Below, piece after piece: positions 1 to 64,000 of a stretch of DNA of 64,000 bases (the first letter of the stretch is position 1; each line of letters starts with the position of its first letter). Source of the stretch: Pseudomonadota bacterium (lineage in GTDB: Bacteria > Pseudomonadota > Alphaproteobacteria > Sphingomonadales > Sphingomonadaceae); NCBI GenBank assembly GCA_020160755.1, contig JAIUPN010000011.1, positions 62,001 to 126,000 of the forward strand, written 5' to 3'. The notes beneath the pieces are model-generated. The model saw nothing but the letters and a program-made list of their open reading frames with translations, ran no database searches and was not told where the DNA came from. The position numbers were made by a program, and so were the translations under genes.

Positions 1-1205
1 TAGTCGGTCGCATTGGCACGCGCGACGACATCGTCGAGATCGTCGAACTTGAGCAGCGGCAGCACGGGGCCAAACTGCTCTTCCTGCACGATGCGGCTGT
101 CCTCGGGCGGGTTATCCAGGATGGTGACGGGGATGAAATAGCCCGGCACGTCGGCCGTCTCGCCGCCGACAAGAAATGTATAACCCTGGTCTTTGGCGTC
201 CTGGATCAATTCGAGCACGCGGCGATATTGCGCTTCGTTGTTGATCGGGCCGATCTGCGTCCCCTGTTCGGACCCGTCGCCGACTTTCACCGTCTTCGCA
301 TAGGCGACCAGCGCCTCCTTCAGCGGCTCGTAGATGTCCTCGTGCACATACATGCGCTTGGTCGCGATGCAGATCTGGCCATTGTTGCGGAACGCGGCCC
401 AGAACAGCTCCTCGGCGACCTTCTCGACGTCGATGTCGGGCATGACGATCGCGGCGTCGTTGCCGCCGAGTTCGAGCGTGACGCGTTTCAAGGTCGGCGC
501 GGCCGATTCCATCACGCGGCGGCCGGTCGCGGTCGATCCGGTGAAGCTGATCTTGTCGAACCCCGCATGGCTCGTCATCCACGGGCCGAGCGCGTCGCCG
601 CCGGTGACGATGTTGAGCACGCCGGGGGGCAGGATGTCCTTGACCAGCTCGCCGAACTTCAAGGTCGCGAGCGGCGTAAAGGGCGATGGCTTCAGCACCA
701 TCGTATTGCCCGCGAGCAGCGCCGGGCCGACCTTGAACATCGCGAGGACCATCGGGAAGTTCCACGGTGCGATCGCGCCGACGACGCCGAGCGGGACATG
801 GCGCGTCTCGCTATAGCGCTCACCGCTGTTCTCGTTCACGGTGACGGGCAGATCGAGGCTCGCAGCGCCCATCAGCCAATAGCCCGCGCCCATGACTTCG
901 CCTTCGGCCTCGGCATGGGGTTTACCCTGTTCGGCGGTGAGCAGGCGTTTGAAGGCGTCGGCGTTGGCCAGGATCGCCTGACCCATCGCATGGAGTGCCG
1001 ACTTGCGTTCTTCGATCGGCGTGGCGGCCCAGCCGGGAAAGGCATCGCGCGCCGCGTCAATGGCGCGGTCGAGGTCGCCGGCGCTGGCGTCGGGTGCGCG
1101 GCCGATCACCTGCTCGTTTGCAGGGTTCAGCACATCAAAGCCTGCGTTACCGCCTTCGAGCTTGCCGCCGATCAGCATCGCATAGTCGCGGTCGAAATCC
1201 ATCAT
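1..1205 (-). CDS. Aldehyde dehydrogenase, NAD(P)-dependent (3' end cut by window)
   Basis: Oxidises an aldehyde to the carboxylic acid; here it would complete oxidation of the alcohol made by the upstream P450 and alcohol dehydrogenase. About 400 N-terminal residues are in the window and the C-terminus lies beyond base 1. Visible family motifs are FTGSTATGRRVM in the nucleotide-binding fold, LELGGNDA with the general-base Glu, and NNGQICIA with the catalytic Cys. Start: two tandem ATG codons at 1205 and 1202; either works. It begins 8 bp after the alcohol dehydrogenase stop, so it is the last visible gene of the P450 operon. Family assignment is secure; substrate is not readable from sequence. 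Confidence 0.93.
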   Translation of the reverse strand, partial: MMDFDRDYAMLIGGKLEGGNAGFDVLNPANEQVIGRAPDASAGDLDRAIDAARDAFPGWAATPIEERKSALHAMGQAILANADAFKRLLTAEQGKPHAEAEGEVMGAGYWLMGAASLDLPVTVNENSGERYSETRHVPLGVVGAIAPWNFPMVLAMFKVGPALLAGNTMVLKPSPFTPLATLKFGELVKDILPPGVLNIVTGGDALGPWMTSHAGFDKISFTGSTATGRRVMESAAPTLKRVTLELGGNDAAIVMPDIDVEKVAEELFWAAFRNNGQICIATKRMYVHEDIYEPLKEALVAYAKTVKVGDGSEQGTQIGPINNEAQYRRVLELIQDAKDQGYTFLVGGETADVPGYFIPVTILDNPPEDSRIVQEEQFGPVLPLLKFDDLDDVVARANATD

Positions 1206-1213
1206 CTGTCTCC

Positions 1214-2326
1214 TCAGGGTATCAGCACGACCTTGATGCACTCGCCGCGCGCCTGCGCGGCCAGCGCCGCGTTGATCTCGGCGAGCGGGAAGGTTTTGAT
1301 CAGTCTGTCGAACGGAAAACGTCCCGCGGCATGGTGCGCGATCAGTTCGGGGATGAAGGTCTGCGGGTCGCTGTCGCCCTCGATGATCCCGAGGATGCGG
1401 TGGCCGGGGGTCATCAGCGCCGCGATATTGACGCTGATCGCAGCGTCGGCCTTCGATGGCACGCCGACGAGGCCGATCGCGCCATGACTGCCGAGCGCCG
1501 CAAGCCCAGCCTCGATCACGAGGACGACGCCGCTGGTGTCGAAAGCGAAGTCGAGCCCCGCCGGAACAATGGAACGCAGCGCTTCGGCAAGGTTGCCCGC
1601 CTCGGCCGGATCGATGACATGCGTTGCGCCAAGATCCTGCGCGATGGCGCGGCGAGCCGGGACCGGTTCGACGAGGATGATCGTCGAGCAGCCCTGAATT
1701 ACCGCGCCCATCACCGCCGCCAGCCCCACGGGGCCGCCGCCGAAGATCGCGATGCTCGATCCCGCAGGGCAGGCGAGCGAATTCATCACCCCGCCCGCAC
1801 CGGTCTGAAAGCCGCAGCCCAGCGGCCCGAGCAGTTCGAGCGCGACGTTCGACGTGTCGACCTTCACCACGTTTCGCGCGCGGGTGACGGTGAGCGCCGA
1901 AAAGGAGGATTGGCCGAAGAAATGCGAGGTGACGCGCTCGTCGCCTTTGGCGTAGGCGGTCGAGCCGTCGTCGAGCCGCATCCCGGCGTAGTTGAGCGGC
2001 ACGAAGCTCTGGCAATAGCTCGGCAGATGCTCGTCGCAGCGCGGACAGGCGCCGCAGCTCGAAAAGCCGACGACGACTTCGTCGCCGACCGCAAGCCCCT
2101 CGACGCCCTCGCCGACCGCTTCGATCACGCCGGCGCCTTCGTGACCGAGCACGCCGGGCAGCGCGAAGGGCGCGAACTGGTCACGAAAGATCAGGTCGGT
2201 GTGACAAAGGCCGACGCCGGCGATCGCCACGCGCACTTCGCCCGCGCGCGGTGCCTCGACCTCGATCGCCTCGATCGTGAAATCGCCGCCGGGCTGACGC
2301 ACCACGGCCGCCGTCGCTTCGGTCAT
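1214..2326 (-). CDS. Zinc-dependent alcohol dehydrogenase (MDR family, aryl-alcohol type)
   Basis: A 370-residue medium-chain dehydrogenase, NAD-dependent by family. The catalytic-zinc region reads GLCHTDLI and GHEGAGV, the structural zinc lobe has four Cys in CGACPRCDEHLPSYC, and the Rossmann motif is GGGPVGLAAV near residue 190. The layout resembles benzyl/aryl-alcohol dehydrogenases of the XylB kind. It lies between the AraC regulator (12 bp upstream) and the aldehyde dehydrogenase, in the same direction as the P450, so it probably oxidises the hydroxylated product of that enzyme to an aldehyde. Natural substrate unknown. Confidence 0.93.
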   Translation of the reverse strand: MTEATAAVVRQPGGDFTIEAIEVEAPRAGEVRVAIAGVGLCHTDLIFRDQFAPFALPGVLGHEGAGVIEAVGEGVEGLAVGDEVVVGFSSCGACPRCDEHLPSYCQSFVPLNYAGMRLDDGSTAYAKGDERVTSHFFGQSSFSALTVTRARNVVKVDTSNVALELLGPLGCGFQTGAGGVMNSLACPAGSSIAIFGGGPVGLAAVMGAVIQGCSTIILVEPVPARRAIAQDLGATHVIDPAEAGNLAEALRSIVPAGLDFAFDTSGVVLVIEAGLAALGSHGAIGLVGVPSKADAAISVNIAALMTPGHRILGIIEGDSDPQTFIPELIAHHAAGRFPFDRLIKTFPLAEINAALAAQARGECIKVVLIP

Positions 2327-2338
2327 TGTCTTCTCCGT

Positions 2339-3223
2339 TCAGTGAAGCCCGCGCCGTTCCTGCTGGCGATAGTCGCTCGGCGCCATGCCGAACCAGGCGC
2401 GAAAGGCGCGGCTGAAATGGCTCTGGCTGGTGAAACCCGTCGCCTCGGACAAGGCGGCGAGGCTGAGGTCGGTCTGGACGAGCATCTGTTGCGCGCGATC
2501 GAGCCGCGCCTTCATCACATATTGATGCGGCGAGATGCCCGTTGCCTTCTTGAACAGGCGGCAGAAATGCGACGGGGTGACCCCGGCGACTGCGGCCATC
2601 GCCTCAAGGCTATGCTCCTCGGCGGGATTGGCGAGCACCGCGTTCATGATCTTGTGGAGGCGGTACGCCGAGAAATCGGACACCGGAATCTCGGTCGGGT
2701 TGCCGTGCGCGGGCGGGCCCGAGAGGATATGCGCCTTCAGCGCATTCACCATCGCCGCGACATAGGCGGTGCGCTCCTCGGCCTGCGGCGCGTAGAGCTC
2801 GGACAGGATCTGGCGGGTCAATGCGACGCCCAAGGGATCGGCGAAGGCGAAGCGCATCTTGTTGAACTGTTCGGCATGCGGCTGGCCCGCGAGCACGTCC
2901 GACGACATCGACAAGGTTACGACATCGAGCTCGCCATCCACGAGCCAGCCGGTCGGCATACCGGCGGGGACGATCGTCGCGCAGCCGGGGATCGAACTCG
3001 TTTCGGTCCAGCCGTCGCGATCCCAGGTCTTGACCTGCGGCTTGCCCGCGACATGCACGGTAAAGATCGGCTGGGGTAACGCCGGGAGCGTGTAGCTGCC
3101 GACGAACTGGCGCCAGCGACAGAGCGACCAGCCGTCGCCGAAAGACCCCATCTCGACGTCGGGCGCACGGCCGAGGACGTCGCAGATGATTTCCTTGTTA
3201 TCCCAGACACTCTCGTTTTTCAC
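2339..3223 (-). CDS. AraC-family transcriptional regulator
   Basis: 294 residues with a divergent N-terminal sensing region (about 1-180) and a typical C-terminal double helix-turn-helix: VAGVTPSHFCRLFKKATG followed by SEATGFTSQSHFSRAFRAWF. I chose the GTG start at 3223, whose GTGA overlaps the P450 stop by 4 bases; the longer open frame upstream only runs through the P450 gene in another frame. Its position inside the receptor-P450-dehydrogenase operon, translationally coupled to the P450, suggests it is the substrate-responsive activator of its own operon. Effector unknown. Confidence 0.9.
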   Translation of the reverse strand: MKNESVWDNKEIICDVLGRAPDVEMGSFGDGWSLCRWRQFVGSYTLPALPQPIFTVHVAGKPQVKTWDRDGWTETSSIPGCATIVPAGMPTGWLVDGELDVVTLSMSSDVLAGQPHAEQFNKMRFAFADPLGVALTRQILSELYAPQAEERTAYVAAMVNALKAHILSGPPAHGNPTEIPVSDFSAYRLHKIMNAVLANPAEEHSLEAMAAVAGVTPSHFCRLFKKATGISPHQYVMKARLDRAQQMLVQTDLSLAALSEATGFTSQSHFSRAFRAWFGMAPSDYRQQERRGLH

Positions 3224-4431
3224 GCCACCAGCCTGACGTCGAGCCGCTTGAAGCCGTTGATGAAGTTCGACCGCACGCGGCTCGGCTCTCCCATGATCTC
3301 TATGCGCCGAACATGACGCGCCATTTGCGCAAAGGCGAGTCGCAATTGCATTTCGGCAAGCCGCGAGCCGACGCAGACATGCGTCCCTGCGCCGAAGGCG
3401 AGGTGCTGACGGATCGGGCGCAACACGTCGAAGCGGTCGGGTTCGGCGAAGACCGCGGGGTCGCGGTTGCCGGCGGGATAGAAGACGACGACCTTGTCGC
3501 CCTTGCGGATTTGCTTGCCGCCGAGTTCGGTATCGCGCGTCGCGGTGCGGCGCATATGGACGACGGGACTGGCGTAGCGGACCATTTCCTTGACCGCGTT
3601 CGGCAGCAGGCCGGGGTCGGCGCGGATCGCATCCCACTGGTCGGGGTTGCCCGCGAAGGCGATCAGGCTGTGGTTGATCGAATTACGCGTCGTCTCGTTG
3701 CCGCCGACGAGCGCAAGGATGAGATTGCCGATGAAGTCGCCGAGCGGGACGGGTTGCCCGTGGATTTCGGTATTCGCGAGCAGCGACGCGATGTCGGGGC
3801 CGGAGTTGGCGCGGCGTTCCTCGAATAAGGCAGAGGCAAAGGCGATGAACTCGCCCATCACCGCCGCCATTGCTTCGGGCGACTGGCGGAAATCGGGATC
3901 GTCCTCGCCGACGAACGCGTCGGTCCAGCGATGGAGGTCGTGCCACATCTCCGCCGGCACGCCGAGCAGTTCGGCGAGCGTCAGCAGCGGCAGTGGCACG
4001 GTGAGCAGCGGCAATATGTCGACCGTCTCGTTCAACGGCACCGCGTCGAACAGCCGCTCGACGCGTTCGGCGATCCGCGCCTCGATCCCCTCGAGCCGTG
4101 CGGGCGACAGTGCGGGCATCACGAACTTGCGATACTGTGTGTGCGTCGGCGGATCGCGCGAGATGAAGGGGATGCCGATCGCCGACTCCCCCGCCCCCGT
4201 CAGCCCTACCTCATTCTCGTTGAAGATCCGGTGCCCGCCATTCTCGTGCGCCGAGGAAAAGAGATCGGCCTGCCGCGACACGGTGACGATATCGTCGAAC
4301 CCCAGCACCGCCCAGAACCCCGCGCCATCCTCTTCGGGATTCCAGTGAACCGAGCCCGCGGCGCGCAACGCCGCAAGCTCGGCATAGGGCATGCCGCCGA
4401 CGTAAAGGTCCGGATCCTTGAGGTCGGTCAT
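3220..4431 (-). CDS. Cytochrome P450 (soluble bacterial CYP)
   Basis: 403-residue soluble monooxygenase. The I-helix oxygen-activation motif is LVGGNETTRNS (acid-Thr pair present), the K-helix ExxR is EMVR, and the heme-thiolate loop is FGAGTHVCVGSRLAE with the Cys ligand near residue 350. No membrane anchor is seen, as expected for class I bacterial P450s that need a ferredoxin and reductase; neither is encoded nearby, so redox partners must come from elsewhere. It begins 2 bp after the TonB receptor stop and overlaps the AraC gene by 4 bases. Overall sequence recalls CYP108/CYP142-like enzymes acting on terpenoid, alkyl or steroid side chains, but subfamily cannot be fixed by eye. Confidence 0.94.
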   Translation of the reverse strand: MTDLKDPDLYVGGMPYAELAALRAAGSVHWNPEEDGAGFWAVLGFDDIVTVSRQADLFSSAHENGGHRIFNENEVGLTGAGESAIGIPFISRDPPTHTQYRKFVMPALSPARLEGIEARIAERVERLFDAVPLNETVDILPLLTVPLPLLTLAELLGVPAEMWHDLHRWTDAFVGEDDPDFRQSPEAMAAVMGEFIAFASALFEERRANSGPDIASLLANTEIHGQPVPLGDFIGNLILALVGGNETTRNSINHSLIAFAGNPDQWDAIRADPGLLPNAVKEMVRYASPVVHMRRTATRDTELGGKQIRKGDKVVVFYPAGNRDPAVFAEPDRFDVLRPIRQHLAFGAGTHVCVGSRLAEMQLRLAFAQMARHVRRIEIMGEPSRVRSNFINGFKRLDVRLVA

Positions 4432-4433
4432 CG

Positions 4434-6659
4434 TCAGAAGCTGTAGCGCAAGGACACGCCATAGGTGCGCGGCGCCGACGGCACGAGGAAATTGTACGGG
4501 AAACCCGCGCCGCGGAGGTCAAGGCCGTAACCATAGGTCTTACGCTCGAAGATATTGTTCGCGAAGGCACGCACCGTCAGCGCGTCATTCGACCAGCTCA
4601 GCGAGGCGTTGACCTTGGCATTGGCGCCCTGTTGCAGTTCGCTGTTCACCTGCGGCGTGCCCGGCGCATCGATCTCGTTGAACGGCGAGAAATATTGCCG
4701 GCTCGAATAGGCGACGTTCGGCGCGAAGGTGATCGTACCGCCCGCCAGATCGACGACATCCCATTCGAAACCGAGCTGCGCGGTGAGTTTGGGCGCGAAG
4801 GGCAGCGAATTGCCCGACAGGTCGGCGCCCTGCAGCGTCAGCTCCTTATATTTCGAATGCAGCCAGCCGAGCGCCGCATCGATGCGGAAGCCGGCCGTCG
4901 GGCGCAGCGTCGTTTCGGCTTCGAAGCCATAGACCTCCGACGAGGGCGCGTTGACGAGGAAGGACACCGGCCCGGCGCGCGTGTCCTGTAACTGCTGGTT
5001 CGAATAGTCATAATAGAAGGCCGAGGCGGCGTATGTGAGCAGGCGGCCGCCCGCACGGCCCTTGATCCCGATTTCATACGCGTTGACGCGCTCGGGCTCG
5101 ATATAACCGATGCCGCTCGACGAGGTGTAGCCGCCGCCGTTGACCGCGCCCGCACGGTATCCACGATTGTAGCTGGCATAGACGAGCGGGCCGTCGTCGA
5201 AGGTGTAGCTGAGTGCCACGCGGCCGGTGAGCGCGTTGTTGGTATCGGCGAGCCCGAAGCGCGCGGCGGGATCATAGGCACAGGTGCCCGCGACCCCGGC
5301 GCAGGGCACCGTCGTCGCGATGGGCGTCTGCGGATCGTCGACCCCGCCGACGAACAGATAGGCGAAGGCGTCGTCGTAACGCGACTTGTCCTTGGTGTAA
5401 CGCGCGCCCAGCGTGAGCACGAGCCGGTCGGCGAGGTCGATGTCGGCCTGCGCGAAGACGGCATAGCTTTTGCGCACCTGCCGGTAATGCTGGAAGAAAC
5501 CGCCCGCGGGAGGCAGCGGCAGGTTGAACGTGTTGTCCGTGATATTACGGTCCCAGCCGTAGAAAAGCCCGCCGACGAAGGTCAGCCCGTCGCCCTCGTA
5601 ATTGCCGCGCAATTCCTGGCTGAACTGGCGGTAGCTCGAGCGCCAGTTGATATCGAGGATATCGAGCGGCGACCCGTCGGCGGCCTGCTGGAGATTCTGC
5701 TTGCCACCGTCATAGCTGGTGATCGAGGTCAGGCTGAGCGTGTCGCTGAGTTCGAGCGCGATATTCGCCGAAAAGCCCCATGCGTCGGTGCGGTTCTCGC
5801 CGATACGGTTCTCGTTGGTCTCGAAAAAGCCGAGCCCGGTGCGGAAGGGTTCGAGCCCGTGCACAGCCGCCTGCGTCCCGCGATCGCGGCCGGCGTAAGC
5901 ACGCAGCACGATGTCGAGCGTCTCGACCGGCTTGACGCGCAACGACGCACGTCCCTGCAGCGTGTCGACCGACGCGGCGTCGCGGCCGCCGGGGAAGACA
6001 TTCTTGATCTGCCCGTCGCCCTTCGCGTAGTTCACCGCGAGGCGCAGCCCCGCGACATCCTCGGCGAGCGTCGCCTCGGCGGCGCCCTGCGCAGCAAGAG
6101 TGTCGAAATTGGCGTAACCGACCTGCAGATAGCCGTTCGTTCCCGACAGATCGGGCTTCTTCGTGATGAAGTTGATCGCGCCGCCGGTGGTGTTGCGGCC
6201 GAACAACGTGCCCTGCGGCCCGCGAAGCACCTCGATCCGGTCGAGGTCGAACAGCCCCATGCCGTGGCTGGTGCGCGGCGCCAGATAGACGTCGTCGAGA
6301 TAGACGCCGACGGGCGAGGCCTGATTGCTGTTATATTCGTTCGCAACCCCGATGCCGCGCAGCGAGAAGTTCGGCTGCGTATCTCCATAGGGGCTGTTGA
6401 TCTGCAGGTTCGGGACCGCGTCGCCGAGCTGCGCCGAATTGGTGATGCCGCGGTCGGCCAGCGTGTCGCCGCCGAGCGCGGTGACCGCGAGCGGCACGTC
6501 GAGCAGCGACTGTTCGCGCCGCTGCGCCGTAACGACGATATCGCCGTCGGCCACTTCGGCCCCGACGGGTCTGCTGTCCGCGTCCTGCGCCATCGCGGCG
6601 GTCGATGTCGAAATTGCCAGCGCGGCCATCAAGCCGCGCGAGAAGGCCATGCTTGCCAT
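4434..6659 (-). CDS. TonB-dependent outer-membrane receptor (P450 operon)
   Basis: About 741 residues: a signal peptide ending ...TAAMAQDA, an N-terminal plug starting DIVVTAQRREQSLLDVP (TonB box-like IVVTAQRR), the plug motif LRGPQGTLFGRNTTGGAIN, and a long beta-barrel ending in Phe (YGVSLRYSF). I prefer the ATG at 6659 because GGGAGAGAT lies just upstream; an ATG at 6695 lacks this. Its class resembles sphingomonad receptors for steroid, terpenoid or carbohydrate substrates rather than the siderophore type. As first gene of the operon it is the likely uptake channel for the P450 substrate. Confidence 0.93.
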   Translation of the reverse strand: MASMAFSRGLMAALAISTSTAAMAQDADSRPVGAEVADGDIVVTAQRREQSLLDVPLAVTALGGDTLADRGITNSAQLGDAVPNLQINSPYGDTQPNFSLRGIGVANEYNSNQASPVGVYLDDVYLAPRTSHGMGLFDLDRIEVLRGPQGTLFGRNTTGGAINFITKKPDLSGTNGYLQVGYANFDTLAAQGAAEATLAEDVAGLRLAVNYAKGDGQIKNVFPGGRDAASVDTLQGRASLRVKPVETLDIVLRAYAGRDRGTQAAVHGLEPFRTGLGFFETNENRIGENRTDAWGFSANIALELSDTLSLTSITSYDGGKQNLQQAADGSPLDILDINWRSSYRQFSQELRGNYEGDGLTFVGGLFYGWDRNITDNTFNLPLPPAGGFFQHYRQVRKSYAVFAQADIDLADRLVLTLGARYTKDKSRYDDAFAYLFVGGVDDPQTPIATTVPCAGVAGTCAYDPAARFGLADTNNALTGRVALSYTFDDGPLVYASYNRGYRAGAVNGGGYTSSSGIGYIEPERVNAYEIGIKGRAGGRLLTYAASAFYYDYSNQQLQDTRAGPVSFLVNAPSSEVYGFEAETTLRPTAGFRIDAALGWLHSKYKELTLQGADLSGNSLPFAPKLTAQLGFEWDVVDLAGGTITFAPNVAYSSRQYFSPFNEIDAPGTPQVNSELQQGANAKVNASLSWSNDALTVRAFANNIFERKTYGYGLDLRGAGFPYNFLVPSAPRTYGVSLRYSF

Positions 6660-6786
6660 TCCATCTCTCCCGATCGAGGTTTCTGCGAACCTCACGGAAA
6701 AAGCTTAGGCCCCAAGCACCCCGCTGACTTTAGCCTCGCTTGCATCGAGATTTTACATTTCTTGCGGCAACGGCGCCGAGCAGCCG

Positions 6787-7323
6787 CTAAGCGCCCGCCC
6801 GGGGCGGGGCCGCATCCAGCAGATCTTCAATAAACAGCGACATCAGCATGGCCTGACTACCGACCCCGGCTTTCGCATAAATCTGGCTCAACTGTGAGCG
6901 CACCGTCCCCGGCGCCGAATTGCGCAACCGGGCAATCTCTGCGACATCGCAGCCCTTGAGTGCGAAGAGCGCGACTTCCCCCTCGCCTGGCGTGAGCCCC
7001 CATTCGGCGAAGCGGAGCACAATATGCTCGCCGAGCGCACCGCGCGCGTTGGCGAGCAATTGCTCCTTCCAGCGAAGTTCCCCTGTGATACGGCGTATAT
7101 AGCGTGAGCCCATGACCACGCCGGCGAGGAGCGCGAGCGCGACAAGGCACTCCATGGTGATCTCCAGACTGAACCCCTTGCTGGCCTGCTGAAGCACATC
7201 CTCGACACCGTCGGTCACGAAATAGGCGGCCGCCACAGCCTGTAACGCGACGATCGCGAGGGGACCGGCGACCTCCCGGTCGAGTTGCTTCCGTTTCGAC
7301 GCATCGGACTTCGGAACCGGCAT
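6787..7323 (-). CDS. Membrane-anchored LuxR-type regulator
   Basis: 178 residues. Two predicted membrane segments (about residues 22-42 and 55-77) precede a linker and a C-terminal LuxR/GerE-type helix-turn-helix: WGLTPGEGEVALFALKG, then IARLRNSAPGTVRSQLSQIY. There is no receiver domain, so the sensed signal would act through the membrane part. It is divergent from the COG4705-like gene at 7437, which is an obvious target. Start is the ATG at 7323; no strong ribosome site is visible. Function beyond DNA binding is unknown. Confidence 0.8.
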   Translation of the reverse strand: MPVPKSDASKRKQLDREVAGPLAIVALQAVAAAYFVTDGVEDVLQQASKGFSLEITMECLVALALLAGVVMGSRYIRRITGELRWKEQLLANARGALGEHIVLRFAEWGLTPGEGEVALFALKGCDVAEIARLRNSAPGTVRSQLSQIYAKAGVGSQAMLMSLFIEDLLDAAPPRAGA

Positions 7324-7436
7324 AGGATTTTCGCTTATACAGAGAGATTTGAGCGCCTGCTTATAGGCATGATTCCGCGAACGGCCTAGCTGTAGGGGGC
7401 CCCTGTCCCTCGAAACTATTTGCCGGGAGCGAACCT

Positions 7437-8198
7437 ATGCAGAGTTCCGCATCATCGACCCTGACCAAAGTCCCCGCAATCACCCTGGGCTTCTGGATCA
7501 TCAAGATATTGGCGACCACTTTCGGCGAAACGGCAGGCGACACGGTCAGCATGTCGATGAATCTCGGCTATCTGGTCGGCACCGGAATCTTTGCCACCTT
7601 GCTGATCGTCCTCGTCGCCCTGCAGATCCGGGCCCGCCAGTTTCATCCCCTTCTCTACTGGGCGACGATCATTGCCTCGACCACTGCGGGGACGACGTTG
7701 GCCGACTTCGCAACGCGGTCGCTCGGCATCGGCTATCCGGGCGGGTCATTACTCCTGCTCGGAGCCGTACTGGCCTCGCTGGCCGTCTGGCATCGGGCTC
7801 TTGGCACCATCTCGGTCAGCTCGGTCCACGAGCCGAGGGCCGAAATCTACTATTGGCTGACGATCACTTTCTCGCAAACGCTCGGAACGGCACTCGGCGA
7901 CTGGGTTGCCGACGGATCGCTCGGTTATCTTGGCGCCGCCGTCGTTTTCGGCACGTTGCTCGCGCTGCTCGCGCTGGCCTGGTACCGGACCTCGGTCAGC
8001 CGGGTCGCACTTTTCTGGGCGGCTTTCATTCTGACCCGACCGCTCGGCGCCGTGGTCGGCGATTTCCTCGACAAGCCCGTCGCGCATGGCGGGCTGGAAC
8101 TGAGCCGCGCCGGCGCGTCGCTCGTGCTTGGTCTGGCGATCGCGACGCTGATCCTCGCAATCCCGCAGCGCGCCGCCGAAACGGCCCCTGCGCAATGA
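7437..8198 (+). CDS. COG4705-like multi-pass membrane protein with four internal repeats
   Basis: 253 residues, about eight hydrophobic segments, no known catalytic motif. Four copies of a T-x(2-3)-G-x(3-4)-(G/A)D motif recur every ~60 residues: TTFGETAGD (~26), TTAGTTLAD (~81), QTLGTALGD (~145) and RPLGAVVGD (~204). It resembles the uncharacterised membrane-anchored protein family COG4705. The start is supported by GGGAG 7 bases before the ATG. Its stop overlaps the start of the outer-membrane gene at 8195 (ATGA), so the two are co-translated; the LuxR-type gene is divergent. Transport is a reasonable guess for such repeats but is not shown. Confidence 0.85.
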   Translation: MQSSASSTLTKVPAITLGFWIIKILATTFGETAGDTVSMSMNLGYLVGTGIFATLLIVLVALQIRARQFHPLLYWATIIASTTAGTTLADFATRSLGIGYPGGSLLLLGAVLASLAVWHRALGTISVSSVHEPRAEIYYWLTITFSQTLGTALGDWVADGSLGYLGAAVVFGTLLALLALAWYRTSVSRVALFWAAFILTRPLGAVVGDFLDKPVAHGGLELSRAGASLVLGLAIATLILAIPQRAAETAPAQ

Positions 8199-8929
8199 AC
8201 CTCCATCGCTCTCTGCTCTCCTTCGCGCTCTTCCTCTATCCCGTGGCGGCGTGGGCCGGGCCGCCGTTTATGACCGACGATCCCGAGCCCACCGGGACGG
8301 GGCACTGGGAAGTCTACGGGCCGATCGTCGAGGGCGAAGGGCGCGGGGGCGAGTTCGCAGGCTCGGCCGGCGTCGAGATAAACTATGGCGCCGCGCCCGA
8401 TCTCCAGATCACGTTCGGCCTCCCTGTTGGATTTGCACATGACGACGCCGGATGGCGCTGGGGGGCCGGCGACGTCGCTGTCTCGGCAAAATATCGTTTC
8501 TATCATGACGAGCGGGCGGGCGTTTCCATCGCAGCCTTCCCCGGAATCACGCTCCCCACCGCAAGCAACGGGATGGGGAGCGGCAAAGTAACGGCGCTTT
8601 TGCCGCTATGGTTGCAGAAGGACACCGGTCCCTGGTCGATTTTCGGTGGCGGCGGCTATGCGATCAATCCCGGCACCGGCAGTCGCGATTACTGGACCGG
8701 CGGCGCGGCGGTCACGCGGCAGTTCAGCCCTGACCTGCTGGTCGGGATCGAGGCCGATCGGCAGGGACCGGATGCTATCGGCGGGCGGGCCGCGACAAGC
8801 CTCGGCCTCGGTGCGATCGTGCAATTGCCGTCGCCCTTTCGCCTGGTGGCGTCGGGTGGCCCCACCTTCAGCGACGGTCCGGGTGCGGCTGGATTCCACG
8901 CATTTCTCGCGCTCGCCGCCGACTTCTAG
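8195..8929 (+). CDS. Outer-membrane protein of the MetA-pathway/phenol-degradation type
   Basis: 244 residues with a clear signal peptide (cleavage about ...VAAWAG) followed by PPFMTDDPEPTGTGHWEVY, an opening typical of the PF13557-like putative outer-membrane transporters. The rest alternates short beta strands and ends in Phe (ALAADF), as outer-membrane barrels do. Start chosen at 8195 because the ATGA overlaps the preceding stop. It probably works with the upstream COG4705-like inner-membrane protein, for example in moving a small molecule across the envelope; that link is inference from coupling only. Confidence 0.8.
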   Translation: MNLHRSLLSFALFLYPVAAWAGPPFMTDDPEPTGTGHWEVYGPIVEGEGRGGEFAGSAGVEINYGAAPDLQITFGLPVGFAHDDAGWRWGAGDVAVSAKYRFYHDERAGVSIAAFPGITLPTASNGMGSGKVTALLPLWLQKDTGPWSIFGGGGYAINPGTGSRDYWTGGAAVTRQFSPDLLVGIEADRQGPDAIGGRAATSLGLGAIVQLPSPFRLVASGGPTFSDGPGAAGFHAFLALAADF

Positions 8930-8930
8930 C

Positions 8931-9503
8931 CTATCTTGATCCGGTGTTTGCGCAATAGAGCGCGGGCCGGACACGAACAAAGTCACCACGCGCGCAAAGC
9001 TGGCTTAGATATTGACGCGAAACGCCGAGTTTCATGAAGTCCCGCGGCGACATGATGCCTTGTTCGCGCGCCTGCCGGAGTGCCTTCATCCGCAACGATT
9101 TGCGGCCCTCGAAGCTCTCGCGTGTGCAAGCCTTCGGCGCATCGGGCTGCACGCGCGTAACGGTTCCGAAGCCAAGACGGATTCCTTCACGGAGCAGCTT
9201 TAGCGACGCGCGCGACAACGCCGAACTCAACGTCGGCTCGATCAATTCCATGTCGAGCGTGGCTCGCTGTGACATCGCAAGCAGGCCGAGCAGCCTGAGC
9301 TCGGAGGGCGCGGCATAGGTCGCTTCCACCCTCCAGATTTCAAAGCCGCTCGCCCTTGCCTGCGCGATAAGTTCGGCCATCGCGGTGCAGGATGCCGCCT
9401 GTTGCACGGCTGCGCAGGCGCGCAAATGTTCGAGGGAGAGGCGCTCGACCCGCGTCAGCCGGCCGACCGGCAGCGGTTTTTCGCCGGCGAGCGCCTCGAC
9501 CAT
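8931..9503 (-). CDS. Hypothetical protein with AbiEi-like helix-turn-helix tail
   Basis: 190 residues, starting 3 bp after the siderophore-receptor stop in the same direction. I do not recognise residues 1-135, which include a segment reading GFEIWRVEATYAAPSELR. The last ~50 residues (KALRQAREQGIMSPRDFM, then LGVSRQYLSQLCARGDFV) resemble the N-terminal winged-helix domain of AbiEi-type antitoxins and end in RPALYC, where that domain normally continues into a larger protein. It may be a natural domain reuse or a fusion with a truncated antitoxin. No AbiEii nucleotidyltransferase toxin lies nearby. Confidence in the gene is fair; in the function, low. Confidence 0.6.
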   Translation of the reverse strand: MVEALAGEKPLPVGRLTRVERLSLEHLRACAAVQQAASCTAMAELIAQARASGFEIWRVEATYAAPSELRLLGLLAMSQRATLDMELIEPTLSSALSRASLKLLREGIRLGFGTVTRVQPDAPKACTRESFEGRKSLRMKALRQAREQGIMSPRDFMKLGVSRQYLSQLCARGDFVRVRPALYCANTGSR

Positions 9504-9506
9504 CGA

Positions 9507-11672
9507 TCAGAACTTCGCGTTCAACCCGACACGGAATGCCGTCGGCGATCCGGGGGTGATGTTGTTGTTGCTATGCGCATAGAGATAGTAGCGCGTATTG
9601 AAGATGTTTTCGACGTTGAGCTGGGCGCTGACCTGCTCGCTGATATTGTAATAGAGCGCCGCATCGACGCGCGCATAGTCGGGCAGCGCAACGATATTGT
9701 CGGCGGCGGCATAGCGCTTGCCCTGATAGATCACGCCGACCGCGGCGCCGAACTGCTTCACAGGATCGAACCGCGTCCACAGCGACGCGCTCTGCTTCGG
9801 CATGTTCGCCGGCTGGTTGCCGGTCGTCACCAGTTCGCCGTCAGTGTAGGTATAGGCGCCAACGATGCTCAGCTGCTTCGTGATATTGCCCGCGGCACTG
9901 AGTTCGACGCCCTTGGTGCGTTGCCGCCCGATCGCTTCATTCTGGCCCTGGGCATTGGCGACGATCACATTGTCGCGGTCGAGCTGGAAAATGGCGGCCT
10001 GAATGTTGAAGGTCGGCAGGATGTCCCACTTCGCTCCGATCTCGTAATTCTCGAACATTTCCGGCGTGAAGTTCACCGTTCCGCCATTCAGGCCGGTCAA
10101 CTGATCACCGCCACGCGGCTGGTAGGTCCGCGAATAGCCGGCATAGATGGACGCATTTTTGGCAGGCTTGAAAATCACGCCAGCGCGCGGCGACCAGAGG
10201 TTGTCGGTGACGCTGAAATCGCGGCGGCCATTGGCGGGAAATCCGACAGTACGTCGATCGGTGACCTCGGTCTTCAGATGCTCGAAGCGAACGCCGAGGA
10301 CAAGCTGAAAGGCCGGCGAAAGTTCGATCTGGTCGGAGATGTAACCTGCCAGAACCTTGGTCACGCCTTCATTGTCGCCGCTGCTCGCGACCTGGCCCCA
10401 GGTCAGCGTCGTATCGATATTCGACTGCGCGATCGGGACAATGATCGAAGTGACATTACCCGGGAAGAAGCCTTCCTGCCGGACATTCTCGCTTTCCTGC
10501 CGCGCATATTCGGCGCCGATCAGCAGCGTATGCTTGAGACCGCCGGTATTGAACTCGGCATTGAAGTCGGTCTGGTTAATGAAGTTGCGGCGCTGCGAGA
10601 ACTGGCGATAGGCCGAGATCGAAACGGTCGTCTCGGCGGCGTTCACCCCGCCCGGAAAGACGTTCTGATAATATTTGTCATAGTCGGCATAGCGCGTCCG
10701 GTTGCGGATCGACACCGCGTCGCTGAAACTATGCTCGATGAACAGCGTCCCCGCATCGGTGTTGGTGCCCGTGGGGCTGTCGCCCGGATCACCGAAAAAC
10801 TGACCGCGCGGCGTACGCAACGGGCCGACGACCACGCGCGGCAACGTCGTCGTCGCAACCCGCGCACCGAAGCGGGCGGGAACGCCGCGGTCGGCAATGC
10901 GTTCGTCCTCGAAATGCTCGTAGCTCGCCTGAACGATCGTGTCGGGGCCAAGGCGAACCGCCACAGTCGGATTGAGACCCCAGCGATTGAAGGTGACGCC
11001 GTCGCGGTAGCTATCGCTGTCCTGATAGACGCCCGTGATGCGCGCTGCGAAGGCTTCGCTGATCGGCGCACCGATGTCGAACTGCCCGCGGACGAAATCA
11101 TGGCTGCCGCCCTCGATCCGGAACGCGCGCGTGTGTTCCCAGTCGGCCACCTTGGTCACGCGGTTGACGAGACCGCCGATGCCGCCGCGACCGAAGATCA
11201 TGGCGTTCGGGCCCTTGAAGATTTCCAGACGCTCGATGTTGTAAAGGTCGCGGTAGGTCTGGACGTCGTCGCGCGTGCCGTCGACGAAGAAGTCGCCCGT
11301 GGTCGAATTGCCGCGGAAGATCAAAGTCTCGCGATTGCCCTCACCCTGCGCCGAGAAGACGCCGGGAACGTAACGGATCGCGTCGCCGATGCTGTTCGCG
11401 GCCTGGTCTTCGATCTGCTTGACCGAGACAATGTTGATCGCCTGCGGCACATCGACCAGCGGGGTATCGGTGCGCGACGCCGAACGGCTCGCGCTGACCT
11501 TGTAGCCGCTTTCCGCCTCGATCCGCCCGTTGACGATGATGTCCCGCCGTTCCTGCGCGTCCTGATCAGACTCGGCGGTCTCTGCAGCGGCCATGACCGG
11601 CATGAACATGGCCGAGGCGACCGTCGAAAGGATGGCCGTACGAACGGCGCGGCGGGAAACGACAAAAGACAT
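9507..11672 (-). CDS. TonB-dependent siderophore receptor
   Basis: 721 residues: signal peptide to about ...PVMAAAETAE, a plug with the siderophore-type signatures DVPQAINIVSVKQIEDQ, YVPGVFSAQGEGNRET and FKGPNAMIFGRGG, and a barrel ending ...TAFRVGLNAKF. This pattern matches the Fiu/FhuE/catecholate class of ferric-siderophore importers, distinct from the two other receptors in the window. AGGGG lies 7 bases before the ATG. An inverted repeat typical of Fur-type control sits 26-48 bp upstream of the start, supporting iron regulation. The ligand cannot be read from sequence. Confidence 0.93.
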   Translation of the reverse strand: MSFVVSRRAVRTAILSTVASAMFMPVMAAAETAESDQDAQERRDIIVNGRIEAESGYKVSASRSASRTDTPLVDVPQAINIVSVKQIEDQAANSIGDAIRYVPGVFSAQGEGNRETLIFRGNSTTGDFFVDGTRDDVQTYRDLYNIERLEIFKGPNAMIFGRGGIGGLVNRVTKVADWEHTRAFRIEGGSHDFVRGQFDIGAPISEAFAARITGVYQDSDSYRDGVTFNRWGLNPTVAVRLGPDTIVQASYEHFEDERIADRGVPARFGARVATTTLPRVVVGPLRTPRGQFFGDPGDSPTGTNTDAGTLFIEHSFSDAVSIRNRTRYADYDKYYQNVFPGGVNAAETTVSISAYRQFSQRRNFINQTDFNAEFNTGGLKHTLLIGAEYARQESENVRQEGFFPGNVTSIIVPIAQSNIDTTLTWGQVASSGDNEGVTKVLAGYISDQIELSPAFQLVLGVRFEHLKTEVTDRRTVGFPANGRRDFSVTDNLWSPRAGVIFKPAKNASIYAGYSRTYQPRGGDQLTGLNGGTVNFTPEMFENYEIGAKWDILPTFNIQAAIFQLDRDNVIVANAQGQNEAIGRQRTKGVELSAAGNITKQLSIVGAYTYTDGELVTTGNQPANMPKQSASLWTRFDPVKQFGAAVGVIYQGKRYAAADNIVALPDYARVDAALYYNISEQVSAQLNVENIFNTRYYLYAHSNNNITPGSPTAFRVGLNAKF

Positions 11673-11697
11673 GGAAAACCCCTGACAGCTACGCTAG

Positions 11698-11720
11698 ATG
11701 CGAATGATAATGGTTCGCAT
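11698..11720. promoter_or_regulatory. Putative Fur box upstream of the siderophore receptor
   Basis: Perfect 7-bp arms ATGCGAA and TTCGCAT separated by TGATAATGG. The AT-rich TGATAAT core and dyad symmetry agree with alphaproteobacterial Fur/Mur-type operators, and the location just upstream of a siderophore receptor is the expected one. Seen directly: the palindrome. Inferred: Fur binding and iron repression. Confidence 0.6.
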
Positions 11721-11860
11721 AAGCGGCGCAGATACTCGGGGATAAAGCGGTGTCCATGCAATTTCGGGAACATTGGGAAAATGTATAGGAACTGCAATCT
11801 TTGGATCCGCGCGTCGATGCTTGAGGACTGCGGTTGCATCCCTCGTGGTGAGCGCCGTCA

Positions 11861-12541
11861 GTGAAACTGCTGCTGCTCGAAGACGATGCAAGCTCGGCGG
11901 GCTTTATCGAGCGCGGTCTGCGCGAACTGGGTCATCAGGTAACGACGGTCGGGAAAGGCGAGCAGGCGGCCGAGAAGATCAAGGCCAGCAGCTACGACGT
12001 GCTGATCCTCGACCGTATGGTACCGGGCATCGATGGCATCTCGGTCCTGCGGCAGGCGCGCCGCGATAACTGCGCCACGCCCACTATCCTGCTGACCGCC
12101 ATGTCGGGGATCGAAGATCGCGTCGAGGGCCTCGAAGCCGGAGCCGACGACTATCTTGTCAAACCCTTCGCTTTCGTCGAACTGGTGGCGCGGATCAACG
12201 CACTCTCGCGGCGCCCCGCCCTCGGCGAGGCGGTCATCCATCTGCGGGCCGGCGATATCGAAATGGACCTGCTCCGCCGCACGGTCCGGCGCGCAGACCA
12301 GGCGATCGAACTGCAGCCACGCGAGTTCCATATCCTCGAACAATTGCTGCGCAACGCCGACCGTGTCGTCACGCGCACGATGCTTCTCGACCGGGTGTGG
12401 GATTTCGGGTTCGATCCAAAGACCAATATCGTCGAAACGCATATCAGCCGGCTGCGCACGAAGCTGAACGAAGGCTTCGATCACGACGCGATCCAGACCG
12501 TCAGAGGTTCGGGATATATGATCGCCGCCGATGCCCGCTAG
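11861..12541 (+). CDS. OmpR/PhoB-type response regulator (system 1)
   Basis: 226 residues: receiver domain with phospho-acceptor Asp in LILDRMVPG (about residue 50), acidic pocket LLLLEDDA and Lys in LVKPFAF, then a winged-helix DNA-binding domain containing LQPREFHILEQLL and TNIVETHISRLRTKL. Start is GTG at 11861; no ATG fits the receiver N-terminus. It overlaps the histidine kinase start by 11 bases, so the two are coupled. It closely resembles the second regulator at 18491, including the shared LDRM...PG phosphorylation loop. Confidence 0.93.
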   Translation: MKLLLLEDDASSAGFIERGLRELGHQVTTVGKGEQAAEKIKASSYDVLILDRMVPGIDGISVLRQARRDNCATPTILLTAMSGIEDRVEGLEAGADDYLVKPFAFVELVARINALSRRPALGEAVIHLRAGDIEMDLLRRTVRRADQAIELQPREFHILEQLLRNADRVVTRTMLLDRVWDFGFDPKTNIVETHISRLRTKLNEGFDHDAIQTVRGSGYMIAADAR

Positions 12542-13931
12542 CTGGATTCCCCGCTCGATCCGCGGCATCGCCATTGCGGTGGCGGTCGGCGCGGGTCTCG
12601 TCACCGCTTTGCTCGGGCTGGCGACCTATGGTGTCGTGCATCATGAGATCGAACGACAGATCGACCACCGGATCGAAGTCGAGACGCAGGCGCTGCTCGA
12701 ACAGAACAGGGCGCACGGGTTCGAAGCGCTCGTCCGCACCGTCAACGCCCGCGACGGCGTTGCCTTCGACATCGGCTATCTGTCGAGCATCGACGGCGGC
12801 GACCGGTCGATGGGCTATATTTTAACCGACGCATCGGGCCGCCGCCGCGCCGGCAGCCTGGAAGCCGACATCCCTCCTTCCGGCTGGAGCGAGTTCCTGC
12901 AATTCCGCAAGCCCGACGGGAGCCAAGGCATTGCCCAGGTCATGAACAGCGCCGTTCCCGGCGGGGGCCGCCTGATCGTCGCCGCCGATCGCGCCATTGT
13001 CGACCAGATGGATCTGACGATCCTCAAGCTCTTCCTCCTCAATTTCGGCCTCATCATGCTCGTCGTCGGGCTTGTCGCCTTCGGGTTCGGGCGCATCATC
13101 CAGCGCCGCCTCGCGGCAATACGGACCTCGGCCGAGGCGATCATGGCCGACGATCTCACGCGTCGTATGCCTGTGGAATCGGGGCGCGGCGAACTCGACC
13201 TTCTCGCCATCGCGCTCAATGCCATGCTCGATCGTATCAGTCGGCTGGTCGAAAATCTCCGCCACATATCGGTCGGTATCGCGCATGACCTGCGCACGCC
13301 GGTCAACCGCCTGCGCCAACGGCTCGAAGAAGCGCACCGCTGCGCCGATCCGCAAACGCAAAAGTTTCTCGACGCCGCAACGGCGGAGTCCGATGAGCTC
13401 CTCGAACTATTGACAGGCTTGCTGGCGATTTCGGAGGTCAACCGCGACGCTGTCCGCAAGCGCTTTGCCGCGCTCGATGTCGCTGACGTGGTGCGGGAGA
13501 TGGTTGCCACCTATCAGCCGTCGCTCGAGGATCGCGGCATCGCGCTGACAGCCGACTGCGACGGCGCTCCCGTCATGGGCGAAAAGCGGCTGCTCCAACG
13601 CGCCCTCGCAAATTTGCTCGACAACCTCGACGTGCATACGCCCGCGGGAACGCAAGCCCACATGTCGGTAAAGACCGACGGAGACAACGTCATCATTCGA
13701 TTGACCGACGATGGGCCGGGGATTCCGGCCGCAGACAGGCAACGCGTCTTCGAACCGATGGCCCGGCTCGATCACAGCCGTTCCATGCCTGGACATGGCC
13801 TGGGGCTCAGCATGGTCGCCGCTATCGTTTCGGCCCATCAGGGCATCGTCGAGATCGCTCCATCGACGAACGGGCTGACGGTCCGGATCCAATTGCCCCG
13901 GATCACAAGTCGGGCGAACATTGACCGATAG
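12531..13931 (+). CDS. Sensor histidine kinase (system 1)
   Basis: 466 residues. Two membrane segments (about 15-35 and 162-185) flank a ~125-residue periplasmic sensor; a HAMP region follows, then the H-box GIAHDLRTPVNRLRQRLEE with the phospho-His, the N-box region LANLLDNLDVHTPAG and the ATP lid DDGPGIPAADR / GHGLGLSMV. The N-box departs from the usual LLDNAxxYTP. Partner is the overlapping response regulator. Signal unknown; neighbouring envelope genes suggest a membrane or cationic stress, which is inference. Confidence 0.93.
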   Translation: MPASWIPRSIRGIAIAVAVGAGLVTALLGLATYGVVHHEIERQIDHRIEVETQALLEQNRAHGFEALVRTVNARDGVAFDIGYLSSIDGGDRSMGYILTDASGRRRAGSLEADIPPSGWSEFLQFRKPDGSQGIAQVMNSAVPGGGRLIVAADRAIVDQMDLTILKLFLLNFGLIMLVVGLVAFGFGRIIQRRLAAIRTSAEAIMADDLTRRMPVESGRGELDLLAIALNAMLDRISRLVENLRHISVGIAHDLRTPVNRLRQRLEEAHRCADPQTQKFLDAATAESDELLELLTGLLAISEVNRDAVRKRFAALDVADVVREMVATYQPSLEDRGIALTADCDGAPVMGEKRLLQRALANLLDNLDVHTPAGTQAHMSVKTDGDNVIIRLTDDGPGIPAADRQRVFEPMARLDHSRSMPGHGLGLSMVAAIVSAHQGIVEIAPSTNGLTVRIQLPRITSRANIDR

Positions 13932-14029
13932 CGGCTCCTCCGCTTCAGACCAGAATGTTCGAACCGAAGACAGCACCGGACAAACCGGCCGTCGATAGAT
14001 TCCCGCCCCGTCGGTTACCGGCTGGAGGT

Positions 14030-14051
14030 GCCGATATCGCTCGATATCGGC
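14030..14051. other. Perfect inverted repeat
   Basis: Arms of 10 bp (GCCGATATCG / CGATATCGGC) around a 2-base centre, in the gap between two convergent genes. Could be part of a termination structure or a protein site; nothing decides this. Confidence 0.4.
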
Positions 14052-14073
14052 GGCAGGGGGCAGGCGCACCGAA

Positions 14074-14108
14074 CCGGCCAGTTCCCGCGAGATGAAGGAA
14101 CTGGCCGG
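14074..14108. terminator. Bidirectional terminator-like hairpin
   Basis: Perfect 12-bp arms CCGGCCAGTTCC / GGAACTGGCCGG with an 11-base loop, midway between the convergent histidine kinase (ends 13931) and the small secreted protein gene (ends 14143). No clear T run follows on either side, so it may act as a mRNA 3' end stabiliser rather than an intrinsic terminator. Confidence 0.5.
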
Positions 14109-14142
14109 ACAGTGGACGGGCGAAGGTTAAAGGTGTCGGGGT

Positions 14143-14436
14143 TCAGCCCTTGCAGGCCTGCTTGCTCTTGTTGCCCGCGAGACGGCAGTCATACGTAACC
14201 TTCTTGCCGTTGCTGAGCGTCGCCTTGGCGAGATGCGTATTTTGCCGCGTCGAGGCGACCCGCCTGGGCGCCGCGGTCGTCGCCGACTTGGTCGCCGCGG
14301 CCTGTTTCACCGCGCTGTGCGTGGCCGACTTGGCCGCGGCGCTTGTCGAGGCGGCCGGGGTCGAGGCGAAAACCGGGACCGAGATCATCATCGTCGAGGC
14401 AAGACCAAGCCCGACAAGAGTGGTAAAGCGTGCCAT
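14143..14436 (-). CDS. Small secreted cationic Ala/Thr-rich protein
   Basis: 97 residues: a signal peptide (MARFTTLVGLGLASTMM..., cleavage near ...PVFAS), an Ala/Ser/Thr/Lys-rich low-complexity region, and a compact basic C-terminus with two Cys (VTYDCRLAG and KQACKG). I chose the ATG at 14436 because GGAG lies 8 bases upstream; a GTG 9 bases earlier abuts that ribosome site. The mature protein is strongly positive, which is notable next to a locus that changes membrane charge. I recognise no family; the two Cys could form a disulphide in the periplasm. Confidence 0.7.
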   Translation of the reverse strand: MARFTTLVGLGLASTMMISVPVFASTPAASTSAAAKSATHSAVKQAAATKSATTAAPRRVASTRQNTHLAKATLSNGKKVTYDCRLAGNKSKQACKG

Positions 14437-14693
14437 ATTCTTCACTCCAGAAATCCACGAAAAAGCGGATAGGATGAGCCATGATGTCCAGGCGGGGCGG
14501 GGGCGGGAGAGTCAGGGGATGGCCCCGCCTTGGACACCCTCCTTTTAGCCTCGCCGATCCAACCGGGGCATGGCCGCAACATGACAATATCGTAATCATC
14601 GAGCCAGCTTCCGGGCGGACGCCGACGCTTATCTCGCTCTTATCGAACGGCGTGAGCAATGCGCGGCGCCGGCCCGGTCGCGAAGGATGTCCC

Positions 14694-15407
14694 ATGAAGA
14701 AATGGCTGCTTGCCCTGCTTCTAACGCTCACCGTCGCGTCGGGCGCATATATCCATGCGGGATATTACAACGGACCGCTGTTCCGCGACATCGCGGCCGA
14801 CGATGCCGGTCCCGCCAGACCCGCGATCGTCATGCTGTCCGGCGACATGGGCAACCGGATCGGGATGACACCCAGGATTGCGGCGCGGTTGAGCGCCCGC
14901 GGTTATGCGATCGTCACGGTCAATTCGCTGACCCATTTCTCGTCGCGCCGCACACCCGAAGAAACCGCGGAATTGATCAAAACGGCGATAATCCGGGCCA
15001 TGAAGCTGGGAAAGACCGACCATGTCGTGTTGATCGGTCAATCCTATGGCGCCGACATGCTCCACGCCGGCCTAGCGCAATTCTCAAAGGCGGCGCGCCG
15101 GCCGATCCGGTCGGTGGTGCTGATCGTACCGGGCGAGGATATCATTTTCCGCGCATCGCCAATCGAACTCGCGGGTCTCGAAACGCCCGATCAGCGCGCC
15201 TACCCGACGGCATCGCGCCTCCGGTGGGTGCCCGTTACCTGTATCCACGGCGCCGACGAAGCGGATAGCCTGTGCCCCGAGCTCCAGTTGCCGAATGTCC
15301 GCCGCATTACCCTGCCCGGCGGCCATCGGCTGAATTTTGACGATCGCGCGCTCGAGGCGGCAATCTTGCCGGCGATCCGCGATACTCCATCAGCCGGGAG
15401 CCATTGA
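14694..15407 (+). CDS. acvB: VirJ/AcvB-like periplasmic serine esterase
   Basis: 237 residues with an N-terminal signal/anchor segment (about 3-19). The alpha/beta-hydrolase nucleophile elbow is VLIGQSYGADM (GxSxG), and the C-terminal His is in LPGGHRLNF. The arrangement PAIVMLSGDMGNR ... LTHFSSRRTPEETA matches the bacterial virulence protein VirJ family. In other alphaproteobacteria AcvB, paired with LpiA/MprF, hydrolyses lysyl-phosphatidylglycerol. The same pairing holds here: the gene is first in an operon with DUF2147 and mprF. GAAGGA lies 6 bases before the ATG. Much shorter than two-domain AcvB, so closer in size to VirJ. Confidence 0.85.
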   Translation: MKKWLLALLLTLTVASGAYIHAGYYNGPLFRDIAADDAGPARPAIVMLSGDMGNRIGMTPRIAARLSARGYAIVTVNSLTHFSSRRTPEETAELIKTAIIRAMKLGKTDHVVLIGQSYGADMLHAGLAQFSKAARRPIRSVVLIVPGEDIIFRASPIELAGLETPDQRAYPTASRLRWVPVTCIHGADEADSLCPELQLPNVRRITLPGGHRLNFDDRALEAAILPAIRDTPSAGSH

Positions 15408-15408
15408 G

Positions 15409-15804
15409 ATGAAGGTTCTTGCCATCGCGTTGCTCTTGGCGCTGTCAACCGCTGCCGATGCCGCAACCGTCGCTACGCCGTTCGGGGTATGGCAAAATCC
15501 CAAGGGCACAATTCTGGTTCGCACGCACAGCTGCGGCCAGCTCTTGTGCGGCGATATCATCTGGGCGGGACCCAAGGCGATCGCCGATGCCCGCGAGGCT
15601 GGCGTTACGTCGCTGGTCGGCACCGAATTGCTCAGCAATTACCACGCGAGCGGCGCAGGCCGCTGGACCGGGCAGGTCTATGTTCCCGATCAGGGGCGTC
15701 GCTTCTACTCGACGATCGAATTACAGAACGCGAACAGTCTGCGCATTTCGGGCTGCATTCTGGGCGGACTGATTTGCAAGCATCAGGAGTGGACCCGGCG
15801 ATGA
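15409..15804 (+). CDS. DUF2147 periplasmic protein
   Basis: 131 residues: signal peptide (MKVLAIALLLALSTAADA), then the DUF2147-type core GVWQNPKGTILVRTHSCG ... LCGDIIWAG, with four Cys after the signal. It starts 1 bp after the esterase stop and its TGA overlaps the mprF ATG (ATGA), so it is translated with mprF. The family is a small beta-barrel of unknown role in the envelope; tight coupling suggests it assists aminoacyl-lipid metabolism, but that is inference. Confidence 0.85.
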   Translation: MKVLAIALLLALSTAADAATVATPFGVWQNPKGTILVRTHSCGQLLCGDIIWAGPKAIADAREAGVTSLVGTELLSNYHASGAGRWTGQVYVPDQGRRFYSTIELQNANSLRISGCILGGLICKHQEWTRR

Positions 15805-18431
15805 CGGCATTCGGGGGCAGTATGGCGTGGATACGGCGCAACAAGCGGTTCGTGTCGATCGGCGCCGCGCTGATTATCGCAGCGCTTGGCCTGACGGCGC
15901 TGTTCAGGCTGCTCCATACGGTTCGGCCGCACGAAATCCGTCATGCCTTCGACGCGTTGTCGGCGGGTCAGATTGGCGCGGCACTGCTCCTTACCGCTTC
16001 GAGCTATCTGATGCTCACCCTCTACGACCGCTTCGCGCTACAGGTGATCGGCCGGACATTGCCCTGGCGGACTTATGCGCTGGCGTCCTTTACCAGCTAT
16101 ACGCTCAGCCACAATCTGGGACTGGCGCTGCTCACCGGCGGATCGGCCCGCTACCGCATCTATCGCGCCGCGGGGCTCAGCGGCGGCGAAGTCGGCAGCG
16201 TGATCGCGCTGGCGAGCCTCAGCTTCTGGAACGGCGTCATCCTGCTCGCCGGGCTCGCCGCCGTGGCGAGCACACATATCCTGCCCTTCTTCGCCTGGGG
16301 GCTGTCGCTCCATTGGCTGCATCTGGCGGGGCTGGTCGTGTTGACGCTGTGTCTGATCCCGCTCCTGCTGCGCCACTTCGGACTGGAGGTCGTCGATATC
16401 GGCGGCTGGCGCACGCCGCTGCCGAATGTGAAACGCAGCGCCGCGATGACGATGGTCGCCGCGTTCGATCTCGCCGCCGCAAGCGCGGCGCTGTATGTCC
16501 TGCTCCCCGCCCCCGACCCCGCCGCTTATCCTGCCTTTTTCCTGGGCTATGCGCTCGCGATCATCGCGGCGCTCATCAGCCATGTCCCCGGCGGGCTGGG
16601 GGTGTTCGAGGCAGTGGTGATCGCGACCGTCCCCGGCGACAAGGCGCAGCTGCTGGCGGCGCTGCTCGCCTACCGCGCCATCTATTATCTGCTGCCCCTG
16701 CTGCTCGCCGCGCTGCTCCTTGCCTGGCACGAAAGCAAGGCGTGGCGGCGGCCCGCGCAGCAGGTCGCGCAGGCGGGACAATCTCTGCTCCGCGAACTGG
16801 CCCCGCCGCTCCTGGCCGCGCTCGTGTTCGCGGGCGGGCTGATCCTGCTGCTGTCGGGTGCCACACCGGCCGAACTCAGTCGGATGCACGAACTCAAGCA
16901 CGTCCTGCCGCTGCCCTTTGTCGAGGCGTCGCATCTTGCCGCCAGCCTTTCGGGGACGCTGCTGCTCTTCCTGGCGCCCGGACTGCTCCGCCGCCTCGAT
17001 GGCGCCTTTGTTGCGACACGCGCACTGCTGCTCGCAGCGATCCTGTTTTCGCTCGCCAAGGGCTTCGACTATGAAGAAGCGTTGATTCTGTCGGCGATAT
17101 GCGCCGCGCTCCAATGGAGCCGACCGGCTTTCTATCGCTCTACATCGATGCTCGACGCACCGCTGTCGAGCGGCTGGATCGTTGCCGCAATAACGGCCGT
17201 CATGGCCGCGGCCTTCGCCGGCTTTTTTGCCTATAAACATGTCGCCTACACCGACAGTCTGTGGTGGCAGTTCAGCCTCAACGACGACGCGCCGCGCTTT
17301 CTGCGGGCGCTGTTCGGTACCGCCATATTGGTGGCCGGGCTCGCTCTCTGGCGCCTGTTTTCACCATCGAAGCGGGCCGTCGACGACACGGATGTGTCGC
17401 TCGACCAGCTTGGGTCCGCACTGGCCGTCGCCGACCATAGCGATGCTTTTCTTGCTTTTATCGGGGACAAGCACTTCCTGCTTGCCGACGAAGGCGACGC
17501 CTTCCTGATGTACCGCGTGCAGGACGCCAACTGGATCGTGATGGGCGACCCTGTCGGGCGCGAAGAGCGCTGGGCCGACCTGCTGTGGAGGTTGCGCGAA
17601 CGGGCCGACGCGGCGCAGGGCCGCGTCCTGCTCTACCAGATCAGCGCCGCCTGCCTGCCGCAGGCGATCGATCTGGGCCTGTCGATCGTCAAATATGGCG
17701 AGGAGGCGCGGGTCGATCTCGCCGCCTTTTCGCTGGCGGGCGCGCAGGCGAGGTCGCTGCGTCATTCCGAGCGCCGCGCAATACACGAAGGGGCCACCTT
17801 CGACATCATCCCCGCAGTCGAGGTGGCGCAATATCTGACCGAACTCAAAATCGTGTCGGACGACTGGCTCGATGCCAAGAAACAGCGCGAAAAGGCCTTC
17901 AGCCTGGGCAGCTTCGATCCTCTCTATCTGACGCATTTCCCTTGCGCCGTCGTGCGCGTCGACGGGCGGATCGTCGCTTTTGCGAACATTCTTGCGACGC
18001 CCAACCACGAGGAAATGTCGGTCGATCTGATGCGCCATGCCCGCAGTGTCCCTTATGGCATCATGGACTTCCTCTTCCTCCGGCTGATCCAGCATGCGCA
18101 GGCGAAGGAATATCGATGGTTCACGCTGGGGATTGCGCCGCTTTCGGGGATCGACGGACGCAAGCTTGCGCCGGCATGGGCTCGCGGCGCCGCCTTCCTG
18201 TTCCGCCACGGCGAAGCGCTTTATGGTTTTGAGGGGCTGCGAGCCTACAAGGCCAAATTCGCGACGCATTGGGAACCGCGCTACATCGCCGGGCCGCGCG
18301 GCATGGCTTTTGCCCGCGGCATGACCGCCGTGCATCATATCGTGTCGCGTCCTTCCGCCGCAAAGGATGATCGAGCGACCGCGGGCCCGGCGCTGCTGGA
18401 CCGCGAGCACGCAGCTCGCTCCTCGCCATGA
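15801..18431 (+). CDS. mprF: MprF/LpiA: phosphatidylglycerol aminoacyltransferase and flippase
   Basis: 876 residues, the normal length for two-domain MprF. Roughly residues 10-560 hold some 12-14 membrane segments, including the LPG-synthase TM region with HNLGLALLTGGSARYRIYR; residues ~560-860 form the cytosolic GNAT-like DUF2156 synthase (GDPVGREERWADLLW, FSLGSFDPLYL, YRWFTLGIAPLSG). The enzyme transfers an amino acid, usually Lys, from tRNA to phosphatidylglycerol and flips the product outward, reducing negative surface charge and giving resistance to cationic peptides and acid. Start overlaps the DUF2147 stop (ATGA). The amino-acid specificity cannot be read by eye. Confidence 0.93.
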   Translation: MTAFGGSMAWIRRNKRFVSIGAALIIAALGLTALFRLLHTVRPHEIRHAFDALSAGQIGAALLLTASSYLMLTLYDRFALQVIGRTLPWRTYALASFTSYTLSHNLGLALLTGGSARYRIYRAAGLSGGEVGSVIALASLSFWNGVILLAGLAAVASTHILPFFAWGLSLHWLHLAGLVVLTLCLIPLLLRHFGLEVVDIGGWRTPLPNVKRSAAMTMVAAFDLAAASAALYVLLPAPDPAAYPAFFLGYALAIIAALISHVPGGLGVFEAVVIATVPGDKAQLLAALLAYRAIYYLLPLLLAALLLAWHESKAWRRPAQQVAQAGQSLLRELAPPLLAALVFAGGLILLLSGATPAELSRMHELKHVLPLPFVEASHLAASLSGTLLLFLAPGLLRRLDGAFVATRALLLAAILFSLAKGFDYEEALILSAICAALQWSRPAFYRSTSMLDAPLSSGWIVAAITAVMAAAFAGFFAYKHVAYTDSLWWQFSLNDDAPRFLRALFGTAILVAGLALWRLFSPSKRAVDDTDVSLDQLGSALAVADHSDAFLAFIGDKHFLLADEGDAFLMYRVQDANWIVMGDPVGREERWADLLWRLRERADAAQGRVLLYQISAACLPQAIDLGLSIVKYGEEARVDLAAFSLAGAQARSLRHSERRAIHEGATFDIIPAVEVAQYLTELKIVSDDWLDAKKQREKAFSLGSFDPLYLTHFPCAVVRVDGRIVAFANILATPNHEEMSVDLMRHARSVPYGIMDFLFLRLIQHAQAKEYRWFTLGIAPLSGIDGRKLAPAWARGAAFLFRHGEALYGFEGLRAYKAKFATHWEPRYIAGPRGMAFARGMTAVHHIVSRPSAAKDDRATAGPALLDREHAARSSP

Positions 18432-18490
18432 CCGCGCGAGCCGCTATAGACAGCCGACGGACACCCATCTTCGAGCCGGAAGGTTTCGCA

Positions 18491-19177
18491 ATGTCGCAAA
18501 AGATACTGGTGATCGAAGACGACCGGACGACAGCCGACTTCATCTGCAAAGGCCTGACAGGTCGGGGATTTCTGGTCGATCATGCTGCCGACGGGCGCGA
18601 CGGCCTTTTCCATGCGACCGACGGCAGCTATGACGCGATCGTCCTCGATCGCATGCTGCCCGGCATGGACGGGATGGCGGTGCTCGCCGCGATGCGCGCC
18701 GCCCAGATAACCACCCCCGTCATTATCCTTTCGTCGCTCGCCGCAGTCGATGCGAGGGTCGAGGGGCTGACTTCGGGCGCCAACGACTATCTGGCAAAGC
18801 CGTTCGCCTTTTCGGAACTTCTCGCGCGTCTGAACCTGCTGATGGCAAAACCGTCGGGCGGCGCGACCGCCGAAACGACGCTGACGTGCGACGATCTGGA
18901 AATGAATCTGCTCAATCGCCGCGTGACCCGCGCCGGCAAACGGGTCGAGTTGCAACCGCGCGAGTTCCGCCTGCTCGAATATCTGCTGCGCCACAAGGAT
19001 CAGGTCGTCACGCGAACGATGATGCTGGAAGGCGTCTGGGAATATCATTTCGACCCGGGCACCAACGTCGTTGACGTTCACGTCAGCCGTCTGCGGCGTA
19101 AGGTCGACGACGGTTTCGACAAGCCCCTCGTCCACACCATTCGCGGCGCCGGCTATATGCTCGGCAATCCGGACTGA
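18491..19177 (+). CDS. OmpR/PhoB-type response regulator (system 2)
   Basis: 228 residues: receiver with Asp in IVLDRMLPGMDG and Lys in LAKPFAF, then winged helix with LQPREFRLLEYLL and TNVVDVHVSRLRRKV. Start is the ATG at 18491, preceded by GGAAGG; an open frame extends 63 bases upstream without a ribosome site. It lies 59 bp after mprF and 6 bp before its kinase, all on the same strand, so it is probably co-transcribed with the lipid operon and may control it. Strongly similar to the regulator at 11861. Confidence 0.93.
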   Translation: MSQKILVIEDDRTTADFICKGLTGRGFLVDHAADGRDGLFHATDGSYDAIVLDRMLPGMDGMAVLAAMRAAQITTPVIILSSLAAVDARVEGLTSGANDYLAKPFAFSELLARLNLLMAKPSGGATAETTLTCDDLEMNLLNRRVTRAGKRVELQPREFRLLEYLLRHKDQVVTRTMMLEGVWEYHFDPGTNVVDVHVSRLRRKVDDGFDKPLVHTIRGAGYMLGNPD

Positions 19178-19183
19178 TCCGCC

Positions 19184-20599
19184 ATGCGGCAAGGCGTTTT
19201 CGGAAGCACGATACTCCGCCTGACGCTCATGCTCGCGCTTGCGCAGATCGCCGCGCTCGCGCTCGGCCTCACCGTCATCCACCGCTTTACTTCCGCAACG
19301 ATCCTCTCGGACGCCCGTACCGCGGCCGAGGTCGCCCGCGACGATCTGACAGACGATTTTCGTCAGCTCGGCCTGCCCGGACTGATCAAGGCGATCGATT
19401 ATCGATTGACGGTCCGCGACGATCGCAATTTTATCGTCTTGCTCAAGGCACCGGACGGAAGGGCGCTGGCGGGCAATCTGCGCGAATGGCCGGCGACCGT
19501 TGCGGACACCGCACACTGGCGTCAAAGATCGCTGATGCGCGCGGGATCCACGGTGGCCGAACCGATGGGCGTCGTCACGACCCGCTTGCCCGGCGGATAC
19601 GCCCTGTTGACCGGAGAGGTGCTGGAAGCGCAGCACCAGCTGGTACAGGCCAGCGAAGCCGCATTTCTGTACGCGCTCACCATCGGCCTGTTGATCGCCG
19701 TTCTGATGGCGGCTTTTGTGGCGTGGATACTGGCGCGCCGCATCGACGCATTTTCGCGCGCAGCCAATGCCTTTGTCGGCGGCAAGCTCGACACCCGCGT
19801 CGAGCGCGACCAGACCGGAGATGCCTTCGACCGGCTCGCACTCTCGATCAATACGATGTTCGGTCGCATCGCAGGCCTCGTACGCGAACTGCGCATGGTG
19901 ACAGATTCGATGGCGCATGATTTGCGTTCGCCGGTGTCCCGGATGAAGGCCCGCCTCGAACAGGCACTCGGGCGAACACCCGATATCGAGGCGCAGGCAG
20001 CCATTGCGAGCGCGATTGAAGAAGCCGACGGTCTTCACCGTCTGCTCGACACTGCGCTCGAGATCAGCCGCGCCGAAGCCGGAATCGGCCGCGACCGATT
20101 TACCAGCTTCGACCTTCGCCCGATGCTCGACGATCTGGCAGAAGTCTACGGACCACTGGCTGAAGATCACGGGTTCACGGTCAAGGTCGATGCCCCAGCA
20201 GCGCTCGTGGTTTTTGCGCACCGCGAATTATTGATGCGGGCGCTCTCCAACCTGATCGACAATGCGCTGAAATATGCTGCGGGCGGATCCTCGATCCGTA
20301 TCGAAGCTGCGGTCGACGCCGCCGCGGGTATCGAACTCTCGGTCGCCGACGACGGGCCTGGACTAACCGATGCCCAGATGGTGCAGGCAACACGACGCTT
20401 TGTCCGTCTGGATCCGGCACGGGGCGGTTCTGGCGGAGGACTTGGCTTGTCGCTCGTCGAGACGATCGCCCACCTTCACCAGGGTAGGATGCGCCTCGCC
20501 CGCGCCCTCCCCCACGGGCTGGCCGTCAGCCTGACACTCCCGATCGCGACAGGGAATGGCCTCCCCGATGGCCGGAATTCCACGGGGTCCGACGTGTGA
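19184..20599 (+). CDS. Sensor histidine kinase (system 2)
   Basis: 471 residues: membrane segments at about 9-31 and 162-186, a ~130-residue periplasmic sensor, HAMP, H-box DSMAHDLRSPVSRMKARLE, N-box LSNLIDNALKYAAGG and G-box DDGPGL / GGGLGLSLVET. Same architecture and similar sequence to the kinase at 12531, consistent with duplication of the whole two-component system around the acvB-mprF operon. Periplasmic sensing next to a lysyl-lipid operon suggests a response to cationic peptides or low pH, by analogy with LpiA systems; not shown here. Confidence 0.93.
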   Translation: MRQGVFGSTILRLTLMLALAQIAALALGLTVIHRFTSATILSDARTAAEVARDDLTDDFRQLGLPGLIKAIDYRLTVRDDRNFIVLLKAPDGRALAGNLREWPATVADTAHWRQRSLMRAGSTVAEPMGVVTTRLPGGYALLTGEVLEAQHQLVQASEAAFLYALTIGLLIAVLMAAFVAWILARRIDAFSRAANAFVGGKLDTRVERDQTGDAFDRLALSINTMFGRIAGLVRELRMVTDSMAHDLRSPVSRMKARLEQALGRTPDIEAQAAIASAIEEADGLHRLLDTALEISRAEAGIGRDRFTSFDLRPMLDDLAEVYGPLAEDHGFTVKVDAPAALVVFAHRELLMRALSNLIDNALKYAAGGSSIRIEAAVDAAAGIELSVADDGPGLTDAQMVQATRRFVRLDPARGGSGGGLGLSLVETIAHLHQGRMRLARALPHGLAVSLTLPIATGNGLPDGRNSTGSDV

Positions 20600-20734
20600 C
20601 CCTATCGGTCTCACGGCCCTGTGTCCGCGGCGAGCCCCCGCGAAATTGCCGAGCGAATAGAAGATCGGCCACCCCTTGCAGATTTCGCTGCCGCGAAGCC
20701 GATGCGGTCCGTGGCGTCGGCCCCCGGCCTTTCA

Positions 20735-21871
20735 TCAGATGTGCAGGCGTTCGGGCCGGATCTGGTGCGGCTCGACGCCATTCTCCCGAAGCAGTTCGGG
20801 CCAGGGAAGATCGAACAGCAAGGCTTCGGCGGCCAGCGCCATCGCGGGCGACGTCTGAAGCCCGTAGCCGCCCTGCCCGGCGAGCCAGAAGAATCCCGGC
20901 GCGTCGGCCGCGAACCCGGCCGTGGGCACCTTGTCCGCGACGAAGCTTCGCAACCCGGCCCATTTCAACGCGATCCGGTCCACCGACAATGTCGTCGCCT
21001 CTTCGACGCGCCATGCGGCAAGCGCCGTTTCATAATCCTCCGGCTGGACGTCGCACGCCGGCGAAGGCGTGACATCCATGGGAGACGCCAGCAGCCGGCC
21101 GGAATCGGGCAGCATATAGAAACCATCGTCGTAAACGGTCTTGAGGAACGGCCAGTCCGACACATCAAGCCCCTGCGGCGGATCGAAGCCGATGATTGTC
21201 CGCCGCAGCGGGATCAATCCGAGCGGGCGGACACCGGCCATCGACGCCAGCTCGTCGGCCCAGGCGCCCCCGGCGTTGACGACGATCCGTGCGGCATAAC
21301 TCTCCCCCGCCGTATCGACGATCCAGTCGGATCCGTCGTGCGCGATACCCGTCACCCCGGCGTGGAAATATATCTCGCCGCCAGCGGCCCGCAGCGCGCG
21401 CGCGTTGGCCTGAAGGAGCAGGTCCGCGTCGAGCTTTCGCCCCCCCGTGTCGACCAGTCCGGCAACCGCGCCGCCGTCGCCGACTTTGAGCGCGGGGACG
21501 ATCGCCTGCATTTCGCGCGGCCCCACCTGCTCGATACTGTCCGTGAAACGCCGCATTTCGATCTCGAGCGCCGTCAGCTGGTCCATCGTTTCGGATGTCG
21601 CGAAGAACATGGCCGATTTCGTCTGCCACAGCGGCGGCAGCTCCTCGCCACCCGGCGGATTGGCAAAGAAGTGGCGGCTGGCAGCCGTCAGCCCGCGCAC
21701 GGCGTCATCGCCGATGCCGAAATGATAGAAGGTCGCGCTGCGCCCCGACGAATGATAGCCAAGCGCGCTTTCACGTTCGAGCAAGATGGTTTCCGACCGC
21801 TGCGCGAACCGCGCCGCCGCCGACACGCCGGCAATTCCGCCACCGATCACCAATATTTCGACCCGCCTCAA
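20735..21871 (-). CDS. FAD-dependent D-amino-acid dehydrogenase-like oxidoreductase
   Basis: 378 residues of the DAO family. The N-terminal dinucleotide motif is ILVIGGGIAGVSAAARFA; further family features are GYHSSGRSATFYHFG near residue 40 and the C-terminal FAD loop WLAGQGGYGLQTSPAMA. The pattern resembles D-arginine/D-amino-acid dehydrogenases, which oxidatively deaminate D-amino acids. The start is TTG at 21871, whose TTGA overlaps the aminopeptidase stop by 4 bases, so translation is coupled. Neighbour logic: the peptidase releases D-residues and this enzyme oxidises them. Substrate range is inference. Confidence 0.88.
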   Translation of the reverse strand: MRRVEILVIGGGIAGVSAAARFAQRSETILLERESALGYHSSGRSATFYHFGIGDDAVRGLTAASRHFFANPPGGEELPPLWQTKSAMFFATSETMDQLTALEIEMRRFTDSIEQVGPREMQAIVPALKVGDGGAVAGLVDTGGRKLDADLLLQANARALRAAGGEIYFHAGVTGIAHDGSDWIVDTAGESYAARIVVNAGGAWADELASMAGVRPLGLIPLRRTIIGFDPPQGLDVSDWPFLKTVYDDGFYMLPDSGRLLASPMDVTPSPACDVQPEDYETALAAWRVEEATTLSVDRIALKWAGLRSFVADKVPTAGFAADAPGFFWLAGQGGYGLQTSPAMALAAEALLFDLPWPELLRENGVEPHQIRPERLHI

Positions 21872-23226
21872 CGAACCTTCCCCTTCGCCGGCGCCGGGGG
21901 CCGCGCCGCTGGCGGGCGATAGCGGGCGATCGCCTGCCTGACCGCCGCGATGTCGAGCGCCTCGCCCCTCGCCGCGCCGGCTTCGGCCGTCGTCTGCCGA
22001 TCGATGGTCGTCGCCATCAGCAGCGAATTGTAGATCGCTTCCTCGGCCGCTTCCGACACCGCCACGAACAGCGGCGACATTTCATCATTGGCCAGTTCGG
22101 GATAGGCGGCGACGCCGGCGCGCCGTGCGGACGTCCGGCGCACCCCGGCGGCGGTCGAGAACGCGACGGCATAGTCGCCGGACCCGTTCGAAAAGGCCGC
22201 GCCGGTCCGCGCCAGACCGGCGATCGCACGATGGGCAAGCCGGGTCAGATTCCGGTCGCCAAGCGGCGCATCGGTCGCCACGACGAGGATGATCGACCCG
22301 TCGGCGGACGCCCGCTCGCTGTGCTCGCGCAAATAATAGCGGCCGAGAGCTTTCCCGACCGGGACGCCGTCCATCGTCAGCGTCCCGCCATAGTTGGTTT
22401 GCACGAGAACGCCGACGCGATAGCCGCCCAGCGCCTGCGGAAGGATGCGCGAACTCGTCCCGATGCCGCCTTTCCAGCCAAAGGCCATGGTACCCGTGCC
22501 GGCTCCCACGCTTCCTTCCGCAACCGGACCGCCAGTCGCGGCCTCGATGGCTGCGATCACGTCCGACCGACCGATCACCCGCTTGCGGATGTTGTTGAGG
22601 ACACTGTCGTTGGTCTCGCCGACAACCGCATTGACCGACCGGACATGTTCATTGCCGGGCCGCCCAAGAGTCCAGTCGAGAATGCCATCGATCGCCGGCG
22701 CGACGCTCAACGTGTTGGTCAGGACGATCGGCGTTTCGATCTCGCCCAGCTCGGCGATCTGCGTTGCGCCCGCAAATTTGCCGAAGCCATTGGCGACCAC
22801 GATGCCCGCCGGCACCTTGTCCTGGAAAATATTGCCGCCATGCGGCAAAATCGCCGTGACGCCGGTCCTGACATCGGCACCCTCGATGCGGGTCACCTGA
22901 CCGACCAGGACACCGTCGACATCGGTGATGGAATTGAGGGGGCCGGGTTTGAATATCCCCGGCGTGATGCCAATGTCGCGGGCATGGACGCGCGGCTGGT
23001 CGGCGACCTGCGCCAGCGACGATCCCGTCGCCCCCATACCGATCGCCATTCCGGCACCCGCCAGCAACGCAGCCAGCGTTCCTCGCCGCCCGCGCGCGAG
23101 GCGTTGGCCAAGTGTGCACAGGCTGGACCATTGGCCAGATACGGCCGCGGAGATACCACGTTTATGGAAGGACAAGCGCAATGACCTGCTTTGCTGGCTG
23201 ACAGAAGTCACTTGCCTAATCCGCAA
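21868..23226 (-). CDS. dmpA: P1-family aminopeptidase/esterase (DmpA type), exported
   Basis: Up to 452 residues. The mature core begins near HARDIGITPGIFKPGPLNS and carries the self-cleavage/nucleophile motif SNGSGDYAVAFS: DmpA-family enzymes cut themselves before this Ser to give two subunits. Known members remove N-terminal D- or L-residues from peptides and amides. A hydrophobic stretch GTLAALLAGAGMAIGMGATG followed by SSLAQ looks like a (possibly twin-arginine, GRRG) signal. The start is uncertain: I give the outermost TTG at 23226, but an internal GTG or TTG within the next 50 codons is equally possible. First gene of a two-gene operon with the D-amino-acid dehydrogenase. Confidence 0.85.
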   Translation of the reverse strand: MRIRQVTSVSQQSRSLRLSFHKRGISAAVSGQWSSLCTLGQRLARGRRGTLAALLAGAGMAIGMGATGSSLAQVADQPRVHARDIGITPGIFKPGPLNSITDVDGVLVGQVTRIEGADVRTGVTAILPHGGNIFQDKVPAGIVVANGFGKFAGATQIAELGEIETPIVLTNTLSVAPAIDGILDWTLGRPGNEHVRSVNAVVGETNDSVLNNIRKRVIGRSDVIAAIEAATGGPVAEGSVGAGTGTMAFGWKGGIGTSSRILPQALGGYRVGVLVQTNYGGTLTMDGVPVGKALGRYYLREHSERASADGSIILVVATDAPLGDRNLTRLAHRAIAGLARTGAAFSNGSGDYAVAFSTAAGVRRTSARRAGVAAYPELANDEMSPLFVAVSEAAEEAIYNSLLMATTIDRQTTAEAGAARGEALDIAAVRQAIARYRPPAARPPAPAKGKVR

Positions 23227-23262
23227 CGGGCGATCCTGACAATATCTATGCGGCGGCAGCCT

Positions 23263-23277
23263 ATAGAAATTTTCTAT
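23263..23277. promoter_or_regulatory. Palindrome in the promoter region of the DmpA operon
   Basis: Perfect 7-bp arms ATAGAAA / TTTCTAT around one base, 37-51 bp upstream of the outermost dmpA start and AT-rich in a GC-rich setting. A second weaker dyad (CTGAAA...TTTCAG) follows at about 23283-23300. Likely operator; binding protein unknown. Confidence 0.4.
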
Positions 23278-23421
23278 GGGCCTGAAAGGCGCTTTTCAGA
23301 TGCTTCAACAAAACGGTCGCCAATTTCGAGGGAGCCGGTTCTCCAGGTGGATGGCGTAGACATTGAACGGGATGGGCGGGTGGAGCAGCTTGAAGGAAAC
23401 GCCCGGCCCGACGATCGACCG

Positions 23422-24759
23422 TCATTGCCGATAGCTTTTGATCTCGATCCCGTGACGCGCGATCTTGTCGTACAGCGTTTTGCGCGGAACCCGCAATATC
23501 GCCAGCGTCGCCGCCACATCGCCGCCGGTGCTGGCCAGCGCGTCGCGGATCGCGTGCGCCTCGAACTGCGCAACGCGTTCGGGCAGCGTCGGCATCGCTT
23601 CGCTGGCGGCCCCCATGCGCGGCGCGATGCCGAGCACTTCGCTATAGGCGAAATTGCGCAGCTCACGGACATTCCCCGGCCAGTCATGCTCGATCAGATG
23701 CCGGCGCGCGACGTCGCCCATGCTGAAGTCCTGCCCGCCCATGCGCCCGGCCGCTTCCTCGACGAAGTGCGCGAAAAGCTGAGGTATATCGGCCTTTCGC
23801 TCGCGGAGCGGCGGCATCCGCAACCGGACGACGTTGAGCCGATAGAATAGATCCTCGCGAAATGTGCCTGCGCGAACGGCTTCCTGCAGGTCGCCCCGCG
23901 CCGACGCGACAATACGCAGGTCCACCGACCGCGGCTCGGTCGCGCCGATCGGCTGCACCTTCCGTTCCTCGACCACGCGGAGCAGCTTCGCCTGAATCGC
24001 GAGTGGCATATTGTCGATGCCGTCGAGGAACAGCGTGCCGCGATCGGCTTGTTCAACCCGCCCTTCGCGAGCGACCGGGCCGTAACCGACGGCGCCGCGG
24101 TCGTGGCCGAACAATTCGACTTCGGCGAGCTGTTCGGGGAGCGCGGCGCAGTCGACCGCGACGAACGGACGCCCCGAACGCGGCCCCTTGCGGTGGAGAA
24201 GCAGCGCCGCGAGTTCCTTGCCGGTGCCGGTTTCGCCCTCGACCAGCACGTCGATGTCGGCGCGCGCGATCTGGAGGATGGTCGCGCGAAGCTGCGCCAT
24301 CGCCGGGCTGTCGCCGATCAACGGGCTGTCGACGCTCGTTTCGGCGGCGGCGCGCAGCATCCGGTTGTCGAGGATGAGCCGCCGCGTTTCCAGCGCCTTG
24401 CGTGCAGATGCGACCAGATGATCGGTCGCATAGGGTTTGGACAGAAAGTCGAAGGCCCCGCCCTTCAGCGCGCCGATCGCCATCGGAACGTCGGCGTGGC
24501 CGGTGATCATGATGACCGGGATGTCGGGATCGATCGCCCGGATACGCGCGAAAAACTCAAGCCCGTCGACGCGCGGCATCCGGATATCGGTGACGACGGC
24601 GCCCGCGAAGCCTTCGTCGATTTCCGCCAGCGCTGCCCCGGCCTCGGCAAAGGCGCGGACCTCGATATCGGCGAGTTCGAGCGACTGGGTCGTCGCCGCG
24701 CGCAAGGCGTCGTCATCGTCGACGAAGATGATGTGCTGACGGGTGACGAACGCGCTCAT
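23422..24759 (-). CDS. dctD: DctD-like NtrC-family response regulator with altered AAA+ motifs
   Basis: 445 residues: receiver (Asp in VVTDIRMPRVDG, Lys in LSKPYATD), AAA+ domain with Walker A GETGTGKE, arginine-finger region FREDLFYRLNVVRLRMPPL, and a C-terminal Fis-type helix-turn-helix (ALASTGGDVAATLAILRVPR). The sigma-54-contact loop, normally GAFTGA, reads GAVGYG, and the Walker B DE pair reads DG (GTLFLDGID). Both changes would weaken classical sigma-54 activation, so it may act as a DNA-binding regulator without RpoN. Coupled to dctB by a 4-base overlap; next to dctA as in C4-dicarboxylate systems. Confidence 0.9.
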   Translation of the reverse strand: MSAFVTRQHIIFVDDDDALRAATTQSLELADIEVRAFAEAGAALAEIDEGFAGAVVTDIRMPRVDGLEFFARIRAIDPDIPVIMITGHADVPMAIGALKGGAFDFLSKPYATDHLVASARKALETRRLILDNRMLRAAAETSVDSPLIGDSPAMAQLRATILQIARADIDVLVEGETGTGKELAALLLHRKGPRSGRPFVAVDCAALPEQLAEVELFGHDRGAVGYGPVAREGRVEQADRGTLFLDGIDNMPLAIQAKLLRVVEERKVQPIGATEPRSVDLRIVASARGDLQEAVRAGTFREDLFYRLNVVRLRMPPLRERKADIPQLFAHFVEEAAGRMGGQDFSMGDVARRHLIEHDWPGNVRELRNFAYSEVLGIAPRMGAASEAMPTLPERVAQFEAHAIRDALASTGGDVAATLAILRVPRKTLYDKIARHGIEIKSYRQ

Positions 24760-26510
24760 GCCCGGCGCACCACCAGCCTGAACGCGGCGCCCCCCATCGG
24801 CGAGGCGATATGGTCGAGCGTCCCGCCGAATTCGCGCGCGATGTCGCGCGCGATCCCCAACCCCAGGCCGAGCCCATCGGCCTTGCCGGTGACGAAGGGG
24901 GTGAAGAGATTGTCGGCAACGTCGGGATCGACCCCCGGCCCGTTATCGGCAACGGTGATGGCTACCTCTGCTTCCGCCGCCGTCTCGATCCGGATGCGCG
25001 GATCGGGGTGGCCGGCGAGCGCATCGAGCGCATTCTGGAGCAGGTTGACGAGGATCTGTTCCAGCCGCACGCGGTCGGCGATGCAGCGAAGCCCCGCCGT
25101 CTCCCCTACCCGTTCGATCGTCACACCATTTTCGCGAATGCGATCGCCGACGAGCAGCAGCGCGCCGTCGATGACCGGGCCGATGTCGACCGGCCCCATC
25201 GTCGGCGTGGTGCGGCGGGCGAAGCTGCGCAATTCGGCGATGATCGCGCCGATCCGTTCGGTCAGCGACACGATCGTCCCCAGATTGTCGCGCGCCTTGC
25301 CGACGTCGCCGCGATCGAGGAACTTCCCGGCATTCTCCGCAAAGCCGCGGATCGCCGCGACCGGCTGGTTGATCTCGTGCGCGACGCCCGCGGTGATCTG
25401 GCCGATCGTGCCGAGCCGGCTCGCCTGCGCCAGTTCTTCACGCGCCGCCCGGAAACGCCGGTTCGCGTCGACCAGGTCGGATGTTCGCGCGGCCACCTCA
25501 ATCTCGAGCATATGGCGTGCCTCCGCCTGCAATCGCCGCTTTTCACCCGCGCGGAATACCCAGATCAGCAGCGCCGCGAGCAGGATGAACGCGATCAATA
25601 TCGCCGTCCGCGCGGTCGCGTTCGCGCTGGCTTCGGCGGGCGCCAGCGGCTGGAAGGCATAAAGCCGCGCCCCCGCCATCGGCACCGCGACGGCGGCCTC
25701 GCGGTAACGGACGGCGGGGCTGGTCCAGGTGCCGCCATCGCGCGTCAGCGGCAACGGCGTGAGCGGCAGATTGCCGAACTGCAAGGCGGCGCGGATCGCA
25801 GCGCGCGTCGGCGCGTCGATCGGCGCGAGGGTACGGAACCGCCAATCGTCGCGGCTGGTGATGATGATGACACCATGGTCGTCGGCGACGAAGGTCGAGA
25901 GCGGCTGGCGCGCCCATTCGGCTTCGAGCCGGTCGAATTCGACCTTGACGACGATCACCCCCAATGTCCGGCCCGCCTCTTCGACACGGCGCGCAATGAA
26001 CAGGCCGGGCCGGCCGCTGACCGTACCAAGCGCGAACAGCTCGGCGCCGCCGCTGGCCAGCGCATCACGGAAATAGGGGCGGAACCCGTAATTCTGGCCG
26101 ACGAAACTCTGGGGCTCGCGCCAGTTGCTGGCGGCGATCGTCCGGCCGTCGTGCGCGATGACGTAGATGACCGCGGCATCGGTCCGTTCGGCGAGCAGTT
26201 CCAGCTTGCTGTTCATGCGCCGCACCGTCGCGGCGTCACCGCCGCCGAGCACGTCGTGGACATCGGGATATTCGATCAGCACCAGCGGCAGCAGGCGGAA
26301 TTTCTGAAGCTCGCCGGCAAGGCGGCTGGCGGCGCTTCGCGCCTGCTGTGCCGCGGCGATGTCGGATGCGGTACGCGCGTGCCCGCCCGCCCATCCGAAG
26401 GCCGCGAACGCGATGGCCGCCAGCAACAGCGCTGCCAGCGCCGCGGCCCAGCCGAGCCGCCGCCCGGCGCCGGACACACGCGAATCAATCGGCTGGAGCA
26501 GCTTCGTCAT
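24756..26510 (-). CDS. dctB: DctB-like sensor histidine kinase
   Basis: 584 residues: membrane segment about 20-42, a ~255-residue periplasmic double-Cache-type sensor (SNWREPQSFVGQNYGF is typical of DctB), second membrane segment about 303-322, a coiled linker, H-box GVAHEINQPVAAIRGFAEN and ATP-binding motifs NLLQNALDAL and DNGPGVDPD / GLGLGLGIA. DctB in other proteobacteria senses C4-dicarboxylates with DctA. The start codon at 26510 lies inside the left arm of a perfect palindrome, which suggests autoregulation. Precedes dctD with 4-base overlap. Confidence 0.92.
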   Translation of the reverse strand: MTKLLQPIDSRVSGAGRRLGWAAALAALLLAAIAFAAFGWAGGHARTASDIAAAQQARSAASRLAGELQKFRLLPLVLIEYPDVHDVLGGGDAATVRRMNSKLELLAERTDAAVIYVIAHDGRTIAASNWREPQSFVGQNYGFRPYFRDALASGGAELFALGTVSGRPGLFIARRVEEAGRTLGVIVVKVEFDRLEAEWARQPLSTFVADDHGVIIITSRDDWRFRTLAPIDAPTRAAIRAALQFGNLPLTPLPLTRDGGTWTSPAVRYREAAVAVPMAGARLYAFQPLAPAEASANATARTAILIAFILLAALLIWVFRAGEKRRLQAEARHMLEIEVAARTSDLVDANRRFRAAREELAQASRLGTIGQITAGVAHEINQPVAAIRGFAENAGKFLDRGDVGKARDNLGTIVSLTERIGAIIAELRSFARRTTPTMGPVDIGPVIDGALLLVGDRIRENGVTIERVGETAGLRCIADRVRLEQILVNLLQNALDALAGHPDPRIRIETAAEAEVAITVADNGPGVDPDVADNLFTPFVTGKADGLGLGLGIARDIAREFGGTLDHIASPMGGAAFRLVVRRA

Positions 26511-26538
26511 TTGTGCGGATTATCGCACAAATGACGAA
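26503..26538. promoter_or_regulatory. 36-bp perfect palindrome at the dctB start
   Basis: Arms of 15 bp (TTCGTCATTTGTGCG and CGCACAAATGACGAA) around a 6-base centre GATTAT. The left arm contains the dctB initiation codon. It lies between divergent dctB and dctA. The half-site CACAAAT recurs in the neighbouring dyad at 26553. Likely operator for the dct regulator; an RNA hairpin limiting dctB translation is an alternative. Confidence 0.6.
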
Positions 26539-26552
26539 TGACTAAGCGGAAA

Positions 26553-26569
26553 ATCACACAAATTGTGAT
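26553..26569. promoter_or_regulatory. Second dyad in the dctB-dctA gap
   Basis: ATCACA and TGTGAT arms around CAAAT, with the inner palindrome CACAA-A-TTGTG. It repeats the CACAAAT half-site of the 26503 palindrome, 22 bases further on. The orientation TCACA...TGTGA is the reverse of a CRP site. Probably a second binding site for the same regulator. Confidence 0.45.
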
Positions 26570-26709
26570 GACCTCCTCGCCGGGCATCGTAATTATTCTT
26601 TATTTATCAGATGATTACCTAAGATTTAGAAGCCGCTTGGTACGCCCGGAAGCTCGCTCATAAAATCACCCGAAGCAGCGGCGCAAAGCCGTGCCGGGAG
26701 ATGGAGCGC

Positions 26710-28050
26710 ATGGCGGCAATCGCAATTCAGGATAGCGGGCAGACACCGGCGGGAAAGACACCCTTCTATCGCCACCTCTATGTCCAGGTCCTTGTGGCCA
26801 TCCTGCTCGGCGCCGTCATCGGCCATTTCTGGCCTGTCTGGGGCGAAGCGCTCAAGCCGCTCGGCGACGGTTTCATCAAGCTGGTGAAGATGATCATCAG
26901 CCCGGTGATTTTCCTGACCGTCGTAACGGGCATCGCGGGCATGAAGGAAATCGCTTCGGTCGGCCGCGTTGCGGGCAAGGCCTTCGCCTATTTCCTCTTC
27001 TTCTCCACCCTCGCACTGATCGTCGGCCTGATCGTCGCGAATCTCGTCCAGCCGGGCGCGGGCATGAACATCGACCCCGCGACGCTCGACGCCAGCGCGG
27101 TCGCAGATTTCGACAAAAAGGCGCATGAGGTCAGCCTGACGGGCTTCCTGCTCGAAATCATCCCGACGACCTTCCTGTCGGCGTTCACCGAAGGCTCGAT
27201 TCTCCAGACGCTGTTCGTCGCCATCCTGTTCGGCCTGTCGCTGTCGATGGTCGGCAAGCCCGCCGAACCCGTGCTCGACCTGCTCGAGCGGATCGGCATC
27301 GTCGTCTTCCGGCTTGTCGCGGTACTGATGCGCGCCGCGCCGATCGGGGCGTTCGGGGCAATCGCCTTCACGATCGGCAAATATGGCCTCGGCTCGCTCG
27401 TCAATCTCGGGCAGCTCGTTGCGACCTTTTACCTGACCTCGCTCATTTTCGTGCTCGGGGTGCTCGGCGTCGTTGCGCGGCTCAACGGCTTCTCGATCCT
27501 CAAGCTCTGCCGCTACCTCAAGGCCGAACTGCTTCTCGTGCTCGGCACCTCCTCGTCCGAAGCCGCACTGCCCAGCCTGATCGAGAAGATGGAGCGCGCG
27601 GGCTGCGAAAAGTCGGTCGTCGGGCTGGTCGTACCAACGGGCTATTCGTTCAACCTCGACGGCACCAACATCTATATGACGCTGGCCGCGTTGTTCATCG
27701 CACAGGCGTGCAATGTCGAGCTGTCGCTCGGCGACCAGGTCGCGCTGCTCCTCGTCGCGATGATCAGTTCCAAGGGCGCCGCGGGGGTGACGGGCGCCGG
27801 TTTCATCACGCTCGCCGCGACATTGTCGATCGTCCCCTCGGTCCCCGTCGCGGGCATGGCGCTGATCCTCGGCATCGACCGCTTCATGTCCGAATGCCGC
27901 AGCCTCACCAATTTCATCGGCAATGCCGTCGCGACGGTCGTCGTCGCGCGCTGGGACAATGCGCTCGACCGCGAACAGCTGCGGCTCGCGCTCGACGGCG
28001 ATCCGGCCCCCGGCATCGCCGCGCCGCCGGTCGAACAGGACATGGATTAG
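26710..28050 (+). CDS. dctA: DctA-type C4-dicarboxylate:cation symporter
   Basis: 446-residue inner-membrane transporter of the DAACS/GltPh fold, eight transmembrane helices and two hairpin loops. Signatures visible are [20 protein letters not shown], the serine-rich hairpin [32 protein letters not shown] and the substrate-binding [19 protein letters not shown]. It imports succinate, fumarate, malate or related acids with protons or sodium. Start at 26710 has GGGAG 9 bases upstream; an ATG at 26701 abuts that site. Divergent from dctB-dctD and 39 bp upstream of a TonB receptor on the same strand. Confidence 0.94.
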
Positions 28051-28089
28051 GGGCCGAAAAGGTCCAGAAAAATAACAGGGAGGATGATC

Positions 28090-31000
28090 ATGAGAGGTAC
28101 GAAATCGGCAATGCTGCTGACGAGCACGGCGCTCTGCCTGCTCGCCTGCGCGCCGGCCCGGGCACAGGACAGCGGCGCAACAGCAGACAGCGCAGCGCAA
28201 GTGGATGAAACCGCCGCCGCAAGCGACATCGTCGTCGTCGGCACACGTATCGAAGGCGCGCGCGTCACCGAAGCGCTGCCCGTCGTCGTCGTCGGACAGG
28301 ATCGGATCGACGCGATCGGCGCGGTCAGCGGCGACGAACTGATCCGGAACATCCCGCAGATGGGCGACGTCAGCTTCAACCCCGGCAACAATGCGCAGAC
28401 CAGCAACGCCGCGCGCGGCGACGTCGGTTCGGTCAACCTGCGCTCATTGGGCGTCGGCAACACGCTGGTGCTGCTCAACGGCCGCCGCATCGTCACCCAC
28501 CCCGCGAGCCAGGGCCTGTCGGACACCGGCACCGTCCCGGTGCTGAGCTATAACTCGAACGCCATCCCGACGACGGGGCTTCAGCGGCTCGAGGTGCTGC
28601 TCGACGGCGCCGCGGCGCTGTACGGTTCGGATGCCGTCGCAGGCGTCGTCAACACCGTGCTCAAGGACAACTACGACGGCCTCCGGCTCCAGGGGCAATA
28701 TGGTGGCGCCGAAGGAACGCATTTGCGCGAATTCCAGGGCAATATCCTCGCGGGCAAGAGCTTCGATCGCGGCAACATCACCCTGTCGTTTGAATATACC
28801 GACCGCGCAGCGTTGCGGGCGGAGGATCAGGATTTTACCGCATCGGCTGACCTGCGTCCGTTGTTCGCCGATTATCCGGGCTTCGCCGGATCGACCACCC
28901 CCGACGGCCGCGCAACGCGTGGCGCCTGGCCTGCGCTGATGGTTCCGGTCACCGGCGGCCGCCCGCGCCGCGGCGCCACGAACCTGACCACGGCGGCGGG
29001 CGCCTTCACCGTTCGCCCGACCAGCCTCGGCGGCTGCACCCAGCAGCTCACCCCCGACCTCTGCCTCGTGAACACCGCGCTCGCGACCACGGGCGCCTTC
29101 CGCAACCTGCGCTACGACACCGCGGTCGGGACGACGGTGATGCCCAGCGTGAAGCGCTATAATGCCTTTGTGAACGGCCATTATGACGTGACCGACGATC
29201 TGACGCTGTTCGGCGAGTTCGGCTATTACCGTTCGAATACGACGCGCATCCAGCCGCCGGTGATCAACCTCAACCAGATCTGGATTCCGGCGAGCAACTA
29301 TTACAACCCGTTCGGTGCAGCGACGATCAATGGTCAGCCGAACCCCAATCGCATCCCGGGCCTCGTCAACGTGCCCGCGGCGGGCCTGCCGGTCCTGCTC
29401 ACCACCTATCGCTTCGTCGATACCGGGCCGCAGGCGGTGAAAGTCTCGGGCGAGCAGTTGCGCGGCCTGATCGGGGTGCGCGGCGAGACAGCGGGTTTCA
29501 AATGGGACAGCGCCTTCGTCTATTCCGAAGCCTCGGCGGTCGACAGCAGCCTCGCGGTGCGCAGTTCGGCGCTCCAGCAGAGCCTCGCGCTCGCGATCCC
29601 CGACGCGTATAACCCGTTCAACGGCGGCTGCATCGACAGCCTGAGCTCGGGCGATTGCACCCCAAGCTCGCAGACGGCGCTCGACGCGATCACCTTCCAG
29701 CTCCAGCGCCGGTCGAAGACGACGCTGACGATGGGCGACTTCCGCGCCTCGCGCGCCGGTCTGCTCACCCTGCCCGGCGGCGACCTCGGCGTCGCGTTCG
29801 GCGTCGAAGTACGGCGCGAGACGCAGCGCGACGACCGCGATTCGGCGGTCGACGGGTCGAGCCCGTTCATCGACGCGGTGTCGGGCGCGGTGACGATCAG
29901 CGACGCCGCGGCGGTCAGCGACAATCCCGACACCTATGGCAAGCGCACCGTCGCGGCCGCCTATGCCGAACTCGCGGTGCCGATCGTGTCGGAGGAGATG
30001 GGCATCCCGCTCGTCCGCCGTTTCGATATCCAGCTCGCGGGCCGCTATGAACATTACAGCGATTTCGGCAGCGTCGCCCGGCCGAAGGTCGCGGCGGCGT
30101 GGGACGTCGTCGACGGGTTCCGCCTGCGCGGTTCCTTCTCGCAAGGCTTTCGCGCCCCGAACCTCGAACAGGTCAACGCGGTCGAATATGCGCGCCTCGC
30201 GACCAGCCAGGATTTCCTGCGCTGCGAGGTCGACCTGCGCGCCGGACGCATTCCCGATTTCAACGCGTGCGGCAACAATGTCGGCTATTCGCGCCGCGTG
30301 TCGGGGAACCCCGACCTCAAGCCCGAGAAGAGCAGCAACTATAATCTCGGCGCGGTGTTCGAGCCGACCTTCCTGCCTTCTGACCTCGGCCGCATGACCT
30401 TCACCGTCGACTATTGGTCGATCAGGCAAAAGGGCATCGTCGGCATCCTCGGCAACGACACCGCAATCGCGCTCGACTATCTGCTCCGCCTTCAGGGATC
30501 GTCGAACCCGAACGTCATTCGCGACGCCGCCAACGCCGATGATGTGACCGCATTCGCAGGCACCGGAATCGCGCCGGTCGGCCGCATCACCACGGTGCGC
30601 GACCAGTTCATCAACCTCCAGCCGCAAACGGTACGCGGGCTCGACTTCGCCTTTTACTGGCAATCGCCGAAGACCGACGTGGGCAAGTTCGACTTTGCCG
30701 TCAACGCGACGCGGCTGCTGAAATTCTCGCGGGCGCCCGGCGATGCGGTCGACCAGCTCGTCGCTGCCCGCGCCGCAGGCGACATCAATGTCGCAACGCC
30801 TTTGCCCGAGACCCAGAATCTGATCGAGGCCAACGGCCGCCCGAAATGGCGCGGCACCGCGTCGCTCACATGGTCGCTGGGCCAGTTCCAGGTCGGCGCC
30901 TTCGCGCGCTACACCGGTGCGGTCGATGAAACGGCGTTCGTCGATGTCGATGGCAATCCATGGCGCGTCAAATCGCAGCTTACCGGCAATCTTTATGCGC

Positions 31001-31167
31001 AGGTGCGGATCAAGGATACCGGCGGTCTGGGCGGCGACATGCGCTGGCGCGTGGGGGTACGCAATATAACGAACGAAAAACCGCCGCTTTCGTCTGAGGG
31101 CTATCTGGGATCGCTGTACAGCCCCTATGGCCGCTATTGGTACACCTCGGTCACCACGGAGTTCTGA
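28090..31167 (+). CDS. Large TonB-dependent receptor linked to dctA
   Basis: 1025 residues: signal peptide ending ...ARAQDSG, TonB-box-like IVVVGTRIEG, plug containing LLNGRRIVTHPAS and LLDGAAALYGSDAVAGVVN, and a long barrel ending ...YWYTSVTTEF with terminal Phe. The length and plug type match sphingomonad/Caulobacter receptors for organic nutrients rather than siderophores. GGGAGG stands 6 bases before the ATG at 28090. With dctA 39 bp upstream and an SGNH hydrolase 1 bp downstream it forms a three-gene operon, probably importing a dicarboxylate-containing or ester substrate across the outer membrane. Confidence 0.93.
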   Translation: MRGTKSAMLLTSTALCLLACAPARAQDSGATADSAAQVDETAAASDIVVVGTRIEGARVTEALPVVVVGQDRIDAIGAVSGDELIRNIPQMGDVSFNPGNNAQTSNAARGDVGSVNLRSLGVGNTLVLLNGRRIVTHPASQGLSDTGTVPVLSYNSNAIPTTGLQRLEVLLDGAAALYGSDAVAGVVNTVLKDNYDGLRLQGQYGGAEGTHLREFQGNILAGKSFDRGNITLSFEYTDRAALRAEDQDFTASADLRPLFADYPGFAGSTTPDGRATRGAWPALMVPVTGGRPRRGATNLTTAAGAFTVRPTSLGGCTQQLTPDLCLVNTALATTGAFRNLRYDTAVGTTVMPSVKRYNAFVNGHYDVTDDLTLFGEFGYYRSNTTRIQPPVINLNQIWIPASNYYNPFGAATINGQPNPNRIPGLVNVPAAGLPVLLTTYRFVDTGPQAVKVSGEQLRGLIGVRGETAGFKWDSAFVYSEASAVDSSLAVRSSALQQSLALAIPDAYNPFNGGCIDSLSSGDCTPSSQTALDAITFQLQRRSKTTLTMGDFRASRAGLLTLPGGDLGVAFGVEVRRETQRDDRDSAVDGSSPFIDAVSGAVTISDAAAVSDNPDTYGKRTVAAAYAELAVPIVSEEMGIPLVRRFDIQLAGRYEHYSDFGSVARPKVAAAWDVVDGFRLRGSFSQGFRAPNLEQVNAVEYARLATSQDFLRCEVDLRAGRIPDFNACGNNVGYSRRVSGNPDLKPEKSSNYNLGAVFEPTFLPSDLGRMTFTVDYWSIRQKGIVGILGNDTAIALDYLLRLQGSSNPNVIRDAANADDVTAFAGTGIAPVGRITTVRDQFINLQPQTVRGLDFAFYWQSPKTDVGKFDFAVNATRLLKFSRAPGDAVDQLVAARAAGDINVATPLPETQNLIEANGRPKWRGTASLTWSLGQFQVGAFARYTGAVDETAFVDVDGNPWRVKSQLTGNLYAQVRIKDTGGLGGDMRWRVGVRNITNEKPPLSSEGYLGSLYSPYGRYWYTSVTTEF

Positions 31168-31168
31168 C

Positions 31169-32113
31169 ATGAAAAACGGGCACGGCATCTGGTTTCTGAT
31201 CGGCGCTGCCGCGCTCGCCATCGCGCCGGCGGCAGTGGCAAAGGAGAGCGCGCCCGCGCCGACCGCCGCCGGCGCGACCTCCTCCGCACCACCCAAAGCG
31301 GCGCCGAAGACGATCCTGTTCATCGGCAACAGCTTCACGCAGGGCGCGCATTCGGCGGCGCGCAACTGGCGCGCGGGGTCGGTCACCGACCTCAACAACG
31401 CCGGTTACGGCGGGGTGCCCGCGCTGTTCAAAGCGTTCGCCGAGCAGGCGGGGCTCGATTACCAGGTCAGCCTCGAGACGCAGGGCGGCAAGTCGCTGGG
31501 CTTTCACTACGACGAGCGGCGCCAGCTCTTCGACGCCAAATGGGACATCGTCGTGCTGCAGGAATTCAGCACGCTCGACCGCGAAAAACCGGGCGATCCC
31601 GCCAATTACATGTACAATGTCGACCGGCTCGCCGCGCTGTTCAAGGCGCGCAACCCCGCCGTAGACATCCGGCTGGCGTCGACATGGACGCGCGCCGACC
31701 AGACGTACAAATCCGGGGGGCATTGGTACGGAAAGCCGGTGACGGCGATGGCCGATGACCTCCGCGCCGCGGCCGACCGCGCACGCGTCGCCAATCCGTC
31801 CGTGGCGGGCGTCGTGCCGGTCGGCCAGGCCTGGAACCGCGCGATGACGACCGGCGTCGCCGACCCGAACCCCTATGACGGCACCAGCTATGGTCAGCTC
31901 GATCTGTGGGCCTACGACCATTATCACGCGAGCGTCGCCGGTTCCTATCTGTCGGCACTCGTGACCTTCGGCGCGATCACCGGCGTCGATCCGACGGCGC
32001 TCGGAGCAAAGGAAAAGGGCGCCGACGAGCTCGGATTGTCGGACGCGCAGGCGGCGGCGTTACAACGCGTAGCCCGCGACGAGCTACAAAGCCTGAAAAG
32101 CGGCGCGCGCTGA
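31169..32113 (+). CDS. Secreted SGNH/GDSL-fold hydrolase (DUF4886-like)
   Basis: 314 residues: signal peptide (IGAAALAIAPAAVA), a Pro/Ala linker, then ILFIGNSFTQGAHS with the candidate catalytic Ser in GNSFT, WDIVVLQEFSTLD, and the C-terminal Asp-x-x-His in YDHYHASVAGSY. These fit an SGNH esterase related to DUF4886. It starts 1 bp after the receptor stop with ACGGAG upstream, so it belongs to the dctA-receptor operon. A periplasmic esterase here could release an organic acid for DctA; this is inference from context. Confidence 0.8.
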   Translation: MKNGHGIWFLIGAAALAIAPAAVAKESAPAPTAAGATSSAPPKAAPKTILFIGNSFTQGAHSAARNWRAGSVTDLNNAGYGGVPALFKAFAEQAGLDYQVSLETQGGKSLGFHYDERRQLFDAKWDIVVLQEFSTLDREKPGDPANYMYNVDRLAALFKARNPAVDIRLASTWTRADQTYKSGGHWYGKPVTAMADDLRAAADRARVANPSVAGVVPVGQAWNRAMTTGVADPNPYDGTSYGQLDLWAYDHYHASVAGSYLSALVTFGAITGVDPTALGAKEKGADELGLSDAQAAALQRVARDELQSLKSGAR

Positions 32114-32167
32114 GACGAAGCTTCGGAGGCCAAGACCGCTTGCGGATCGTCCGCTAACGGTGCCGTT

Positions 32168-32463
32168 ATGCATCCTTATACATCCATGGCCCGGCGGCGT
32201 CCGCCCATCGTCGCCCGCCCGCTCGGCCACACCGACACGAAGGTCACCTTCGAGGGGCACGACAGCGCCAACGCCCCGCGCCTCCGCAAGGAACTCCGCA
32301 GGCGCAGGTCATCGAGTTCCCGCAGCGCAAGCGCGCTTGCGCACATCTCTACTGGGTACCATTCGGTATCCGATACCGACAGGGATGGCATTTGTGCGAC
32401 ATATGCGCCGAAAACTGTGCAGATAGTGTGCATTCCCCGCACGGCGAAGGTGGAAGACCCTAG
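32168..32463 (+). pseudogene. Possible frameshifted gene remnant
   Basis: In a 377-bp gap without an intact gene. From 32168 one frame has nearly pure G/C third positions up to about 32300 (RPLGHTDTKVTFEGHDSANA), then a neighbouring frame reads plausibly (QVIEFPQRKRACAHLYW, later WHLCDICAENCADS) to a TAG at 32461. The LGHTDTKVT segment vaguely recalls the C-terminus of tyrosine recombinases. It may be a decayed gene next to tRNA-Met. The remainder of the gap holds only short palindromes (32327-32340, 32364-32378). Confidence 0.3.
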
Positions 32464-32490
32464 GAAAGCAGCCATTTCTGGATTGAAGGG

Positions 32491-32567
32491 TGGTAGCGGA
32501 GGAGGGACTCGAACCCCCGACACGCGGATTATGATTCCGCTGCTCTAACCAGCTGAGCTACTCCGCC
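32491..32567 (-). tRNA. tRNA-Met (CAT), elongator type
   Basis: 77 bases including an encoded CCA end. All four stems can be drawn: acceptor GGCGGAG / CTCCGCT (one G-U pair), D arm with AGCTGGTTA loop, anticodon stem GCGGA / TCCGC around ATCATAA (anticodon CAT), and T arm with TTCGAGT. The sequence fits elongator tRNA-Met rather than the initiator (no unpaired 1-72 C-A, no GGG/CCC anticodon stem). The anticodon C modified for Ile is an alternative for CAT tRNAs but the body looks like Met. Confidence 0.92.
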
Positions 32568-32597
32568 CCGAAGGGTCGCCCCGTCGGGCGAGCCGCG

Positions 32598-32626
32598 CCT
32601 ATAGGCAGACCGTTGCCGCGGGTCAA
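32598..32626 (-). promoter_or_regulatory. Sigma-70-type promoter of tRNA-Met
   Basis: On the minus strand TTGACC (-35) and TATAGG (-10) are separated by exactly 17 bases and lie 31 bases upstream of the tRNA 5' end. Good match to the consensus. Confidence 0.65.
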
Positions 32627-32628
32627 TA

Positions 32629-33234
32629 TCATGTGCGCACTCCGCGAAAATTGCGCGCAAAGGCCGCCTGCCAGGGCCCGCCGAGATAATGATGCGCGGC
32701 GAGACCGGTAATCGCCAGGGGGCGTGGATGAAAATCGGCGGCGAGCGCGTCGCGCAATTTCCGCGCTTCGGCGGCTTCCACCTTGTTCTGGACGGTGATG
32801 TGCAGGCGCGGAACGCCCTGATCCTGCGCGGTGAGCGCCCCCGCAAAATGGTCGGCGATGCGGGCATGGACGGCGACCAGATCGGGGCTTTCGATGCGAA
32901 AGGCGACCCCGCCGCCGAGCGAATAGATTTCGCGCAGGTGCGCCGGAGGCGGCGGTGTGTCGGCCGCGATCCGCCGAATCAGCCGATCCAGCTCGTCGTG
33001 GCTCGATGGCGGCAGTTGGTGGAACAGCGTGATATGCGCCGCCACATGGTTGCGGCCGGGCGGAAAATGCGCCGCGCGGAGGCGGTCGAAAACACGCTGG
33101 TCCGCCGCACCCATCGTCGCGGTTACGATGATGGGCACGGCGCCAGCGGCCCGGAAGGGAGGGGGGATGACCGGGCCGCCTGTTTCGCGAAGGGATGAGC
33201 GCGACAATTTCGGGGGAATCTTGTCATCACCCAT
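32629..33234 (-). CDS. 2'-5' RNA ligase/cyclic phosphodiesterase family protein
   Basis: About 201 residues of the 2H phosphoesterase superfamily. The two signature motifs are HITLFH (about residue 80) and HITVQN (about 155), each supplying a catalytic His. Members act on 2',3'-cyclic phosphates or 2'-5' linkages of RNA. Start at 33234 (MGDDKIPPKL) is the likeliest; an ATG at 33282 is possible. Encoded next to tRNA-Met, but that proximity is not evidence of a role in tRNA processing. Confidence 0.82.
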   Translation of the reverse strand: MGDDKIPPKLSRSSLRETGGPVIPPPFRAAGAVPIIVTATMGAADQRVFDRLRAAHFPPGRNHVAAHITLFHQLPPSSHDELDRLIRRIAADTPPPPAHLREIYSLGGGVAFRIESPDLVAVHARIADHFAGALTAQDQGVPRLHITVQNKVEAAEARKLRDALAADFHPRPLAITGLAAHHYLGGPWQAAFARNFRGVRT

Positions 33235-33345
33235 AGGACGCCCTTCGTCGATGGCCGCGCCCATGATCGAAAACCGCAGCACGATCCAATCGATTAACCG
33301 GCTTAGAATGATCGACTCTAACGATCATATCGAAAAGCCCTTTGT

Positions 33346-34098
33346 TTACAGTCTGCTCCAGAAATTCCGGAGCGCGGCGGCAACGTCGGCGGGCCGCTCG
33401 GCGATCGCCCAATGCCCTGCCCCTTCGATCACCGCGAGCGGCGTGCCGGTGTTTGCCGCAAAGCGCTGCGCAACCGAAAGCTCGACATAGGGATCGTCCG
33501 CGCCCCACACCAATGTGCCATTGGCGGGCAATTTGGGGATATCGCGCGCCCAGTCATGCTCGAAACTCAACCCCTTCGCCGAGCGATAGAGCTTGAGGAT
33601 CGCGCGGCGCTTGTCCCTGTTCGCCCATTGCGCAGCTTCCTCGGCGGCGATGTCGGCGGGCATCCCCTGCGCCGCCAGGCCTTCGGCGAGCTTCGCGGGC
33701 TTGCTGAGCGCCATGAAGATTTCGCCGAGGACGGGCGTGTTCCAGATTCGCGCGAGGCGGTGACCGCGATAATCGGGATCGATCACCGCGTTCGAGATCG
33801 CCCAGCTGCGGATGAGGTCGGGACGCAGCATCGCGACGCGCTGCGCGATCAGCGCACCCCAGTCATGCCCGACGATATCGATCGGGCCGTGCACGGCGAA
33901 CAGCGCCTCCGCCTCGCCCACCGCCCAATCGGCATAGGCGTCCTTGGTCGCGGGAAATCGCGCCGGCAGCGGGCCGGTGAATCCCGGAAGCGCGGGCACC
34001 GCGACCGGCGTATCGCCAAGGTCGAGCGTGCCAAGCAGCGGGCGCCAGATCGCCGGGCTGTCGGGGACGCCGTGGAGGAACAGCTTGGCAGTGGTCAT
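33346..34098 (-). CDS. Alpha/beta hydrolase with Asp nucleophile
   Basis: 250 residues. The nucleophile elbow reads VGHDWGAL, an Asp rather than Ser, as in haloalkane dehalogenases and epoxide hydrolases; the oxyanion-hole region is LHGVPDSPAIW and the catalytic His is in EGAGHWAIAE. The HDW pattern favours the epoxide-hydrolase/dehalogenase branch. The start lies 4 bp from the stop of the Kelch gene, same direction, so both may share a transcript. Substrate unknown. Confidence 0.88.
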   Translation of the reverse strand: MTTAKLFLHGVPDSPAIWRPLLGTLDLGDTPVAVPALPGFTGPLPARFPATKDAYADWAVGEAEALFAVHGPIDIVGHDWGALIAQRVAMLRPDLIRSWAISNAVIDPDYRGHRLARIWNTPVLGEIFMALSKPAKLAEGLAAQGMPADIAAEEAAQWANRDKRRAILKLYRSAKGLSFEHDWARDIPKLPANGTLVWGADDPYVELSVAQRFAANTGTPLAVIEGAGHWAIAERPADVAAALRNFWSRL

Positions 34099-34102
34099 GA
34101 CG

Positions 34103-35239
34103 TCAACCCTTCGGCAAATGGATAATCCAGCTTTGATCGGTCGGTTCGATCCGCCCTTCGCGATAGCCGCCGGCGAGCAGCGCGGTCCGGGCGTCGGCGC
34201 GGACGAGCGTCATATAATTCCACGGCCCGCCGAGATCATAGTCGAGCCGACGGCCCGTGCCGCTGGCGACGTCGAAGATTTCGGGGGCGCTGTCACCCGC
34301 GGCGACGAGGACGCGGTTTCCGGAAAGCAACAGCAGCCCGTCGCTGATCTTGAAGCGCGGATCGGCGAGGTTGCCCGCGGAAACGAAGCGCCCCGCCGCG
34401 ACGTCGAAGCGCTCGACCGATCGCAGCTTTCCGTCATAATCGCGGACATCCGATCCGCCGACGACCAATATGTCGCCATTGTCGAGGCGCAGCGCGCCAT
34501 GCTTGTACCGTCCCTGCGCCATCGTCCCGGCGGCGCTGAACCGGCCGGTCGCGGGATCGAACAGCTCGGCGCTCGCCAGCGCTTGCCGCGGCTCGCGATC
34601 GGGCCGACCGCCCCCGGTCACCAGCACCCGTCCGTCCCGGAGCAAAGTCGCCGTCGCACCGCTTCGCGCGGCGCCGAGCGAGCCCGTCGCGTTCAGGCGG
34701 CCCGAGACGGGGTCGAAGATTTCCGCGTCGGAGCGGACGTCCGTCCCGTCATATCCGCCGGCGATCAGAATACGGCCATCGGCGAGACGCGCGACCGCCG
34801 GGGCGTTTCGCGGCACTGCCATCGCCGGCCCCGCGACCGACTGGCCCGTCGCGGGATCGAATATTTCGGTGGTCGCCGACACGCGCCCGTCGACCCATCC
34901 GCCAAGGATGAGCACTCGCCCGCCGGGCAACGCGGCCACCGACGGCTGGATACGTTCGGCGAGGAGCTGACCACTGCCCGCAAGCTCCATACTGCCGGCA
35001 TCGATGATATCGACGGTGGCGCTGGCCGGGCCAGCCTCGCAGCCCGCGCGCACGCACCCGCCGATGGCGAGCAAACGCCCCTCCCCCGCTGCGACAAGCT
35101 GGTGGGTCGCGCGCGGCGCGCCGAGGCGCGGGCCGGACTCGATACGGATCTCGCTCGCCTGTTCGGCCGCGCTGCCGCCGTTCGCCACGCAGGCGGTCAT
35201 CGCCAGCGAGAGAAGCGCACATATCGAAACATTCCGCAT
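34103..35239 (-). CDS. Kelch-repeat lipoprotein
   Basis: 378 residues: signal peptide with a lipobox-like SLAMTACVANG (Cys about residue 17), then five to six Kelch-like blades each with a GG pair and a downstream E-F-D-P segment, for example RVLILGGWVDGRVSATTEIF, RILIAGGYDGTDVRSDAEIF and ILVVGGSDVRDYDGK. It should fold as a beta-propeller tethered in the periplasm or outer membrane. It sits between mltG and the hydrolase gene. Role unknown; sugar or peptide binding are both possible. Confidence 0.8.
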   Translation of the reverse strand: MRNVSICALLSLAMTACVANGGSAAEQASEIRIESGPRLGAPRATHQLVAAGEGRLLAIGGCVRAGCEAGPASATVDIIDAGSMELAGSGQLLAERIQPSVAALPGGRVLILGGWVDGRVSATTEIFDPATGQSVAGPAMAVPRNAPAVARLADGRILIAGGYDGTDVRSDAEIFDPVSGRLNATGSLGAARSGATATLLRDGRVLVTGGGRPDREPRQALASAELFDPATGRFSAAGTMAQGRYKHGALRLDNGDILVVGGSDVRDYDGKLRSVERFDVAAGRFVSAGNLADPRFKISDGLLLLSGNRVLVAAGDSAPEIFDVASGTGRRLDYDLGGPWNYMTLVRADARTALLAGGYREGRIEPTDQSWIIHLPKG

Positions 35240-35271
35240 CGTACGTCTCCCCGCCGTCCGGCGATTGCCGC

Positions 35272-36213
35272 TTATTCCATCTCCCCGCGATCACGGCGGA
35301 GCTGATACCATTTCTGCACATTGGCATTATGTTCGGCGAGCGTGCGCGCGAAGATGTGCCCGCCATCGCCCTTGGCAACGAAGAAGAGATAGTCATTCGC
35401 TTCGGGATCGAGCACCGCGGCGATCGACGCCTTGCCCGGATTGGCGATCGGTCCCTTGGGCAGGCCGATCATGCTGTAGGTATTATAGCCGTTCACCGCC
35501 TGGATTTCGGAGCGCAGGATGCGCCGTCCGAGCGGCTTGCCTCCCGTGATCGGGTAGATGATCGTCGGATCGGCCTGCAGCCGCATACCGACGCCGAGAC
35601 GGTTGGTATAGACGCCCGCGACGGTGCGGCGTTCGGCGGCGACGCCGGTTTCCTTCTCGACGATCGAGGCGAGCGTCATCGCTTCGTTGCGATCCTTCAC
35701 CGCCGAGCGCGGCGTGCGTTTTGCCCAGAGTTCGCCAAACGCCTTGTCCATCGCCGCCTGCATCCGCTTGACGACCGCCGCACGGCTTTCGCCGGTGGTG
35801 AAGGCATAGCTGTCGGGCAATATGCTGCCTTCGGCGGGTACGGGAATTTCGCCCTTCAGGCGCTTTTCGGCCATCAGCCGTTCCCACACCATGATCGAGG
35901 GCATCCCTTCGGGAATCATCACGAGGCGCTGGATCGTCTTGCCCGACTGGAACAGTTCGAGGATGTCGCCCGCGTCCATCCCCTTCTCGATCTTGTATTC
36001 GCCCGGCTTGATCGGATCGTCCGAGCCGAAGAAGCGCGCCTCGTTGCGGAAACTCGATGCCGAAACCAGCCCGGCGTCCTCAAGGATCTGCCCCGCCTTC
36101 GCGATGCTCGTGCCGTGCGGGATCACCACTTCGGCGTCCTTGGGCGCGCCGCCCGAACAGGCCGCGAGGAGCAATGCCAGAATCGCGATCGTCAGCCAGC
36201 GGAACGGATGCAT
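35272..36213 (-). CDS. mltG: MltG endolytic peptidoglycan transglycosylase
   Basis: 313 residues. N-terminal signal/anchor (LTIAILALLLAACSGG) with a lipoprotein-like LAAC, then the YceG-like core with VVIPHGTSIAKAGQILED, VMIPEGMPSIMVWERL, LPDSYAFTTGE and the catalytic Glu in LASIVEKETG. The C-terminal part has VYTNRLGVGMRLQADPTIIY and YNTYSMIGLPKGPIANPG, classic MltG. It cleaves nascent glycan strands and terminates their elongation. GAGGAGAG precedes the ATG. Located downstream of fabF as in many alphaproteobacteria, separated by a palindromic repeat. Confidence 0.94.
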   Translation of the reverse strand: MHPFRWLTIAILALLLAACSGGAPKDAEVVIPHGTSIAKAGQILEDAGLVSASSFRNEARFFGSDDPIKPGEYKIEKGMDAGDILELFQSGKTIQRLVMIPEGMPSIMVWERLMAEKRLKGEIPVPAEGSILPDSYAFTTGESRAAVVKRMQAAMDKAFGELWAKRTPRSAVKDRNEAMTLASIVEKETGVAAERRTVAGVYTNRLGVGMRLQADPTIIYPITGGKPLGRRILRSEIQAVNGYNTYSMIGLPKGPIANPGKASIAAVLDPEANDYLFFVAKGDGGHIFARTLAEHNANVQKWYQLRRDRGEME

Positions 36214-36223
36214 CTTCTCTCCT

Positions 36224-36309
36224 CGTCATTCCCGCGAAAGCGGGAATCCGCTTTCGCCCGGATCGACATTGAACGCCGTAGCCGGATCCCCGTCTGCGCG
36301 GGGATGACG
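36224..36309. repeat. Palindromic intergenic repeat (86 bp, REP/MITE-like)
   Basis: Terminal inverted repeat CGTCATTCCCGCG / CGCGGGGATGACG (one mismatch), with an inner hairpin ATTCCCGC-GAAA-GCGGGAAT. It fills the fabF-mltG gap. A second element with the same CGTCATnCC...GGnATGAC ends lies at 47652. Such elements are widespread in sphingomonad genomes. Confidence 0.7.
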
Positions 36310-36316
36310 GAAAAAA

Positions 36317-37579
36317 TCAGTCCTCGACCGCCTTGACGATTACGCTGGCGTTGGTACCGCCGAAACCGAAGCTGTTGTTGAGCGCGGCCTTCACTTCGCG
36401 CTTCTTCGCCTTGTGCGGGACAAGGTCGACGCCCTCGGTGCCTTCGTCGGGATTGTCGAGGTTGAGCGTCGGCGGCACGATCTGGTCGCGGATCGCGAGG
36501 ATGCAGAAGATCGTCTCGACCGCGCCCGCGCCGCCGAGCAGATGCCCGATGGCCGACTTGGTCGAGCTCATCGACACATTGGCTATTTCGTTACCGAACA
36601 GGCGCTTCACCGCGCCAAGCTCGATCGTGTCGGCCATCGTCGACGTGCCGTGCGCATTGACATAGTCGATGTCGGCAGGGGTCATCCCCGCCTTTTTCAG
36701 TGCCATTTCCATCGAACGGAAAGCGCCCGAACCATCGGGGTGCGGCGCCGTCACATGATAGGCATCGCCCGACAGGCCGTAACCCACGACTTCGGCGTAA
36801 ATCTTCGCGCCGCGCGCCTTGGCATGCTCATATTCCTCGAGCACGACGACGCCAGCGCCCTCGCCCATCACGAAGCCGTCGCGGTCCTTGTCATAGGGGC
36901 GGCTCGCCCGTTCGGGGCGGTCGTTATAGCTCATGTTAAGCGCGCGCGCCTGCGCGAAGCCCGCGATCCCGATCGGGCAGATCGTCGCTTCGGCGCCGCC
37001 CGCGAGCATGATGTCGGCATCGTCGTCGCGAATCATCCGCGCCGCATCGCCGATCGAATGCGCGCCGGTCGAACAGGCGGTGACGACGGCGTGGTTGGGG
37101 CCCTGGAGGCCGTACTTGATGCTGACCTGGCCCGAGATCAGGTTGATCAGGCGGCCGTGGACGAAGTGCGGCGAAACGCGGCCCGGTCCTTTTTCGGCGA
37201 GCAGCAGGCTTTCGCTTTCGATGCCCGGCAGGCCGCCGATACCCGATCCGATCGAGCAGCCGGCGCGCAGCTTCATTTCGTCGGACATATCCTCGAGGCC
37301 GGCGTCCTCGATCGCCTGTCCCGCGGCGTCGATGCCGAAGATGATGAAAGGATCGACCTGACGCTGTACCTTGTGATCGACGCGCTTGCCGGGGTCGAAG
37401 CCATATTCATGGTCGGGTCCCTTGACCTCGCACGCGATCGTGCATTTCTGGTCCGATGCGTCGAAATGGGTGATCGTACCCGCGCCCGATTTGCCGGCGA
37501 TCAGATTTTTCCAGGTGGTTTCGACATCGGCGCCCAGCGGCGTCACCAAACCCAAACCTGTCACCACAACCCGGCGCAT
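36317..37579 (-). CDS. fabF: 3-oxoacyl-[ACP] synthase II (KAS II)
   Basis: 420 residues; condenses malonyl-ACP with acyl-ACP in fatty-acid elongation. The catalytic triad is visible: Cys in VVTACSTGAHS, His in VNAHGTSTMAD and His in KSAIGHLLGGAG; the N-terminus is RRVVVTGLGLVTPLG. I chose the ATG at 37579 (AAAGGA 6 bases upstream) over an ATG 15 bases further up. It follows acpP, giving the usual acpP-fabF order. Confidence 0.96.
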   Translation of the reverse strand: MRRVVVTGLGLVTPLGADVETTWKNLIAGKSGAGTITHFDASDQKCTIACEVKGPDHEYGFDPGKRVDHKVQRQVDPFIIFGIDAAGQAIEDAGLEDMSDEMKLRAGCSIGSGIGGLPGIESESLLLAEKGPGRVSPHFVHGRLINLISGQVSIKYGLQGPNHAVVTACSTGAHSIGDAARMIRDDDADIMLAGGAEATICPIGIAGFAQARALNMSYNDRPERASRPYDKDRDGFVMGEGAGVVVLEEYEHAKARGAKIYAEVVGYGLSGDAYHVTAPHPDGSGAFRSMEMALKKAGMTPADIDYVNAHGTSTMADTIELGAVKRLFGNEIANVSMSSTKSAIGHLLGGAGAVETIFCILAIRDQIVPPTLNLDNPDEGTEGVDLVPHKAKKREVKAALNNSFGFGGTNASVIVKAVED

Positions 37580-37646
37580 AATCATTCCTTTCATCGGCCC
37601 CTGCCCCCGCAGCGAGCCGCATCAATTCCTAAAGACGCGTTTCCAT

Positions 37647-37694
37647 AAAAAAAGCTTCCCGGCCACTGCGCACGAGCGCTCGGGACCGGGAAGC
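37647..37694 (-). terminator. Rho-independent terminator after acpP
   Basis: On the minus strand GCTTCCCGG and CCGGGAAGC form a perfect 9-bp stem around a G/C-rich loop, followed by seven T. It lies 56 bp past the acpP stop and before fabF, so it would make an abundant short acpP mRNA with partial read-through. Confidence 0.75.
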
Positions 37695-37749
37695 CGGAAA
37701 TGCGTGGGCGGCGTTGCCGCCGCATCCGGCCACGCCGGATCGCAGGGCT

Positions 37750-37986
37750 TTAGCCCTTGTTCGCTTCGATATAGTCGATCGCATCCTTGACGGTGGCGAT
37801 CTTTTCCGCCGCATCGTCGGGGATTTCGACACCGAATTCTTCTTCGAACGCCATCACCAGCTCGACGATGTCGAGGCTGTCGGCGCCCAGATCGTCGATG
37901 AAGCTCGCTTCTTCGGTGACCTTGTCGGCTTCGACGCCCAGATGTTCGACAACGATCTTTTTAACCTTTTCGGCCGAATCGCTCAT
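37750..37986 (-). CDS. acpP: Acyl carrier protein
   Basis: 78 residues, acidic, with the phosphopantetheine attachment Ser in [12 protein letters not shown] and the ending [19 protein letters not shown]. Carries growing acyl chains for FabF and other synthases. Start ATG at 37986 with AAGGAA upstream. Standard length and sequence for an alphaproteobacterial AcpP. Confidence 0.97.
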
Positions 37987-38029
37987 GCACAGTTCCTTTT
38001 TTCTGACTATGTCGTGAATGTTGAAAATT

Positions 38030-38058
38030 GCCCTAGTGCGCGTGGGCGGGGCTGGCAA
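38030..38058 (-). promoter_or_regulatory. Possible acpP promoter
   Basis: Minus-strand TTGCCA and TAGGGC separated by 17 bases, about 45 bp before the acpP start and overlapping the 3' end of the serine hydrolase gene. Only a moderate match to consensus. Confidence 0.3.
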
Positions 38059-39244
38059 GAGGGCTGGCTCCGGTGGTGCGGCGAAGCGCCGCATCGACGA
38101 GAACTTCCTCCGCAGCGCTATATGCCGACCGTGTCCCTTTCTGCCCCTCCGGCACCTGCGTGACGAAATAGGCAATGCCATCGCCGCCTTCAAGGTCGAA
38201 CCACAGGCCGGAGCGCAATCCATAGGCATCACCCGAATGGCCAAGGCGTAGCCGCCCATCGCCGAACAGGTCGTCGCGGCACGCCGGATCGGATAGTGCC
38301 GGGCCGCCCGTGCTGTGCATAGCTATGCCATATTCGCAGAAAAACCCGCCGGTACCCTCGCCGCTGGTCGGATGCACGGGCGCCATCGCCTCCAGCCGCG
38401 CGAGGCTTTCGGGCTTCAGGAAACCCTCGCCGCGGCGCAGCAGCATGACGCCAATGCGCGCGAGGCCGTTCGCCGAGATCCGCAGCCCCCCTTGCGGGCT
38501 GAATCCCGCGCCGTGGCGCGCGAGGCGATAGTGCGCAAGATCGCAGCTGCCGTCGGTGGCGGGCACGACGGGGCAAGGCGGCCGCACGCCTTGCAGGTCG
38601 TCGCGCACGACCGTGCCGTCCGCGCCGCGGAGTGTGACCGCCCGCGCGACCGCAGCGTCGCTGCACGTCGGCCAGTTGAAGCAGGCGTCGAGGCCGAGCG
38701 GCCGAATGACCAGCCGCGCCATCGCCGCATCGAAACGCTCGCCCGTCGCCCCCTCGATCGCCGCCGCCACGACGGGATAGTTGAGGTTCGCATAGGCAAA
38801 ATCACCCGCCGGTGCGCGCGCTGCGTCCCAGGCGGCCGGGTTGCGGAGCGCACCTTCGAGATCGGCGTCGAGCGGCAGTGCATAGTCGACATTGTCGGCG
38901 AGTCCCGAACGGTGGCCGAGGAGCTGCGCCAGCGTGATCGGGCGATCGGGGTAGCCCGGATGACGCAGTCGCCAACCCAGATAGACCGACACATCGCGGT
39001 CGAGATCGAGCTTGCCCGCCTCGACGAGCCGCAACACCCCGAGCGCGACGACGAGCTTGGAGACCGACGCGATGCGAACGGGGTCGTCGGGGGTCAGCGG
39101 CCGCGTATTCGCGGGGTCGGCGAACCCCTCGGCGACGCGCGTCTCGATCCGCCCTTCGCGGTCGAAACGCACCGCGACCGCCGCGGGCGGCGCGGGCGGC
39201 GCGGGTGAGGCGGCGAGCGTCAGCAGGGCAAGTGCAGTAAACAT
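38033..39244 (-). CDS. Class-C-like serine hydrolase (beta-lactamase family)
   Basis: 403 residues with a signal peptide ([17 protein letters not shown]). Active-site motifs of the penicillin-binding/class C fold are present: SxxK as ASVSKLV, YxN as YANLNYP, and a third motif GHSGDAYG. Family members include D-aminopeptidases, esterases and beta-lactamase-like proteins. Two Cys pairs ([18 protein letters not shown]) suggest disulphides, in line with export. True resistance function is unlikely without closer AmpC similarity. Function unknown. Confidence 0.87.
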
Positions 39245-39307
39245 CGCGCCATCCTGCGCAGCGTCGCCCGCGCCGTCAAGGCGCAGCCAGCGCCGGCAGG
39301 CGGGCCG

Positions 39308-41071
39308 TCAGGGCGCGGCTTTTGCCGGAACGACGCCCGATTCGCGCAGCGCCGCCGAGGCGCGTTGAATAACGACCGGCGTGATCATGAACCGGCCCAG
39401 CACCCGTTCGGGCGCCGCGTCGGCGGGTTGACGCGTGTAGGTGAGCAGCCGCTGCCATTGCGCACGCCCCGCGGCCACGTCGCCCTGCTGCGCCAGCACA
39501 ATCGCCCGCACCATCATATATTGCGGCTCCATGTTGCTCGGCGACGGCATCTGGTCGAGAATCTTTCGCGCTTCCGCATCTTCGCCGCGCTGCGACAGCA
39601 CGAAAGCCAGCGTGACCGCCGGAACGCCGGGGTAGGAAGAATCGAGCTGCAACGATCGCCGAAGCAGCGCCTCGCCCTCCGACGCCTGCCCGCAGGTCAG
39701 CTTGAACAGCCCCAGGAAACCCGCCATGTCGGGATCATAGGGGTTGAGCGCGATCGCCGCGTCGCCCATCGCATTGCCGCCCGCACAATTGCCCGAATAG
39801 AAATTCGCGCGCGCCATCGCGAATAGCCCCGCCGCCGAGTTCGGGCTGTTTTCGTAAGACCGCAGCGCCAGCGCGCGCGCCTCGCCGAACGCCTCGCGAC
39901 CCGCCGGCGTCATCCGCAGCGGCTGCCAGTCGCCATAGCGGACGAGCGACAGCGCGTTCAGCGCAACGGGATCGCGCGGATTGGCCTTGAGCGTCGCGCG
40001 GAGGCAGCTATCGACCTGTTTGGCGGCCCCCGCATTGCGCATCTGGCGCATCCGGTTGAACTGCGCCAGGCAGGGAAAGCCCGGCGAATAATTGTCGGGT
40101 TGACGCTGAACCTGATCGCGAACGATCACCCCATAATCGCCCGCGAGCTGTGCGATCAGCGGCTCGATTGCATAGAATTCGGGGGTTTCCTGCTGGGTCA
40201 GGCGCAGCTGCTGCGACCAGATCGCACGCTGGTCGGCCACGCGATTGAGGACGAGCGTCACGTCGGTGAGGCCGTCGACCGTGCGAACAAGCGACGTGTC
40301 GAGCCGATAGTCGCCGTTCCGGGGCGTGGCGCTGCCGGGCGCTTTCGAGCTGAGCAGGTCGACGAGCTCGAAGCGCCGGAGTCCGTCGCGCAGCTTGCCG
40401 TCGAGCGCGCGTGCCAGTGCCCGCGATTCGGGCGAGTTCCCTGCCGCGGGCGCGCTGACCTCCAGCAAGGGAACAGGCACCGGGTCGCTCAAAAACAGCC
40501 GGTCGGAGCCGCCGCGCAGCATCCAGAGCGCGAGAAGCGCCAGTCCAAAAAGGATCAGGACCACGATCCAGCGGCCAAAGTGCGGGCCGCCGTCGGGCCG
40601 CCGATGCGCCCCACCCGATACGGGCGGCCGCCCCGACGCCGCAGCGAATGGTGCCGCTTTGACGTCACCCGCTACCGCGGGCTCGTCGGCCGATCGCGCT
40701 GACGGGGGCGCCGCGCGATACTGGACAACAACCTCATAGCTGCCTTGCGGCACGCGCAGGCGATGTACCCACGGCGTGTCGGCATAATAGCGGTCGAGCA
40801 GGCTCCGCAGCCGGCCCACCATGACCCGCGGATAGCTGTCGACCGCGGGATCGAAATCCTCGCTGCGGCCCAGCGCCTCGGTCGCGATCGCATAGGCCTT
40901 GGGCGAACTGCGTCCACCGCGCAGGCGATGTTCGACAAGGAATTGCAGCAAACGCGACAGCACCGGCGAGCGCGTGAACATCGGTGAATCGAGCAAGCGC
41001 TCGAGTTCGTCCGCGATGATCCGGTCGGTCTCGCCAGGATTCTGTGTCTCATTCGCTTTCGCGTGGTCCAT
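39308..41071 (-). CDS. Membrane protein with N-terminal regulator-like domain and C-terminal TPRs
   Basis: About 587 residues. Residues ~10-100 (SPVLSRLLQFLVEHRLRGG ... FDPAVDSYPRVMVGRLR) match the N-terminal domain shared by many sphingomonad adenylate-cyclase/winged-helix sensor proteins. A single membrane helix (about 168-185) follows. The rest contains tetratricopeptide-like helical repeats (ALRSYENSPNSAAGLFAMAR, LLRRSLQLDSSYPGVPAVTL). It resembles one-component membrane regulators with a periplasmic TPR sensor. Start at 41071 is preceded by GAGGG; an ATG at 41116 extends it by 15 residues. Confidence 0.8.
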   Translation of the reverse strand: MDHAKANETQNPGETDRIIADELERLLDSPMFTRSPVLSRLLQFLVEHRLRGGRSSPKAYAIATEALGRSEDFDPAVDSYPRVMVGRLRSLLDRYYADTPWVHRLRVPQGSYEVVVQYRAAPPSARSADEPAVAGDVKAAPFAAASGRPPVSGGAHRRPDGGPHFGRWIVVLILFGLALLALWMLRGGSDRLFLSDPVPVPLLEVSAPAAGNSPESRALARALDGKLRDGLRRFELVDLLSSKAPGSATPRNGDYRLDTSLVRTVDGLTDVTLVLNRVADQRAIWSQQLRLTQQETPEFYAIEPLIAQLAGDYGVIVRDQVQRQPDNYSPGFPCLAQFNRMRQMRNAGAAKQVDSCLRATLKANPRDPVALNALSLVRYGDWQPLRMTPAGREAFGEARALALRSYENSPNSAAGLFAMARANFYSGNCAGGNAMGDAAIALNPYDPDMAGFLGLFKLTCGQASEGEALLRRSLQLDSSYPGVPAVTLAFVLSQRGEDAEARKILDQMPSPSNMEPQYMMVRAIVLAQQGDVAAGRAQWQRLLTYTRQPADAAPERVLGRFMITPVVIQRASAALRESGVVPAKAAP

Positions 41072-41416
41072 GCTACCCTCAAATGCCCCCGACGGGCGGT
41101 GCGGTAGATACGCCAATCAGTCAGCGCGGCCACCCATTGTTACTTCCACGTAACGGTAACAAGGCGGCCGCACGCCATATCAGAAGAAGGGCGCCTCGCC
41201 AATCTGCAAGGAAATGCGCGAAACCGGGTTAACGATTGGTTATCAAACGGCAACATCGCACCGTGTGACCCCTTGTAACTGCCAAGCTTTCGAAATTGTG
41301 TCATTCTTGGACCGTCGCGGCATTCCTACGATGGCGCGGCGTGAAGCCAAAAGGCGGAAGGTGCGAGCTGGTCCCTGGCGCCTTTCGATCCCCCTCAGGC
41401 TTCATTTTGAGACTTC
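41072..41416. other. Gap without a convincing gene
   Basis: This stretch between the TPR regulator start and the terminator-like hairpin at 41417 shows no frame with sphingomonad codon use and a ribosome site. It must hold the promoter of the TPR gene, but I see no clear -35/-10 pair. Lower GC in 41220-41300 than around it. Confidence 0.5.
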
Positions 41417-41455
41417 GCCGGGCGGCCAAACAGCCCCACCTGTTCGCCGCCCGGC
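41417..41455 (-). terminator. Terminator-like hairpin after the ferric-reductase-like gene
   Basis: Perfect 10-bp arms GCCGGGCGGC / GCCGCCCGGC, with an inner AACAG/CTGTT extension, 14 bp beyond the stop at 41469. No strong T run, so a factor-dependent or stability role is possible. Confidence 0.5.
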
Positions 41456-41468
41456 AAGTCGACCTGCC

Positions 41469-42071
41469 CTACTTTGCGACGACCGCACCGAAGCGCCGCG
41501 GCCAAAGGCGCAGCGCGAGCGCGGAAATCATGATCGATCCAAACACGATCCCGACGATCCGCCTGTCCGGATCGTCGCCAAAGGTGCGGCCGGCATAGCT
41601 CGCGGTAAAGATGAACCAGATATAATAGACGCCGAACAGGTGGAGGCGCCGCCACCATTTGCCGAGCCGCCGTTGCCATCCGTCGGTCGAGGTCAGCGCC
41701 ATCAGATAGAGAATGGCATAAGCGAGCCCGCCTCCCACCAGCGACTGCCATGTCCGCCCCGGTGCATAGACGATGACGTTGATGCCCAGCGCCGCGAGAT
41801 GGATCGTATGTGCGAGCGCAAAGCCCAGCCCCCATTGCCGTCGCCGGCGAAGGACGGCGCGCGTCACCGGCCCCGGCCAGCGGCGCACCAGGGTCGAGGC
41901 AAGGAAGGCGACGAGGAACAGCGGCAGGCCCGCGCGTGCGGTCCAGCGCGCGGCAAGCCCCGCGCGCTCGGTGGCATCGCCGCCCGCCAGCAATCCCGCC
42001 GCAACCGCCAGCAGGCCCGCGAACAGGCCGAGCAGCAGCGGGGTCGATCGACGGTCGAGCCAGCGGGTCAA
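41469..42071 (-). CDS. Ferric-reductase-like transmembrane heme protein
   Basis: 200 residues with about six membrane segments and the paired heme-ligand His of the ferric reductase/MsrQ fold: FALAHTIHLAAL in one helix and RRLHLFGVYYIW in a later one. This is the heme-binding membrane part only; there is no flavin or NAD domain. MsrQ, which feeds electrons to the periplasmic methionine-sulfoxide reductase MsrP, is similar, but no msrP is nearby. Electron partner unknown. Confidence 0.8.
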   Translation of the reverse strand: MTRWLDRRSTPLLLGLFAGLLAVAAGLLAGGDATERAGLAARWTARAGLPLFLVAFLASTLVRRWPGPVTRAVLRRRRQWGLGFALAHTIHLAALGINVIVYAPGRTWQSLVGGGLAYAILYLMALTSTDGWQRRLGKWWRRLHLFGVYYIWFIFTASYAGRTFGDDPDRRIVGIVFGSIMISALALRLWPRRFGAVVAK

Positions 42072-42178
42072 GCCGACGCCCTCGCGCTACGGCGGGCGTA
42101 CGGCGGATGACCGCCTCGGTCGCCGATTCCCGACACCATGTAAACGACCATGCCCCCGCCTTTCTTCCATCCTGTAAC

Positions 42179-42209
42179 GAAAAGGGGCGCCGGTTTCCAC
42201 CGACGCCCC
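42179..42209 (-). terminator. Rho-independent terminator of the DUF3617 gene
   Basis: Minus-strand stem GGGGCGTCGGT / ACCGGCGCCCC (one G-G mismatch) with GGAA loop, followed by TTTT, 26 bp past the DUF3617 stop. Confidence 0.75.
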
Positions 42210-42234
42210 TGTTGTTCGCCGAAAAGACGAAGGC

Positions 42235-42750
42235 TTACGTCGCCGCCGGCGCCTTGCACGGGCCCGTATGGGTCTGCGTCATCTGCATGACCATTTCCAT
42301 GTCGCCGCCGGTGGGAACCTTGCCCTTGGTGGTGATGGTGACGTCGCTCTTCTTGGCTTCCATCGTACCGGTCATCGCCATGTCGACGGTCTGGCCGTTG
42401 GCCTTGCAGGTGCCGGCGATATCGATCTTGCCGCCCGCGATATCCTTCTTCGACCAGGTGCATTCGCCGCCGTTGCCCGGCCCCTTGGCGAGTTCGGCAG
42501 CGATATCTTCCTTGTCGACCTGCTCCTGCGTGAAGCACTGGTCCATGCCGCTGGCGCCTTCCATCATCTTCGCCATGCCGTCCTTCATTTCGGGCGGCAT
42601 GCCGGGGACTTCGAACTTCACCAGCTTGACGTCGGTTTTCCAGTTACCGGCTTCGCGCTTGACCGGACCGCTCGCGGCGTTCTCGCTCTTGCCGCAGCCC
42701 GACACCGCGATGAGGGCGCCGATTGCGGCGACCGTCAGAAACTTCTTCAT
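42235..42750 (-). CDS. DUF3617 lipoprotein
   Basis: 171 residues: signal peptide with lipobox [11 protein letters not shown] (Cys about residue 19), then the DUF3617 pattern [20 protein letters not shown] ... [16 protein letters not shown] ... [20 protein letters not shown]. Many sphingomonads carry several copies; the role is unknown, presumably periplasmic. Divergent from uvrB, with its own terminator downstream. Confidence 0.88.
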
Positions 42751-42837
42751 ACCCTGTCTCCTGTGACTATCCGTTTGGGGGATTGTTTTGATTCATTGCG
42801 ATTGTGGACCCGCCTCATCGATACCATATTGGCAGCA

Positions 42838-45024
<2,187 letters not shown>

Positions 45025-45031
45025 TCGCCCG

Positions 45032-46000
45032 ATGACCATGATCCGGTGGGGGATGATCGGCTGCGGCGACGTGACCGAACGCAAGAGCGCGCCGGCCTAT
45101 CAACAGGTCGAAGGCTTCACCCTGCACGGTCTGTTCAGCCGGACCCGCGCAAAGGCGGAGGATTATGCGGTGCGTCACGGCGTCCCGCAGATATTCGACA
45201 GCGCAGCGGACCTGATCCACGCGCCGGATATCGATGCCGTCTATATCGCGACGCCGCCCGACAGCCACGAAGCCTATGCGATCGAAGTCGCCCGCGCCGG
45301 CAAACCCTGCTGCATCGAAAAGCCGATGGCGCCCGATCATGCCGCATGCGTGCGCATCCGCGACGCCTTTGCCGATCGCGGATTGCCGCTCTTCATCGCT
45401 TATTATCGCCGTTCACTTCCCCGGTTTCAGCAGGTCAAATCCTGGCTCGGCGACGGCGCGATCGGAAGCGTCCGCCACGTCCACTGGACGTTGACCAAGC
45501 CCGCGCACCCCGACGATTTGTCGGAAGCAAACTGGCGCGTCGACGCCGCGATCGCGCCCGGCGGATATTTCGACGACCTCGCGAGCCACGGCCTCGACCT
45601 TTTTTGCTGGCTGTTCGGCGAGGTAGAAGACGTCGCGGGCTTCGCCGTCAATCAGCAGGGCCGTTACCGTGCCGCGGACGCGGTGACGGGGTGCTGGCTG
45701 CACAAGGGCGGCGTCACCGGATCGGGAAGCTGGAACTTCGGCGCGGCTGAACGGCAGGACCGGGTCGAAATCATCGGCAGCACCGGCCGCATCCTCTTTT
45801 CGATATTCCGCGAAGAGCCGTTCCGGCTTGTACGCGGCGATGAAAGCATCGAGACCGTCATCGCCAATCCGCCGGCGATCCAGTATTTTCACGTCGAAGC
45901 GATGCGTGACCATCTAGCCGGTCGCAGGGAGCATCCCTCGACCGGCGAAAGCGGGGCGCATACAGCCTGGGTGATCGACCGGATCCTGTCGCGCCGGTGA
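45032..46000 (+). CDS. Gfo/Idh/MocA-family oxidoreductase
   Basis: 322 residues: N-terminal Rossmann motif WGMIGCGDVTERKSAPA, the family Lys in CCIEKPMAPDH (EKP motif), and GGYFDDLASHGLDLFCWLFG of the substrate domain with the conserved D-x3-H. NAD(P)-dependent, acting on sugars, inositols or related polyols. Starts 7 bp after uvrB and may be co-transcribed with it. Substrate unknown. Confidence 0.92.
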   Translation: MTMIRWGMIGCGDVTERKSAPAYQQVEGFTLHGLFSRTRAKAEDYAVRHGVPQIFDSAADLIHAPDIDAVYIATPPDSHEAYAIEVARAGKPCCIEKPMAPDHAACVRIRDAFADRGLPLFIAYYRRSLPRFQQVKSWLGDGAIGSVRHVHWTLTKPAHPDDLSEANWRVDAAIAPGGYFDDLASHGLDLFCWLFGEVEDVAGFAVNQQGRYRAADAVTGCWLHKGGVTGSGSWNFGAAERQDRVEIIGSTGRILFSIFREEPFRLVRGDESIETVIANPPAIQYFHVEAMRDHLAGRREHPSTGESGAHTAWVIDRILSRR

Positions 46001-46109
46001 GACCACCAGCTTGCCCCGCTTCGACGAAACCCCGCCTGTAACCGACAAGTAACCTTGCCGCCTCCGCGTGCGCTGCATAGGGTCGCCCCCAAACCGGGGA
46101 GATACATAT

Positions 46110-47612
46110 ATGAAATCGGGTCTGTCGCTTATCGCGCTGGCACTTGCTGTCGCCGCGCCGTCCGTCGTCCACGCGCAGGAAGCCGCCGACAAGGCGAAGG
46201 CCGAAAAGCCCGCCGATTACGAGCCGCAGGTTCGCACCACCAAATTGTCGGGCACCTTCGGCGGCCAGCGGATCAACTATGCCGCGACGATCGGCGAGAC
46301 GATCATCAGGAACAAGGATGGCGTGCCCGAGGTTGCGGTCGTCACCACCTCCTATGTCAAGGAACCGCGCGATCCCGGCCGGCCCGTGACCTTCCTGTTC
46401 AACGGTGGCCCCGGATCGGGCACCGTCTGGCTGATGATGGGCGCGTTCGGGCCGAAGCGCGTCGCGATCCCCGGCACCGGCGTCGACGACGGCGCCCCGC
46501 CCTATCCGATCGTCGACAATCCCGACGCGCTGATGGACGTCACCGATGTCGTCTTCATCGATCCGCCGGGCACGGGTTTCTCGCACCTGATCGGCAAGGC
46601 CGACCCCAAGGATTATTACGGCGTCACGCAGGACGCGAAGCTCGTCGCCGAAGTGATCCGCCGCTGGCTGAACGAGAATGGGCGCTGGAACAGCCCCAAA
46701 TATCTCGGCGGCGAAAGCTATGGCACGACACGCTCGGCCGCGGTCGCCAACCAGCTGATGAACGAGACCTATAATGACGTCGCGCTGAACGGGATCATCC
46801 TGATCTCGACCGTGCTCGATTTCGCCGCGGGCGCCGACACGCCGGGCAACGAGCTGTCGCCAATCACCAACCTGCCCTCGATGGCGGTGACCGCGCTTTA
46901 TCATGGCAAGGCGACCGCCGCGTCGCCCGAAGCCTTTGCCGAGGAAGCGCGGCAGTGGGCGATCGGTCCCTATGCCACCGCACTGCTCAAGGGCCAGAAA
47001 TTGCAGGGCGAGGAGCGCGCCGCGATCCGCCGCGAGCTTTCGCGCTTCACGGGCCTCTCCGAAACCTATCTCGAAAGCGCGGACCTCCGCGTCACGCCCA
47101 ACCGCTTCTACAAGGAGTTGCTCCGCGACCGCGGGCTGACCGTCGGCCGCCTCGACAGCCGCTACACCGGCAAGGATTATGACAGCGCGGGCGAAGGCCC
47201 CGACAACGACCCGAGCTTCTATGGCATCGACGCGAGCTATACCGCCGCGATCAACAGCTGGAGCCGCGACGGGCTGGGCTTCAAGACCGACCGCGAATAT
47301 CAGTCGATCGGCAGTATCGGCGGCCAGTGGGACTGGCGGATCGGCGGCCGCGACAGCAACGCCTATCTGAACGTCGCGCCCTATATCGGGCAGGCGCTGC
47401 GCGAAAATTCAGGGCTGAAAGTGCTCGTCGCGCAGGGCTGGTATGACTTCGCGACGCCGTTTTTCGCCGCCGAATATGCACTATCGCGCACCGGCATCCC
47501 GCAGGACCGCATCCACTACACTTATTACGGCGCGGGCCACATGATGTATATCCGCGACGAGGACCGGCATAAATTGTCGGCGGACATCCGCGCTTTCATT
47601 CGGGCGCGGTAG
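46110..47612 (+). CDS. Exported serine carboxypeptidase (S10 family)
   Basis: 500 residues with a signal peptide (ALAVAAPSVVHAQ). S10 hallmarks: FLFNGGPGSGTVWLMMG (oxyanion hole), DPPGTGFSHL, the catalytic Ser in YLGGESYGTTR, Asp in LVAQGWYDFATP and His in YYGAGHMMYI. Removes C-terminal residues from peptides in the periplasm; S10 enzymes are frequent in sphingomonads and xanthomonads. GGGGAG lies 8 bases before the ATG at 46110. No operon partner is obvious. Confidence 0.92.
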   Translation: MKSGLSLIALALAVAAPSVVHAQEAADKAKAEKPADYEPQVRTTKLSGTFGGQRINYAATIGETIIRNKDGVPEVAVVTTSYVKEPRDPGRPVTFLFNGGPGSGTVWLMMGAFGPKRVAIPGTGVDDGAPPYPIVDNPDALMDVTDVVFIDPPGTGFSHLIGKADPKDYYGVTQDAKLVAEVIRRWLNENGRWNSPKYLGGESYGTTRSAAVANQLMNETYNDVALNGIILISTVLDFAAGADTPGNELSPITNLPSMAVTALYHGKATAASPEAFAEEARQWAIGPYATALLKGQKLQGEERAAIRRELSRFTGLSETYLESADLRVTPNRFYKELLRDRGLTVGRLDSRYTGKDYDSAGEGPDNDPSFYGIDASYTAAINSWSRDGLGFKTDREYQSIGSIGGQWDWRIGGRDSNAYLNVAPYIGQALRENSGLKVLVAQGWYDFATPFFAAEYALSRTGIPQDRIHYTYYGAGHMMYIRDEDRHKLSADIRAFIRAR

Positions 47613-47651
47613 GAGCGTCCGTTTCCAACCGCTTGCTGACCTCTCCATAAT

Positions 47652-47746
47652 CGTCATCCTCTAACGAAACACGTGGCTCGTTAGACTTGATCCGGGATCC
47701 ATAGCTGCACCGAAGTCAAGGATCCCGGATCGAGTCCGGGATGACA
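47652..47746. repeat. Palindromic intergenic repeat (95 bp, REP/MITE-like)
   Basis: Ends GTCATCC / GGATGAC as in the 36224 element. Inside are two stems: CTAACGA / TCGTTAG, and GATCCGGGATCC / GGATCCCGGATC (perfect 12-bp arms). Located in the gap between the carboxypeptidase and a convergent membrane-protein gene. Confidence 0.7.
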
Positions 47747-47792
47747 AACGAGGGTGGGCGAACGACTTCTCCCCACCCCATAACGGACGCAA

Positions 47793-48236
47793 TTACCGTA
47801 GCACACCCTTCGCCTTCATCGCGCGCGCGTAGAAATAGAGCGCGATGGCAACGACCCAGATCACGCCGAGGAACATCAGAACGCCCTCTCCGAACAGCGC
47901 CTGATATTGCGCCGCCTGCATCCCGACCTGATAGAGGCTCATCAGCGCAAGGCCGATCAGCGAGACGAGAAAGGCGGTGACGGCGTGTCGGTTGCGGAGC
48001 AGCAGCAGCAAGGTACCGGCCATCGCACCCCAGACGCCGAGCGCCCAGCCGATATCCGCCCAGACCGGATAGGCGTCGACCCATGCAATCTGCTCCGGCT
48101 TCAGACCGGAGCTTTCGACATACCAGGCCGCCTTGGTCTTGAAGCCGACATAATCGGAAACCGGAATGCAGTGCCACAGGAACGACAGGATACCGACGGC
48201 CCACAGATGCCACGGCGTTTTTTGCGCTTCGGTCAT
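47793..48236 (-). CDS. Small four-helix inner-membrane protein, function unknown
   Basis: 147 residues with about four membrane segments (near 10-27, 62-83, 88-108, 116-136) and a conserved-looking opening PWHLWAVGILSFLWHCIPVSDY. Similar proteins are common in sphingomonads as hypothetical proteins with a TWAVGxLxxLWN-type start. No catalytic motif is seen. Codon use is normal. Confidence 0.8.
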   Translation of the reverse strand: MTEAQKTPWHLWAVGILSFLWHCIPVSDYVGFKTKAAWYVESSGLKPEQIAWVDAYPVWADIGWALGVWGAMAGTLLLLLRNRHAVTAFLVSLIGLALMSLYQVGMQAAQYQALFGEGVLMFLGVIWVVAIALYFYARAMKAKGVLR

Positions 48237-48389
48237 ATTCGTCTCCCCCTCCAGAAAGATGGGGCGAAACTATCATCCTTTACCGTCGCCAGCAATGTGG
48301 TGATTTAGACCCGCAATACAGCTCTCCGGGGCGCTTCGCGTCGCCACGGAGGCTTGGCAAGCGCGCGCCGAGCCCCGATATGCGTCGGC

Positions 48390-49088
48390 ATGTGCGTCGT
48401 CGCCCTTGCTCACCAGACCCATCCCGACTGGCCGCTGATCCTCGTCGGCAATCGCGACGAGTTCCACGCGCGCCCCGCCGCGCCGCTCGCCGAATGGGAC
48501 AACGGCAGCGGGATTGTCGCGGGTCGCGACATGCAGGCGGGCGGGACATGGCTAGGGGTGCATCGCCCGAGCGGGCGCGTGGTGGTTGTCACCAATGTCC
48601 GCGGCGCAATGCCCGACCCCGAAAAAGAGTCGCGCGGCGCGCTGGTGTCGGACCTGCTGCGCGGCGAAGGGCAATTTTCAGAACCTGCAGCCGAAGACCT
48701 GCCGCGCTTCAACGCGTTCAACCTGTTCACGGTGGACGGCAGCGCGGCGCGGCTGCTCACCAATCGCCCGGTCCCGCTGATCATGCCGCTCGCCCCCGGC
48801 ATCCACGCGCTGGCCAATGAACCCGTCGACGCCCCCTGTCCGCGCGCCGGGCGACTGCGCCTCTCCCTCGAAGCGGCCGTCGCGGCCGGCAGCGACCCCG
48901 GGGACCTGCTCGACACGCTGTTGGCCGAGGATGACCCCGCGCTGTTCCTGCGCGGCGATGTCTATGGCACGCGCGCTTCGACGCTCGTCACGATCTCGGC
49001 GACGGGCGACGTCAGGATGATCGAGCGCCGATACGAAAAGGGCGGCCGCCCCGCTGGAACGACCGCCCTCGCATTTCGTATCGGCTGA
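48390..49088 (+). CDS. NRDE/TANGO2-family protein
   Basis: 232 residues beginning MCVVALAHQ; the Cys next to the initiator Met, conserved in this family, could act as an N-terminal nucleophile after Met removal. The family name motif appears as VGNRDEFHARPAAPLAEW, followed by AGRDMQAGGTWLGVHRPSG and RFNAFNLFTVD. The eukaryotic homologue TANGO2 is linked to metabolism and heme handling; bacterial function is unsettled. I chose the ATG at 48390 because the conserved N-terminus starts there. Confidence 0.88.
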   Translation: MCVVALAHQTHPDWPLILVGNRDEFHARPAAPLAEWDNGSGIVAGRDMQAGGTWLGVHRPSGRVVVVTNVRGAMPDPEKESRGALVSDLLRGEGQFSEPAAEDLPRFNAFNLFTVDGSAARLLTNRPVPLIMPLAPGIHALANEPVDAPCPRAGRLRLSLEAAVAAGSDPGDLLDTLLAEDDPALFLRGDVYGTRASTLVTISATGDVRMIERRYEKGGRPAGTTALAFRIG

Positions 49089-49099
49089 GCCGGCCGCGC

Positions 49100-49648
49100 T
49101 TATTTCGGCGCGATCACCATCAGCATCTGACGGCCTTCGGTGCGCGGATGCGCCTCGACCTTCGCGATTTCCGCAGTCAGTTCGGCGACGCGCTGCAGCA
49201 CGTTGAGGCCAAGCTGGGTGTGGCTCATTTCGCGGCCGCGGAAGCGCATGGTCATCTTGACCTTGTCGCCTTCGCCGAGGAAGTCGAAGACCTTCTTCAT
49301 CTTCACGTCGAAATCATGATCATCGATGTTCGGACGCATCTTGATCTCTTTGATTTCCTGCGTCTTCTGGCTCTTGCGTGCGAGGTTCGCCTTTTTCTGC
49401 GCCTCGTACTTGAACTTGCCGACGTCGAGGAACTTGCACACCGGCGGATCGGCGTTCGGAGACACTTCCACTAGGTCGAGACCCACCTCGGCCGCCTGCT
49501 CGATCGCTTCGGCCGTCAGCATTACGCCCAGATTTTCGCCTTCCTCGTCGATCACGCGGACTTTCGGGGAGGCGATAAATTCATTGTAACGCGGGCCGTT
49601 TTTCGGCGGCATCGGTGCCATTGGGCGACGGGTCATGGGCGGTGGTAT
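49100..49648 (-). CDS. infC: Translation initiation factor IF-3
   Basis: 182 residues if begun at 49648. Core motifs are [39 protein letters not shown] and the C-terminal [14 protein letters not shown]. Binds the 30S subunit and ensures initiator selection. The first ATG (49636) is 20 bases from the AGGAG, whereas an in-frame ATA at 49648 lies 8 bases from it. Rare initiation codons are a known feature of infC, allowing IF-3 to repress its own translation, so the ATA is the likely start. Confidence 0.95.
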
Positions 49649-49656
49649 AGCTGTAT

Positions 49657-49661
49657 CTCCT
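49657..49661 (-). promoter_or_regulatory. Ribosome binding site that points to an ATA start for infC
   Basis: AGGAG on the minus strand, 8 bases before the ATA at 49648 and 20 bases before the first ATG. The spacing selects the ATA. Confidence 0.6.
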
Positions 49662-49808
49662 GGGTCGTTTAAAATGGGCGTGCAGCATCGACGCAAAAAC
49701 ACGCGTGACGGTCATATAGTGATCACGGAGCCGTCGTAAAGACCGCCCCGTGCACCTTTTAACGCTTTTCGGACCGACTGTGGCTGGTCTGCCACTGTCG
49801 GCGGGCAG

Positions 49809-51023
49809 CTACCATTTGGTCGGCGCGGGATCGACGACGCGGAAACCGCCGGCGCCGATCTCGCTGACTTCGAGCGCGCGCTCGGCAATGCCGCGATTGC
49901 TGAAACGGAAGATGCCGTCGATGCCGCCGAAACCGTCGGCGGCGAGCAGGCGGTTCGCCGGGAAATTGGTGCCCGGTTTCCAGTCGCGCGCAATCCGCAC
50001 CGTCAGCAGCACCGAATCATAACCGAGGCTGGCGAGCCGGTACGGCGCCTTGCCGAAGCGGGTGCGATATTTGGTCGCGAGCTGGCCGTAAAGGCCGTCG
50101 GAGACGCTCGCGAACCACGATCCGCGCATCACCGCGCTGCTGCCGAGCGCCGCATCGGTGTTCCAGAGTTCGGTGCCGAGGATCTGCTTGCTGCCGGTGC
50201 CCTTGATCACCGGCACCGCGCGAATGGCGTTGCCGCCGCTGTCGGCGATCAACACCGCGTCCATCGCGCCGGCGTTGGCGATTCGCCGCGCGGCGCCGGT
50301 CAGTGCGGTCGCGCTGCGGTCATAGCTTTCGACCGCGACGAGCGTCCCGCCCGCTTCGGCGACCGCGGCGCGGAACGCGGCGGCCGAGCGGTCGCCATAG
50401 ACATTCTTGGGCACCAGCGCGCCGAAGCGCTGATGGCCCTTCGATCGCGAAAAGGCGACGACGCGCTCGACCGACTGGCCGGGAACGAAGCCCATGATGA
50501 AGACGCCGTTACCCGCGACGCTGCTGTCGTTCGAGAAGCTCAGCACCGGCACCTTCGCTTCGCGCGCGACCGGCGCGACCGCGGTGACATCCTCGCTGAG
50601 CAAGGGGCCGAGGATCAGCTTGTTGCCGTCGGCGACCGCCTGCCGGGCCGCCGCTGCGGCACCGAGCGCGGTATCATAGGTCGTGATGCGCACGCGCTCG
50701 GTGCGCGAATCGAGCAATGCGAGCGTCGTCGCATTGGCGATCGCGGTGCCGACGTCGGCGTTCGGCCCCGTCTGCGGGACGAGCAAGGCGACGCGGTGGC
50801 GATCGGTATCGGTGGGAAGGCCGGGACCGACATTATCGTCGGGGTTGGTCGGCGGCGGCGGGGTCGCCGGGCCGTTCGACTTCGGCACGACCTGGCACGC
50901 CGCAAGCAGCCCCGCCATCGCCGCCACACCCAGCCCGCGCAACATCTGGCGGCGCGGCGGTGCATTATTTTGGCGCTGGGCGACAGTTTCTGCCATTTTC
51001 AGCGTCATGCCAGATTCGAACAT
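49809..51023 (-). CDS. LpoA-like penicillin-binding-protein activator lipoprotein
   Basis: 404 residues. An RRQMLRGL segment precedes a hydrophobic stretch with lipobox GLLAACQVV, so it may be a Tat-exported lipoprotein. After a Pro-rich linker comes a periplasmic-binding-protein fold (VALLVPQTGPNADVG, LILGPLLSEDVTAVAPVA, VPVLSFSNDSSVAG) as in LpoA and ABC solute-binding proteins. LpoA activates the peptidoglycan synthase PBP1A. The start at 51023 has GGGAG 8 bases upstream, which places it 17 bp inside the divergent rsmI gene. Classic gammaproteobacterial neighbours rsmI and yraN are also next to lpoA. Confidence 0.88.
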   Translation of the reverse strand: MFESGMTLKMAETVAQRQNNAPPRRQMLRGLGVAAMAGLLAACQVVPKSNGPATPPPPTNPDDNVGPGLPTDTDRHRVALLVPQTGPNADVGTAIANATTLALLDSRTERVRITTYDTALGAAAAARQAVADGNKLILGPLLSEDVTAVAPVAREAKVPVLSFSNDSSVAGNGVFIMGFVPGQSVERVVAFSRSKGHQRFGALVPKNVYGDRSAAAFRAAVAEAGGTLVAVESYDRSATALTGAARRIANAGAMDAVLIADSGGNAIRAVPVIKGTGSKQILGTELWNTDAALGSSAVMRGSWFASVSDGLYGQLATKYRTRFGKAPYRLASLGYDSVLLTVRIARDWKPGTNFPANRLLAADGFGGIDGIFRFSNRGIAERALEVSEIGAGGFRVVDPAPTKW

Positions 51024-51867
51024 CTCAGATTCTCCCTTGCCCGGTCTCTATATCGTTGCGACGCCCATCGGCAACCTCGGCGACATCAGCGCACGCGCGG
51101 CCAAAACGCTCGCCTCCGCCGGCGTGATCGCCGCAGAGGATACGCGCGTGACCGCGAAGCTGCTGTCGCATCTGGGTTTGCGTGTGCCGATGACCCCCTA
51201 TCATGATCATAGCGACGAACGCACCCGCGCCGCGCTGGTTGCGCGCATGGAGCAGGAAATTGTCGTTTTGGTGTCGGACGCCGGGACGCCGCTGATTTCG
51301 GACCCCGGATACAAGCTGGTGCGCGATGCACGCGCGGCGGCGCGCCACGTCACCACCCTCCCCGGCCCGTGCGCCGCGATCGCCGCGATCACGCTGTCGG
51401 GACTGCCCAGTGACCGATTCCTCTTCGCGGGCTTCCTGCCGAACAAGGCGAAGGCGCGTACCGACACGCTCGCCGAATTCGCAGGTCTGCGCGCCACGCT
51501 CGTCTTTTACGAAAGCGGGCCGCGGCTGTCGGCGTCGCTCGCCGCGATGGCCGAAGGGCTTGGCAATCGCGAGGCGGCTGTCGCGCGCGAGATCAGCAAG
51601 ATGTTCGAGGAATGCGTCACCGGGACGCTGACCGAACTCTCAGCGCGCTATGCCGACGCCCCGCCGAAGGGCGAGATCGTCGTGGTCGTCGGCCCGCCCG
51701 GCGAAGCGGTGACCGAGGAAGCCGACGATGCGACGCTCGACGCGGCGCTGCGCGAAGCGATGGCCGACAAGCCCGTGGCGCAGGCGGCCAAGGCGGTCGC
51801 CAAGCGCTTCGGCCTCGACCGCCACGACGTGTACGCGCGCGCGCTGACGCTGAAAGAGCAGGCTTGA
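51007..51867 (+). CDS. rsmI: 16S rRNA (cytidine1402-2'-O)-methyltransferase
   Basis: 286 residues of the tetrapyrrole-methylase-fold family. Motifs: GLYIVATPIGNLGDIS, AAEDTRVTAKLLSHLG, LVSDAGTPLISDPGYKLV, GLPSDRFLFAGFLP and FYESGPRLSASLAAM. Uses SAM to methylate C1402 in the decoding centre. The ATG at 51007 is the only start near the conserved region and has no clear ribosome site; its 5' end overlaps the divergent lipoprotein gene by 17 bp. First gene of rsmI-yraN-gshB-dedA. Confidence 0.94.
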   Translation: MPDSNISDSPLPGLYIVATPIGNLGDISARAAKTLASAGVIAAEDTRVTAKLLSHLGLRVPMTPYHDHSDERTRAALVARMEQEIVVLVSDAGTPLISDPGYKLVRDARAAARHVTTLPGPCAAIAAITLSGLPSDRFLFAGFLPNKAKARTDTLAEFAGLRATLVFYESGPRLSASLAAMAEGLGNREAAVAREISKMFEECVTGTLTELSARYADAPPKGEIVVVVGPPGEAVTEEADDATLDAALREAMADKPVAQAAKAVAKRFGLDRHDVYARALTLKEQA

Positions 51868-52214
51868 ACCGCGCCGCCGCCGAGGCGCGCGGGCGCAAGG
51901 CCGAGCGCCGCGCGGCCTGGTGGCTGCGCCTCCACGGCTGGCGCATATTGGGCGAACGGCTGCGCGTTCCCGTCGGCGAAGTAGACCTCGTCGCGCGGCG
52001 CGGTCGCACCGTCGCCTTCATCGAGGTCAAATGGCGCGACCGCGCCGCCGACCTTGACCTCGCGATCGACCAGTACCGCCTGCGCCGCGTCGCCGCCGCG
52101 GCCGAAATGCTGCGCCCGCGCTTCGCCGGCCCGCGCGACGATATACGGATCGACGTGATGCTCCTTGCGCCGGGGCGCCTGCCGCGCCATCTGGTCCACG
52201 TCTGGCAACCCTGA
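51864..52214 (+). CDS. YraN-family (UPF0102) nuclease-like protein
   Basis: 116 residues with the restriction-endonuclease-like core: GRKAERRAAWWLRLHGW, then the acidic and Lys residues in VGEVDLVARRGRTVAFIEVK (pattern E-D-x10-E-x-K). The start is TTG at 51864, overlapping the rsmI stop (TTGA), hence coupled. Cellular role unclear; often adjacent to rsmI. Confidence 0.9.
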   Translation: MNRAAAEARGRKAERRAAWWLRLHGWRILGERLRVPVGEVDLVARRGRTVAFIEVKWRDRAADLDLAIDQYRLRRVAAAAEMLRPRFAGPRDDIRIDVMLLAPGRLPRHLVHVWQP

Positions 52215-52224
52215 GGAAGATCGA

Positions 52225-53175
52225 ATGACCCTGCGCGCCGCGGTACAAATGGACCCGATGGACGGTATCAACATCGGGGGCGACAGCAGTTTTGCGCTGA
52301 TCCTGAAAGCGCTCGAGCGTGGTTACGAACTCTATCACTACGATGTGCGCGGACTGACATGGGAGGCCGGACGGCTGACGACAAAGGCGCACCGCATCCT
52401 CGAAGCGCAGCGTGAGGCCGGAGCGCATTACAAGTTCGGCGACGAGATACTGCTCGACCTCGGCCGCGACGTCGATGTCGTGCTGATGCGGCAGGACCCG
52501 CCCTTCGATCTCGGCTATCTCACGGGCACATGGCTTCTCGAACGCATCGCGCACGAGACGCTCGTCGTGAACGACCCGGTTTCGGTCCGCAACGCGCCCG
52601 AAAAGGTGTTCGTGCTCGATTTCGCCGAGTTCATGCCGCCGACGATGGTCACCCGCAGCCTCGACGCGGTGAAGGATTTTCAGGCCCGTCACGGTGCCGT
52701 CGTGATCAAGCCGCTCCACGGCAACGGTGGCAAGGCGGTATTCAAGATCGACGCCGACGGGAGCAACCTCGGGGCGCTGGTCGAGCTGTTCGGACAGGTC
52801 TGGCCCGAACCCTTCATGGTCCAGCAATTCCTGCCCAGCGTGTCGAAGGGCGACAAGCGCATCGTGCTCGTCGATGGCGAAGTCGCGGGCGCGATCAACC
52901 GCAAGCCCGGCGAAGGCGAATTCCGGTCGAACCTCGCGGTGGGCGGTTATGCCGAGGCGGCCGAACTCACCCCGCGCGAGCAGGAAATCTGCGACGTCCT
53001 GGGGCCGCAGCTTCGTGAACGCGGGCTGGTCTTCGTCGGCATCGACGTGATCGGCGGCGAATGGCTGACCGAAATCAACGTCACCTCGCCCACCGGAATC
53101 GTCGCGATCGACCGGTTCAACAACAGCGATACGGCGGGGATGATCTGGGACGCGATCGTCCGCCGGATCGGCTGA
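52225..53175 (+). CDS. gshB: Glutathione synthetase
   Basis: 316 residues, ATP-grasp fold. Motifs: VQMDPMDGINIGGDSSFAL at the N-terminus, RQDPPFDLGY, NDPVSVRNAPEKVF, KPLHGNGGKAVF and INVTSPTGIVAIDRF near the end. Joins gamma-glutamylcysteine and glycine. GAGGAAG precedes the ATG at 52225. Order rsmI-yraN-gshB is common in alphaproteobacteria. Confidence 0.96.
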   Translation: MTLRAAVQMDPMDGINIGGDSSFALILKALERGYELYHYDVRGLTWEAGRLTTKAHRILEAQREAGAHYKFGDEILLDLGRDVDVVLMRQDPPFDLGYLTGTWLLERIAHETLVVNDPVSVRNAPEKVFVLDFAEFMPPTMVTRSLDAVKDFQARHGAVVIKPLHGNGGKAVFKIDADGSNLGALVELFGQVWPEPFMVQQFLPSVSKGDKRIVLVDGEVAGAINRKPGEGEFRSNLAVGGYAEAAELTPREQEICDVLGPQLRERGLVFVGIDVIGGEWLTEINVTSPTGIVAIDRFNNSDTAGMIWDAIVRRIG

Positions 53176-53197
53176 CGCGCCCGCGCGTTCCCTCCCC

Positions 53198-53803
53198 ATG
53201 ACCGACTTCATCCTGAATCTGATCCAGAGCTGGGGCTATGTGGGGATTTTCATCCTCATGTTCCTCGAAAATGTGTTTCCGCCGATTCCTTCCGAAGTGA
53301 TCATGGGGCTTGGCGGCATCGCCGTTTCCAAGGGTCATTTCGATTTCTGGACGCTCGTCGCGGTCGCGGTCGCAGGCACGACCGCGGGCAACTGGATCTG
53401 GTACGGCGTTGGCCGGTGGATCGGCTACGAACGGCTCAAACCCTTCATCGATCGCCACGGCCGCTGGCTCACGCTCGACTGGGCCGAAGTCGAACGTCTG
53501 CACGCCTTCTTCCTCAAATATGGCCCCGCGATCGTCTTCGTCGCGCGCTTCATGCCCGTCGCACGCACCATGGTGTCGCTGCCCGCGGGCATGGTGAAGA
53601 TGAACCAGGCGAAATTCCTGGCTTGGACCGCTGCCGGATCGACGATCTGGATCGCGGCGCTCGCGGGCGCGGGAAACTGGTTCGGCGGGCAGTTCGCGAA
53701 CCTCGACGCCTTCGTCGGCCCCGTGGCGCTGGTCGCGATCGGTTCGCTCGTCGTCATCTATATCTATCGCATCGTCACCTGGAAGCCGAAGCAGGCCGAT
53801 TAG
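53198..53803 (+). CDS. DedA-family membrane protein
   Basis: 201 residues, about five membrane segments. Family marks: FLENVFPPIPSEVIMGLGG (conserved Glu and Pro-rich re-entrant loop) and KYGPAIVFVARFMPVARTMV (G-x7-R-F-x-P-x2-R). DedA proteins flip lipid carriers such as undecaprenyl phosphate or phospholipids and depend on membrane potential. Its last 4 bases overlap the convergent xerC stop. Confidence 0.93.
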   Translation: MTDFILNLIQSWGYVGIFILMFLENVFPPIPSEVIMGLGGIAVSKGHFDFWTLVAVAVAGTTAGNWIWYGVGRWIGYERLKPFIDRHGRWLTLDWAEVERLHAFFLKYGPAIVFVARFMPVARTMVSLPAGMVKMNQAKFLAWTAAGSTIWIAALAGAGNWFGGQFANLDAFVGPVALVAIGSLVVIYIYRIVTWKPKQAD

Positions 53804-54690
53804 GCGCGCGGGTGCGCGCTGCGATAGATGTCGAGCAGATGCGCGGCGTCGACCGCGGTATATATCTGCGTCGAGGCCAGGCTGGCGTGGCCGAGCAATT
53901 CCTGCAAACTGCGAAGGTCGGCGCCGCCGGCAAGCAGGTGCGTCGCGAAACTGTGCCGCAGCGCGTGCGGGGTCGTGCGTTCGGGCAAGCCCAGCGCGCG
54001 CCGCGCCGAGCGCACGCTCGCGCGCACGACACCGGGTTGCAGCGGCCCGCCGCGCGCGCCGAGAAACAGCGGCGTTTCCTTTGCGATCGGATATGGGCAG
54101 GCCGCGACATAACGCGACACTGCGTTCGCCACCGCGGGCAGGATCGGGATGATGCGCGTCTTGTTCCGCTTGCCGGTGACGCGCAGCGTCTCGCCAAGCG
54201 GCAGCGCCGCGCCGGTCAGCCCCAGCGCCTCGCCGATGCGCAGCCCCGCACCATAGAGTAGCAACAGCAGCGCGAAGTCGCGCGCACCGACCCAGCCCTC
54301 GCGCGCATGATCCTCGACATCCTGCACCAGCGCGAGCGCCTCGGCGGGCGAAACCGGACGCGGCAGGCCCTTTTTTACGCGCGGTCCGCGCAACTGCGGC
54401 ACGCTCGCGTTCGATCCGCCGACGAAGCGCAGGAAGGTCCGCAGTGCCGAAAGTTCGCGCGCAGCCGACGCATTGCCCAGCCCCTCGGCGCGGCGTTCGG
54501 CAAGGTAGGCGCGCAGGTCGTTCGGGGTCAGCGCCGCCAGCATAGGCGCATCGACCGCGCCGCCGCGATGCCGCGACAGGAAGGCGTAGAAGCGCGCCGC
54601 AGTGGCGATATAGGCGCGGCGCGTATGCTCCGACCGGCGCTTTTCATGCGCCAGATGGGCATCCCAGTCGCGGATCAACATATCGCTCAA
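53800..54690 (-). CDS. xerC: Tyrosine recombinase XerC
   Basis: 296 residues. SAM-like N-terminal domain (about 1-90), then catalytic residues: Arg in GAGLRIGEAL, Lys in TGKRNKTR, His-Arg in TPHALRHSFATHLL, His in LLGHASLAST and nucleophile Tyr in TQIYTAVD. Resolves chromosome dimers at dif with XerD. Housekeeping context (end of the rph-hemW operon) argues against a mobile-element integrase. Confidence 0.93.
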   Translation of the reverse strand: MSDMLIRDWDAHLAHEKRRSEHTRRAYIATAARFYAFLSRHRGGAVDAPMLAALTPNDLRAYLAERRAEGLGNASAARELSALRTFLRFVGGSNASVPQLRGPRVKKGLPRPVSPAEALALVQDVEDHAREGWVGARDFALLLLLYGAGLRIGEALGLTGAALPLGETLRVTGKRNKTRIIPILPAVANAVSRYVAACPYPIAKETPLFLGARGGPLQPGVVRASVRSARRALGLPERTTPHALRHSFATHLLAGGADLRSLQELLGHASLASTQIYTAVDAAHLLDIYRSAHPRA

Positions 54691-54713
54691 AATCGCCTCG
54701 CTTCGGCGCGAGC

Positions 54714-55859
54714 CTAGCCGGTCCGCACCACCTCGGAAAGGATCGAGTCGAGCAGGAGAATGCCGTCGTCGGTGACGGCGAGGCGGTCGCCGTCCTGTCG
54801 CATCAGCCCCTGAACGGTCAGCCGGGCCACAGCTCCCGCGTCCACGAACGCCTCGCGCGACAGTCCGCTGCGTGCTTCGATCCGCGCGAGGTCGATCCCT
54901 TCGGTCAATCGCAGTCCCATCAGCATCGCCTCGGTCGCGCGTTCATGCGCCGGCAGGTCGTTCTCGACCTTCAATCCGTGGCCGTTGCGCGCCACAGCCG
55001 CGATGAAATTCTCGGGTTTCTTGTGCCGCTCGGTCGCTTGTTCCAACCGCCGCCCGTGTGCGCCGGGGCCAACCCCGGCATAATCGGCGTAGCGCCAGTA
55101 TGCGAGATTGTGGCGACTCTCCTGCCCGACACGCGCATGGTTCGACACTTCGTAGCGCGGCAGGCCCGCGGCGCGCGTCATCGACTGTGTCGCGTCGAAC
55201 AGGTCGGCGGCGGCATCGCCGTCGGGAATGGCGAGGTCGCCCTTCGCCGCGAGCGTCGCAAAGCGCGTGCCGGGTTCAATCGTGAGCTGGTAAAGCGAGA
55301 GATGGTCGGTGCCGAAGGCGAGCGCGCGCGCCAGTTCGGCTTCCCACGCCGCCATCGACTGCCCCGGCCGCGCATAGATCAGGTCGAAGCTGACGCGCGA
55401 AAAATGTTCCTGCGCGGTGGCGATGGCGCGGCGCGCCTCGTCCTCGCTGTGCGCGCGGCCAAGAAATTCAAGCACTTCGGAATCGAAGCTCTGGACGCCG
55501 ATCGACACGCGGTTGACCCCGGCTGCGGCGAGGTCGGCGAAATTGGCGACCTCGACCGAATTGGGATTGGCTTCCAGCGTGACCTCGACATCGTCCGCGA
55601 GACCCCATGCGCTCTCCGCCGCCGCGATCACTGCCGCGACGGTCGCGGGCGGCATCAGGCTGGGCGTGCCGCCGCCGAAGAAAATCGACCCGACCGTACG
55701 ACCTGGCAGCAACGCCGCCTCATGCCGCAAATCGGCAAGCAACGCCTCGCGCCACACGCCCTGATCGACACTCTCGCGCACATGGCTGTTGAAGTCGCAA
55801 TAGGGGCATTTCGACACGCAAAACGGCCAATGGACATAGAGGGCGAGCGGTTCGGCCAT
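54714..55859 (-). CDS. hemW: HemW, radical SAM heme chaperone
   Basis: 381 residues. The N-terminal VHWPFCVSKCPYCDFNSH holds the CxxxCxxC iron-sulphur motif, followed by GSIFFGGGTPSLMPPATV and GVNRVSIGVQSFDSEVLEFL. The HNLAYWRYADYAGVGPGAHG segment and absence of the extra Cys separate HemW from the oxygen-independent coproporphyrinogen oxidase HemN. Binds heme and delivers it to respiratory proteins. Follows rdgB as usual, but with DUF2239 in between. Confidence 0.93.
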   Translation of the reverse strand: MAEPLALYVHWPFCVSKCPYCDFNSHVRESVDQGVWREALLADLRHEAALLPGRTVGSIFFGGGTPSLMPPATVAAVIAAAESAWGLADDVEVTLEANPNSVEVANFADLAAAGVNRVSIGVQSFDSEVLEFLGRAHSEDEARRAIATAQEHFSRVSFDLIYARPGQSMAAWEAELARALAFGTDHLSLYQLTIEPGTRFATLAAKGDLAIPDGDAAADLFDATQSMTRAAGLPRYEVSNHARVGQESRHNLAYWRYADYAGVGPGAHGRRLEQATERHKKPENFIAAVARNGHGLKVENDLPAHERATEAMLMGLRLTEGIDLARIEARSGLSREAFVDAGAVARLTVQGLMRQDGDRLAVTDDGILLLDSILSEVVRTG

Positions 55860-55890
55860 GTGCGGCGATATAGGGGCTGCAGCGCGGATG

Positions 55891-56409
55891 TCAGCCGCCC
55901 CCGAGCAACCGCGCGATATGCTGCTTGATGTCAGCGGGCCAATCGGCGATCAGCCCGGCGAAGCCCACATCGTCATCGCGGTAGAGCGCGCGCAGCGCCT
56001 CTTCATAACCCGGACGGTCGCCGCAGGCGTGGCTCATGAAATTATACGCCGCATCGCGGCGCTGCTTCGTGTCGGGCGCCTCCTTACTCGCCGCTTCGAC
56101 TAGCCGGCGCAGCGCCGCCGATGCGCCGCCCGGCTGCGCGGCGAGCCAGTCCCAGTGGCGCGGCAGCAAGGTGACTTCGCGCGCCTTCACGCCTAGCCGC
56201 GGGCGCCCTGCAGACGGCGCGGGCATCGCCTTGGCGGCATCCCAATAGTCGAGGTCAGCGAGGCGCCCGGTCGCGTCGTCGAAAACGAGGATCGCGCCGA
56301 GGTCAGCGGGATAGCGATCCTCCAACGTCCGTGTAACGGTTTCGCGCCTTCCCGAGGCGAGTTGCGCATCGCCGAGGAAGGCTGTGACGGTAGCATCATA
56401 TTCAGTCAT
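55891..56409 (-). CDS. DUF2239 family protein
   Basis: 172 residues: TAFLGDAQLASGRRETVTR at the start, RPRLGVKAREVTLLPRHWDW in the middle, AAYNFMSHACGDRPGYEEAL near the end. This matches the uncharacterised DUF2239 family. I chose the ATG at 56409; the ATG at 56418 falls inside the probable -10 element. Inserted between rdgB and hemW, with its own promoter and a direct repeat upstream, so it is probably regulated apart from the operon. No enzymatic motif recognised. Confidence 0.85.
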   Translation of the reverse strand: MTEYDATVTAFLGDAQLASGRRETVTRTLEDRYPADLGAILVFDDATGRLADLDYWDAAKAMPAPSAGRPRLGVKAREVTLLPRHWDWLAAQPGGASAALRRLVEAASKEAPDTKQRRDAAYNFMSHACGDRPGYEEALRALYRDDDVGFAGLIADWPADIKQHIARLLGGG

Positions 56410-56415
56410 GCCCGG

Positions 56416-56444
56416 CATTTATATCCGGGTAAAATAAAAGTCAA
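56416..56444 (-). promoter_or_regulatory. Promoter of the DUF2239 gene
   Basis: Minus-strand TTGACT (56439-56444) and TAAATG (56416-56421) are spaced by 17 bases; TATAAA with 15 bases is an alternative -10. The predicted transcript start is at or next to the ATG at 56409, so the mRNA may be leaderless. Confidence 0.5.
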
Positions 56445-56461
56445 TATCGCCCGGGTAAAAT
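56425..56461. repeat. Direct repeat CCGGGTAAAAT (operator candidate)
   Basis: Two identical 11-base copies at 56425-56435 and 56451-56461, 26 bases apart. One lies between the -35 and -10 elements and the other just upstream of the -35, ending on the rdgB stop codon. Placement suits a repressor binding both sites. Confidence 0.5.
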
Positions 56462-57093
56462 TATCGCGGATCGAAAGCCCCCGCCACGAGCTTGGCAAAG
56501 GCGTCGGCGCGGTGGCTGATCGCATGCTTCTCTGCCGGATCGATTTCCGCATAAGTCAGCGACTTGCCGGTCGGAACAAACACCGGATCATAACCGAAAC
56601 CCAGCTTCCCGCGCGGCGGCCAGGTCAGGCTGCCCTCGGCGGCCCCTTCGTACACATCGGCATGGCCGTCGGGCCAGGCGAGCGCGAGCGTGCAGATGAA
56701 GCGCGCGCTGCGGTCGACGTCGGGCCCCTGCTCGGCGAGCAGGCCTTCGACCTTGCCCATCGCCATATACCAGTCGCGCCCCGGATTGCCCTCGAACCAT
56801 TGCCGTTCGGCCCAGTCGGCAGTGTAGACGCCGGGGCGGCCGGAGAGCGCCGCGACTTCGAGGCCGCTGTCGTCGGCGAGCGCGGGCAACCCTGACCCCG
56901 ACGCGCTTGCATGGGCTTTCAGCAGGGCATTCTCGCGAAAGGTCGTCCCCGTCTCCTCGGGCTCGGGAAGCCCGAGGTCGCCCGCCGACACCGGCTCGAT
57001 CCCGAAGGGTTCGAGCAGCGCGCGGATTTCGCGCACCTTGCCCGCATTGTGGCTGGCGATCACGAGCTTGCCGGGGGCGAGCCTCCGCATCAT
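56461..57093 (-). CDS. rdgB: Non-canonical purine NTP pyrophosphatase
   Basis: 210 residues, Ham1/RdgB family. Motifs: [18 protein letters not shown] at the N-terminus, [31 protein letters not shown] and [12 protein letters not shown]. Hydrolyses dITP/XTP to keep them out of DNA. Two ATG codons in tandem (57093, 57090). It follows rph by 1 bp, the usual rph-rdgB arrangement. Confidence 0.95.
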
Positions 57094-57094
57094 G

Positions 57095-57811
57095 TCAGCG
57101 GCCCGTGGCCCTGTCCTGCGCCGCGAAAATCTCGCCGCAGCCGATGCGTGCGAGGCGGAGGAGACGAAGGAGGCCTTCCTCGTCATAGGTCGCACCCTCG
57201 GCGCTCGCCTGCACTTCGACGATCTGGCCCTTGCCGGTCAGCACAAAATTGCCGTCGGCCTCGGCGACCGAATCCTCGTCATAGTCGAGGTCGAGCACCG
57301 GTGTGCCCCGATAAATACCGCACGAGATCGCACCGACCTTGTCCTCGATCGGATCCTCGGCGATCGTCTTCGCCGCGAGCAGCTTGTCGACCGCAAGCCG
57401 CAGCGCGACCCACGCGCCCGAAATCGAGGCGGTACGCGTGCCGCCATCGGCCTGGATCACGTCGCAGTCGATGATGATCTGGCGCTCGCCGAGCTTTTTC
57501 ATGTCGACGACGGCGCGCAAGCTTCGTCCGATAAGCCGCTGGATTTCCTGCGTCCGTCCCGACTGCTTGCCCTTCGCCGCTTCGCGGCTGCCGCGCGTAT
57601 GCGTCGCGCGGGGCAGCATCCCGTATTCGGCCGTCACCCAGCCCTGCCCCTTGCCGCGCAGGAAGGGCGGCACTTTCTCGTCGACGCTCGCGGTGACGAG
57701 CACCTTCGTATTGCCAAAGCTGACGAGCACGCTGCCTTCGGCGTGGATGGTAAATCCGGTTTCGATGGCGATGGGGCGCATCTGATCGGGCGCGCGGCCT
57801 GAGGGGCGCAT
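57095..57811 (-). CDS. rph: Ribonuclease PH
   Basis: 238 residues. RNase PH motifs: [78 protein letters not shown] and the closing [16 protein letters not shown]. Phosphorolytic 3' trimming of tRNA precursors. AAAGGA lies upstream of the ATG. First gene of the rph-rdgB-DUF2239-hemW-xerC group. Confidence 0.96.
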
Positions 57812-57959
57812 GAGATATCCTTTCGACTGGTGATGGCCGAGGCCCTTAGGCGGCTGCCTTCATTCGCTCAACCGCATCTTGAAGAATTCGGGGATTATTG
57901 CCCGTGAAGCCATGCCGATCGCACTGACGCGCTTGCTCCTCCTTCGCGGGGCGACATTT

Positions 57960-59159
57960 CTAGGCATCCATCAGCCCGAGAAGCTGGTCCGACGGCACCG
58001 GCCCCGATTTCAGGAACCCCTGCCAGGTCGCGACACCCAGTTCGGACAGACGCGCGAGCTGCCGCTCGTTCTCGATCCCCTCGGCCACCACGAGCAGGCC
58101 CAGCGCGCGTGCAAGGTCGACGATCGCGCGCACGACGATGCGGTCGCGGTCGCTGCCGTCGATGGTGCGGGTAAAGCCGCTGTCGATCTTGAGATAATCG
58201 ATCGGCAACCGCGCGAGCAGCGACAGGCTGGAATAGCCGGTCCCGAAATCGTCGATCGCGACCGCGACGCCGAGTGCGCGGATCTGCGCCAGCTGGTCGG
58301 CCGCGCTCGCCGGGTCGCTCAGCATCGCCTGCTCGGTCAGTTCGAGCGTCAACCGGTCGGGATCGACCCTCGCCGCCTTGGCCATGCCCGCGAAGCGGCC
58401 GGCGAATTCGGGATCGCCAAGATCCGCAGCGGTGATGTTGAGCGATACGCGCAGCTGCGCCAGCGCCTTTGGCCAGGTCGCCATTTCGGCGAGCGCGACG
58501 CGGTGGGCATGTTCGGTGAGTTCGCATTCGAGCCGCGCCGCGCGCGCCGCGGTGACCAGCGGCCCCGCACCGAGCAGGCCGAGTTCGGGATGCTGCCAGC
58601 GGAGCAGCGCCTCGACCCCGGTCATCTCGCCGGTGCCGACATCATATTGCGGCTGGTAGTGGATCACCACCTCGCCCGCCGACAGCGCGGCGTGGACCAT
58701 CGCCCCGTCGCGCGCCGACGCGGGACGCGCAAGCTGGTCGCCCGCGGCGCGGAGCTGTTCGGCGACCGATTCGTCGCGCGTGATCAACGCCGCCGCGATG
58801 CGGATCGATAGCCGGCCGTTCGGGTCGCCGACGATCGGTTCGGCAAGCGCGACGTGCAGCGCACGCTCCTGCGCACGAAGCGCGCCGAGCGACATCGGCG
58901 TCGCCGGCACGATCAGGAAGCGCGGCCCGTCGAGGCGATCGACGCACGACCCCTGGCCGAATTCGTCGCTGGCAAAATTTTCGAGCCGCCGCCCGATTTC
59001 GTCGAGCACCGAATCGCCCGTCGCGGTGCCCGCGCTGTTGTTGATCCGTGCCATCTGGTCGACCTGGACCAGGATGACGCCGGCGTCGGCATTATGCCGT
59101 GCGTGCAGCTTTTCGAGTTTATGGACACAGGCGGAGAGGGATTCGGAAAGGCGATTCAT
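57960..59159 (-). CDS. Cyclic-di-GMP phosphodiesterase: degenerate GGDEF plus EAL
   Basis: 399 residues. Residues ~1-140 form a shortened GGDEF-like domain in which the signature reads DGPRF (RLDGPRFLIV), so no cyclase activity is expected. Residues ~160-399 form an EAL domain with intact catalytic motifs: GVEALLRWQHPELG, LNITAADL, ELTEQAMLS, IDDFGTGYSSLS, YLKIDSGF and VAEGIENERQL. Likely cleaves c-di-GMP. No membrane segment. Head-to-head with moaA, 53 bp apart. Confidence 0.9.
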   Translation of the reverse strand: MNRLSESLSACVHKLEKLHARHNADAGVILVQVDQMARINNSAGTATGDSVLDEIGRRLENFASDEFGQGSCVDRLDGPRFLIVPATPMSLGALRAQERALHVALAEPIVGDPNGRLSIRIAAALITRDESVAEQLRAAGDQLARPASARDGAMVHAALSAGEVVIHYQPQYDVGTGEMTGVEALLRWQHPELGLLGAGPLVTAARAARLECELTEHAHRVALAEMATWPKALAQLRVSLNITAADLGDPEFAGRFAGMAKAARVDPDRLTLELTEQAMLSDPASAADQLAQIRALGVAVAIDDFGTGYSSLSLLARLPIDYLKIDSGFTRTIDGSDRDRIVVRAIVDLARALGLLVVAEGIENERQLARLSELGVATWQGFLKSGPVPSDQLLGLMDA

Positions 59160-59212
59160 CGATTTTCCCTAGCAGGCTTCGCTTGCCAAGCTCCTGCCTT
59201 TTGCATCACAAT

Positions 59213-60235
59213 ATGCGTGTGGCTGCCACATTTTCCCAATCTGCCGCATCCACGGCGCCCCTGATCGACGGCATTGGCCGCCGGATCAGTTACTTGCGCC
59301 TGTCGGTTACCGATCGCTGCGACCTGCGCTGCCGTTATTGCATGGCCGAAGACATGACCTTCCTGCCCAAGTCGGCGGTCCTTAGTATAGAGGAAATGGG
59401 CGACCTTGCCGAGCGGTTCGTCGCGCGCGGGATCAACCGCATCCGCCTGACGGGGGGCGAACCGCTGGTGCGGCGCGGGATCGACACGCTCGCGATGCGG
59501 CTGGGCGCGATGATCGGGCACGGGCTCGACGAGTTGACGCTGACGACCAACGCGATGCGGCTTGCCGAACAGGCCTCGATGCTCGCCGCGGCGGGGGTGC
59601 GCCGGATCAACGTCAGCCTCGACACGCTCGACCCGCACGCCTTTCGCCATATTACCCGCGTCGGCGACCTCGACACCGCGCTGCGCGGGATCGACGCGGC
59701 GCGCACCGCCGGGCTGACGGTGAAGATCAACATGGTCGCGCTCGCAGGGCTCAACGAAGACCAGCTTCTCCCCATGCTCGATTATTGCGCCGCGAACGGC
59801 TGCGATCTCACCCTGATCGAGACGATGCCGCTGGGCCAAGTATCCGACGATCGCAGCGATCATTATGCCCCGCTCCATCAATTTGTCGCGCCGCTTCGCG
59901 AGGTCCGCGCTATCTGGCCGGTCGACCAGCGCACCGGCGGCCCCGCGCGCTATTTCGCGGTCGAAGACAGCCCGGTCACCCTCGGCCTCATCACCCCGCT
60001 CAGCGACAATTTCTGTGCGACATGCAACCGCATCCGCCTGACCGTCGAGGGACGCGTCTATATGTGCCTTGGTCAGGACGATCATGTCGATCTGCGCGCC
60101 GCGCTGCGCGAGGGCGGCGACGTGGACGGCTTGATTGATTTGGCATTGGCTGGCAAACCCCGCGCGCATGACTTTCATATCGAACGAGAGTCCAAACCGG
60201 CGGTCGCGCGTCATATGAGTGCAACGGGGGGCTGA
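59213..60235 (+). CDS. moaA: GTP 3',8-cyclase MoaA
   Basis: 340 residues, radical SAM enzyme that starts molybdenum-cofactor synthesis. N-terminal cluster CDLRCRYC, the SAM-contact TGGEPLVRRG, LTTNAMRL, and C-terminal cluster CATCNRIRLTVEGRVYMC; the conserved final Gly-Gly is present. Start at 59213 (MRVAATFSQ) lies in the gap to the divergent EAL gene; an open frame further upstream has no homology. Confidence 0.95.
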   Translation: MRVAATFSQSAASTAPLIDGIGRRISYLRLSVTDRCDLRCRYCMAEDMTFLPKSAVLSIEEMGDLAERFVARGINRIRLTGGEPLVRRGIDTLAMRLGAMIGHGLDELTLTTNAMRLAEQASMLAAAGVRRINVSLDTLDPHAFRHITRVGDLDTALRGIDAARTAGLTVKINMVALAGLNEDQLLPMLDYCAANGCDLTLIETMPLGQVSDDRSDHYAPLHQFVAPLREVRAIWPVDQRTGGPARYFAVEDSPVTLGLITPLSDNFCATCNRIRLTVEGRVYMCLGQDDHVDLRAALREGGDVDGLIDLALAGKPRAHDFHIERESKPAVARHMSATGG

Positions 60236-60277
60236 CACGCCGCCCGATATCTGAAGGCACGGGGGAACCGGACCAAT

Positions 60278-61048
60278 ATGCATCGCAAGATCGCGCTTGT
60301 CGCATCGAATGCGCCCGCCGCCATGGAGGCGGAGGCCGAGCTGCGCCCGCTCTATGATTTCGTCGAGCTGGCCGAGGCCGACCTGTTGATCGCGCTCGGC
60401 GGTGACGGTTTTCTGCTGCACATGCTGCACATGCTGCTCGACCAGCGGCGAAGCCTGCCCGTCTTCGGCATGAACCGCGGCACGATCGGCTTCCTGATGA
60501 ACGAATTTCGCGTCGAAGGCCTGCTCGACCGGCTCGCCGCAGCGCGCCCGTTCCTCATCCATCCGCTATCGGGCGATATCACGACGATCAGCGGCGAGCG
60601 GCATATCCTGCCCGCGATCAACGAGATTTCGCTGCTGCGCGAAACGCGCCAGGCAGCCAAGCTCGAGGTGATGATCAACGAAAAGACGATGCTCGAGGAA
60701 CTCGCCTGCGACGGCGTGCTCGTGTCGACCCCGGCGGGATCGACCGCGTACAACCTCAGCGCCAACGGTCCGATCCTGCCGCTCGAATCGGAAATGCTCG
60801 CGCTGACCCCGATCAGCCCCTTCCGCCCCCGCCGCTGGCGCGGCGCGCTCGTCCCCGAATCGACGAGCATCCGCTTCAACGTCCGCGAGGCGGCGAAACG
60901 CCCGGTCAGCGCGGTCGCCGACCAGCGCGAAATCCGCGATGTGAAGACGGTATTGGTAACCACCGACCGCAGCCGGCCGCTGACTTTGCTGTTCGACCCC
61001 GACCAGGGCCTCGACGAACGCATCGCGATGGAACAATTTATCGTCTGA
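60278..61048 (+). CDS. nadK: NAD kinase
   Basis: 256 residues, short alphaproteobacterial type. GGDG motif in LLIALGGDGFLLHMLHML, GMNRGTIGFLMN, and the NE/D-type substrate region PAINEISLLRE plus STPAGSTAYNLSANGPILP. Makes NADP from NAD and ATP. 42 bp after moaA, same strand. Confidence 0.95.
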   Translation: MHRKIALVASNAPAAMEAEAELRPLYDFVELAEADLLIALGGDGFLLHMLHMLLDQRRSLPVFGMNRGTIGFLMNEFRVEGLLDRLAAARPFLIHPLSGDITTISGERHILPAINEISLLRETRQAAKLEVMINEKTMLEELACDGVLVSTPAGSTAYNLSANGPILPLESEMLALTPISPFRPRRWRGALVPESTSIRFNVREAAKRPVSAVADQREIRDVKTVLVTTDRSRPLTLLFDPDQGLDERIAMEQFIV

Positions 61049-61131
61049 GAGTCGCAAAAGGCCGCAAAACCCCCTTGATAAAGTTTTCGGTTGGCGGCAA
61101 AGGGGCCGCCTTGTCCGCTTCGGCGGTGTGT

Positions 61132-61206
61132 TCCTCGGTAGCTCAGCGGTAGAGCAATCGACTGTTAATCGATCGGTCGTAGGTTCGAATCCTACCCGGG
61201 GAGCCA
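61132..61206 (+). tRNA. tRNA-Asn (GTT)
   Basis: 75 bases with encoded CCA. Acceptor TCCTCGG / CCGGGGA, D arm AGCGGTA, anticodon stem ATCGA / TCGAT around CTGTTAA (anticodon GTT), T arm GTAGG-TTCGAAT-CCTAC. All stems pair well. Confidence 0.95.
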
Positions 61207-61434
61207 TTCACCCTCATCAACGCGTTGAAGCGACTGAACGATCCTGTTTTTGGGATTTTTGGTCCCCACATATATTCCGGCAACGAAATCGGATTGCGGA
61301 CTGACCGCTTCCGGACGCAAATCGCAAGAAGCGGGCGTTTCCTGATTCAACATGCGTGCGGGCTTTGGCCGATCGCTTTGCCCGGCGGCTAAGGTTAACT
61401 TCGTTCCAACGATTTGGCTCTTTAGGATCCCGTC

Positions 61435-63240
61435 ATGCGGTTAGCGACAATCACCAACTGGGCCTATGGCGCGACCGTCGTGCTGACGATGATATCGAGC
61501 ACGACGATGATATTCGCGTCGAGCGCGCAGGACCGCGAGCGCGCGGCGGTCGAACAGCGTTACCGGCTCGATCAGGCGACGGCCGAACTCGGAATCGATA
61601 TCTATGCGCTGAGCGACCGGGCGCGGCAGTTCGTCAACACCGACGACCCGACCTATCTGGCCGCCTATCGGAGCGAGGTGGCCGCTCTCAAAGCTGTCGA
61701 AGATCGTATCCGCCATATCGGCGACGCCGGTGCCACGGCAGGCGAGCTCGAAGCGCTCAAGAAGGCGATCGCCCTCGCCGACACGCTTCACGACGAGCAG
61801 GAATCGGCGCTCACCGCCTATGAAAGCGGAAAGAAGGATGTCGCGCGCCAGATATTGTTCGGCGCCGAATATGAACGGCAACTCGACCGCGCGGAAATCG
61901 AGGTCCAGCGATTCCAGGACCGGCTGGACAGCCGCATCGAAGCGCAGGTTTCGGAAGCCACCGATCTTTCGCGGCTGTGGAAGCGTATATCCGAAATCGT
62001 GCTGGGGCTGACGGCGCTCCTGGTCCTGTTTGTCCTCTATTTCATCTTCAAGCAGCGCGTGCTCCACCCGGTCGTGCGGCTCAGCGACGTCGTCAACCGG
62101 CTCGCGGTGCAGGATTATGCCGCCGAGCCGCCCGAGTTCAGCCAGATCGACGAGATCGGCGACATGGCGCAGGCGATCCGCATCTTCCGCGAGAATGGCA
62201 TCGAACGGCAGCGGCTGGAAGCGGAGCGCGATGCCGACAGGACGATGCGCGACCTCCTGTCGCGGATGACGCAGCGAATGCAGGGCTGCGATACGCTCCA
62301 CGACCTGCAGGAAGTTGTCCAGCGCTTCGTTCCCGAGATCGCGCCCGGACTGCCGGGCCGGCTTTACCTGCTCGACAAGCAGCGCAACCTTGTGGTCGAG
62401 GCGGGTAGCTGGCTGGGGCCGGTCCGGTCGGCTGACCAGTTTTCGCCGATATCCTGCTGGGCGCTGCGGCGCGGCCTCCGCCATCGTCCCGCAGGCGACA
62501 ATGTCGACGTGCCTTGCGACCATATCGAATGGGACGCGGCTCATCCAGTCGACACTTTGTGCCTGCCGCTCACCGCGCAGCGCGAGACGCTGGGGCTCCT
62601 CTATTTCGAAATGCCGGCGGGTGACGCGGCGCGCAGCGCGGCGCAGCTGATCTATTTCGATATGCTCGCCGAAAATATCGGGCTGGCGATCGCGAATCTC
62701 CAGCTTCGCGACACGCTGCGCGAAATGGCGATGGCCGATTCCCTGACCGGCCTCGCCAACCGCAGGCAACTCGGCCATGTGCTCGAAACGCAGATCGCGC
62801 AGGCGGAACGCCTCGACGAACCCCTCGGTTGCCTGATGCTCGATGTCGATCATTTCAAACGCTTCAACGACGTGCACGGCCACGAAGCGGGCGACGCCGT
62901 GCTGCGCGCGGTCGGGCAGGTGCTCGCCAATGTGACGCGCGAAGCGGGCCTTGCCTTTCGCTATGGCGGCGAGGAATTCCTGATCCTGCTCCCCACCTTG
63001 ACGGTCGGTCAGGCCGAGGAGCGCGCGCAGGATATCCGGGCGCGCATCTCGGCGCTCGAACTCGGACATGGCGGCAAGGATCTGGACCCCATCACGGTAT
63101 CGGTCGGGATCGCCGTGGCACCGATCCATTGCGGGTTCGACCGGCTGGTGCGTACCGCCGACGCCGCGTTGCTGCGCGCCAAGGCGCTGGGACGCGACCG
63201 CATAGAAATGGCGCAGTTGCGCAAGCCAGCGTCGGAGTAG
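61435..63240 (+). CDS. Membrane diguanylate cyclase (HAMP-GAF-GGDEF)
   Basis: 601 residues. Membrane segment about 10-30, a helical periplasmic sensor (~31-185, CHASE3/four-helix type), second membrane segment ~186-208, HAMP (~209-262), coiled coil, GAF-like domain (~280-430), and C-terminal GGDEF domain with MADSLTGLANRRQ, LMLDVDHFKRFND and the active site YGGEEFLILL. Makes c-di-GMP. The I-site position reads REAG (not RxxD), so product inhibition may be lost. Periplasmic signal unknown. Confidence 0.92.
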   Translation: MRLATITNWAYGATVVLTMISSTTMIFASSAQDRERAAVEQRYRLDQATAELGIDIYALSDRARQFVNTDDPTYLAAYRSEVAALKAVEDRIRHIGDAGATAGELEALKKAIALADTLHDEQESALTAYESGKKDVARQILFGAEYERQLDRAEIEVQRFQDRLDSRIEAQVSEATDLSRLWKRISEIVLGLTALLVLFVLYFIFKQRVLHPVVRLSDVVNRLAVQDYAAEPPEFSQIDEIGDMAQAIRIFRENGIERQRLEAERDADRTMRDLLSRMTQRMQGCDTLHDLQEVVQRFVPEIAPGLPGRLYLLDKQRNLVVEAGSWLGPVRSADQFSPISCWALRRGLRHRPAGDNVDVPCDHIEWDAAHPVDTLCLPLTAQRETLGLLYFEMPAGDAARSAAQLIYFDMLAENIGLAIANLQLRDTLREMAMADSLTGLANRRQLGHVLETQIAQAERLDEPLGCLMLDVDHFKRFNDVHGHEAGDAVLRAVGQVLANVTREAGLAFRYGGEEFLILLPTLTVGQAEERAQDIRARISALELGHGGKDLDPITVSVGIAVAPIHCGFDRLVRTADAALLRAKALGRDRIEMAQLRKPASE

Positions 63241-63288
63241 CGGCAGAAACCTGGCCGGGTTTTGGCCGAAAGCGAGCCGGGATCGCGG

Positions 63289-64000
63289 CTAATGCTCCCG
63301 GCCGGCCCTCCACAGCGTTTGCGTGAGCGGCTCGATCAGATAACCAAGTGCGGTCCGTTCGCGCAATGGAACCATCACCTCCGCCGGCATACCCGCGCGC
63401 AGACTGTTGTCGCCGCGCAGGGCCGCTATCTTCTTCATTTCGGCGGGCGGCACCACCACCTCGATCTCGAAATATTCCATGCCGGTGCGGTTATCCTCGA
63501 AACTGTCCGCCGACACCTTGTTGATCCGGCCCTTCAGGATCGGCAGGCTCCGTTCCTGAATGCCCGAAAAGCGGACCTGCGTTTCCATGCCGGACGACAG
63601 GTCGTCGGCGTCGTTCGGCGATGCTTTGGCAAGCACAACCAGCGCCTTGTCCTGCGGCACGATCTCCATCAGCATCTCGCCCGGCGCAACGACGCCGCCG
63701 ACGGTAAAGACCTTCAAGCCGACGACGCGTCCGTTCGACGGAGCACGGACGACCGACTGGGTCAGGCGCTCGCGCGTGGCGAACAGGCGCGGCTGCAATT
63801 CATCGAGCCGGACCTGAACCTCGCGAAGCTGGGTCGCGACTTCCTCGATCATCCGGCGGTCGAGCGACACCATCTGGAGGCGCGATTCACCGATCGCCTC
63901 CTGCAGCCGGGCGACGTCCGAACGAAGCGCGCCATAGTCGCCTTCAAGCTGCGCCGAACTGCGCTCCACGGCGCGAAGCCGGTTGGTCGAAACAAAGCCG
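63289..64000 (-). CDS. HlyD-family type I secretion periplasmic adaptor (5' end cut by window)
   Basis: The C-terminal ~236 residues are present; the frame is open to the window edge, so the gene starts beyond 64000. Visible parts: a coiled-coil hairpin (EEVATQLREVQVRLDELQPR), the lipoyl/barrel region VVRAPSNGRVVGLKVFTVGG, VAPGEMLMEIVPQD, and the ending MVPLRERTALGYLIEPLTQT typical of HlyD/PrtE adaptors. It links an inner-membrane ABC exporter to TolC to secrete large proteins. The ABC transporter would be expected further right. Confidence 0.92.
   Translation of the reverse strand, partial: GFVSTNRLRAVERSSAQLEGDYGALRSDVARLQEAIGESRLQMVSLDRRMIEEVATQLREVQVRLDELQPRLFATRERLTQSVVRAPSNGRVVGLKVFTVGGVVAPGEMLMEIVPQDKALVVLAKASPNDADDLSSGMETQVRFSGIQERSLPILKGRINKVSADSFEDNRTGMEYFEIEVVVPPAEMKKIAALRGDNSLRAGMPAEVMVPLRERTALGYLIEPLTQTLWRAGREH

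Follow-up and report, generated by a model that had tools for sequence, protein, structure and literature searches.

Departure of an activator from sigma-54 control without loss of regulation at its target is an evolutionary puzzle, because activator and promoter must change together. The dctBD/dctA locus analysed here raises this question. It lies in the window, i.e. the whole stretch of 64,000 nucleotides under analysis, and its nearest named records belong to Sphingopyxis. A dctD-like response regulator gene encoding 445 residues (23422-24759, minus strand, from the ORF list and domain profiles) has a start overlapped by 4 bases by a dctB-like sensor kinase gene (24756-26510, minus; dCache, HisKA and HATPase domains), and a dctA-like C4-dicarboxylate symporter gene (26701-28050, plus) diverges from both. 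Translation of dctA probably begins at the ATG at 26710, aligned with a GTG in relatives, rather than at 26701. A TonB-dependent receptor gene (28084-31167, plus) begins 33 bases past dctA and possibly forms one transcript with it; it occupies the same place in the window clade and in locus L051 (85-92%), and relatives at 56-77% adjoin dctA in L107, L108, L143 and L148. A search with Rfam over 20000-32000 gave zero matches.

The domain profiles above cut-off (Response_reg, Sigma54_activat, AAA_lid_14 and HTH_8) follow the DctD-type order of receiver (REC), AAA+ sigma-54 interaction domain and Fis helix-turn-helix (HTH). The L1 loop (residues 222-227; 24079-24096, minus, position computed from the ORF), contained in the ORF translation within LFGHDRGAVGYG, reads GAVGYG replacing GAFTGA. 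In the Walker B segment, GTLFLDGID, the Asp-Glu of ATP hydrolysis is replaced by Asp-Gly (residues 246-247; 24019-24024, minus; ORF and alignment). Both replacements had been described in a sequence-only reading of this DNA and can be read directly in the translation of 23422-24759. That reading was also right that Walker A (GETGTGKE, 24214-24237), the arginine-finger segment FREDLFYRL (23836-23862; ORF and alignment) and the Fis-type HTH (HTH_8, 23455-23574), all on the minus strand, are kept, as confirmed by ORF translation and domain profiles. The phosphoacceptor Asp58 of the receiver is intact (24586-24588, minus; domain profile and alignment) and WPGNVREL is also present. In the alignment, residue 203 (24151-24153, minus), by position the switch asparagine, is Asp and is Asn in 23/23 GAFTGA-type DctDs; sensor-region T287/K288 are likewise altered. 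The AAA+ domain is retained although L1 has lost GAFTGA, as seen by profile, AlphaFold and Foldseek. The AlphaFold model has an ordinary AAA+ fold (pLDDT 84.7, pTM 0.53) and carries little information on L1. The top Foldseek match was Brucella NtrX (5m7o, 32-33% identity), and VpsR (7v2b) matches in both sequence and fold. The receiver matched PDB entries 1qkk and 1l5y, which we take to be the S. meliloti-type DctD receiver.

To see how far these losses reach, 121 distinct DctD-like proteins were gathered by genus, family, order and class searches plus one named-genome scan. Genomes were drawn evenly in these searches and few candidates were scored in each, so a canonical DctD in some sphingomonad may have been missed. 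The matches of six genomes (G089, G114, G157, G159, G171 and G257), ending near residue 370 or 409, were taken by coverage as other bEBPs and dropped. Matches of a second search ending near residue 370-416 were dropped too, L126-L138 after inspection; L244 was removed as a duplicate of L105. GAFTGA was found in 23 of the 121 proteins, all of them among the 30 from other families, and the alignment of sphingomonad DctDs suggested by the sequence-only reading finds it absent in 91/91 family members. The tree holds 100 of the 121 proteins, after 19 near-duplicates were thinned by hand and L047 and L060 omitted. In it the dctA-linked DctDs without GAFTGA group into a single 72-row clade (SH-aLRT 93) that lies inside the GAFTGA DctDs, and the closest GAFTGA DctDs are also dctA-linked. 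Two members of this clade come from outside the family, L164 and L234 (the latter of the same order). On its dctB/divergent dctA linkage and this nesting, the window DctD is identified as a DctD orthologue. A separate group with GAFPGA was formed by L177, L193, L153, L155, L170 and L172, several without dctA nearby and some with a Walker B DG.

By parsimony, GAFTGA requires 3 changes and the Walker B Glu 15; the counts are 9 at the switch Asn position, 6 at the first R-finger and 2 at the Walker A Lys. On this tree, GAFTGA loss is family-wide and loss of the Walker B Glu is recurrent and later. The sequence-only reading had coupled the two losses; both motifs are indeed absent from the window DctD, but the coupling is too strong a statement across the tree. 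Sister Sphingopyxis DctDs (25 loci) have no GAFTGA loop and yet keep DE, the switch Asn, both R-fingers and a strongly conserved AAA+ domain, so the Walker B loss is separate from the sigma-54 switch. A test of independent pairs on the tree for joint loss of the switch Asn, Walker B Glu and R-finger gave nothing significant. The motif losses, and their single or recurrent origin, are thus read from aligned sequences and the tree.

Sites with at least 90% conservation among the 23 GAFTGA proteins were scored in 90 GAFTGA-less ones (L047, with its split frame, was left out of the counts). The phosphorylation, ATP-binding and DNA-binding residues are retained in this comparison: Asp58 and receiver Lys108 stand at 1.00, Walker A Lys and the second R-finger at 0.98 and Walker B Asp at 0.92, and most HTH positions are also kept. 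Those lost were the F (0.03) and T (0.07) of GAFTGA, Asn203 (0.42), the Walker B Glu (0.53), the first R-finger (0.66) and T287/K288 (about 0.4). In the seven-species clade of the window both Glu and Asn are gone, and six relatives (81-92% identity) have xGYG in L1 and a Walker B DG in 6/6; a further Sphingopyxis MAG (L192) also has both. Both GGC and GGT occur as codons for the Walker B Gly in this clade. Among seven of its sequences dN/dS was about 0.14 for the AAA+ domain, about 0.12 for L1 and 0.11-0.21 across all DctD domains, indicating that the altered domain is still selected. A mutation specific to the window or a sequencing error was ruled out by the motifs common to the clade, the two Gly codons and the low dN/dS. 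The AAA+ to REC branch-length ratio was 0.63 outside the GAFTGA-less clade and 1.17 inside; the window clade, at 1.10, fits a raised rate where Glu and Asn were lost, and the sister clade, at 0.60, a low one where both were kept. Roles in moving L1 are described for PspF Glu108 and the switch asparagine, and NtrC1 E239A is described as an ATP-bound Walker B mutant (both in the available part of PMC7175178).

Decay of dctD into a functionless gene is barely credible: the nearly doubled AAA+ to REC rate ratio of the GAFTGA-less clade and the clade member Sphingopyxis sp. PET50 (L047/L189), whose dctD is broken into two frames near residue 297 by an error or a frameshift, would fit it, but the other clade members have an uninterrupted reading frame, dN/dS is low in all domains, and Asp58, Walker A Lys, HTH, upstream sites and dctBD/dctA synteny are kept.

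The genome still has sigma-54. The sigma-54 DNA-binding domain family gave one match in the assembly of the window, in an open frame of 493 amino acids, and rpoN was present in 79/79 genomes checked that hold DctD-like matches. This check, proposed in the sequence-only reading, rules out rpoN loss as the cause. Five perfect YTGGCAYRN4TTGCW sites were found in the assembly vs 0 for the reversed pattern, and 3 of them precede flgB-, fliE- and PII-like genes (products named by sequence reading). As rpoN is present and other genes of this genome have sigma-54 promoters, the change concerns the DctD regulator specifically.

We have compared the dctA promoters of 91 loci with dctA divergent from dctBD, 8 with GAFTGA and 83 without. 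The -24/-12 score before dctA was 11-12 of 12 in 8/8 GAFTGA loci (p <=0.015 by shuffling) and mostly <=8 in the 83 GAFTGA-less promoters, with exceptions of 10 in L143, L150 and L259 (in the last, inside its upstream site) and 9 in L102 and L236. Before the window dctA the best score was 7 of 12, the chance level, and the earlier statement that no sigma-54 promoter is visible there stands against the 11-12 of all eight controls. L143 (5121-6446) encodes a GAFPGA protein, and before its dctA a sigma-54 score of 10 of 12 is still reached, at -56; from its sequence it may be an evolutionary intermediate.

A sigma-70 scan was run with weights taken from E. coli. With these weights the mean best score was 7.6 vs 5.8 shuffled in the 83 GAFTGA-less loci, 30 of which reached p 0.05, and 2.6 vs 3.6 shuffled in the 8 GAFTGA loci. 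The signal was weaker outside the genus Sphingopyxis, and within the window clade the window alone reached p 0.05 (p 0.15-0.52 in seven clade-mates). An independent scan of 26400-26760 returned a single promoter, TTGGTA-18-TAAAAT at 26637-26666, with 0.1 expected. Its -35-like element TTGGTA (26637-26642, plus) starts 94 bases from the UAS2 start, and the -10-like TAAAAT (26661-26666, plus; promoter scans and alignment) follows an 18-base spacer. A CCGGC-N6-GCCGG-like inverted repeat lies between -35 and -10 in several Sphingopyxis (L044-L046, L051) and there is none in the window.

Two upstream sites (UAS) precede this promoter, UAS1 (TGTGCG-GATTAT-CGCACA, 26512-26529, plus), the only perfect copy in the 4.3 Mb genome, and UAS2 (TAAGCG-GAAAAT-CACACA, 26543-26560, plus), 31 bases after it. 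Single UAS-like matches with <=2 mismatches do not exceed chance within the window (1 found vs 6.43 expected), so the evidence for the UAS is their conservation. With <=5/24 mismatches, the TGTGCG-N6-CGCACA pair was found in 8/8 GAFTGA loci and 69/83 GAFTGA-less ones, and the spacing in the latter was 32 in 57 and 31 in 11. A -35-like element lies 92-95 bases from UAS2 in 33/33 aligned Sphingopyxis loci (3 with a weaker xTGGA form), and 29 of the 33 have TANNNT at an 18-base spacer. The position peaks exceed those of nulls made by shifting rows. Six GAFTGA relatives have the -24 element at 90, 91, 91, 91, 93 and 93 bases from UAS2, and two more have it at 59 and 60. In other sphingomonads the -35-like TTG peak is at 82 and the -10-like peak at 105, about one helical turn nearer. 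Replacement of the promoter and retention of the UAS are, like the motif losses, readings of the DNA itself.

Taken together, we favour, with a probability of roughly 0.78, that the DctB-controlled DctD no longer remodels sigma-54 RNA polymerase and acts as a phosphorylation-controlled enhancer protein on sigma-70 RNA polymerase at dctA. The sequence-only reading had predicted three parts of this. Loss of sigma-54 remodelling is favoured by the comparative data, in which -24/-12 vanishes together with GAFTGA; the switch to sigma-70 promoters by the sigma-70-like promoter at a fixed distance from conserved DctD-type sites; and control by phosphorylation of a DNA-binding regulator by the kept Asp58 and Fis-type HTH. 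DctD phosphorylated at Asp58 would bind the palindromic pair, of which UAS2 begins about 94 bases and UAS1 about 125 bases before the -35, and an ATP-binding, hydrolysis-deficient AAA+ assembly would recruit or stabilise sigma-70-type RNA polymerase at dctA. We infer here the phosphorylation, the occupancy of the UAS by the window DctD, the lack of hydrolysis and the direct activation of sigma-70 polymerase. One change at the base of the sphingomonad DctDs probably removed GAFTGA from the activator, and alongside it the dctA promoter would have lost -24/-12 and gained a sigma-70-type promoter, with UAS and kinase staying in place. Walker B Glu, switch Asn and first R-finger would then have been lost piecemeal in several lineages, Glu and Asn in that of the window.

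The UAS could also serve dctBD, since UAS1 abuts the dctB start (it lies 2 bases upstream of it). DctD might then be a repressor or autoregulator only, acting at the UAS pair for dctBD, with dctA read from an independent sigma-70-type promoter; Caulobacter NtrC is an activator as well as a repressor and represses its own expression (from the available part of PMC10274813). We consider this unlikely, because the distance from UAS2 to the -35 is held at 92-95 bases in 33 congeners and that from the -35 to the dctA start varies by some 29 (about 59 to 88), and because the geometry is near-identical to that of the -24 in sigma-54 relatives, where such sites serve dctA. Far less probable is that DctD still acts with sigma-54 at some promoter through its rewritten L1 loop. 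The intact rpoN and the conservation of the new L1 in the clade (dN/dS about 0.12) would allow it, and sigma-54-dependent flagellar genes rose in expression with Caulobacter NtrC alleles that lack both GAFTGA and DNA binding (in the accessible text of PMC12421884), showing that sigma-54 genes are not strictly beyond the reach of a regulator that has no GAFTGA. In the window clade, however, the F and T of this motif, present in 23/23 controls, are missing, the Walker B Glu and switch Asn are gone as well, and the perfect UAS occurs once in the genome, at a promoter without -24/-12.

For the preferred reading, a sigma-70 enhancer at dctA, we tentatively suggest, at somewhat less than even odds, that the dctA promoter was converted in place from -24 to -35 with its UAS enhancer kept, and that living sphingomonads represent successive stages. 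Reuse of the -24 as a -35 in the genus is proposed from position and resemblance: the -24 TTGGCAC, 90-93 bases from UAS2, would have become a -35 (TTGGCCC, TTGGAC, TTGACC) at 92-95, with a new -10 at 18 bases, and an enhancer of the sigma-54 world would now drive sigma-70 polymerase from its old distance. In the first stage, that of most Sphingopyxis, L1 would be rewritten beside a full ATPase; in the window clade ATP would be bound but not hydrolysed; and in other genera the first R-finger, sometimes with the Walker B Asp, would be gone as well.

GAFTGA-less bEBPs acting with sigma-70 are already known. Brucella NtrX also lacks GAFTGA and differs from the window DctD in partner and genes. Rhizobium/Sinorhizobium and other GAFTGA-type DctDs share with it REC-AAA+-Fis HTH architecture, a DctB partner, divergent dctA and paired upstream sites, but the window DctD lacks GAFTGA and the Walker B Glu and its dctA has no -24/-12 promoter. 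Rhodobacter capsulatus NtrC, likewise a phosphorylated bEBP relative without GAFTGA, has a distal site pair upstream of a sigma-70 promoter. The phospho-site, HTH, ATP-binding residues and distal paired sites kept here, together with the lost sigma-54 and hydrolysis residues, match the account given for that protein, in which sigma-70 activation needs phosphorylation and ATP binding rather than hydrolysis (PMC10274813, in the part available). It differs in that its GAFTGA is deleted, whereas in the window clade L1 is rewritten and the Walker B Glu lost, and in being another regulator with another regulon. Caulobacter NtrC, also an alphaproteobacterial bEBP without GAFTGA, is described in the same portion of PMC10274813 as activator and repressor at sigma-70 promoters; it has an eight-residue L1 deletion instead, and its ATPase residues are reported there as needed in vivo. 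TyrR, DhaR, HupR, VpsR and others are listed as sigma-54-independent bEBP homologues without functional GAFTGA (PMC3162934, as far as its text was available). TyrR, DhaR, HupR and VpsR are not DctD, and are scattered cases vs one promoter traced through a bacterial family here. In the literature searched, with subscription journals mostly outside it, we found no paper describing sphingomonad dctA/DctD regulation or dctA promoters, and PMC6472365 has nothing on sphingomonad dctA/DctD regulation. Three features seem new: a single operon changed on the scale of a family, -24/-12 disappeared while the UAS persisted, and the ATPase was taken apart by degrees.

This operon can be traced, along with its sites, kinase and transporter, across many species with sigma-54 still present and the ATPase ranging from full to dismantled, a range that makes the role of an AAA+ domain after sigma-54 remodelling ends testable. 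Labelling these DctDs sigma-54-dependent is probably a mistake throughout an entire bacterial family. The genome of the window has seven strong bEBP matches, 4 with GAFTGA or GSFTGA and 3 with neither: the window DctD, an NtrX-like protein and one (L007, C1:554115) with GAFAGA and a Walker B IIIDH replacing DE, so this genome has another regulator with a comparable loss.
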